Positions 1 through 31,214 of a DNA stretch of 31,214 nt are shown here, one piece after another (position 1 is the first letter of the stretch; each line of letters opens with the position of its first letter). The notes beneath the pieces were generated by a model. It was not told where the DNA came from, did not search any database, and saw only the letters and a list, made by a program, of their open reading frames with translations. A program made the translations under genes and the position numbers. Source of the stretch: a virus; the IMG/VR virus record IMGVR_UViG_3300020417_000123, positions 1 through 31,214 of that record; one strand, given 5' to 3'.

Positions 1-43
1 TACTTTTAATGCTGGTACTAAAGATGAAATGACTTACTGCTAA
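1..43 (+). CDS. 3' end of tail-terminator-like gene (duplicate of 31160-31202)
   Basis: The frame starting at base 2 encodes the last residues TFNAGTKDEMTYC and stops at 41-43. It is the end of the 151-aa gene at 30747-31202, shown twice because the circular contig overlaps itself. The stop overlaps the next start as TAATG. Confidence 0.9.
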   Translation, partial: TFNAGTKDEMTYC

Positions 44-55
44 TGAGTGAATTTA
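1..55. repeat. 55-bp terminal overlap, left copy (contig closure)
   Basis: The first 55 bases are identical to bases 31160-31214. Both copies contain the 3' end of one gene and the start of the next in the same frames, so this is one locus read twice. An exact 55-base overlap is what a de Bruijn assembler with k=55 leaves on a circular contig. I infer a circular or circularly permuted genome of 31,159 bp, not a biological terminal repeat. Confidence 0.93.
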
Positions 56-522
56 AAAAGGCATTAGAGAAATACGCAAAGTATGTTATTCAACAATCAC
101 GTAGTAATTTAACACGTGGTAAAAACAATGCTACAAAACAACTATATAATAGTTTAGAATATAATATTAAAGGAGATAAAGTTTCTTTTCTTAGTGAGGA
201 TTATGGGCAGTTTATAGATAAAGGTGTTAAGGGTGCAAAATCAACATATCGTGAAAGTTTTGCAAGTCCATTTAAATACACTACAAAACAACCACCAAGC
301 AGAGTATTTGATAAGTGGGGTATTAGAAAAGGTATTGCACCAAGAGATAAGCAAGGCAAGTTTGTTAAAAGGCAATCATTAAATTTTTTAATTGCAAGAA
401 GTATTAAAAACAAAGGAATTAGAGCAACATTATTTTTTACAAAACCATTTGAACGTGGTTTAGATTTATACGGAGATGAAATAGTTGCTGGTTATTTAGA
501 AGATAAATTAGATTTACAATGA
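43..522 (+). CDS. HK97 gp10-like head-tail/tail completion protein
   Basis: A 159-aa basic protein lying between the tail-terminator-like gene and the large tail genes. The N-terminus (about 1-30) is an amphipathic lysine-rich helix (FKKALEKYAKYVIQQSRSNL). The middle has short beta-strand-like stretches and a DYGQFIDKGVKGAKS segment. In HK97-gp10-type proteins a similar 'Y..flE.Gt' stretch is followed by basic residues, and these proteins act at the head-tail joint or tail completion. The start at 43 overlaps the upstream stop by one base, and the stop overlaps the next ATG by four. Function is inferred from position and general resemblance, not from a decisive motif. It could instead be another minor neck protein. 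Confidence 0.6.
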   Translation: MSEFKKALEKYAKYVIQQSRSNLTRGKNNATKQLYNSLEYNIKGDKVSFLSEDYGQFIDKGVKGAKSTYRESFASPFKYTTKQPPSRVFDKWGIRKGIAPRDKQGKFVKRQSLNFLIARSIKNKGIRATLFFTKPFERGLDLYGDEIVAGYLEDKLDLQ

Positions 523-1664
523 GTACAATAATAAGAACAAGAAGCCCATTTTTTATAAGAACACCACAAGAAGCAGATAGTAATTTAAGTTACTTTCAAA
601 TTAATATAACTGTATTTGGTGGCTTAAGTTCATCAACAGAAGTTTGTGATGATTTGTATGCTACATACGCACTACAAAAAAAACCATTAGGAAGTGAAGA
701 TTCTGTTACTGTAGATATTAGTGAAATAGTAAACGACCACTTAGAACAAATATTTACAGGCACTTATTCTGCATCTTCAGCTAAAAGTTCTATTTGGGTG
801 ACTGTTGCAACCTCAGCAAGGCAAGCAGATGGTACTATAATTGGCTCAGTAACATCCAACACTTACTTAGCACAAGAGGGTTACAATAAATTTAAAGAAG
901 GAGTTAACTACACAACAGAACCTATTGCAATGATAACAGGCACTCACTTTGAATATCACAAAGGAAGCACGTTAACAATACCAGTAAATGTTGAAAGAGT
1001 AAGCCAAGTTGAATATATAGGAGCTAATGGTATTACAGTAGGAACAGATACTTTTACTGATAATGGTAATCAAAATCAAAAAATACAATATTCTCAATTT
1101 GCTAATACAAGTGTAAAAGATGTTGCAAGAGTTAAAGTTACTTATGATACTACAAGTTTTACAACTATTTACACAACAGAAATTGAAGAGTGTAAATACC
1201 CAGTAAACAAAATAACATTTGTAAATAGATGGGGTGCAATGCAAGATTTATTTTTCTTTAAAAAATCTGTAGATAGTTTAGAAAGTAGAAGTGAGAGTTT
1301 TAATAGAAGCATATTTGAAGCAAGAGCAGTACAATTAGACCCACCTGAAGAACCAGGCGGCGATTGCCAAGAATCTCTAACATTTAACACTTATTCAACT
1401 ACAGCACACGCCAAGAAAACATTCAATGCAAATGCAACAGAATCTGTTTTATTAAATAGTGGTTTTGTCAATGAATTAATGAATCCATTTTTTGAAGAAT
1501 TAATGGTCAGTGAAAATATTTGGTTAACTGATTCAAGTGCTAACATATATCCAGTTAATTTAAAAGATAGTTCATTTACTAAAAAAACAAGTTTAAATGA
1601 TAGGTTAATAAACTACACTATGAGTTTTGAAAAATCATTTGCTTTAGTAAATAATATTAGATAA
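519..1664 (+). CDS. Tail/baseplate structural protein, Bacteroidota phage type
   Basis: A 381-aa beta-rich protein rich in Ser, Thr and Asn. The first 130 residues read as a beta-sandwich (FFIRTPQEAD, YFQINITVFGG). At about 230-245 comes the stretch CKYPVNKITFVNRWGAMQDL, which I recognise as a recurring segment of Bacteroidota siphophage tail proteins next to the hub-like protein. No enzyme motif is visible. It overlaps the gp10-like gene by four bases and the next gene by one (TAATG), so the three are probably translated together. A Dit-like or baseplate role is plausible from its place before the hub-like protein and tape measure, but this is inference. Confidence 0.55.
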   Translation: MSTIIRTRSPFFIRTPQEADSNLSYFQINITVFGGLSSSTEVCDDLYATYALQKKPLGSEDSVTVDISEIVNDHLEQIFTGTYSASSAKSSIWVTVATSARQADGTIIGSVTSNTYLAQEGYNKFKEGVNYTTEPIAMITGTHFEYHKGSTLTIPVNVERVSQVEYIGANGITVGTDTFTDNGNQNQKIQYSQFANTSVKDVARVKVTYDTTSFTTIYTTEIEECKYPVNKITFVNRWGAMQDLFFFKKSVDSLESRSESFNRSIFEARAVQLDPPEEPGGDCQESLTFNTYSTTAHAKKTFNANATESVLLNSGFVNELMNPFFEELMVSENIWLTDSSANIYPVNLKDSSFTKKTSLNDRLINYTMSFEKSFALVNNIR

Positions 1665-3898
1665 TGCAGAAGCTAATTCTATACATACAACCACAATTAA
1701 CAAACACTAATGCAACTCAAGATTTTGTTAGAGTTGACTTAATGGAAGAAGAACTTATTTCATTAACTCAAGTTATTCAAGATGTAAGTGATATTGATAA
1801 ATTATTTACTGATTACTCAAGGACTTTTAATTTACCAGCAAGTAAAACAAATAACAAGATTTTTAAACATTGGTATAACTCAGATATACAAGGATTTGAT
1901 GCAAATATATTTTGTGAAGCAAGAATTGAATTAAACCACTTGCATTTTAGATTTGGTAAAATACAATTGAATGAAGTTGTCTTAAAACACAATGAGCCAT
2001 CAATGTATAAGGTTACATTCTTTGGTAATACAGTAACATTTAAAAATAAGATTAATGAAGACCAGCTTTCAGATTTAGTTTGGTTAAACAATTTTAATCA
2101 TAATGCAGATGCTGCTTATGTAAAAGATGCTTTAGAAAATGGAAAAGATTTTACTGTAGATAGTGTAAGTTATTCAAATGCAATTATATATCCATTAATA
2201 GCACATTCACAAAGTTATATTTATGATGCTACAGGTAGCCAAGATAATGGTTTAAACATTAGCAATCATCAGAATGCATCACATCTTGGTAAACGTGGTG
2301 TATTTCCTGAAGATTTAAAACCAGCTATTCCTGTAAAAAATATTATAAAAGCTATTGAACAGCAGTACAGTATAACTTTTAAGACAAGTGAGTTTTTAGA
2401 TTCTGCTGCTATGAACAATTTATACTTTTGGCTACATAGAGCTAAAGGTAGAATTACAGGCGATTTAGTTGTAAGTTTAGATGATAGTAGTTTTACTTGC
2501 ACATCAGCAACAGCAAATTGTACTCATTTTAATGGTATATCATATCCTGAAGTTGATTTTAGTAATGGTACTTATACTTTTACACAACCTGTTGCAATAG
2601 GGGTGCAATATCATCAAGGTTATTTCTTTCAAGTTAATATAACACCAGCTTCAAGTACAATACCTTATTCAATAGAAATTGTAGATAGTTTAACAGATAC
2701 TATTGTGGCATCAAAAAATAATATAACTGGTGCTGATAATCATTCAATTGGTTATGGTGATTCATATTCTAATGCTTTAGATTTAAATGAATCTAAAAGG
2801 TTATTTGCAAGAGTAAGAAGTGTTGACCCTATTACATTTGCTGCAACTATACAAATTAGGCACAATTACAAAGATAATGGTGATTCATCAACTGGAGCTG
2901 GTTCTGGTAGATTTGAAAGAGATTATACAGCTAATTATTCAAGTGTATCTTCAAGTATTGTAACAAGTGCTACAATAATTATTACAGAACAAATACCAGA
3001 AATAAAAATTAAAGATTTCTTAAATGGTTTGTTTAGAGCATTTAACTTAACTGCTTATGTAGATTTTAATGATGAAATAGTAGTTAGAACTTTAGATAAT
3101 TATTATGCTGGTGGAGATACTTTTGACATTACAGAATATGTTAAAACTGATGAGCATACAGTAAGTGAAGCATTACCATTTTCAAATGTTGATTTAGAAT
3201 ACTCAGAACCTAAAAGCATACTTGCTCAAACTTTTAGAAGTATGAACAATAGAAGATATGGAGAACTAAACTATATAGGAGATGCAAGTAAAAAGAATGA
3301 GTATAAAATTACTTTACCATTTGAACATATGTTGTTTGAAAGATTACAAGATAAAACAAGCGGTGCATTAACTACAGTTCAAGTTGGTACTTTCTTAGAT
3401 GATAATTTAGAAGCAAGTATAGGGCAACCACTTTTATTTTATGGAATTTATCAGCAATCAGCAGATGAAGTACATTTTGTTTATAATACAAGACCTGAAG
3501 TTTATGGAGCTTTAGCAGATAATTCAGCTCAATCTTTTGATAGATTTGATTTAACAAACTATTGGATGCCAAGCGCGTGTAATGAATTAGGTACATCATC
3601 AACACCACCTACATATAATTTAAACTTTGGTAGTGAAATAAATACTTATACACTAACTGATTATGGTGGTAACAACAATAGTTTATTTCAAACTTATTAT
3701 ACAAATTATATCACAAGAGTATTTAACAAAAGAACAAGAATATTTAAGTTTTCTGCAATACTACCACTTAAAGTATTATTGAATCTAACATTAGATGATT
3801 TAATTGTGGTTGGAACAAGAGCTTACACAATAAATAAGATGTCTACTAAATTACAAAGTGGAGAAACCAATTTTGAACTATTAAACGAACCAACGTGA
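1664..3898 (+). CDS. Large tail protein, hub/tail-tip-like
   Basis: A 744-aa protein. The N-terminal 75 residues (FVRVDLMEEELISLTQVIQD, then FTDYSRTFNLPASKTNNKIF) form a strongly recognisable opening shared by large tail proteins of Bacteroidota phages. Around residues 445-495 a segment IKDFLNGLFRAFNLTAYVDF is followed by TFDITEYV, which recalls gp27-like hub domains where a beta-barrel domain precedes 'dIT.yi'. The C-terminus (AYTINKMSTKLQSGETNFEL) is compact and beta-rich. No peptidase or glycosidase motif is seen. Its position just before the tape measure fits a tail-tip or baseplate hub. It starts on the TAATG shared with the previous gene. Confidence 0.6.
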   Translation: MQKLILYIQPQLTNTNATQDFVRVDLMEEELISLTQVIQDVSDIDKLFTDYSRTFNLPASKTNNKIFKHWYNSDIQGFDANIFCEARIELNHLHFRFGKIQLNEVVLKHNEPSMYKVTFFGNTVTFKNKINEDQLSDLVWLNNFNHNADAAYVKDALENGKDFTVDSVSYSNAIIYPLIAHSQSYIYDATGSQDNGLNISNHQNASHLGKRGVFPEDLKPAIPVKNIIKAIEQQYSITFKTSEFLDSAAMNNLYFWLHRAKGRITGDLVVSLDDSSFTCTSATANCTHFNGISYPEVDFSNGTYTFTQPVAIGVQYHQGYFFQVNITPASSTIPYSIEIVDSLTDTIVASKNNITGADNHSIGYGDSYSNALDLNESKRLFARVRSVDPITFAATIQIRHNYKDNGDSSTGAGSGRFERDYTANYSSVSSSIVTSATIIITEQIPEIKIKDFLNGLFRAFNLTAYVDFNDEIVVRTLDNYYAGGDTFDITEYVKTDEHTVSEALPFSNVDLEYSEPKSILAQTFRSMNNRRYGELNYIGDASKKNEYKITLPFEHMLFERLQDKTSGALTTVQVGTFLDDNLEASIGQPLLFYGIYQQSADEVHFVYNTRPEVYGALADNSAQSFDRFDLTNYWMPSACNELGTSSTPPTYNLNFGSEINTYTLTDYGGNNNSLFQTYYTNYITRVFNKRTRIFKFSAILPLKVLLNLTLDDLIVVGTRAYTINKMSTKLQSGETNFELLNEPT

Positions 3899-4032
3899 AA
3901 ACAATATTAGAAGCATTAGAATTTTGTAAAGAAAATAATTTATATAGTGAACATATAAATATAGCATTAGGTATCAATAAAGTACCACTAACATTTAAAG
4001 AAGGGTTTAATCAATTAAGAATGAAGAAATGA
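3895..4032 (+). CDS. 45-aa small protein with GTG start before tape measure
   Basis: A short frame fills the 130-base gap between the 744-aa tail gene and the tape measure. The GTG start overlaps the upstream TGA (GTGA) and its own TGA overlaps the tape-measure ATG (ATGA), the tight coupling used elsewhere in this genome. It encodes MKTILEALEFCKENNLYSEH at the start and ends in FNQLRMKK. The product looks helical and soluble. No family is recognised. The location suggests a small tail-assembly factor or simply a translational coupler. Confidence rests on the exact overlaps at both ends. Confidence 0.65.
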   Translation: MKTILEALEFCKENNLYSEHINIALGINKVPLTFKEGFNQLRMKK

Positions 4033-6434
4033 GTAAAGAATATGTAGCTAAAATTATATTTGATACTAATAGCGCAGATTTAAGCGTTAATAAAACAAAT
4101 AAAAAAGTAAAAGATTTAGGTAAAACAGCTAAAGAAGTTGGTAAAACAGGAAGTAAAAGTATAAAAGGTTTAAATGATTCTTTAAGTGCTTTACCAGCTC
4201 CAATACAGAGAATTGTTGGCGGTTTTAAAACTTTAAAGGTTGCATTATTATCTTCTGGTATAGGAGCATTTGTTGTAGCTGCTGGTGCGTTAGCTGGCTT
4301 ATTTACTGCTGCAACTAAAAAGGGCGCAGAGTTTAGCAAAGCAATGTCTGGATTAAAAGCGGTTACAGGTGCAACTGAAAAAGAAATGAATGCTTTAGCA
4401 AGTAGCGCAAAAGAATTAGGAAGTTCTACTGAGTTTACTGCTATGGAAGTAGCATCACTACAAACAGAATTAGCAAAATTAGGTTTTCCAACAGCAGATA
4501 TATTAGATATGAGTGAAGCTACTTTGAACTTAGCTTCGTCAATGGGTATTAGTTTAGGAGAAGCTGCTGCTTTTACTGGTTCTACTTTAAGAGCGTTTGG
4601 ACTTGAAGCAACTGATTCAAAAGAAGTAATTGACATATTAGCTCAATCAACTGCATCTTCTGCATTAGATTTTAATAAATTAAATACTGCTTTAACTACT
4701 GTTGCCCCTATTGCAAAAACAGCAAATGTTTCATTATCTGAAACAACTGCAATGCTTGGAACTTTATCAAACGCTGGTTTTGATGCTTCAACATCAGGAA
4801 CAGCTCTTAGAAATATCTTTTTAACATTAGCTGAAGATGGTTTAACAATGGAAGAAGCATTTACTAAAATTAATAATGCGACTGATAAAAATGTTGTTGC
4901 TCTTGATTTGTTTGATAAAAGAGGTGCTGGTGTTGCTATAACCTTAGCAGAAAATGCAGAATCAACTGCAAAATTGTTAACTGAATTAAATGGGGCAACT
5001 GATGCTTTTGAAGGTTTAGGTGCTGCTGCTGGTATTGCAGAAACAAGATTAGATAATTTAGATGGTGATACTACAAAACTGGGTTCAGCTTGGGAAGGGT
5101 TCTTATTATCTGTTGAAGATGGTGAAGGTATATTTAGCAAAATAGCAAGAGGGTTTGTTCAAGCATTAACAGGAATTGTAAATACTTTAACTTTTGTTAG
5201 TAAAGCAACAGGAGCGTTTTTTAAAGAAATAAGAGAAACTGCTGGCATTTCTTTAGCAGTTCTTAAAACAGGAATTAAAAATACTTTAAGAGGCATACAA
5301 AATTCTTTTTTAAGTTTTAAAGAAACTATTGCTGACATCCCATTTATAGGCAAAGCAATTGACAAAGAAAAACTTGCAAAAGAAAGAGAAGCATTAAATA
5401 AAGCATTAGCAAAAGCAAATGAAGATGCTAAATACTGGGCTGATATAAGCAAGAAACGAGCAGAAGAAGGCAATCTTTTTGAAAGAACTTTAAATAGGTT
5501 AAAACAAGAAGAACAAGAAAGAATTGACAGAGAATTAGAAGAAAGTAACAAAGCTAAAACAGATGCTAATATTAATGGTTTAAAAGAAGAAGAAAAAGCA
5601 ACAAGAGATTTAATAAAGTTAAAAGAAGCAGAACTAAAAGCAATACTTGATGTAGAAGCAACAACAAGAAAAGAATTAGCTGTTAGAAATGAAAAAGTTA
5701 AAGCAATACAAGCTGAAATTAAAGAATTGCAAAATTTAAGAACAGCCAAGTTCGATATAGAAAAATTGGACTTTGAAGAAATGCCAAAGTTACAAGCAAG
5801 GGAAGCGCAAAAGGTAGAAATTAGAACTGGCGCAGAAGATTTAATTTCAAGAAATATTAATAAAATTAAAGACGAAAGAACTCGTGATGATGTTATAAGA
5901 GAAGAAGAAGAATATGAAAGAAATAAAGCCCTTAACAATGCAAAATTTGATTTTGCTTCAAGTGCTTTAACTTCTATTGGTCAAATTGCTGATGCTTTTG
6001 CTAAAGGAGATGAAAAAAGGGCGAAGAAAGCATTTAAAATAAATAAAGCTATTGGTATTGCTCAGGCAACAATTAACACAGCGCAAGGTATAATAAATGA
6101 ATTATCACATCCAGTAAAAACTTTAACTTTTACAAACTACGCTGCCGCTGCCGCAATGGCTTTAGCTGGTGCTGCTCAAATAGCAACAATATCTGCAACA
6201 AAATTTCAACCAAGTGGTGGAGGTGCTAAACCAAGTGTAAATGATACAACTGGTGGTGGTAGTTTAAATGCTGCGACACAACCACCAAGTTTTAATGTAG
6301 TAGGACAAAGTCAAGCAAATCAAGTGGCAATGGCTCTTACAAATCAACCACCAACACAAGCATTTGTAGTAGCTGGAGATGTAACAACAGCACAACAACT
6401 ACAAAACAATACAATACAACAAGCAACTTTTTAA
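4029..6434 (+). CDS. Tail tape measure protein (TP901 family)
   Basis: An 801-aa protein. Residues about 75-100 are a hydrophobic, Ala/Gly-rich helix. Residues about 100-330 match the TP901-type core, with the characteristic run of SAKELGSSTEFTAMEVASL, LSETTAMLGTLSNAGFDAS, GTALRNIFL and VALDLFDKRGAG. Residues 440-630 are a long charged coiled coil rich in Lys and Glu, followed by a hydrophobic Ala-rich segment (FTNYAAAAAMALAGAAQIAT) and a low-complexity Gln/Pro/Thr tail. Tape measures set tail length at about 0.15 nm per residue, which would predict a tail near 120 nm, hence a siphovirus. The start overlaps the preceding microgene stop. Confidence 0.9.
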   Translation: MSKEYVAKIIFDTNSADLSVNKTNKKVKDLGKTAKEVGKTGSKSIKGLNDSLSALPAPIQRIVGGFKTLKVALLSSGIGAFVVAAGALAGLFTAATKKGAEFSKAMSGLKAVTGATEKEMNALASSAKELGSSTEFTAMEVASLQTELAKLGFPTADILDMSEATLNLASSMGISLGEAAAFTGSTLRAFGLEATDSKEVIDILAQSTASSALDFNKLNTALTTVAPIAKTANVSLSETTAMLGTLSNAGFDASTSGTALRNIFLTLAEDGLTMEEAFTKINNATDKNVVALDLFDKRGAGVAITLAENAESTAKLLTELNGATDAFEGLGAAAGIAETRLDNLDGDTTKLGSAWEGFLLSVEDGEGIFSKIARGFVQALTGIVNTLTFVSKATGAFFKEIRETAGISLAVLKTGIKNTLRGIQNSFLSFKETIADIPFIGKAIDKEKLAKEREALNKALAKANEDAKYWADISKKRAEEGNLFERTLNRLKQEEQERIDRELEESNKAKTDANINGLKEEEKATRDLIKLKEAELKAILDVEATTRKELAVRNEKVKAIQAEIKELQNLRTAKFDIEKLDFEEMPKLQAREAQKVEIRTGAEDLISRNINKIKDERTRDDVIREEEEYERNKALNNAKFDFASSALTSIGQIADAFAKGDEKRAKKAFKINKAIGIAQATINTAQGIINELSHPVKTLTFTNYAAAAAMALAGAAQIATISATKFQPSGGGAKPSVNDTTGGGSLNAATQPPSFNVVGQSQANQVAMALTNQPPTQAFVVAGDVTTAQQLQNNTIQQATF

Positions 6435-6445
6435 AATAAAATACA

Positions 6446-7666
6446 ATGGATATAATAGAATTAATATTAGATGAAGAAAATGAAGAAATGGTTGGAATAG
6501 ATGCGGTTAGCATCGTAGAGAATCCAGCTATTGAATCTGACTTTATAGCATTAGCAAGTGATGAAATACAACTTGCAAAAATAGATGAAGAGAAAAAACT
6601 ACTTCTTGGCGCAGCACTTATACCAAACAAGCCAATATTTAGAAAGCGTAATGATACTATGTTTTATGTTTACTTTTCTAAAGATACAGTAAGAAGAGCA
6701 AGCGAGTTATTTTTTCAAAACAGTAATCAAAACAATGCAACCTTAGAACACCAAATGAGCGTGAATGGTTTAACTGTTGTGGAAAGCTGGATAGTAGAAG
6801 ATACTAAAATGGATAAATCAGCAAAGTATGGTTTAGAAATGCCAGAAGGAACTTGGATGATTAGTATGAAAGTAGAGAATGATGAAATTTGGAATGATTA
6901 TGTAAAAACTGGCAAAGTAAAAGGATTTAGTATTGAGGGATATTTTGCAGATAAAGCACAAATTAAAAAACCTGATACAAAAGCAGAGATGGCAGCTATT
7001 GAAGAAGAAGAGGCAGAATATATGCTTAGTAACATAAAAGCATTAATTAAAAAAGATAAGAGAACAAAATCTGGTAAAAAAATAGAATTAGAAACTTATA
7101 ATGATTATCCACAAGCAGTTAGTAATAATGCTAAAAGAGGTATAGAACTAAATGAAAAAGTAAATAATCGTTGCGCCACGCAGGTGGGGAAAATTCGTGC
7201 CACCCAGCTCCGAGATAAAAAAAACATCAGTTTACAAACTTTAAAAAGAATGTACTCATATTTAAGTAGAGCGCAAGAGTATTATGATGAAGGAGATACA
7301 AAAGCGTGTGGTACTATTAGTTATTTATTGTGGGGTGGTAAAGCTGGTTTAAGATGGAGTGAAAGTAAGTTAAAAGAATTAGGTGAAATTAATTTAGCTT
7401 CTATGGTAGTAGATGGAACTTTTGCAATTATAGATGATAGGTTAGCTTATAACTCACAAGAGAAAGCTGAAGAAATGGCTAAAAATATAGGTTGTGAGGG
7501 TTTTCACGTTCACGAATTTGAGGGTAAAGAATGGTATATGCCTTGTAAAGAACATATTGTTGAAGCTGGTAAAACAACTAAATCGCCTTGTTGGGATGGG
7601 TACGAACAAAAAGGATGGCAAACAATAAATGGAAAAAGAAGACCTAATTGCGTAAAAAAGAAATAA
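6446..7666 (+). CDS. XkdF-like prohead protease fused to accessory modules
   Basis: A 406-aa protein in at least three parts. Residues 1-175 match XkdF-like putative phage serine proteases: IDAVSIVENPAIESDF near the start, then EHQMSVNGLTVVESWIVEDT and GTWMISMKVENDEIW, ending at VKGFSIEGYF. Residues about 195-315 form a second module common in phage head proteins, with CATQVGKIRATQLRDKKNIS and GTISYLLWGGKAGLRW. Residues about 325-406 form a third module (GCEGFHVHEFEGKEWYMPCK, then PCWDGYEQKGW) with clustered Cys and His that could bind metal. It lies directly upstream of scaffold and capsid, as expected for the maturation protease. A 46-bp GC-rich patch (7169-7214) lies in module two. Confidence 0.8.
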   Translation: MDIIELILDEENEEMVGIDAVSIVENPAIESDFIALASDEIQLAKIDEEKKLLLGAALIPNKPIFRKRNDTMFYVYFSKDTVRRASELFFQNSNQNNATLEHQMSVNGLTVVESWIVEDTKMDKSAKYGLEMPEGTWMISMKVENDEIWNDYVKTGKVKGFSIEGYFADKAQIKKPDTKAEMAAIEEEEAEYMLSNIKALIKKDKRTKSGKKIELETYNDYPQAVSNNAKRGIELNEKVNNRCATQVGKIRATQLRDKKNISLQTLKRMYSYLSRAQEYYDEGDTKACGTISYLLWGGKAGLRWSESKLKELGEINLASMVVDGTFAIIDDRLAYNSQEKAEEMAKNIGCEGFHVHEFEGKEWYMPCKEHIVEAGKTTKSPCWDGYEQKGWQTINGKRRPNCVKKK

Positions 7667-7667
7667 T

Positions 7668-7808
7668 ATGAAAAATAAAAAATTTAAAACACCAAGTAAT
7701 ACATCTCCTAAAAATACAAAGCGTGGTTGCTTATGCCCAGATGGCAAAAGATACAGTAATAAATGCTGTGATGGTAGCTTACAAGCGCAGGGAATAGGTA
7801 AAGTATAA
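7668..7808 (+). CDS. 46-aa Cys-rich microprotein
   Basis: A small frame in the gap between protease and scaffold, starting one base after the protease stop (TAATATG). The basic N-terminus (MKNKKFKTPSNTSPKN) is followed by RGCLCPDGKRYSNKCCDG and a QAQGIGKV tail. The CxC/CC pattern within this C-terminal motif recurs in small proteins of Bacteroidota phages, always short and near structural genes in my memory. Four cysteines in one cluster could form disulfides or bind zinc. Function unknown. Position among head genes hints at a minor virion or assembly role, but nothing in the sequence proves it. Confidence 0.75.
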   Translation: MKNKKFKTPSNTSPKNTKRGCLCPDGKRYSNKCCDGSLQAQGIGKV

Positions 7809-7815
7809 AATAAAG

Positions 7816-7853
7816 TTGTAAAAAAATATAACAGTTAACGTTTTTAAACGTTT
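7816..7853 (+). promoter_or_regulatory. Possible promoter/operator region before scaffold and capsid
   Basis: The 64-base gap after the microprotein holds a TTG at 7816-7818 and two direct copies of AACGTTT (7837-7843 and 7847-7853) spaced 10 bases apart, one helical turn. Each contains the palindrome AACGTT. No good TAnnTTTG is present, so a host-type promoter is weak here. The paired repeats look like a site for a dimeric regulator or a phage-specific promoter for the head genes. Confidence 0.35.
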
Positions 7854-7872
7854 ATAGATATATACTCAAATT

Positions 7873-8484
7873 ATGAAAGCAAACGAAATACTAAACAAAA
7901 TAAAAAATATTGTTGGTGAAAAAGTTGAACTTTCTGAAGAAAAAATAGAAATGGCTGAAATTACATTAGAAAACGGAACTGTATTAGTTGCAGAATCTTT
8001 TGAAGCTGGAAAATCTGTATTTATTAAAACTGATGATGAGCAAATTGCTTTACCAATTGGTGAATATGAATTAGAAGAAGGCAAAATTTTAGTTGTATCT
8101 GAAGAAGGTTTAATTGACAGTATTAAAGAAGCTGCTGAGGAAGCGGTTGAAGAAGAAGAATTATCTGAAGAATCTGAAGAAGTTAAAGAAACTGAATTAG
8201 AGGAAGAAGAGAAAAAAGAAATGGAATATGTTACCAAAGAAGAATTTAAATCTGCTGTTGAAGAAATCAAAGGTATGATTGAAAAAATGGGTAACAAAGA
8301 CAAAGAAGAAATGAAGGAAGAAGTAATAGAAGATACAAAAGAAGAACTTTCTGCTGTTGCTCCTGAACCTGTAAAACATAATCCTGAAGCTGAAGTTGAT
8401 AATAAAGTAAATTTCCACATTGGAGGTAATAGAACACAAACAACGAAAGACAGGGTTTTTGATAAAATTTTTAACAATAATTAA
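7873..8484 (+). CDS. Capsid scaffold-like protein, Glu-rich
   Basis: A 203-aa acidic protein directly upstream of the major capsid gene. Residues 1-85 form a small mixed domain (ITLENGTVLVAESFEAGKSV). Residues about 85-165 are a long Glu/Lys coiled coil (KEAAEEAVEEEELSEESEEV onward). The C-terminus (NKVNFHIGGNRTQTTKDRVF) is short and basic. An acidic, helical protein placed between the protease and the capsid gene is the usual profile of a scaffold, which is removed from proheads by the protease. The identification rests on position and composition. The antisense frame over this gene is only a codon-bias artefact. Confidence 0.72.
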   Translation: MKANEILNKIKNIVGEKVELSEEKIEMAEITLENGTVLVAESFEAGKSVFIKTDDEQIALPIGEYELEEGKILVVSEEGLIDSIKEAAEEAVEEEELSEESEEVKETELEEEEKKEMEYVTKEEFKSAVEEIKGMIEKMGNKDKEEMKEEVIEDTKEELSAVAPEPVKHNPEAEVDNKVNFHIGGNRTQTTKDRVFDKIFNNN

Positions 8485-8495
8485 TATAAAATAAA

Positions 8496-9440
8496 ATGGC
8501 GAATAGTTTAAATACACCAATTACAAGCACCTATGCTGGTGAGTTTGCGGGGAAATACCTGTCAGCAGCTTTATTGAGTGCTAACACAATTGATAAAGGC
8601 GGAATAGAAGTTATGCCTAATATCAAATATAAGTCAACAATGAAGAAAGTTGCAACTGCATCATCTGTTATAGGTAATGCTGCTTGTGATTTTTCTGGAA
8701 CTGCTGACCAAGTAACATTAACTGAGAGATTATTACAACCAGAAGAATTTCAAGTAAACCTTGAGTTTTGCAAGCAAGATTTCCAATCAGATTGGGAAGC
8801 TGCTCAAATGGGATATTCTGCATTTGATAAAATGCCACCTAAATTTTCAGATTTCATTATTGGCCACGTAGCTGGTTTAGTAGCTGAAAAAACTGAGCAA
8901 AACATTTGGCAAGGTGTTACAGCCAACGCTGGAGAATTTGATGGATTAGTTACTTTAGCTTTAGCTGATGGTGATGTTATTGATGTAGCATCTCACGCTG
9001 CTGTTACTGCTGCTAACGTAATTGATAAATTAGGTTCTATTGTTGATGCAGTACCTTCTGCACTTTACAACAAAGAAGATTTACACATTTACGTATCACA
9101 AAACATTGCAAGAGCTTATGTAAGAGCTTTAGGTGGTTTTGCTACTTCAATTGGTGCTGCTGGTACTGATTCAAAAGGTACACAATGGTATAACGCTGGT
9201 GGACAACTATCTTTTGATGGTGTGAAAATCTTCGTTGCTAACGGTTTAGCTGATGATACTGCAATGGCTGCTCAAAAATCTAACTTATACTTTGGAACTG
9301 GTTTATTATCAGATATGAATGAAGTTAAAGTATTAGATATGGCTGACCTTGACGGTTCACAAAATGTCAGAGTAATAATGAGATTTACTTCTGGAGTACA
9401 ATACGGAATAGGTTCTGATATAGTTTTATACCACGCCTAA
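8496..9440 (+). CDS. Major capsid protein
   Basis: A 314-aa protein with codons richer in G+C and C-ending synonyms (for example caC, taC, aaC) than neighbours, as often seen for the most abundant product. Landmarks are an N-terminal arm (ANSLNTPITSTYAGEFAGKY), a central EKTEQNIWQGVTANAGEFDG segment, and a C-terminal region with KSNLYFGTGLLSDMNEVKV and GSQNVRVIMRFTSGVQYGIG. This layout is one I recognise from Bacteroidota phage capsids. An HK97 fold is assumed, not shown. It is preceded by scaffold and protease and followed by a hairpin that may limit read-through. Confidence 0.85.
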   Translation: MANSLNTPITSTYAGEFAGKYLSAALLSANTIDKGGIEVMPNIKYKSTMKKVATASSVIGNAACDFSGTADQVTLTERLLQPEEFQVNLEFCKQDFQSDWEAAQMGYSAFDKMPPKFSDFIIGHVAGLVAEKTEQNIWQGVTANAGEFDGLVTLALADGDVIDVASHAAVTAANVIDKLGSIVDAVPSALYNKEDLHIYVSQNIARAYVRALGGFATSIGAAGTDSKGTQWYNAGGQLSFDGVKIFVANGLADDTAMAAQKSNLYFGTGLLSDMNEVKVLDMADLDGSQNVRVIMRFTSGVQYGIGSDIVLYHA

Positions 9441-9455
9441 TAATTAATTAATAAC

Positions 9456-9475
9456 AGGGGGCTGAAATGCTCCCT
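9456..9475 (+). terminator. Hairpin after major capsid gene (attenuator-like)
   Basis: AGGGGGC and GCTCCCT pair around the loop TGAAAT, with one G-U pair. Only a short, mixed T stretch follows (TTAATTT), so this is a weak terminator, an attenuator, or a 3'-end stabiliser of the capsid mRNA. It stands out because it is G+C rich in an A+T rich gap. Confidence 0.5.
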
Positions 9476-9494
9476 TAATTTAAAACAATAACAA

Positions 9495-10043
9495 ATGGCA
9501 TGTGATTTAACGGCTGGTAGAAAAGTACCTTGTAAAGATGTAATTGGCGGTATTGTTAGAGCTTGGTTCTGCGATTTTGGAGAGCTTGGCACTGTAACAA
9601 AAACTGCTGATGAAATTACAGACATGACAGGTACTATAACTCTACTACAATACGATTTAAAAGGTACTAATAGTTTAGAAACTGCTATTACCTCAAGTAG
9701 AGAGAATGGTACAACATTCTTTGAAGAAACATTAACTTTAACACTACCTAAATTATCTAAAGAAGATAATAAGGAATTGAAACTGATGGCTTACGGTAGA
9801 CCTCACGTTTGTGTAGAAGATAGAAACGGAAATTTCTTTTTATGTGGTTTAGAACACGGAATGGAAGTGACTGGTGGAAGTATAGCTACTGGTACAGCTT
9901 TTGGTGACTTAAGCGGTTATTCATTAACGCTAACAGGGCAAGAATTAGAACCAGCTAATTTTATTGCTGGTGGTACTTCTGCTGACCCTCTTGCTGGAAT
10001 GAGTTCTGCAACTGTAACAGTTACTGTAGGTACAAATAGTTAA
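9495..10043 (+). CDS. Probable major tail tube protein
   Basis: A 182-aa protein starting with ACDLTAGRKVPCKDVIGGIV. Residues 35-100 show paired strands (ENGTTFFEETLTLTLPKLSK). Residues about 100-155 read NGNFFLCGLEHGMEVTGGS and FGDLSGYSLTLTGQELEPAN, a pattern I associate with tail tube proteins of Bacteroidota siphophages. Like the capsid gene it is followed by a strong hairpin and has its own A-rich leader, as expected for an abundant virion protein. It is separated from the rest of the tail genes. If not the tube, it would be a capsid decoration protein. Confidence 0.6.
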   Translation: MACDLTAGRKVPCKDVIGGIVRAWFCDFGELGTVTKTADEITDMTGTITLLQYDLKGTNSLETAITSSRENGTTFFEETLTLTLPKLSKEDNKELKLMAYGRPHVCVEDRNGNFFLCGLEHGMEVTGGSIATGTAFGDLSGYSLTLTGQELEPANFIAGGTSADPLAGMSSATVTVTVGTNS

Positions 10044-10093
10044 AAAAGACGCGATTAATATAATTGTGTGATTCATAATATATAGTTTGATTG

Positions 10094-10124
10094 AGGGGTG
10101 GAAGTGATTAGCCACCCCTTTTTT
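10094..10124 (+). terminator. Rho-independent terminator after tube-like gene
   Basis: AGGGGTGG (10094-10101) pairs perfectly with CCACCCCT (10112-10119) around a 10-base loop, followed by a run of six T (10119-10124). This is the clearest intrinsic terminator in the structural block. It closes the protease-scaffold-capsid-tube unit. Confidence 0.88.
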
Positions 10125-10135
10125 ATTAAAAAAAT

Positions 10136-10489
10136 ATGCAAATATTAACTACAAGTGGCACACGAATTATTAACTTTATACCAAGAGAAACAATAACTGG
10201 TAGTAAAACTTATAAATTAGTGATAAAATCAGAAGCTCAAAATAAAGTTATAGCAACAGATAATGATGCAACATTTTCTGAGCTGGATTACTATTATCAA
10301 TATTCAACTACTCAAGCATTAATTGAAAATAATTACTATACAATTACAATCACCAATACAACAGACAACGCAATAATTTTTAAAGATAAAATGTACTGTT
10401 CTGACCAAACACTTTCAGATTATGAAATTTCAAATGGTGTTTATATAGAACAAAGTACAGGAGATAACAACTTTGTATATTATGGATAA
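10136..10489 (+). CDS. 117-aa conserved-looking phage protein, unknown function
   Basis: The protein is beta-rich, with alternating hydrophobic residues (FIPRETITGSKTYKLVIKSE; YYTITITNTTDNAIIFKDKM). It has a single compact domain, no signal peptide and no membrane segment. It sits between the terminator after the tube gene and the portal, overlapping the portal start by eight bases. The shape suggests a small beta-sandwich such as a capsid decoration or neck protein, but no family motif decides this. Confidence 0.65.
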   Translation: MQILTTSGTRIINFIPRETITGSKTYKLVIKSEAQNKVIATDNDATFSELDYYYQYSTTQALIENNYYTITITNTTDNAIIFKDKMYCSDQTLSDYEISNGVYIEQSTGDNNFVYYG

Positions 10490-12278
10490 TCTACACTTAA
10501 TACAACTTAATCAATATGAACGGCCTACTATTACAGAAGAACGTAATAAAAATTATGTATCAATAGGCGATAACAATGACTACTATCAAAACTTGATAGA
10601 TTGCTACATGGATAGCACTACAAATCAAGCGGTAATAAATGGCGTTGTTAATCAAATATATGGCAAAGGTTTAGATGCTACTGATTCTAATAAAAAACCA
10701 GAACAGTATGCACAAATGAAAAGTTTAATTAAAAATGATTGCTTAAGAAAAGTTTGTCAAGATTTAAAACTATTAGGAGAAGCAAGTTTTCAAGTAACAT
10801 ACACAGGTAATAAAATATCAGCTATTACACACTTTCCTCGTGAAACTTTAAGAGCTGAAAAGATGAATGATAAAGGTGAGATAAAGAATTATTATTATGC
10901 ACCTGATTGGAGTAAAGTACAAAGAAATAGTAAATTAAAAAAGTTTCCTGTATTTGGTAGTGGCGCACAAAATGAAATTTATATTGTAAAAAGATATGTT
11001 ACTGGATTTTACTACTATTCACCAGCAGATTATAATACTGCTTATGCTACATTAGAAAGTGAAATATCTGGTTACTTAATTAATATGACACAAAACTCTT
11101 TTAGTGGCACAAAGGTGGTTAATTTTAATAATGGCGTGCCAGATAGAGAAAAACAATTAGCTATTAAGAATGATGTAATGCAAAAGCTAACTGGTAGCTA
11201 TGGTGAAAAGGTAATTGTTGCATTTAACAATAATGCAGAAAGTAAAACAACTGTTGAAGATATACCACTTGATAATGCACCTCAGCACTACGAATATTTA
11301 AGTTCTGAATGTTCTAAAAAAATAATGCTTACACATCGTGTTACTTCGCCTTTATTAATTGGTTTAAGAGATGGAAATAATGGTTTAGGTAATAATGCAG
11401 ATGAGATACAAAATGCAAGTAGATTGTTTAATAATGTTGTTATACAACCTTATCAAAACTTGCTTATTGATTCTATTGATGAAATGTTAGCTGTTAATGA
11501 TATTAGTTTAAATCTATATTTTAAAACTATTGAGCCACTTGAGTTTATGGACTTAGAAGATATTGATAATGCTGAGGTAGAAGAAGAGCAAACAGGAATA
11601 AAAGATGAGGAAACTGAATTAGAATTAATGGCTGCTAATTCTAAAAGAACTGCTTTAGATGAATTAATTGATTTAGGTATTGATGAAGAGGAATTATTAA
11701 AAGATTATGAAATGGTTCATAGTGCTGAAGTTGATTATGATTTAGAAGAAGAACTTGATTTTGTAGTAACAGAAATAAATAAAACATCTAAAAAAGAGTT
11801 TGCAAGTACAGGTAGTGCTAAACCATATAGAGAGAGTGAACAAGATGGAACTTCTAAAAAGAAAACAGAAGAAGGTACTGAGTTTTTAGTTAGATATATG
11901 TATGAAGCAGCACCTAATCCAGCAAGTAGCTCAAGAACATTTTGCGATAAAATGATGGCTGCTAAAAAAGTATATAGAAAAGAAGATATTATTGAGATGG
12001 GTAAAAAACCTGTAAATGCTGGTTTTGGTAAAGGTGGTTCTGACACATATTCAATCTGGCTTTACAAAGGCGGTGCGAGATGCAACCATAGGTGGACACG
12101 TAAACTGTATGCAAGAAAAGGTGGTAGAAGTTTAGGCGAAGCAATAAGTACAACACAAGCTATTAAAAGAGGTTTTAGACCAGAAACTAACGCAAAGAAA
12201 GTATCTATTGCACCAAAAAATATGAAGTATGCTGGCTATACTGCTGCATATTGGAATAAAAAAGGATTTGTAAAATGA
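10482..12278 (+). CDS. Portal protein with C-terminal extension
   Basis: A 598-aa protein using the ATG at 10482. A TTG nine bases earlier is less likely. Residues 1-340 read as a portal: ITEERNKNYVSIGDNNDYYQ, INGVVNQIYGKGLDA, a DLKLLGEASFQVTYTG segment and LTHRVTSPLLIGLRDGNNGL, as in Bacteroidota phage portals. Residues 365-425 are acidic. The C-terminal 150 residues form a separate module (RTFCDKMMAAKKVYRKEDII, NAGFGKGGSDTYSIWLYKGG, ARCNHRWTRKLYARKG) with Cys and His that may bind metal and is found attached to several phage head proteins. The portal is the dodecameric DNA gate. It normally precedes the capsid gene, so its place here is unusual. Confidence 0.82.
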   Translation: MDNLHLIQLNQYERPTITEERNKNYVSIGDNNDYYQNLIDCYMDSTTNQAVINGVVNQIYGKGLDATDSNKKPEQYAQMKSLIKNDCLRKVCQDLKLLGEASFQVTYTGNKISAITHFPRETLRAEKMNDKGEIKNYYYAPDWSKVQRNSKLKKFPVFGSGAQNEIYIVKRYVTGFYYYSPADYNTAYATLESEISGYLINMTQNSFSGTKVVNFNNGVPDREKQLAIKNDVMQKLTGSYGEKVIVAFNNNAESKTTVEDIPLDNAPQHYEYLSSECSKKIMLTHRVTSPLLIGLRDGNNGLGNNADEIQNASRLFNNVVIQPYQNLLIDSIDEMLAVNDISLNLYFKTIEPLEFMDLEDIDNAEVEEEQTGIKDEETELELMAANSKRTALDELIDLGIDEEELLKDYEMVHSAEVDYDLEEELDFVVTEINKTSKKEFASTGSAKPYRESEQDGTSKKKTEEGTEFLVRYMYEAAPNPASSSRTFCDKMMAAKKVYRKEDIIEMGKKPVNAGFGKGGSDTYSIWLYKGGARCNHRWTRKLYARKGGRSLGEAISTTQAIKRGFRPETNAKKVSIAPKNMKYAGYTAAYWNKKGFVK

Positions 12279-12778
12279 GTAAAGCACTATTTGTAACAAG
12301 ACACGATATTTCAGTATTTACTGCTGCTAATGGTAATATAGATAATGATAAGCTGTTACCATTTATAAATCAAGCACAGGATATACATATTCAGAATTAC
12401 TTAGGTACTGATTTATATGTTAAAATACAAAATGAAATAGTTGCTGGTACTTTAGCAAATCCTTATTTAGCTTTGGTAAATGATTACATTAAAAGTATGC
12501 TCTTACATTGGAGTATGGTTGAATACTTACCGTATGCGGGTGTTAATATTTCAAATGGTGGTATATATACTAAAAACCCTGAAAATAGCACAGCATTAAC
12601 AAAAGAACACGTAGATAGCTTAGTAGAAAGAAGCAGAACAACAGCACAGTTTTACACTAATAGATTTATAGATTATATGCAAAACAACGCAGCTGGGTTA
12701 ATACCTGAGTATTATAGTAATTCTCAAGAGGATATGTATCCAGATGATGTTGCAGATTTTGGAGGTTGGGTACTTTAA
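12275..12778 (+). CDS. Head-tail connector-like protein (DUF6712-like)
   Basis: A 167-aa mostly helical protein whose ATG overlaps the portal stop. It resembles DUF6712-type proteins of Bacteroidota phages. The features are LLPFINQAQDIHIQNYLGTD near residues 28-48, then LVNDYIKSMLLHWSMVEYLP, a GGIYTKNPENS loop, and a last helix with RSRTTAQFYTNRFIDYM. These helical proteins follow the portal and are thought to bridge portal and tail, similar to gp6-type adaptors. The role is inferred from position and fold style. Confidence 0.7.
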   Translation: MSKALFVTRHDISVFTAANGNIDNDKLLPFINQAQDIHIQNYLGTDLYVKIQNEIVAGTLANPYLALVNDYIKSMLLHWSMVEYLPYAGVNISNGGIYTKNPENSTALTKEHVDSLVERSRTTAQFYTNRFIDYMQNNAAGLIPEYYSNSQEDMYPDDVADFGGWVL

Positions 12779-12787
12779 AAATATATT

Positions 12788-14047
12788 ATGCCAGATAACA
12801 CAATAAATTGGGGACAAGGTGCAGTAGAAAACACTAATGATTGGGGAAAAGGTAAAACCAATTCTGCTAATAATTGGGGTAAAGTTTATGAAACATCACC
12901 TGCTGGAGATACTAATATTGAGGGTGGTTTAGCACTTTCTATTACTTACTCAGCAAGTGCATATTGTGATGGCATTGGAGATACACCACAACCAACAGTA
13001 GCTGGCAATACTGGTGCTGGTACATTTAGCTCTACATCTGGAATAATATTTGCAGATAGTGGCTCAAATACAAGTAGTTCAACAGGTGTTATTGATGTTG
13101 ATGCTTCTACTGATGGTGCAACTTATGTTATTACATATACAGATACTGATTCAGATACTGCTACTGCAAATGTTACTTTAAATGCTTTAGATAATGCTGC
13201 CTTTGCTTATTCAGCAAGTAGTTATGAGCCAACAGATGCAGACCCAACTCCAACTATTACAGGATTAACAGGTGGAACGTTCAGCGGAACAATTGGTTTA
13301 GTAATTAATTCAACTACTGGAGAAATAGATTTAAGTGCTTCAACTATTGCTACTCATACAATTACTTATGATACTACTTCAAGTGGTTCAAGTGTTTGCC
13401 CAAATACATCTACTCAAACTGTAGAAATTGCTTTAGCTGGTATTGCTAATAATTATAGTATGAACTTTGATGGTTCAAATGATTATATAGATGTTGGAAC
13501 AAGTTTAAAATCTACATTTGATGCCGCAACAACAGCAAGTGTTTCATTATGGTTTAAAGCTAGTAGTATATCATCATCTACAGCTGCTGTTTTGTTTCAG
13601 CAAGAATCAGTTGATGCTGGTGATAATTGGTCATTTGTTATAAGATTTTCTACTTCTGGACAGCTTCAAACTGGAATTAAAGTTGGAAGTACCTTTCCAT
13701 TAGCAACATATACAACAGGTTTAAATACTAGTGTTTGGTATAATGTAGTTTCTGTTTATGAAAGTTCTACTTTAAAACTTTACCTAAATGGAGCTAAAGT
13801 AGCTGAAAACTTATCTACAGGTTCACCGATAGTAACATCATCTAGTAATGCTAAAGCTATAATAGGAGCAACAGCATCACCAAATAGATATTTCAACGGT
13901 CAAATAGATGAAGTAGCAATCTGGAACACAGCTCTAACAGCTACTCAAGTATCTGAGATATACAGCGCAACAGGAACTAATTTAACTAAAGATTTAACCA
14001 CAGTATCAGGTAGCAACTTGGTTTACTGGAATAGAATGGGAGATTAA
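12788..14047 (+). CDS. Tail fibre/adhesin: WG repeats, two Ig-like repeats, one LamG domain
   Basis: A 419-aa protein. Residues 5-35 contain three short repeats (INWGQG, NDWGKG, NNWGK), probably the virion anchor. Residues about 55-135 and 138-215 are two copies of an adhesin-like repeat (tPTIT/GTFS.../GvIDvdaST/YvITY), also seen in Bacteroidota surface proteins. Residues about 220-410 form a LamG/concanavalin-like lectin domain (YSMNFDGSNDYIDVG, SVSLWFKAS, EVAIWNTALTATQVSEIYSA). Such domains bind glycans, so this is likely a receptor-binding or virion-surface protein. It ends in VYWNRMGD. It is closely followed by a second LamG protein and is likely co-transcribed with it. Confidence 0.78.
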   Translation: MPDNTINWGQGAVENTNDWGKGKTNSANNWGKVYETSPAGDTNIEGGLALSITYSASAYCDGIGDTPQPTVAGNTGAGTFSSTSGIIFADSGSNTSSSTGVIDVDASTDGATYVITYTDTDSDTATANVTLNALDNAAFAYSASSYEPTDADPTPTITGLTGGTFSGTIGLVINSTTGEIDLSASTIATHTITYDTTSSGSSVCPNTSTQTVEIALAGIANNYSMNFDGSNDYIDVGTSLKSTFDAATTASVSLWFKASSISSSTAAVLFQQESVDAGDNWSFVIRFSTSGQLQTGIKVGSTFPLATYTTGLNTSVWYNVVSVYESSTLKLYLNGAKVAENLSTGSPIVTSSSNAKAIIGATASPNRYFNGQIDEVAIWNTALTATQVSEIYSATGTNLTKDLTTVSGSNLVYWNRMGD

Positions 14048-14049
14048 TT

Positions 14050-16248
14050 ATGAGCAACTACTATAATAGACAATGGCGTTTGCCTAATGAAGAAAATAAA
14101 AGTAAGGTTTCAAACTATTCTATGGACTTTGATGGGAGTAGTAGAATAGATTGTGGCAATGATATACAAATATTTACAGAATCTCATTCTTATTCTTTTT
14201 GGGTAAAAAAGCCAACTATTTCAGAGGGTTATATATTTGGCTATGGTATAGATTCAGTTATTATTTTTTATAGTGATGGAAGAATTAGATTTTACACAGG
14301 TGGTTTAACTTCTGGAACTGATTTTTATTCTTCTACTTCTTTAAGCACAAACACATGGTATCATATATGTTGTACTTATGAAAAAAATGGAGATAAAAAA
14401 ATATATATAGATGGTAGTTTAGATAATACTATTTCTACAACAGGCACAATACAAACAGGAGGAGTAGGTCTTACAATAGCTGCAAGAAATCTTGGAGGAA
14501 TTATAAGTCACTATTTTACAGGACAACTTGACGGAATGTGTTTATTTAACTACACACTTTCCTCAAGCCAAGTAACAACTCTTTATGGTTCAAGCTCTAC
14601 TGGCATAGGAAACCCAATGAGTTTAAGTCCAAAACCTGTAGCTTACTATCCTTTAGGTGACCAAGATAGTTTTAACGGAGCAGAATATTTGACACCCAAC
14701 TCTTCTCTAAAAGATTATGTTTTTGGTTTTAACGGAATTAATGATTATATAGATTTTGGTAATTTAAGTGTTTTCGAGCCAACTTCAAATTATACTTTTT
14801 CTATTTGGTTTAATTCTGGTTCTTATGTTTACAAAACTCTTTTTGGCGATACCAGTAATGCGTTTGCTCAAGGTATACTTGCTTTACTTCGTAGTTCGTC
14901 AGCTTTAGATTATTACCATAATACAACTTCAACATATAAAACACTTACTTTAAGTTTAACAGATTTTCCTGTAAATACTTGGCATAATTTAACTATTACT
15001 TGGTCAGCATCAACAGGCATTCTTAGAGGTTTTATAGATGGAAAATTTAATGCTCAACTAACTGGAGTTAATGATGTTGAATGGGGTAATATTTCGTTAG
15101 AACTTGGGAGGTATTATAATACATTTTATTATGATAGTAAACTTTCTAATTTTGTTATGTGGGATGCTACTCTAACAGATGGTTTTTCTGGAACTCCTAC
15201 TGCTGGAGATGTTGCTGGTGGACAAGTTGCCGAAGTTTATAATAATGGAACTCCTCAAACTACTATAACTGGCACACCTATTGGTTGGTGGAAATTAGAT
15301 GCTTCTGCTACTTTTGATGGTTCTAACTGGTCTATCCCTGATTCAAGTTCTAATTCTAATAATGGTACAATGTATGGTTCAGTAGCCACGCTACCAGCAG
15401 CACTACAGCAATCAGATTTAAGTTTTACAAGTGGTTACTCTCCTTATGCTTTGGATTTTGATGGAACAGATGATTATATAAATTGTGGTAATGATAGTAG
15501 TTTAGTACCAAGTTCATTAACTATTAGTTTGTGGTTTAAAACAAGTGGCTCAGCAAGCGCAATTCCAAGATTACTTAATAAAAGTTATGGTGGCTCTCCT
15601 TATGATTCATATTTTATTAGAATAAATAATGGTGTTCTAAATTTTAAAATTGGCGTTTCTTCTGCAAGTGTTCAAATAGCTGGAACAACAAATGTAGTAG
15701 ATGGAAATTGGCACAATGTTATTGGAACTTATGATGGTTCACAATTGAAACTATATTTAGATGGTAATTCAGAAGCAACCCCAGTAAGTGAAACAAGAGC
15801 AATTATAGAAAACACTTCTTATAATTTAACTCTTGGTTGTGAGCTTGGTGCTTATGGTTTTAGCTGGGCTTTTACAGGTTCTATGTCAAATGCATCTCTC
15901 TGGAACACTGCTTTAACATCTGCACAAGTAACAGAAATTTATAATGAGGGTGTACCATCTAATCTTAATAATCATAGTGCATATTCAAACTTAGTAAGCT
16001 GGTGGCAGTTAGGAAGTAATAGTTCTTTTAATACTAACTGGACTGTATTAGATGAAAAAGGGAGTAATGATGGAACATCTGTAAATATGGCTGAGGATGA
16101 TATTGTAGATGGTGTTGGAAGCTATGCTAATGGAACAAGCTCTGGAATGGGTGGAGATGAAGTTATTGGTGATGCACCTTACAGCACAGCAAATTCTCTA
16201 TCAGTGAATATGGATGTACTTGACAGAACAGAAGACACACCAGCGTGA
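14050..16248 (+). CDS. Tail fibre/adhesin with three LamG domains
   Basis: A 732-aa protein starting two bases after the upstream adhesin. Three LamG-type lectin domains lie at about residues 20-190, 225-425 and 465-640. Each opens with F-D/N-G-x-x-D/R-I-D/N-x-G and closes with a W/F-x-x-x-L-T/S-x-x-Q-V-T motif. The third is closest to the LamG of the previous gene (LWNTALTSAQVTEIYNEG). The last 90 residues (VSWWQLGSNSSFN to NSLSVNMDVLDRTEDTPA) match a C-terminus I know from marine phage fibre proteins. A role in binding host surface glycans is inferred from the lectin domains. The internal repeats make the gene prone to recombination. Confidence 0.78.
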   Translation: MSNYYNRQWRLPNEENKSKVSNYSMDFDGSSRIDCGNDIQIFTESHSYSFWVKKPTISEGYIFGYGIDSVIIFYSDGRIRFYTGGLTSGTDFYSSTSLSTNTWYHICCTYEKNGDKKIYIDGSLDNTISTTGTIQTGGVGLTIAARNLGGIISHYFTGQLDGMCLFNYTLSSSQVTTLYGSSSTGIGNPMSLSPKPVAYYPLGDQDSFNGAEYLTPNSSLKDYVFGFNGINDYIDFGNLSVFEPTSNYTFSIWFNSGSYVYKTLFGDTSNAFAQGILALLRSSSALDYYHNTTSTYKTLTLSLTDFPVNTWHNLTITWSASTGILRGFIDGKFNAQLTGVNDVEWGNISLELGRYYNTFYYDSKLSNFVMWDATLTDGFSGTPTAGDVAGGQVAEVYNNGTPQTTITGTPIGWWKLDASATFDGSNWSIPDSSSNSNNGTMYGSVATLPAALQQSDLSFTSGYSPYALDFDGTDDYINCGNDSSLVPSSLTISLWFKTSGSASAIPRLLNKSYGGSPYDSYFIRINNGVLNFKIGVSSASVQIAGTTNVVDGNWHNVIGTYDGSQLKLYLDGNSEATPVSETRAIIENTSYNLTLGCELGAYGFSWAFTGSMSNASLWNTALTSAQVTEIYNEGVPSNLNNHSAYSNLVSWWQLGSNSSFNTNWTVLDEKGSNDGTSVNMAEDDIVDGVGSYANGTSSGMGGDEVIGDAPYSTANSLSVNMDVLDRTEDTPA

Positions 16249-16273
16249 AGTTAATAATATTAAATAAATAAAA

Positions 16274-16522
16274 ATGAATAATAGAACATATATAATTTGT
16301 AATTTATCAGATAGCAACCTTGTCTTGTTTTCACAAGTAAATCAGAGTTCTGCTCAATCTGTTAGAAGAAATTTAGCTAATACACAAATGGTTTTAAGTT
16401 ACCAAGTTGAACCAAGTTTTATAACTGATGGAAGTTTAACACCTTTAGGAACATATAATCATAGTGAAATATTAGAGATTTTAGCGGGTAGTGATTGGAG
16501 TGAACCAATGCCTGAAGAATGA
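16274..16522 (+). CDS. 82-aa tail-fibre-associated small protein
   Basis: A short protein just downstream of the fibre genes: YIICNLSDSNLVLFSQVNQS, then VRRNLANTQMVLSYQVEPSF and a C-terminal helix NHSEILEILAGSDWSEPMPE. I recognise this arrangement (an F-S-Q-V-x-x-x-S start, a central strand, an H-x-E-I-L helix ending near W) from small proteins next to fibre genes in marine phages, where it is uncharacterised. It has no membrane segment. The stop overlaps the next ATG. Confidence 0.7.
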   Translation: MNNRTYIICNLSDSNLVLFSQVNQSSAQSVRRNLANTQMVLSYQVEPSFITDGSLTPLGTYNHSEILEILAGSDWSEPMPEE

Positions 16523-16848
16523 ATTATTTAAAGAGTGTAAGAATGGATGACCACAGTATTTTAATGGCCGTAAGTGCTATTATAGGAGCATTAGGAATTA
16601 AGGAAGTTTGGGGTTTAGTATCTAAAAAAATGGATATTGGAGCAACTAAATCTGAAAGAAAATTTAGTGTATATTCACAAAACATAGAAGCACTTACAAA
16701 TAAAATTACAGAACTTGAAGCAAAGATTGAAGTATTAATTACTGAGAATACACAACTATTAGTTAAGGTCGCAAGAATGGAAGAGAAGTTAATACTTAAT
16801 GCAAAACGCAGAGTAAAATCTAAAATTAAAAAAGATGAGAAAAGTTAA
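16519..16848 (+). CDS. Membrane-anchored coiled-coil protein of the lysis block
   Basis: A 109-aa protein. Residues about 12-32 (ILMAVSAIIGALGIKEVWGL) form one membrane helix. Residues 55-95 are a coiled coil (IEALTNKITELEAKIEVLIT) and the C-terminus is very basic (KRRVKSKIKKDEKS). It overlaps the fibre-associated gene by four bases and the amidase by 14. The topology and position suit a holin-like or spanin-like accessory protein, but no family motif decides. A clear two-helix holin candidate lies further downstream. Confidence 0.7.
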   Translation: MNYLKSVRMDDHSILMAVSAIIGALGIKEVWGLVSKKMDIGATKSERKFSVYSQNIEALTNKITELEAKIEVLITENTQLLVKVARMEEKLILNAKRRVKSKIKKDEKS

Positions 16849-17350
16849 TAAAATAGTTATACATTGTACCGCTACAAAAGAAGGTAACAATGTAAGCCCA
16901 GCTACTATAAAAAAGTGGCATTTAAATCGCGGTTTTTCAGATATAGGTTATCATTATATTATTGGTATCGAGGGTAAAATAAATGCCGGTAGACCAGTAT
17001 CAAGAGCTGGAGCGCACGTTAAGAACGGTAATAGCACAAGTATTGGAATAGCATATACTGGTGGCTTAGATTCTAACGGAAAAGCGAAAGATACAAGAAC
17101 AGATGCACAAAAAGCATCATTAATTAAAATACTTAAAGTATTAAAAAACATTTATCCACAAGCAAGTATTCATGGCCATAGAGATTATTCTCCTGATAAA
17201 GATGGCGATGGAGTAGAGGAACACGAGTTTATGAAGCAATGCCCGTGCTATAATGCAGAATTAGAATATTTAGATTTACAACCAAAATCATTCAAACCAA
17301 AAACAAAAAAAGTAAAGGATAAATTAAATGGAAAAAAACAATCAAACTAA
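16835..17350 (+). CDS. N-acetylmuramoyl-L-alanine amidase (endolysin)
   Basis: A 171-aa Amidase_2/T7-lysozyme-type enzyme that cuts the amide bond between MurNAc and L-Ala of peptidoglycan. Visible landmarks are the strand KIVIHCTAT with zinc ligand H10, WHLNRGFSDIGYHYII at 28-43, GIAYTGGLD at 71-79, and GHRDYSPDKDGDG at 114-126 with H115. The segment KQCPC at 134-138 supplies the catalytic Lys134 and zinc ligand Cys136, as in T7 lysozyme. The basic tail (FKPKTKKVKDKLNGKK) may bind the cell wall. There is no signal peptide, so release would need a holin. The gene overlaps both neighbours. Confidence 0.92.
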   Translation: MRKVNKIVIHCTATKEGNNVSPATIKKWHLNRGFSDIGYHYIIGIEGKINAGRPVSRAGAHVKNGNSTSIGIAYTGGLDSNGKAKDTRTDAQKASLIKILKVLKNIYPQASIHGHRDYSPDKDGDGVEEHEFMKQCPCYNAELEYLDLQPKSFKPKTKKVKDKLNGKKQSN

Positions 17351-17444
17351 TTTAGAAGAATTAATTAAAAAACTGGAGAATGTACCAGTACCAGAAAGAA
17401 CTTGTAATATAGATGATGAAACTTGCGAGAGCTGTAGTGGATGA
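17328..17444 (+). CDS. 38-aa Cys-containing microprotein between amidase and holin
   Basis: The frame starts inside the amidase 3' end (23-base overlap) and its TGA overlaps the holin ATG (ATGA). It encodes an acidic helix (TNLEELIKKLENVPVPE) followed by CNIDDETCESCSG, with three Cys including a CxxC. Precise coupling on the 3' side and the concentrated Cys motif argue that it is translated. No family is recognised. A small lysis regulator or metal-binding protein is possible. Confidence 0.65.
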   Translation: MEKNNQTNLEELIKKLENVPVPERTCNIDDETCESCSG

Positions 17445-17887
17445 AAAAAATAAAAGATAGTAAAATAGGAAAGTTTTTAGCTGAAAAAGTACCTCATGTT
17501 CTTGATTTGGTTGGTGATGTTTTGCCAGAACAAGGAACACTTGGCATTGTAAAAAATCTTATTAGTAAAGACCCTGACTTAACACCTGAAGAAAAGCAAG
17601 AAATTCATAATAGATTAGTAGAGTTTTACAAGTTAGAAGTAGAAGATAGAGATTCAGCAAGACAAAGAGAGGTTGAAATGGTTAAAGCTGGTAGTGATGA
17701 CTGGATGATGAATTTTACAGGTGTTGTTGGTTTAGGTGGTTTTGTTTTATTATTAGTTGCAATAGTGTTTATAGAAGTGCCAGTACACAATAAAGAGTTA
17801 ATGATTCACACTACAGGAATAGTAGAAGGTATAGTACTTTCTATCGTTGGTTACTACTTTGGAAGCATAGCTAAAAAAGGTAGATAA
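17441..17887 (+). CDS. Holin (probable)
   Basis: A 148-aa protein with a long cytoplasmic N-terminal half and C-terminal membrane helices. The N-terminus reads KVPHVLDLVGDVLPEQGTLG, followed by an EEKQEIHNRLVEFYKLEVED-type helix and RDSARQREVEMVKAGSDDWM. Two hydrophobic helices follow, at about 93-113 (GVVGLGGFVLLLVAIVFIEV) and 124-142 (GIVEGIVLSIVGYYFGSIAK). The D-R-x-S-A-R-x-R-E motif before the membrane part is typical of 3TM-type holins in Bacteroidota and other phages. The function would be to form inner-membrane holes releasing the amidase. It is translationally coupled to the preceding microgene. Confidence 0.8.
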   Translation: MKKIKDSKIGKFLAEKVPHVLDLVGDVLPEQGTLGIVKNLISKDPDLTPEEKQEIHNRLVEFYKLEVEDRDSARQREVEMVKAGSDDWMMNFTGVVGLGGFVLLLVAIVFIEVPVHNKELMIHTTGIVEGIVLSIVGYYFGSIAKKGR

Positions 17888-17888
17888 A

Positions 17889-17921
17889 TTTTTTTTATTA
17901 TATTTAACAAAATTGTTAAAT
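17889..17921 (+). promoter_or_regulatory. T8/TATATTT promoter-like element with inverted repeat over a start codon
   Basis: TTTTTTTTATTATATTT (17889-17905) is identical over 17 bases to 29603-29619, where it forms a terminator T-tract joined to a -7 box. Here the last base of the -7 box is A (TATATTTA). ATTTAAC (17902-17908) and GTTAAAT (17915-17921) form a perfect 7-bp inverted repeat that includes the ATG at 17920, so a bound protein or hairpin could block both promoter and start. Confidence 0.5.
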
Positions 17922-18981
17922 GAAATCACACAAAAAAAGGTGGAAAGATAAAGGTAATCCACGCTATCGTTTAAACTCAGACGAAGCACAAATTATAAAT
18001 GATTACAGAAGATTAAAACTTGAAGCAGAAGCAGAGGGTTTAAATCCTAATGATATACACAGCGGTTGGATAAAGAATAAAAAAGCCAGTTTATATTTTA
18101 AGAATCCTAATTTTAAGCAAAACGATTTAAAAGAGTTTAAGAAACAATTATTAAAAGAACTTAAAGAATACTCTCCAAACTTTCAAAAGCTCGTTAAACC
18201 AAAGGTAAATGATGGACACTGCTTATTAATATCACCAGCAGATATTCATATTGGTAAATTATGTAAATCTTTTGTAAGTGGCGAAGAATATAATAAACAA
18301 ATAGCAGTACAAAGAACATTAGAAGCTATTGATGGTATATTACAAAAAAGTAACGGTTTTAATATAGATAAATTAATACTTTGTATTGGTAATGATGTTA
18401 TGCACATTGACACACCAAGCGGTAACAAAACAACAAAAGGAACTGTTCAAGATACAGATGGAATGTTTTTTGAGCATTTTCACATTGCAAAACGTTTATA
18501 CATTAATATTATTGAAACATTAGTTTCTTTCTATCCAGATTTGCACGTTGTTTATAATAGTAGTAATCACGATTATTTGACTGGGTTTTGTTTGGCTGAT
18601 ACTATTGCTACATACTTTAGAAATAGTAAAAACATAACTTTTGATATTGGTTTACAACATAGAAAGTATTATACTTATTATGATAATTTAATTGGTTCTA
18701 CTCACGGAGATGGTGCTAAATGGGATTTACTACCTTTATTAATGGCAGATGAGTGTAAAGAATGGAGTGAAACAAAGTATAGATATATGTTTGCACATCA
18801 CGTACACCACAAAGTAAGTAAAGATTTAATTGGTTGCAGTTTAGAAAGTTTAAGAAGCCCATCACCAGCGGATTCTTGGCATCATAAAATGGGTTATACT
18901 TCTTCTAATAACCAAGCAATAGAGGGTTTTATATTCTCTAAACGTAATGGCCAAGTAGCCAGAATTACACATTTATTTTAG
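17920..18981 (+). CDS. Calcineurin-like metallophosphoesterase
   Basis: A 353-aa protein. Residues 1-95 form a basic helical N-terminus with an SDEAQIINDYRRLKLEAEA helix. The phosphoesterase core follows with the motif series ISPADIHIGK (about 105-114, DxH), CIGNDVMHID (about 155-164, GN/GD), YNSSNHDYL (about 212-220, NHD), STHGDG (about 260-265, GH-like) and AHHVHH (about 291-296, GHxH-like). These supply ligands for a two-metal centre cutting phosphodiesters or phosphomonoesters. Nuclease activity is plausible, but the N-terminal domain is not the SbcD arrangement. It follows the lysis genes and appears to have its own promoter. Confidence 0.82.
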   Translation: MKSHKKRWKDKGNPRYRLNSDEAQIINDYRRLKLEAEAEGLNPNDIHSGWIKNKKASLYFKNPNFKQNDLKEFKKQLLKELKEYSPNFQKLVKPKVNDGHCLLISPADIHIGKLCKSFVSGEEYNKQIAVQRTLEAIDGILQKSNGFNIDKLILCIGNDVMHIDTPSGNKTTKGTVQDTDGMFFEHFHIAKRLYINIIETLVSFYPDLHVVYNSSNHDYLTGFCLADTIATYFRNSKNITFDIGLQHRKYYTYYDNLIGSTHGDGAKWDLLPLLMADECKEWSETKYRYMFAHHVHHKVSKDLIGCSLESLRSPSPADSWHHKMGYTSSNNQAIEGFIFSKRNGQVARITHLF

Positions 18982-18982
18982 A

Positions 18983-19002
18983 ATTAACATTTAATTGTTA
19001 AT
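18983..19002. promoter_or_regulatory. Inverted repeat after the metallophosphoesterase gene
   Basis: ATTAAC (18983-18988) and GTTAAT (18997-19002) are perfect inverse complements around an 8-base A/T spacer. This echoes the ATTTAAC/GTTAAAT repeat at the start of the same gene (17902-17921). It lies before the promoter of the next unit and could be an operator. With the following TTTTT it could also be a weak terminator. Confidence 0.4.
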
Positions 19003-19019
19003 AAAGTTTTTAGTGTGTT

Positions 19020-19052
19020 TTGTAATTTGTATTATAATTATATATATATTTA
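19020..19052 (+). promoter_or_regulatory. Candidate early promoter
   Basis: TTG at 19020-19022 and TATATTTA at 19045-19052 resemble the Bacteroidota -33 and -7 elements, 22 bases apart, with the last base of the -7 box mismatched. A nearer TTG at 19027 gives 15 bases. It is the only promoter-like site ahead of the run of small early genes that starts at 19079. Confidence 0.45.
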
Positions 19053-19078
19053 CAACCATAAACTTAAAAACATATATT

Positions 19079-19225
19079 ATGAAACATTTAAACACTTTTA
19101 CTATTTGGCTTAAAGAAAATAAGCAATCAATAGAGTTAAATTTACCATTTCATACAGTACAAACTGTAAAAGATTTTATTGAAGATAATTTTGATAAAAG
19201 AGTAATTTCAATTTCTAAACATTAA
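19079..19225 (+). CDS. 48-aa small protein, first gene of the early block
   Basis: The ATG at 19079 follows the promoter-like site by 27 bases and has the ATATTATG context seen at other starts. The longer reading from a TTG at 18995 would run through the promoter and add an artificial hydrophobic stretch. The product starts MKHLNTFTIWLKENKQSIEL and has a helix FHTVQTVKDFIEDNF. It is soluble, and no family is recognised. A regulatory or host-takeover role is a guess from its first position. Confidence 0.6.
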   Translation: MKHLNTFTIWLKENKQSIELNLPFHTVQTVKDFIEDNFDKRVISISKH

Positions 19226-19246
19226 CAAATAAATAAAACAAAAATT

Positions 19247-19402
19247 ATGAGTAGAGAAATATCATACACAACAAGAACCTTTTACGTACCAGCAGAGAAA
19301 ATAGAAACGTTGGTAAAGTTTCAAGGCAAATGTAAAGAGAATGGACATAAATCTTATTCTGAAGTATTATTAAAATTAATGGAACAATACAACGAACAAT
19401 GA
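19247..19402 (+). CDS. 51-aa ribbon-helix-helix-like protein
   Basis: A short frame between the 48-aa and 105-aa genes. A strand (TRTFYVPAEK) is followed by helix KIETLVKFQGKCKENG and a second helix SYSEVLLKLMEQYNEQ. This strand-helix-helix order and length resemble Arc/MetJ-type DNA-binding proteins, which act as dimers on palindromic or repeated operators. The TGA overlaps the next ATG (ATGA). It is a candidate for the factor that binds the inverted repeats near 17.9 and 19.0 kb. That link is speculative. Confidence 0.62.
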   Translation: MSREISYTTRTFYVPAEKIETLVKFQGKCKENGHKSYSEVLLKLMEQYNEQ

Positions 19403-19716
19403 TACACTATCCACATCCTCACAACGAACACTACTACAATGAAAACATTAATCATTGGTGGGCATATACAACTAACAGATATTTACAAGATAGATTGAGA
19501 AACTTAGTTATAAGAGTGAATTGGAACAAGCGTATTATCTGTAGAATACATTTATCAAATAATGATTTAGAAATACATAAACATAGATTTGATACATTTA
19601 TTAAACAATTAGAAAACATTGAAAAGCAATTAAAAACTATTGCAGTTCAATACAATGAACAAAGAATGAATAAATTAAAAACTATATTTACAAAAATTAG
19701 AAACTATGAAAATTAA
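19399..19716 (+). CDS. 105-aa His-rich N-terminus protein, unknown
   Basis: The first 20 residues are rich in His, Tyr and Asn (MIHYPHPHNEHYYNENINHW). The middle is basic (RLRNLVIRVNWNKRIICRIH) and the C-terminus is helical (FIKQLENIEKQLKTIAVQYN). It overlaps neighbours at both ends. No domain is recognised. The His-rich start could bind metal. It lies in the early block before a probable recombination or replication protein. Confidence 0.65.
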   Translation: MIHYPHPHNEHYYNENINHWWAYTTNRYLQDRLRNLVIRVNWNKRIICRIHLSNNDLEIHKHRFDTFIKQLENIEKQLKTIAVQYNEQRMNKLKTIFTKIRNYEN

Positions 19717-20080
19717 AGAATTAGCACAAAAATATGATTTATCAAAAGATGACTTTTGGGAATTAAAAAGAGGTACAAAAAGTATGTGGATTATTACACA
19801 TGATGCTTGTGAAAAGATAGCAGCAAAAGAAAACATACAATTTGGCGCGCCAACAATATACAGAGATAGCAATCAAGATGTAGCAATAGTAGGAGATGCA
19901 AAACGCGGAAACAAAGTTATCTGGAGTACAGGTGAAGCATCACCAAAAAATTGTAAAGCTCCTTATCCTTTCGCAATGGCGGAAAAGAGATTGAAAGATA
20001 GGTTGGTTTTAAAATTAATAGATGCTTATCAGTATTCAATATACTCAGATTCAGAAGCAGATAATTTCAAGAAACAATGA
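19706..20080 (+). CDS. 124-aa conserved phage protein with MAEKRxKDR motif
   Basis: The sequence contains ITHDACEKIAAKENIQFGAP, then VIWSTGEASPKNCKAPYPFA followed by MAEKRLKDRLVLKLIDAY and a YSDSEAD tail. I recognise this WSxGEAxPxN...YPxAMAEKRxKDRxxLKL arrangement from early genes of many phages next to exonucleases and SSB. The Y-x-x-A-x-x-R pattern recalls single-strand annealing proteins of the Rad52/Erf type, which would pair naturally with the RecE-like exonuclease 100 bases downstream. That identification is tentative. Confidence 0.72.
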   Translation: MKIKELAQKYDLSKDDFWELKRGTKSMWIITHDACEKIAAKENIQFGAPTIYRDSNQDVAIVGDAKRGNKVIWSTGEASPKNCKAPYPFAMAEKRLKDRLVLKLIDAYQYSIYSDSEADNFKKQ

Positions 20081-20169
20081 TAGAAACAAATATTTTAGAA
20101 GTAATACAAGTGGTCTTGCTTTGCTTCACATTAGGTTTAGTAATTGGAACTATAATCAAAAAGAAATAA
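20077..20169 (+). CDS. 30-aa single-pass membrane microprotein
   Basis: The start is coupled to the previous stop (ATGA). It encodes one hydrophobic helix (LEVIQVVLLCFTLGLVIGTI) ended by IKKK, a positive-inside anchor. Its size and topology match two other tiny membrane genes in this block (21107 and 25928). A longer frame at 20022-20228 covers the same DNA but crosses the start of the exonuclease and looks spurious. Function unknown. Confidence 0.6.
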   Translation: MIETNILEVIQVVLLCFTLGLVIGTIIKKK

Positions 20170-20184
20170 TTAAAACTATATATT

Positions 20185-20913
20185 ATGAAAAAGAATCACT
20201 TGAGTTACTCGGCATTATGCCAGTTTAAGAAATCTCCTAATCATTTATTAGCATACTGGAACAAAGAATTAAAAACTACTGATGCAATGCAGTTTGGTAG
20301 TTTAATTCATAAGATGTTATTAGAACCAGATACATTTAATAATGAGTTTGCAATATTTGAAGGTGCAAGAAGAGCTGGCAAACAATGGATTGAGTTTAAA
20401 GAACAGAACGAAGGCAAAACACTAATTAAGCAACAAGAATTAGATGATGCAAATAGAATAATTAACAACGCTATGTTACACCCAGTATTAACTGAAATGA
20501 TGCAAAATAAAATAGAATCTGAAGTTAAATTAGAGTGGCAACATAAAGATGTTAATTTTAAGGGCTTTGCAGACCTTTTAACAACGTTTAATGGTAAGAA
20601 GTGCATAGTAGATATAAAAACTACTAATGATGCTGGAAAACGCTTTGAACGTGATTTATATTATAATGATTATAAAATGCAATTAGCAATGTATCAAGAC
20701 CAATACGACAAAGATACAGATGCTTACATTGTAGCAATAGAAACTACTACACCATTTAATGTGCAGATATATAAATTAGATGATAGTTTATTATTTAAAG
20801 GTTGGATGGATTATGATTATTATACAGATAAATTTAAAGAATGGAACGGAGAGCCACAAGGTTACTCAAGTGATATTGTAGAAGTAAAAACAGAAATAGA
20901 AGAAATAGTATGA
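20185..20913 (+). CDS. RecE/exonuclease VIII-like PD-(D/E)XK exonuclease
   Basis: A 242-aa nuclease. It opens with the typical HLSYSALCQFKKSPNHLLAY, then MQFGSLIHKMLLEP (residues about 35-48, G-x-x-x-H). Next come a FKGFADLL strand (about 125-132, catalytic Asp), CIVDIKTT (about 141-148, D-x-K) and QLAMYQDQY (about 165-173). These match the exonuclease VIII family that resects duplex ends to give 3' tails. It lies near a possible annealing protein and an SSB-like protein, so a phage recombination module is likely. The stop overlaps the next ATG. Confidence 0.85.
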   Translation: MKKNHLSYSALCQFKKSPNHLLAYWNKELKTTDAMQFGSLIHKMLLEPDTFNNEFAIFEGARRAGKQWIEFKEQNEGKTLIKQQELDDANRIINNAMLHPVLTEMMQNKIESEVKLEWQHKDVNFKGFADLLTTFNGKKCIVDIKTTNDAGKRFERDLYYNDYKMQLAMYQDQYDKDTDAYIVAIETTTPFNVQIYKLDDSLLFKGWMDYDYYTDKFKEWNGEPQGYSSDIVEVKTEIEEIV

Positions 20914-21104
20914 AAAAAATAATTGACTTTTATATAACTACTAAAAGAGAATTAAAATTTCAATTAGAGCTTACAGATTTGCAATATAATGATTGGTTAG
21001 AAAATCAATTAGATTCAGATGTTGAACAAGTTATAATGAATTACTATGATAAAAATTCTAAAGAAATTGAAATGAATTTACAACATAAATTAATAAATAA
21101 TTGA
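20910..21104 (+). CDS. 64-aa small early protein
   Basis: This gene is coupled to the exonuclease stop (ATGA). The product is a strand-rich N-terminus (MKKIIDFYITTKRELKFQLE) and an acidic helical C-terminus (LDSDVEQVIMNYYDKNSKEI). It has no Cys cluster and no membrane segment. Position between the exonuclease and the SSB-like gene suggests a recombination accessory role, with no direct evidence. Confidence 0.6.
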   Translation: MKKIIDFYITTKRELKFQLELTDLQYNDWLENQLDSDVEQVIMNYYDKNSKEIEMNLQHKLINN

Positions 21105-21106
21105 TT

Positions 21107-21262
21107 ATGAAAAAACTTGCAATAATAGGTGGATTAAGTTTAATGACTGCTGGAACTACTAATATGTTATGGCATAAACAAAAGTTAGATTTAAATCCAA
21201 ATACATTTGCAATAGCTACAGGAGGTTTTTTTGTAGCTGTAGGAATAACCTATAAATTTTAA
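21107..21262 (+). CDS. 51-aa two-helix membrane microprotein
   Basis: ATG at 21107 in an ATTATG context, two bases after the previous stop. There are two hydrophobic segments: LAIIGGLSLMTAGTTNML, and FAIATGGFFVAVGITY, separated by HKQKLDLNPN. A hairpin topology in the inner membrane is likely. No family is recognised. Possible roles are superinfection exclusion or membrane anchoring of replication, both speculative. Confidence 0.6.
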   Translation: MKKLAIIGGLSLMTAGTTNMLWHKQKLDLNPNTFAIATGGFFVAVGITYKF

Positions 21263-21278
21263 TTAAAAACAAATAACA

Positions 21279-21539
21279 ATGAATAAAAAAGAAGAAACAA
21301 TATATTGTGGAAGTGGTAAAGTTATGAATCCTAAATGGTTAAAAGCAACTATTAATCCAAGTAAATTAGCTGATTACATACAAGAATACAACGGTAACAA
21401 GTTTATTAAACTAAATATTAATTTAAAAGATGAAGCTGACCAGTACGGTAAAGATGTAAGTATTAGTATAGATACTTGGAAGCCAGAACCACAAGCAGAA
21501 ACAAAAGCCACTGATACTTCAAACGATTTACCCTTTTAA
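21279..21539 (+). CDS. SSB-like protein with acidic DLPF tip
   Basis: An 86-aa protein. The body (ETIYCGSGKVMN; LADYIQEYNGNKFIKLNINL; QYGKDVSISIDTWKPEP) has the strand pattern of a small OB-fold single-strand DNA-binding protein. A Gln/Ala/Thr linker then leads to the C-terminus TSNDLPF. The D-[IL]-P-F end is the conserved tip by which bacterial SSB recruits partner proteins. It sits between recombination and replication genes. Likely it coats ssDNA during phage replication. Confidence 0.72.
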   Translation: MNKKEETIYCGSGKVMNPKWLKATINPSKLADYIQEYNGNKFIKLNINLKDEADQYGKDVSISIDTWKPEPQAETKATDTSNDLPF

Positions 21540-21544
21540 ATATA

Positions 21545-21862
21545 ATGAAGCAATCAAAGGTCTTAACAGCATTGGGTTTAACGTCACAGGATATACAAAA
21601 TATGTTGATGAACGGACTAACAATGCCAGAGATAGCAAAGAAGTATAAAATAGAATACATTTCTTTAGTGCAAGCTTACAAGATACAAAAGAAAAATTAC
21701 AAGTATGTTGATTTTATACAACCTAAAGAAGAAGTGAAGGATATAAAAAACGTATCCTTCACATTCGATAAACTATATACAGAAGAATCACTTAACGAAG
21801 AAGAATTATTAGCATATTATAAATACGAACAAAAAAATAAAGCATATTATGAAATATATTGA
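21545..21862 (+). CDS. 105-aa protein with helix-turn-helix-like N-terminus
   Basis: Residues about 10-50 (LTSQDIQNMLMNGLTMPEIA, then KKYKIEYISLVQAYK) read as a helix-turn-helix of the kind that follows 'G.t..eIA..y.is'. The C-terminal half is charged (EESLNEEELLAYYKYEQKNK). It starts five bases after the SSB-like gene and overlaps the ABC-GNAT gene by 14. It could be a transcription regulator or a replication accessory protein. Confidence 0.62.
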   Translation: MKQSKVLTALGLTSQDIQNMLMNGLTMPEIAKKYKIEYISLVQAYKIQKKNYKYVDFIQPKEEVKDIKNVSFTFDKLYTEESLNEEELLAYYKYEQKNKAYYEIY

Positions 21863-23003
21863 AAAGAAAAATAAAATAATTAATGATAAATATACTGAAT
21901 ATATATATAATTCTTTTGATATACAAAACAAAGAAGAAACTACAGTTAAGATTCCTATAAATTTTTCAGAATGTAAATCATTTGATTGGAACATAGGCGT
22001 GATTTATGGCGGTTCTGGAACTGGTAAAACAACTTTATTAAAAGAATTTGGTAATTTAAGTAAATGTATATTTGATGAAGAAAAACCAGTTATAAGCAAT
22101 TTTGATTGGTTAGAACCAAACAAAGCTACATTATTATTAAGTTCTATGGGGTTAAGCTCTGTACCAACTTGGTTAAGACCTTTTCAAACTCTTTCAAATG
22201 GTGAACAATATAGAGCAGAATTAGCTTATAAAGTAGGCAAAGCTAAAGAAAACGAAACTATATTAATTGATGAATATACATCTGTTGTTGATAGAGATGT
22301 TGCTAAAGCAATGAGTAATGCTTTACAAAAATATATAAGAAGAAACAATAAAAAAATAATATTAGCAAGTTGTCATTTTGACATAATGGAATGGTTGTTA
22401 CCAGATTGGACTTATTCACCACTAAAAGGGAGGGTTGAGAAGCCCTCCTTACTTCGGCAATCAAGACCAAAAATTGAATTACAGATATTTCGATGTAGAT
22501 ATGAAACTTGGAATATATTCAAACAACATCATTATATAAGTGAAGATTTAAATAAAGCTGCTAAATGTTTTTGTGTTACTTGGAATGATAAACCAGTAGC
22601 ATTTTATGCTTTTTTGCCTATGCCAAGCGGCACGGTACAAAATGCTTTTAGAGGCAGTAGAAGTGTAGTTTTGCCAGATTATCAAGGGTTAGGAATAGGT
22701 TTTTCTGTTGCTAAATATTTGCATAAATTATATACAAAAGACGGTAAAAAATTATATGTAAAGAGTGTTAATCCGGCTTTAGTTAAAAAAAGAATGAATG
22801 ACGATGATTATAAATTTAATGGAAAAACTAAAAGTTCTAATGAAGGTGGCAAATTAAAAGGCAGAAAATTAAGAGATTCTGCTGCATATTCTTTTTTATT
22901 TACAGGAAAAGTAGATGATATTAAAGAAAATGAATTAAATATATTAAAATTTAATGCTGATGCTTGGAAAAATGTATCACAAAATCAAACAAGATTATTT
23001 TAA
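21849..23003 (+). CDS. ABC-type ATPase fused to GNAT acetyltransferase
   Basis: A 384-aa fusion. Residues 1-205 are an ABC ATPase: Walker A GGSGTGKT (54-61), signature LSNGEQ (about 115), Walker B ETILIDEYTS (about 137-146) and a switch-like SCHFD (about 173). It has no membrane domain. Residues about 210-335 are a GNAT domain: FRCRYETWNIFKQHHYISED, then VAFYAFLPMPSG and acetyl-CoA loop VVLPDYQGLGIG (about 273-284). The same fusion occurs in other phages and prophages without known function. The last residues are NQTRLF, like a sliding-clamp-binding peptide. A GC-rich inverted repeat marks the domain junction. DNA or protein acylation powered or gated by ATP is possible. Confidence 0.82.
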   Translation: MKYIEKKNKIINDKYTEYIYNSFDIQNKEETTVKIPINFSECKSFDWNIGVIYGGSGTGKTTLLKEFGNLSKCIFDEEKPVISNFDWLEPNKATLLLSSMGLSSVPTWLRPFQTLSNGEQYRAELAYKVGKAKENETILIDEYTSVVDRDVAKAMSNALQKYIRRNNKKIILASCHFDIMEWLLPDWTYSPLKGRVEKPSLLRQSRPKIELQIFRCRYETWNIFKQHHYISEDLNKAAKCFCVTWNDKPVAFYAFLPMPSGTVQNAFRGSRSVVLPDYQGLGIGFSVAKYLHKLYTKDGKKLYVKSVNPALVKKRMNDDDYKFNGKTKSSNEGGKLKGRKLRDSAAYSFLFTGKVDDIKENELNILKFNADAWKNVSQNQTRLF

Positions 23004-23021
23004 ACAATTAAACTATAAATT

Positions 23022-23498
23022 ATGAAATCAATAAAATACAATGAAAAATATCACAACAATAAATTAAATTTTTTACTTAGTTATAAATCTGATAAATTAA
23101 GAACTATTATGGATGTTGATACACTAATAACTAAATTTAATTCTAAATACGCTTTTATAATAGACCATAAAAATAAAAATGATAAATGTTCTTTAAATCT
23201 TTACAAACAACTATCTAATTTATGTAATATAAAATTAAATGATAATGCTATTGTTAAGTGTTTTATAGTACAAAGCGAAATAGAAATTAAAAATAATAAT
23301 TCTACTGCTGAAACAATAAATGGTATTACTTACATTCAAGAAATAAAGTATAATAAGTTTGGTAAAGAACCAAAAGATTTTATTAAAAATGAATATAATA
23401 TTACAAATGATGATATTTTAGTTAATTTTTTTAAACCTGAATTACACGAAGAAACAATAAAAAATATATCTATATATGAACAATTAACTTGTTTTTAA
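23022..23498 (+). CDS. 158-aa protein, possible PD-(D/E)XK nuclease variant
   Basis: No close family is recognised. Residues about 28-50 read TIMDVDTLITKFNSKYAFII, then DHKNKND, and LYKQLSNLC about ten residues later. A D-x-D strand, a strand ending in D-x-K, and a following helix with Q is the order of a PD-(D/E)XK core with Asp in place of the usual Glu. The stretch VKCFIVQSEIE would be the next strand. The protein ends in QLTCF, close to clamp-binding peptides. It has an AACTATAAATTATG start context. The family assignment is tentative. Confidence 0.7.
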   Translation: MKSIKYNEKYHNNKLNFLLSYKSDKLRTIMDVDTLITKFNSKYAFIIDHKNKNDKCSLNLYKQLSNLCNIKLNDNAIVKCFIVQSEIEIKNNNSTAETINGITYIQEIKYNKFGKEPKDFIKNEYNITNDDILVNFFKPELHEETIKNISIYEQLTCF

Positions 23499-23509
23499 AC
23501 TATATAATT

Positions 23510-23917
23510 ATGAAAGAATTACCATACTTTAAATTTTATCCTAATCAATGGATTACTGGCAGTATATCATTTATGGATTTAGATGTACAAGGAGCATTTA
23601 TGAAAGTTTGCTGCTACTACTGGAGCAAAGAATGTAACGTAACAAGAAAACAAATTAAAACATTAATACCAAAACAATGGAGCGTATTAGTTGATGCTGA
23701 GTTATTTAAGATAGATAATGAAACTATTAGCATTAAATGGTTAGATGAACAATACCAACAAAGGTTAGTAGAACACAAGCGAAACGTAAGCAACGGAAAG
23801 AAGGGGGGCTTAAGCAGGGCTAAAGCATTAAGAAAAGATAAGATAAAAAAAGATAAATATGCAAATGATAATTTATTAAAAGTAAATGATGAAGTGCAAA
23901 AACTTCTTGACCAATGA
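23510..23917 (+). CDS. DUF1376-like replication initiation protein
   Basis: A 135-aa protein using the ATG at 23510, since an upstream TTG would overlap the previous gene and add MFLNYII. The N-terminus (LPYFKFYPNQWITGSISFMD; QGAFMKVCCYYWSKE) matches the DUF1376/replisome-organiser N-terminal domain, a winged-helix fold that binds origin DNA in phage initiators. The segment VSNGKKGGLSRAKALRKDK is the usual basic linker after it. The C-terminal domain is short. It is coupled to the helicase gene (ATGA), consistent with loading it. Confidence 0.75.
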   Translation: MKELPYFKFYPNQWITGSISFMDLDVQGAFMKVCCYYWSKECNVTRKQIKTLIPKQWSVLVDAELFKIDNETISIKWLDEQYQQRLVEHKRNVSNGKKGGLSRAKALRKDKIKKDKYANDNLLKVNDEVQKLLDQ

Positions 23918-24768
23918 TATTAGAAGATAAAGCTACTATACCATATTTAAAAGCATTTAAAGAAGGTAAAATTAAAAAAGGTATTGGCATTGGTTGTTTA
24001 TTAGATGATTACTTTGTTTACAAGAATGGCAACTTTAATATGTTTTTAGGTTTAGATAATGTTGGTAAAACTAATTTTATCTTATGGTACTTAACTGCAC
24101 TTAGTAAATTACATGGTAAAAAGTGGTGTATCTGGAGTGGCGAAAACAATGCTGGCCAACTTAAACGTGATATTATACAAATGTGGACTGGTGAAACAAT
24201 TAAAGATTTAAACGAATATTTATTTTATCATGATGAAATTAGTAAGTATTTTAAATTTATTGATAATAGAAAATTATACAATCATAAAGAACTATTAGAA
24301 ATATTTGATAAAGAAGATTGTGATGGTGCATTAATAGACCCTTATACAGGCATTAACCATGATAGAAGAGTTTCACAATTTGAAAGAAATTATCAAGTAT
24401 GTAATGATGTTAGAGAGTTTTGTAATAGAACAGGCAAAACAGTATTTATTGCAATGCATCCACAAACAGAAGCAGCAAGGCGTGTATATCCACCAGACCA
24501 TCAATTAAATGGACATATACAACCACCAAGAAAAGCTGATTGTGAGGGTGGGCAAGTATTTCCAAATAGAGTAGATAATTTTATTTGTTTACATAGATTA
24601 ATTTCACATGATAAACTTTGGATGATGACAGAAGTTCACGTATATAAAATAAAAGATAAAGAAACAGGCGGTAAACCAACAATGTTAGGTGAACCATTAA
24701 GATTTGATTACAATAGTGGTTTAGGTTTTACAATTGGTGGTAATAACGTATTAAAACAAAAAAAATGA
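23914..24768 (+). CDS. DnaB/RecA-like replicative helicase
   Basis: A 284-aa single-domain ATPase with no primase or DnaB N-terminal domain. Walker A is GLDNVGKT (46-53), followed by KKWCIWSGENNAGQLKRDII, where Glu is the usual catalytic base. Walker B is GALIDPYTGIN (about 137-147). Later motifs are TVFIAMHPQTEAARR and KADCEGGQVFPNRVDNFICL, the latter resembling the H3/H4 region of hexameric helicases. This short DnaB-like helicase type is common in Bacteroidota phages. It lies directly after the initiator-like gene and before the methyltransferase, with four-base overlaps at both ends. Confidence 0.8.
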   Translation: MILEDKATIPYLKAFKEGKIKKGIGIGCLLDDYFVYKNGNFNMFLGLDNVGKTNFILWYLTALSKLHGKKWCIWSGENNAGQLKRDIIQMWTGETIKDLNEYLFYHDEISKYFKFIDNRKLYNHKELLEIFDKEDCDGALIDPYTGINHDRRVSQFERNYQVCNDVREFCNRTGKTVFIAMHPQTEAARRVYPPDHQLNGHIQPPRKADCEGGQVFPNRVDNFICLHRLISHDKLWMMTEVHVYKIKDKETGGKPTMLGEPLRFDYNSGLGFTIGGNNVLKQKK

Positions 24769-25406
24769 AGATACTAAACTTATATGCTTGCTTAGGCGGT
24801 AACAGATACAAATGGGATGAGGTTACAGATGTAGAAGTTACTGCTGTAGAATTAGACCCTGAATGTGCAAGATTATACCAAGAAAGGTTTCCAAATGACA
24901 AAGTAATAGTAGCAGATGCACACCAATATTTATTAGACCACTACAAAGAGTTTGATTTTATTTGGAGTAGTCCACCTTGTCCTACTCATAGCAGCTTTCA
25001 ACATTCAATGAAAAATAAAAGAAAAATGAAATATCCTGATATGAAACTGTATGAAGAAATTATATTTTTAGAAAATTTTTTTACAGGTAAATATTGCGTA
25101 GAAAATGTAATATCATACTACACACCATTAATACAACCAAAAAAAAGAAATAGACATTATTATTGGACTAACTTTAATTTGCCAAATGATTTAAATGAAA
25201 GAAAAGCTCCTACAATGACAAGAACTAAAGATGAATTAATTGAATGGATTAAATTTTATAATTACGATTTTAATAAATACAAAGGACATAAAGATAAAAG
25301 AACAATAGCAAGAAACTTGGTTGACTACGAAGCTGGTAGAACAATATTAGAAACAGCAGTAGGAATAGTTAGAAAACAAAATGTAAATCAAACAGAATTA
25401 TTTTAA
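24765..25406 (+). CDS. DNA (cytosine-5) methyltransferase
   Basis: A 213-aa compact enzyme that transfers a methyl group from SAM to C5 of cytosine. Motif I is NLYACLGGN (4-12) and the SAM-binding acidic residue lies in TAVELDPECA (about 26-35). Motif IV is FIWSSPPCPTHSSF, with the catalytic Cys in PPC (about 71). Motif VI is the VENVIS segment (about 111) and motif VIII RNRHYYW. The target-recognition region is very short, so the recognition site is probably small. No cognate restriction gene is present, so the role is likely self-protection or marking of replicated DNA. The C-terminus NQTELF resembles a clamp-binding peptide and matches the end of the ABC-GNAT protein. Confidence 0.9.
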   Translation: MKILNLYACLGGNRYKWDEVTDVEVTAVELDPECARLYQERFPNDKVIVADAHQYLLDHYKEFDFIWSSPPCPTHSSFQHSMKNKRKMKYPDMKLYEEIIFLENFFTGKYCVENVISYYTPLIQPKKRNRHYYWTNFNLPNDLNERKAPTMTRTKDELIEWIKFYNYDFNKYKGHKDKRTIARNLVDYEAGRTILETAVGIVRKQNVNQTELF

Positions 25407-25417
25407 AACAAAAAAAA

Positions 25418-25657
25418 ATGAGATATAAATATGAAGACATAGAAAAGTTTTTAGAGTTTAAAACTTGGACTGATAAACAAAAAATAGATAAACTATTAGA
25501 AATAGATTGTAGTTTATATGCACATCTTGGCACAGATTCAACAAGAAGTGAAAAAGATGAAGTAAAAAGAAAAAGTTTAGAAATATACAGAACCATAAAA
25601 ACATTAGATAAAAAACTTGGTGATGAATTACTTTACTCAGAAGATTTAAAACAATGA
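25418..25657 (+). CDS. 79-aa small helical protein
   Basis: The protein reads KYEDIEKFLEFKTWTDKQKI, then CSLYAHLGTDSTRSEKDEVK and a helix LEIYRTIKTLDKKLGDELLY. The middle LGTDSTRSEKDEV segment is a recognisable feature of small Bacteroidota phage proteins, but no function is known. It follows the methyltransferase by 11 bases and overlaps the next gene (ATGA). Confidence 0.65.
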   Translation: MRYKYEDIEKFLEFKTWTDKQKIDKLLEIDCSLYAHLGTDSTRSEKDEVKRKSLEIYRTIKTLDKKLGDELLYSEDLKQ

Positions 25658-25917
25658 ATGATTTAGATTACACAATAACAAAGAACAAATTAGAAATATT
25701 ACTTTTAAAAGCTCAAGAGGGCTTAAAGGTAGGTAAAGTAACACAAAGTAAATTAGAAGCTGTAGAAACGCTACAAGACACTTTAAAATGTATGTTAGAG
25801 CTGAGGTTTACAATTGATGAACTAAATAAAAAACAAAGCTTGTTAACAATGCAAAATGTAAAAGCTTACAAAGAAACTGCTGAACTTAAGAAAAAATTTA
25901 ATACTTTTAAAAAATAA
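25654..25917 (+). CDS. 87-aa coiled-coil protein
   Basis: Almost entirely helical and charged (ILLLKAQEGLKVGKVTQSKL; VETLQDTLKCMLELRFTIDE; AYKETAELKKKFNTFKK). A single Cys is present and there is no membrane segment. It is likely a small oligomeric accessory protein. Coupled to the previous stop. Confidence 0.6.
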   Translation: MNDLDYTITKNKLEILLLKAQEGLKVGKVTQSKLEAVETLQDTLKCMLELRFTIDELNKKQSLLTMQNVKAYKETAELKKKFNTFKK

Positions 25918-25927
25918 ACTATAAATT

Positions 25928-26020
25928 ATGTATATAACATTATTATTAACAGCAACACATTTAACCTGTTTTATATTAGGTATAATAGTAACACACATCA
26001 TTGAAAAAAGATTTAAATAA
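25928..26020 (+). CDS. 30-aa membrane microprotein
   Basis: The ATG is in the AACTATAAATTATG context shared with other early starts. It encodes one hydrophobic helix (ITLLLTATHLTCFILGIIVT) with a basic end HIIEKRFK. It resembles the 30-aa gene at 20077 in size and topology, though not closely in sequence. Function unknown. Confidence 0.55.
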   Translation: MYITLLLTATHLTCFILGIIVTHIIEKRFK

Positions 26021-26177
26021 AAAGAAAAGAACGCTTAATGAGTACAGACAAACAAAGGACTCGTACTATATTAGCCCTAATACTCCTGTTGAGTATAATA
26101 TTGCTCTATTGTGTAGGATATATCCTAATGATACCGAGCTTGGAGCTATAATTAGAAAACATTTTCAAAAGATATGA
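26001..26177 (+). CDS. 58-aa conserved-looking small protein with TTG start
   Basis: No ATG is available in this frame. TTG at 26001 is the plausible start, 20 bases inside the previous microgene. It encodes a basic helix (KKDLNKKKRTLNEYRQTKDS), then YYISPNTPVEYNIALLCRIY and a helical end. The NEYRQTKDxYY pattern looks like small proteins I have seen in Bacteroidota phages. Its TGA overlaps the nuclease ATG (ATGA), the usual coupling here. It shares most of its DNA with a hydrophobic frame at 26038-26151. Confidence 0.55.
   Translation: MKKDLNKKKRTLNEYRQTKDSYYISPNTPVEYNIALLCRIYPNDTELGAIIRKHFQKI
26038..26151 (+). CDS. Possible overprinted 37-aa membrane peptide
   Basis: An ATG-started frame wholly inside the 58-aa gene in another frame. 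It reads MSTDKQRTRT followed by a 22-residue hydrophobic helix (ILALILLLSIILLYCVGYIL) and MIPSLEL. A charged N-terminus and clean membrane helix are what an overprinted lysis or membrane peptide would look like. Its codon choice is less typical of this genome than that of the 58-aa frame, so it may be chance. Confidence 0.22.
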   Translation: MSTDKQRTRTILALILLLSIILLYCVGYILMIPSLEL

Positions 26178-26524
26178 GTTTAAATGCAAATCAAAAAGGT
26201 AAAAGATTCGAGTTAAAAATTGCAAAAGATTTAGCAAAGAAGTTTGATACTAATATTAGAAGAACACCTAATAGTGGTGGATTAAGTATTAAAGGAGATA
26301 TTATGACTACAAGCGGTATTCTATCTGAATATAGCTGGGAATGTAAGAACCAAGAAAAATTAAATATCTGGAAAGCATTAGAACAAAGTGAAGGAGATGC
26401 AAGAGGAACTTTGAAAACACCTTTAGTTGTATTTACTAAAAACTTTGAAAAAGATTATGTTGCATTACAATATGATGACTTTGTTAATTTACTTCTTGAA
26501 TTAGATGAGTACAGAAGTAGATAA
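26174..26524 (+). CDS. Holliday-junction-resolvase-like PD-(D/E)XK nuclease
   Basis: A 116-aa protein. KGKRFELKIAKDL (residues 8-20) has the N-terminal Glu helix. RRTPNSGGLSIKGDIM (about 29-44) has the G-D Asp, and YSWECKNQEKLNIWKALEQS (about 53-72) has the E-C-K catalytic pair. TPLVVFTKN is the next strand. The order and spacing match archaeal/phage Hjc-type resolvases, which cut branched DNA. In phages these debranch recombination intermediates before packaging. Its 3' end overlaps the sigma-like gene by 20 bases. Confidence 0.8.
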   Translation: MSLNANQKGKRFELKIAKDLAKKFDTNIRRTPNSGGLSIKGDIMTTSGILSEYSWECKNQEKLNIWKALEQSEGDARGTLKTPLVVFTKNFEKDYVALQYDDFVNLLLELDEYRSR

Positions 26525-27014
26525 TATTTTGCACATTCTAATAAGAGATGAAGAAACTTGGCTTAACATGGCTGAGGAAATAAGCAGCAGTAGTAAAGTA
26601 CCAGCAAAAGATTTATTACACGATTTCTACATAGCTTTACATAGTAAAATTGATAGTGGTAAAGTAAAAATTAATGATATTCTATATAACGATTCTTTAA
26701 ATAAAGCGTTTATATATAAGATGATGCACAATATATTTATTGATAACATAAGAAACGACAAAGATATATTAATAGATAAAGAACTAAAAAACATTATAGA
26801 AGCAGACAACGAACCTTATGTAGATATAGAAAAAGTAGTTGATGAAATAGTAGATAGCTTTTACTGGTTTGATAGAAAGTTATTTAATTTATATAGAAAG
26901 AAATTTCACAGTATAAGAAAGCTATCAGCAGCAACTAATATATCACACGTAGTTGTATGGAGAACTATTAACAATTGTATTAAAGAAATTAAAAAAAAAA
27001 TTAATGAAAACTGA
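26505..27014 (+). CDS. Sigma-factor-like regulator
   Basis: A 169-aa protein. The N-terminal part has VPAKDLLHDFYIALHSKID, which resembles sigma-70 region 2 ('eDlvqevFl.l..ki'), followed by NKAFIYKMMHNIFIDNIRND, similar to the 'yl...arN...d..R' stretch. The C-terminal DRKLFNLYRKKFHSIRKLSA then TNISHVVVWRTINNCIKEIK reads as a region-4-like helix-turn-helix. Small proteins of this type are frequent in Bacteroidota phages and are candidates for switching host RNA polymerase to late promoters. The similarity is weak enough that it may be a structural relative without sigma activity. Confidence 0.68.
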   Translation: MSTEVDNILHILIRDEETWLNMAEEISSSSKVPAKDLLHDFYIALHSKIDSGKVKINDILYNDSLNKAFIYKMMHNIFIDNIRNDKDILIDKELKNIIEADNEPYVDIEKVVDEIVDSFYWFDRKLFNLYRKKFHSIRKLSAATNISHVVVWRTINNCIKEIKKKINEN

Positions 27015-27270
27015 ATACTTAATTAAAAAGATTTGTGAAGAAGTAATTGATTTACTATTAGAAAAAAATGCAGCTTATGGAGATACTGCAAACAACCCAA
27101 CAAACGTATTTAGTAAATTAGATTCTATTGAAGCTATTAAAGTAAGAATAGATGACAAGTTAGCAAGAATTAAAAACAAAGGTTTAAATGATAAAACAGA
27201 AGATACATTAACTGATTTAATAGGTTACTTAGTATTATTAAAAATAGCATATATTAAAAATGAAAAGTAA
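27004..27270 (+). CDS. DUF1599/Nmad1-like (MazG-related) protein
   Basis: An 88-aa protein. The ATG at 27004 is preferred to an upstream TTG that would lie deep inside the previous gene. Landmarks are EEVIDLLLEKNAAYGDTANN, then FSKLDSIEAIKVRIDDKLAR and DKTEDTLTDLIGYLVLLKIA. This 'K..aYGd ... R.dDKL.R ... EDTl.DLigYlvL' pattern matches DUF1599, called nucleotide modification associated domain 1, related to all-alpha NTP pyrophosphatases. It could clean or adjust nucleotide pools. It overlaps both neighbours by 11 bases. Confidence 0.75.
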   Translation: MKTEYLIKKICEEVIDLLLEKNAAYGDTANNPTNVFSKLDSIEAIKVRIDDKLARIKNKGLNDKTEDTLTDLIGYLVLLKIAYIKNEK

Positions 27271-27637
27271 AGGTTTAGGAGATACAGTAGAAAAGATTAC
27301 AAAAGCTACAGGTATAAAACAAGCAACTGATTGGATATTTGATAAGTTAGGTAAAGATTGTGGATGTGATGCAAGAAAAGAAAAACTAAATAAATTATTT
27401 CCATACAAGGTAGAATGTTTAAACGAAGAAGAATATATATATCTAAAAGGTTTCTTCTCAATAAATAAAAACATAGTAAATAACATAGAACAAAAAGAAT
27501 TATTAACAATACACAATAGAGTATTTAACACCAATAAAAAACCTTCAAGCTGCGGTAGTTGTGTAAAAGATTTAGTTAATACTATGAAAAAATTATATAA
27601 TGAATATGAATACGAAAGAGAAAGTAAAAGCAATTGA
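27260..27637 (+). CDS. 125-aa Cys-motif protein upstream of terminase
   Basis: It starts KGLGDTVEKITKATGIKQAT, followed by GKDCGCDARKEKLNKLFPYK and later SSCGSCVKDLV. I recognise the GDTVEKITKATGI...DCGCDxRKEKLN opening from Bacteroidota phage proteins encoded near the terminase. The CxC and CxxC pairs could jointly bind zinc. Function unknown. Position next to TerS suggests a packaging or DNA-binding role. It overlaps the Nmad1-like gene by 11 bases. Confidence 0.72.
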   Translation: MKSKGLGDTVEKITKATGIKQATDWIFDKLGKDCGCDARKEKLNKLFPYKVECLNEEEYIYLKGFFSINKNIVNNIEQKELLTIHNRVFNTNKKPSSCGSCVKDLVNTMKKLYNEYEYERESKSN

Positions 27638-27722
27638 AAAAAAGCTATTAATGTTTTTAAACAAATACAGTGAAAATACAGTGAAAAATGTCAAGAGAAC
27701 AAAACTTAAAAAGTTGGACTAA
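27600..27722 (+). CDS. 40-aa basic microprotein overlapping two genes
   Basis: This frame covers the 50-base gap before TerS. It overlaps the previous gene by 38 bases and TerS by 35. It encodes a Lys-rich helix (TKEKVKAIEKKLLMFLNKYS) and ends in NVKRTKLKKLD. It contains a tandem ATACAGTGAAA repeat at the DNA level. Large overlaps on both sides make it uncertain, but the gap is otherwise unexplained. Confidence 0.35.
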   Translation: MNMNTKEKVKAIEKKLLMFLNKYSENTVKNVKRTKLKKLD

Positions 27723-28026
27723 AGGCCAATCAGGTAATCCTAAAGGAAAACCAAAAGGTGCTAAAAACAGAAGCACAATTATTAAAGAAATACTTAACTT
27801 AATGGTTAAGAAAGTTGATGCAGATGGTAAGGCAGTTTGGCAAAGTAAAGAGTATTTAATGGTTGAAGCATTAGTTAATAAAGCTATTGATAAAGGTGAT
27901 GTAAATGCTTTTAATGCTATATATAATAATTTGTATGGTAATTTAAAAGATACTGTTGATGTAAATACTACAGAAGAAGTAAACCATGATTTCAGAAACA
28001 TCATTTCAAGGATTAAAGCTCAATAA
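27688..28026 (+). CDS. terS: Small terminase subunit-like protein (DUF5681-type)
   Basis: A 112-aa protein. The N-terminus SWTKGQSGNPKGKPKGAKNR is the signature of the DUF5681 family found immediately before large terminases. It is a basic DNA-binding segment. A helical region follows (TIIKEILNLMVKKVDADGKA; YLMVEALVNKAIDKGDVNAF), consistent with an oligomerising core. The small subunit recognises phage DNA and starts packaging. Its 3' end overlaps the large subunit by 41 bases. The name is supported by context and signature, not by a full-length match. Confidence 0.75.
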   Translation: MSREQNLKSWTKGQSGNPKGKPKGAKNRSTIIKEILNLMVKKVDADGKAVWQSKEYLMVEALVNKAIDKGDVNAFNAIYNNLYGNLKDTVDVNTTEEVNHDFRNIISRIKAQ

Positions 28027-29215
28027 AAAATATTTAGTATTAGATGAATCTTTTGCACGTTACTTTATTGTAACAGGTGGTAGAGGTTCTGGTAAATCAT
28101 TTGCAGTTAACTCTGTACTATTACTATTAACCTATCAAGCTGGACACACAATATTATTTACACGTTACACGTTAAGAGCTGCAAGCATTAGTATTATACC
28201 TGAATTTATAGAAAAGTTAGAACTGCTTGGAGTTATTGACCAGTTTAAAATAACAAAAGATGAAATAATAAATAAAGGTAATGGTAGTAAGATAATATTT
28301 AGAGGTATTAAAACAAGCTCAGGCGACCAAACAGCAAATCTTAAATCATTAACTGGTATTACTACGTGGGTAATGGATGAAGCAGAAGAATTAAATGATG
28401 AAGATATATTTGATAAAATTGATTTATCTGTAAGAAACAAAGTACAAGAGAATCGTGTAATATTAATATTAAACCCAACAACTAAAGAGCATTTTATTTA
28501 TAAGCGTTGGTTTGAAGATAGAGGAGTTGCTGCTGGTAGTAATATAACAAAAGAAGATACAACATACATTCACACTACATATTTAGATAACTTAGATAAT
28601 CTTTCAGAAAGCTATATTAAACAGATAGAAACAATGAAGATTAGAAGGCCAAACAGGTATAAGCATACAATTGAGGGTGCTTGGCTGGATAAAGCTGAGG
28701 GAGTTATATTTACTGATTGGAGTATAGGAGAATTTAAACAAGTAGGCAAAGTTGTATTTGGACAAGATTATGGTTTTAGTAATGACCCTTCAACATTAGT
28801 TAAAACAAGTATAGATAAAGAAAATAAAGTTATATATATACAACTATGTTTCTATCAAACTAAATTAACTACAAGTGAGATATTACAACTTAATAAAAAG
28901 TTTGCAGCAGATAATTTAATAGTAGGTGATTCAGCAGAACCAAGATTAATAACAGAACTTAGCAGAGATTGTAATGTTGTGCCAGCTATTAAAGGACAAG
29001 GTTCAATAACATTTGGTATTAGTTTATTACAAGATTATGATTTAGTAATAACTGAAGATAGTACAGAATTAATAAAAGAGTTAAATAACTATTGTTGGTT
29101 AGAGAAGAAATCACAAACGCCAGTTGATAGTTTTAATCATGCTATTGATGCGCTGAGGTATGCAGTTAGCTATCAATTACAGAATCCAAATTTAGGAGAA
29201 TATCACATTTATTAA
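27986..29215 (+). CDS. terL: Large terminase subunit (PBSX/Terminase_3 type)
   Basis: A 409-aa packaging motor. Walker A is GGRGSGKS (31-38) and Walker B WVMDEAEE (128-135), with ILILNPTTKEHFIYKRWF as the coupling region. The nuclease half starts at FGQDYGFSNDPST (about 255-267, first Asp). It continues with LIVGDSAEPRLI (about 311-322, second Asp) and ends with VDSFNHAIDALRYAV (about 383-397, third Asp). This is the complete two-domain plan of PBSX-type TerL. The ATG overlaps TerS by 41 bases. The circularly closing contig fits headful packaging, but that cannot be proven here. Confidence 0.93.
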   Translation: MISETSFQGLKLNKKYLVLDESFARYFIVTGGRGSGKSFAVNSVLLLLTYQAGHTILFTRYTLRAASISIIPEFIEKLELLGVIDQFKITKDEIINKGNGSKIIFRGIKTSSGDQTANLKSLTGITTWVMDEAEELNDEDIFDKIDLSVRNKVQENRVILILNPTTKEHFIYKRWFEDRGVAAGSNITKEDTTYIHTTYLDNLDNLSESYIKQIETMKIRRPNRYKHTIEGAWLDKAEGVIFTDWSIGEFKQVGKVVFGQDYGFSNDPSTLVKTSIDKENKVIYIQLCFYQTKLTTSEILQLNKKFAADNLIVGDSAEPRLITELSRDCNVVPAIKGQGSITFGISLLQDYDLVITEDSTELIKELNNYCWLEKKSQTPVDSFNHAIDALRYAVSYQLQNPNLGEYHIY

Positions 29216-29220
29216 AGCGG

Positions 29221-29241
29221 TGCTTAAGCCACCCTTAAGCA
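29221..29241. terminator. Hairpin directly after terL
   Basis: TGCTTAAG (29221-29228) pairs perfectly with CTTAAGCA (29234-29241) around CCACC, five bases after the terL stop. No T-tract follows, so it may be an attenuator, an RNA processing or stabilising element, or a protein site (each arm contains the palindrome CTTAAG). Confidence 0.5.
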
Positions 29242-29301
29242 TTTAGATAAGATAAGAAAAGATAATATATATAAAAAAATAAAAAAAAGTTTAAAAAAGT
29301 T

Positions 29302-29331
29302 TTGTAGTTTATAAATATATTTATATATTAG
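29302..29331 (+). promoter_or_regulatory. Candidate promoter for the 53-aa gene
   Basis: TTG at 29302-29304, a 19-base spacer, then TATATTAG at 29324-29331, one mismatch from TAnnTTTG. This spacing is typical of Bacteroidota promoters. Transcription would start near 29338, leaving a leader of about 33 bases that includes two copies of CCAAAACAAAA before the ATG. Confidence 0.6.
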
Positions 29332-29370
29332 CATTGTAATTAATTAAAACCAAAACAAAACCAAAACAAA

Positions 29371-29532
29371 ATGAAAACAACAACACTACGAAACGGATTA
29401 ACAGTATTAGACAAATATTATGTAAATAGAAAACAAGCTGAAAAAGGACAACATAAATTAATGAGAGAATATGGTACAGATAGTTATATTTGGAATAGAG
29501 GAGGAAGAGTTTTTTATGTTGCTATAAAATAA
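29371..29532 (+). CDS. 53-aa basic protein with its own promoter and terminator
   Basis: The protein reads TTTLRNGLTVLDKYYVNRKQ, then AEKGQHKLMREYGTDSY and IWNRGGRVFYVAIK. It is basic, has no Cys and no membrane segment, and could be a small beta-rich nucleic-acid-binding protein. It sits alone between a promoter (29302) and a terminator (29584), apart from the dense operons on either side, which suggests separate control. An A-rich leader replaces a ribosome-binding site. Confidence 0.65.
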   Translation: MKTTTLRNGLTVLDKYYVNRKQAEKGQHKLMREYGTDSYIWNRGGRVFYVAIK

Positions 29533-29583
29533 AAAATACCAAGAGGCAGCCGATTTATTAGCGTAAGTCCTCAGAAATTTAAG

Positions 29584-29610
29584 AGCTACTGTAATAGGTA
29601 GCTTTTTTTT
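29584..29610 (+). terminator. Intrinsic terminator 1 (after the 53-aa gene)
   Basis: AGCTAC (29584-29589) pairs with GTAGCT (29598-29603) around an 8-base loop, followed by eight T (29603-29610). Upstream, GAGG (29544-29547) and CCTC (29569-29572) may pair, so the 3' untranslated region could be more structured. Confidence 0.78.
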
Positions 29611-29612
29611 AT

Positions 29613-29620
29613 TATATTTG
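29613..29620 (+). promoter_or_regulatory. TATATTTG -7 box overlapping terminator 1
   Basis: TATATTTG is a perfect TAnnTTTG -7 box placed two bases after the T8 tract. The upstream element is weak (CTG at 29589-29591, 21 bases away). A start near 29626 would produce a short RNA ending at the next terminator. Confidence 0.55.
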
Positions 29621-29703
29621 AAATAAGCAAATTATAGCCAATGTTAATTTGCGTTTTGGTTTAAAGTAGGTAGTCGGCAAAAGAGCGTTACCTACTTTTT
29701 TTT
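29621..29703 (+). ncRNA. Candidate small RNA with two hairpins
   Basis: Between the -7 box at 29613 and the terminator at 29663-29703 there is no open frame. The sequence holds a perfect hairpin, GCAAATTA (29627-29634) with TAATTTGC (29645-29652) and loop TAGCCAATGT. A terminator hairpin with a 16-base loop (GTCGGCAAAAGAGCGT) follows. A transcript of about 75-80 nt with a free 16-base loop is the typical layout of an independent sRNA. Size and start are inferred. Confidence 0.5.
29663..29703 (+). terminator. Intrinsic terminator 2
   Basis: AAAGTAGGTA (29663-29672) pairs perfectly with TACCTACTTT (29689-29698). The T-tract runs 29696-29703 (eight T). This is a 10-bp stem with a 16-base loop and a strong terminator by form. 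Confidence 0.85.
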
Positions 29704-29710
29704 ATATTTG
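29703..29710 (+). promoter_or_regulatory. TATATTTG -7 box before the tail operon
   Basis: A second perfect TAnnTTTG box fused to the T-tract of terminator 2, 38 bases before the ATG at 29748. No TTG lies at the expected upstream distance, so it may need a phage factor. It is the likely start of the tail operon that runs through the contig ends. Confidence 0.6.
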
Positions 29711-29747
29711 TATATAACGATTTACTAATTAATACGTTTATATATAA

Positions 29748-30419
29748 ATGAAGTTAACTATTAACATACCAGAAACTTTAAATGAAGTTACTTTAAAGCA
29801 ATACCAAAAGTGGTTAAAGATTGCTGAGGGTAAAGAACTGGATTCATTTCTACAACAAAAGATGGTAGAGATATTTTGTAATGTACCATTAAAACAAGTA
29901 TTACAAATAAAAGCTACTGATATTAACAACATCTGCGAAGAGCTATCAAAGCTATTTAATAACGAACCTAAATTTATAGATAGGTTTACAATGAATGATA
30001 AAGAGTTTGGTTTTATACCAAAGCTGGATGATATTTCTTTTGGTGAGTATGTTGATTTAGATACATACCTTGCTGATTGGGAGCTTATGCACAAAGCAAT
30101 AGGCGTTTTATATAGACCAATTACATACAAGAAGAAACAACAGTATTTAATAGAAGATTATGAAAGTTCTGATAAATACGATATGTCAGAAACAACATTA
30201 GATATTGTATTTGGAGCGATAGTTTTTTTTTACAGTTTAAAGAACGAATTACAGAAAACTATCCTGAATTATTTAGCAACTCAGAAGGAGATAGAGCTGC
30301 CTCAGCATCTGCGGGATTCTCTGCAAAATGGGGTTGGTATCAATCTATCTACGGACTTACTAATGGAAACATTCTCAAGTACAATGAAATTACCAAATCA
30401 AAACTACACACTTGCTTAA
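29748..30419 (+). CDS. Tail-assembly-chaperone-like protein, unshifted product
   Basis: A 223-aa protein. Residues 1-95 are helical (LNEVTLKQYQKWLKIAEGKE; MVEIFCNVPLKQVLQIKATD). About 80-125 reads FGFIPKLDDISFGEYVDLDT, then YLADWELMHKAIGVLYRPIT, which I know from Bacteroidota phage proteins encoded early in the tail operon. Residues 150-165 end in FGAIVFFYSL, encoded across a run of nine T (30223-30231). After that run the frame stays open for 63 more codons (ELQKTILNYLATQKEIELPQ onward), overlapping a second coding frame. A gpG-like chaperone for the tape measure is inferred from the frameshift arrangement. Confidence 0.68.
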   Translation: MKLTINIPETLNEVTLKQYQKWLKIAEGKELDSFLQQKMVEIFCNVPLKQVLQIKATDINNICEELSKLFNNEPKFIDRFTMNDKEFGFIPKLDDISFGEYVDLDTYLADWELMHKAIGVLYRPITYKKKQQYLIEDYESSDKYDMSETTLDIVFGAIVFFYSLKNELQKTILNYLATQKEIELPQHLRDSLQNGVGINLSTDLLMETFSSTMKLPNQNYTLA

Positions 30420-30487
30420 TGCACTTAGCATTTGAAAAGGATAAATATGAATTAGAACAACAAATATTAAAAAGAAGCCAACGATGA
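29748..30487 (+). CDS. Frameshifted chaperone product (gpGT-like), -1 at T9
   Basis: A -1 slip on G-TTT-TTT-TTT-A (30222-30232) moves translation into a frame reading LQFKERITENYPELFSNSEG, later GFSAKWGWYQSIYGLTNGN and LHTCLMHLAFEKDKYELEQQ, with TGA at 30485-30487. The F-x-x-K-W-G-W-Y...L...E-x-D-K-x-E-x-E pattern is a well-known C-terminal domain of tail-assembly and early tail proteins. The frame has no usable ATG before the domain, so frameshifting is the simplest explanation. Its stop overlaps the next ATG, confirming that this frame is used. An indel in the homopolymer is the alternative. Confidence 0.66.
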
Positions 30488-30750
30488 CAAAGCAAGATAT
30501 ATTAGAAGAATTAACTGAAAGAAATTTATTAATTGAGAATGACCACATAATTTTAGTAGACGGCTTTGAAGAAGCATTTTTAGGTATTACAGCTAACAAT
30601 CCAATACAAGCTATCTATGATTATTGGATTTGTTTAGATTTATTAATACAACGCGATAATATGGACTTTGATGATGCTATTGATTCTCTTGATGAATTTA
30701 TAGAACAAGATTTAGGTAATCATACACCAAGATATATAAAAATAATATGA
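30484..30750 (+). CDS. 88-aa widespread phage protein (DGFEEAFLG type)
   Basis: The protein reads IILVDGFEEAFLGITANNPI, then AIYDYWICLDLLIQRDNMDF and DDAIDSLDEFIEQDL with a final HTPRYIKII. The DGF-x-x-AFLG...AIYDY..C...L..RD.M...A order is one I know from small proteins across many unrelated phages, with no established function. It overlaps the frameshifted reading by four bases, supporting that frame. It lies between tail genes but is not clearly structural. Confidence 0.78.
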   Translation: MTKQDILEELTERNLLIENDHIILVDGFEEAFLGITANNPIQAIYDYWICLDLLIQRDNMDFDDAIDSLDEFIEQDLGNHTPRYIKII

Positions 30751-31202
30751 ATAGTTTTTATAACATAATAGATAAAATAAAAGAAGTAATTACAGCAGAA
30801 CCATTTAATAATGAAATATCATTTGGTGATATTGCTGATATTGATTTAAAAAAACAGAGCTTATTTCCATTAGCTCACGTAATGATTAACAATAGTACAA
30901 TAAACAACAATTATGTAACATTTAATATTACTATATTCTTTATGGATTTAGTAGATATTAGCAACGAACAAGTAACAGATTTATATAGAGGCAATGATAA
31001 TAGGCAAGATATATTAAACACTCAATTAGCATTAGCAACAAGAGTTATGCGAGTATTACAAAAGAGTGATTTATATAGAGATAAATTTGAAGTAATTGAT
31101 ACTGCAAGCTGTGAACCATTTACAGAGCGTTTTGATAATATGCTTGCTGGCTGGGCTGTTACTTTTAATGCTGGTACTAAAGATGAAATGACTTACTGCT
31201 AA
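30747..31202 (+). CDS. Tail-terminator-like protein
   Basis: A 151-aa protein. The parts are an N-terminal helix (FYNIIDKIKEVITAEP), a strand segment (LFPLAHVMINNSTINNNYVT) leading to FNITIFFMDLVDISNEQVTD, and a helix LNTQLALATRVMRVLQKSDL. The end is CEPFTERFDNMLAGWAVTFN. The helix-strand-helix layout and position before a gp10-like gene suggest a tail terminator or completion protein, and I recognise the C-terminal CEPFxERFxNxLAGW stretch from Bacteroidota phages. The gene continues across the contig junction, and its end is repeated at bases 1-43. Confidence 0.62.
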   Translation: MNSFYNIIDKIKEVITAEPFNNEISFGDIADIDLKKQSLFPLAHVMINNSTINNNYVTFNITIFFMDLVDISNEQVTDLYRGNDNRQDILNTQLALATRVMRVLQKSDLYRDKFEVIDTASCEPFTERFDNMLAGWAVTFNAGTKDEMTYC

Positions 31203-31214
31203 TGAGTGAATTTA
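31160..31214. repeat. 55-bp terminal overlap, right copy
   Basis: Identical to bases 1-55. Joining the two copies restores the tail-terminator-like gene followed by the gp10-like gene in TAATG overlap, with no frame break. Confidence 0.93.
31202..31214 (+). CDS. 5' end of gp10-like gene (duplicate of 43-55)
   Basis: The ATG at 31202 and four codons (MSEF) repeat the start of the gene at 43-522. The gene appears cut only because the circular contig was opened here. Confidence 0.88.

Follow-up and report, generated by a model that had tools for sequence, protein, structure and literature searches.

The window analysed here covers an entire virus record (31,214 bases), possibly still only part of the phage genome. 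A profile search with PF00712 found no sliding clamp in these 31,214 bases, and no polymerase was seen among the listed ORFs. Since the proteins of interest have relatives in Nonlabens phage P12024S and in Flavobacterium phages, we infer a host within the Flavobacteriia and replication by the host DnaN.

The first of these proteins (21849..23003, plus strand; 384 aa) matches phrog_11143 (E=2.6e-130, unknown function) and the GNAT family PF00583 (7.5e-5, above the cut-off). It contains the three ABC ATPase motifs GGSGTGKTT (Walker A), LSNGEQYR (signature) and LIDEYTSVVD (Walker B), and a Foldseek search with its AlphaFold model matched both ABC ATPases and GNATs (E~1e-7), identifying it as an ABC ATPase-GNAT fusion (ABC-GNAT). 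The model has a mean pLDDT of 82, with both domains mostly confident, and a flexible or disordered tail (residues 378-384, pLDDT <50). The domain architecture is the same as that of the ABC ATPase-GNAT family predicted by Iyer et al. (PMC7824862), whose members are predicted DNA nucleobase acyl modifiers; from that work, the window protein is predicted to acylate a DNA base. Its C-terminus, SQNQTRLF, includes the clamp-binding-like pentapeptide QTRLF (22986..23000, plus strand).

Further along the same strand (24765..25406), a small C5 cytosine DNA methyltransferase of 213 aa is encoded (C5-MTase; PF00145, E=2.5e-9, 37.4 bits versus a cut-off of 22). Motif I is present, SSPPC with the catalytic C72 (PPC motif, motif IV) and ENV (motif VI) are invariant across relatives, and the usual large target-recognition domain is missing. 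The enzyme is predicted to methylate cytosine at a defined site. It ends in NVNQTELF, with QTELF as the clamp-binding-like pentapeptide (25389..25403, plus strand). Two replication-like genes lie between these tailed genes, also on the plus strand: a primosomal or replication-like protein (23510..23917; phrog_29280, E=2.7e-21; primosomal phrog_9327, 0.011) and a RecA-fold helicase-like protein related to DNA primase/helicase (23914..24768; phrog_18375, 4.3e-23; phrog_239, 1.1e-12).

The gene directly after ABC-GNAT (23022..23498, plus strand) encodes a protein of 158 aa (p158), for which profile searches gave no family match. Residues D31, D33 and D48-H-K50 are invariant in 12 relatives and the model (pLDDT 84) has a strand and helix order compatible with a PD-(D/E)XK core, making it a candidate PD-(D/E)XK-like nuclease; the top Foldseek matches are the restriction enzymes HincII, SfiI and DpnI, at non-significant values (E 0.05, TM 0.25). 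Its C-terminus, YEQLTCF, carries Cys at position 4 of QLTCF (23481-23495, plus strand) and is therefore no canonical clamp motif. This end is only partly conserved: close relatives have QL[TK]CF, whereas distant ones have QQLLF or KYNTLF, or no such tail at all. The preliminary description had given the ends NQTRLF, NQTELF and QLTCF correctly, and had proposed that all three proteins have a terminal peptide in common. This holds for ABC-GNAT and C5-MTase; p158, with its weak and drifting motif, was dropped as a third full member.

The terminal motif and its conservation

The motif for binding the bacterial clamp reads QL[S/D]LF or QxxLF; its first, fourth and fifth positions are essential, and QLSLF is found at the C-terminus of B. 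subtilis PolC (PMC12309361). Y-family polymerases in the genomes of Flavobacteriia and other Bacteroidota carry QMNLF, QINLF, QIHLF, QLDLF, QISLF and QFKLF, and one DinB among them terminates in TQLSLFGL. Both window enzymes have the sequence Q-x-x-[LIM]-F with conserved positions 1, 4 and 5, and in ABC-GNAT it is located on a terminus that is flexible in the model. Like them, the bacterial proteins with this motif (PolC, DinB, MutS, IS transposases) have QxxLF in a flexible segment or at the C-terminus. Known bacterial clamp clients fall into polymerases, repair factors, regulators and transposases; a DNA methyltransferase of bacteria or phages is not named in the reviews consulted, and no report of clamp-binding tails on such methyltransferases was found in the open-access literature.

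Among the 40 predicted proteins of the window, a Q-x-x-[LIM]-F end occurs in two, ABC-GNAT and C5-MTase, whereas about 0.01 such ends are predicted from the composition of the window (probability of two or more ~5e-5). Conservation was assessed among IMG/VR relatives, with 2,051 distinct proteins in 741 families from the fetched loci. As ABC-GNAT, MTase and p158 served as the queries that chose these loci, the family sizes are no random sample, and the counts apply to these families and the genes around them, not to phages in general; one MTase search pattern (VRKQNVNQ) also extended into the tail. The motif lies within the last 10 residues of 157 of the 2,051 proteins, versus 0.19% of interior 10-mers, and 8 of the 741 families have any member with it. 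It is nearly confined to three of them, namely C5-MTase (68/74), ABC-GNAT (63/64) and an N6/N4 DNA methyltransferase (PF01555; 16 of about 17 true members). Among the relatives, whose C-termini the preliminary description had advised comparing, the tail is present in nearly all distinct ABC-GNAT clade members and most C5-MTases. Tails of ABC-GNAT are mostly QISLF (clade variants QISLF, QLSLF and QTRLF) and those of C5-MTase mostly QTELF (clade variants QTELF, QTSIFD and QIELF), with Q and F invariant among the motif-bearing C5-MTase ends. The N6/N4-MTase ends in QIRMF or QLTMF and its gene adjoins ABC-GNAT or C5-MTase in several contigs. A small family of 58-60 aa, encoded directly after ABC-GNAT, ends in NQISMF or SQISMF; in P12024S the corresponding protein ends in NQISLF and ABC-GNAT itself in AQNQISLF.

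When the search was repeated with tail-free alignments and distant centres, the tail was still present in 42 of 68 ABC-GNATs and in 37 of 77 distant MTases, the other 40 having none. Many ABC-GNAT relatives have no tail either, chiefly those encoded by prophages, whose hosts belong to Bacteroidota, Proteobacteria, Firmicutes and Actinobacteria. The homologue of Tenacibaculum phage pT24 is 57% identical to the window ABC-GNAT but has no tail, and the flavobacterial Polaribacter phage P12002L encodes several methyltransferases and a Mom protein, none with the expected QxxLF tail. On the gene trees, the tail state changes at least 10 times for ABC-GNAT and at least 16 times for MTase (shuffled-label means 59 and 38, respectively), so the tail is gained and lost clade by clade. 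The preliminary description had counted it against clamp binding if homologues lost the tail but were otherwise intact; such homologues exist, mainly outside the window's clades, while within these clades the tail is kept. Because of this distribution, the tail is best read as an optional, lineage-specific add-on and not as part of the enzyme. A rule that equates having the tail with using the host clamp, in both directions, is too simple, as many tailless prophage relatives presumably replicate on the host clamp.

A ParB-like partner or its C-terminal piece was observed at 45 of 73 genome loci and 7 of 18 named-phage or probe loci, versus 3 of 82 in the window clade (directly upstream in 0 of the 3). 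That the tail replaces this partner is a suggestive pattern from one clade.

C-termini in phages with their own replisome

Where a phage encodes a replisome of its own, the ABC-GNAT relative has an end other than QxxLF. In a group of large-phage contigs, ABC-GNAT ends in NKFFQF, NQFFSF or NKFFSF, and an FFxF end was predicted for the PolB of these phages before any PolB sequence was read. PolB was found in 5 of 20 contigs, and none of the five has a QxxLF-tailed protein. In three contigs the ends were as predicted, with FFSF in L425 and L426 and FFSFG in L429 (full ends SQFFSF, EEFFSF and EKFFSFG). In the 288-kb contig G001 (379 ORFs), an FF[SQ]F end is limited to PolB and ABC-GNAT, and ABC-GNAT comes first in a ranking of C-terminal similarity to the PolB tail. 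The match is only partial in G009 (SRFFG) and fails in G008, where the ABC-GNAT end RNFWDVE is unlike that of its PolB (rank 14 of 32).

As opposed to this prior prediction, the matches in two further phages were found post hoc. In the T4-like Vibrio phage VmeM32, [LIVM]LDI ends occur in 3 of 252 ORFs, which are the gp43 polymerase (VLDI), ABC-GNAT (ILDI) and a DpnIIB-like DNA methylase (VLDI). In an unbiased similarity ranking, the methylase ties for first place with another protein, possibly gp32, and ABC-GNAT is third. The closest small-phage homologues of the methylase do not have this tail, which is an extension; QxxLF tails were expected on relatives of this methylase in small Vibrio and Pseudoalteromonas phages and were not found there. 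In Aeromonas phage PX29, gp43 ends in SLTDLFGDW and the Mom homologue PX29p046 in GLTDLFGDF, by far the best genome-wide match to the gp43 tail (score 38, next 23). The PX29 ABC-GNAT, ending in GLDFMFGI, comes no higher than 12th in similarity to the gp43 tail of PX29 and is closer to T4 gp43 (SLDFLFG) and gp55 (SLDFLYE), the latter being a known binder of the clamp gp45. T4 alpha-glucosyltransferase (alpha-GT) was considered as a positive control for a common tail and discarded, since its C-terminus is unlike gp43, whereas gp55 resembles gp43. A PF02916 clamp search of the IMG/VR contigs gave no match and was uninformative.

If a related phage encodes its DNA polymerase, the last residues of the modifying enzyme usually resemble those of the polymerase, which suggests that DNA modification is hitched to the replication machine. 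This exchange of tails is the strongest evidence for a clamp tether.

Proposed clamp tethering, its alternatives and known systems

With a probability of roughly 0.84, the QxxLF tails are clamp-binding motifs by which phage DNA-modifying enzymes would attach to the clamp used in replicating the phage, whatever its origin. The window phage, having no recognised clamp, would replicate on the host DnaN, and the flexible C-terminal peptides of ABC-GNAT and C5-MTase could dock into the DnaN pocket. Both enzymes would then ride the clamps left on fresh DNA and modify phage DNA during its synthesis, which may protect it against host restriction. Where a related phage supplies its own replisome, a peptide like the tail of its DNA polymerase would take the place of this one. 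The physical binding, its timing and the benefit of shielding nascent DNA from restriction are what we infer from these patterns. As the tailed proteins are overwhelmingly DNA-modifying (ABC-GNAT, C5- and N6/N4-MTases, Mom), the most likely purpose is modification of phage DNA leaving the replisome. The tether that the preliminary description had proposed for three proteins is supported for ABC-GNAT and C5-MTase, based on conserved tails, agreement with the published motif and polymerase-like tails elsewhere, and for p158 the evidence is weak at best. A wider rule also appears fairly probable, in which at least four unrelated DNA-modifying families (C5-MTase, N6/N4-MTase, ABC-GNAT and Mom) acquire a short C-terminal peptide similar to the clamp-binding tail on whichever replicase copies the phage genome; modification would thereby be linked to synthesis, and a change of replisome would bring a change of tail.

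The preliminary description had also raised the alternative of a 3' end copied between two genes, and in the window the last ~25 nt of the ABC-GNAT and C5-MTase genes are indeed nearly alike. A copied DNA segment, or a common RNA or DNA element at the stop codon, is nevertheless hardly credible. Each family has its own preferred residues (QISLF in ABC-GNAT versus QTELF in C5-MTase) and shows synonymous codon variation (e.g. Ser AGT/TCA, Leu TTA/CTA, Phe TTT/TTC), which argues for selection at the protein level. The tails moreover occur in differing sequence contexts, and two unrelated ABC-GNAT extensions (FNADAWKDV-AQNQISLF and LLLPIxxMR-KNQLTLF) both finish in the motif. The copied end was therefore rejected in favour of a peptide conserved as protein.

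The peptide might also serve as another C-terminal signal, such as a protease degron or an SSB-like tip, or might help to pack the enzyme fold; C-terminal hydrophobic peptides have such roles and clamp binding is read from sequence. This seems very unlikely, as an invariant Gln four residues ahead of the terminal Phe, together with Leu/Ile/Met-Phe, corresponds to the clamp motif, whereas an SSB tip is acidic. The ABC-GNAT tail is unstructured in the model, tailless homologues retain the remaining enzyme, and the tails in other phages resemble polymerase tails. Binding to the host clamp could instead serve to take over or regulate the replisome, by competing with host polymerases or by acylation of replisome proteins by the GNAT. 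Clamp-binding inhibitors such as SocB exist (PMC9690074), GNATs frequently modify proteins and the substrate of ABC-GNAT is a prediction only. Such a role is nonetheless improbable, because the tail otherwise occurs on DNA methyltransferases and, in PX29, on a Mom homologue, pointing to a DNA substrate, and because phages with their own replisome carry a matching tail where competition for the host clamp makes no sense.

Clamp tethering for the modification of nascent DNA has parallels in known systems. According to Sommer 2004, cited and reproduced in PMC13216743, T4 alpha-GT binds the sliding clamp gp45, so that, as proposed here, a phage DNA-modifying enzyme associates with the clamp replicating the phage. 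However, alpha-GT ends in FKEQFDIITK with no gp43-like peptide, its clamp is phage-encoded and its enzyme family is unrelated; a 2026 T4 study found that clamp binding is not the main determinant of the alpha-glucosylation share (PMC13216743). DNMT1 is likewise a C5 cytosine methyltransferase, which a motif binding the clamp PCNA recruits to freshly replicated DNA (PMC9690074), but it is a large eukaryotic maintenance enzyme with another clamp and motif, whereas the window C5-MTase is a phage enzyme of 213 aa with a bacterial-type QxxLF C-terminus. Mu Mom is a GNAT-type DNA modification protein whose homologue PX29p046 has the gp43-like tail, the window protein being an ABC-GNAT fusion instead. 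The published account of the ABC-GNAT family describes no clamp-binding tail (PMC7824862).

A general rule may lie behind the tails on ABC-GNAT and the methyltransferases. The tail offers a sequence-only route to clamp clients, nominates small phage proteins of unknown function as replisome partners and would predict, phage by phage, which clamp the enzymes bind. If true, the tether would be a prokaryotic counterpart to DNMT1-PCNA and a simple phage answer to the long-standing problem of marking DNA before host restriction arrives.

Split ABC and GNAT reading frames

In 13 Bacteroidota genome loci (L243-L256), the ABC and GNAT halves of ABC-GNAT, the ABC ATPase-GNAT fusion, are encoded by two overlapping frames, with the GNAT half mostly in the -1 frame (e.g., L248:4441-4552 and L249:4531-4642). 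The frames join in a conserved stretch of 8-10 A (GAAGTAAAAAAAAAGTCC) located where the ABC and GNAT domains adjoin. This arrangement resembles programmed frameshifting or transcriptional slippage, which would produce both ABC alone and ABC-GNAT.

Genes downstream of ABC-GNAT and around PolB

Immediately downstream of ABC-GNAT, a family of 58-60 aa proteins is encoded with the C-terminus QIS[LM]F (L169:7143-7322, L036:5344-5523, L013:5164-5340), a candidate small clamp-binding partner. In Porphyromonas and Pseudomonas phages, a phosphoribosylglycinamide formyltransferase-like gene follows ABC-GNAT (L174:2604-3077, L177:2535-3152), a hint that the modification may involve a formyl or glycyl-type group. 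In one large-phage contig, the DNA polymerase gene PolB is followed immediately by ABC-GNAT (L309:2-3673), and ABC-GNAT lies ahead of PolB in L319/L425. PX29p036 of the Aeromonas phage PX29 (L493:954-1391, 145 aa) ends in TELLSLFG, similar to the tail of the DNA polymerase gp43, and is possibly a client of the sliding clamp gp45.

A ParB_N-related upstream neighbour

Many relatives encode a protein of ~50 aa directly upstream of ABC-GNAT, and this protein corresponds to the C-terminal part of a neighbour of the ParB_N type (e.g., L195:3609-3905, L205:3750-3905, L245:3732-3887, L175:869-1387, L176:749-1288 and similar loci). It is missing from this position in the 82 loci of the window clade. 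The C-terminal clamp tail may replace this partner.
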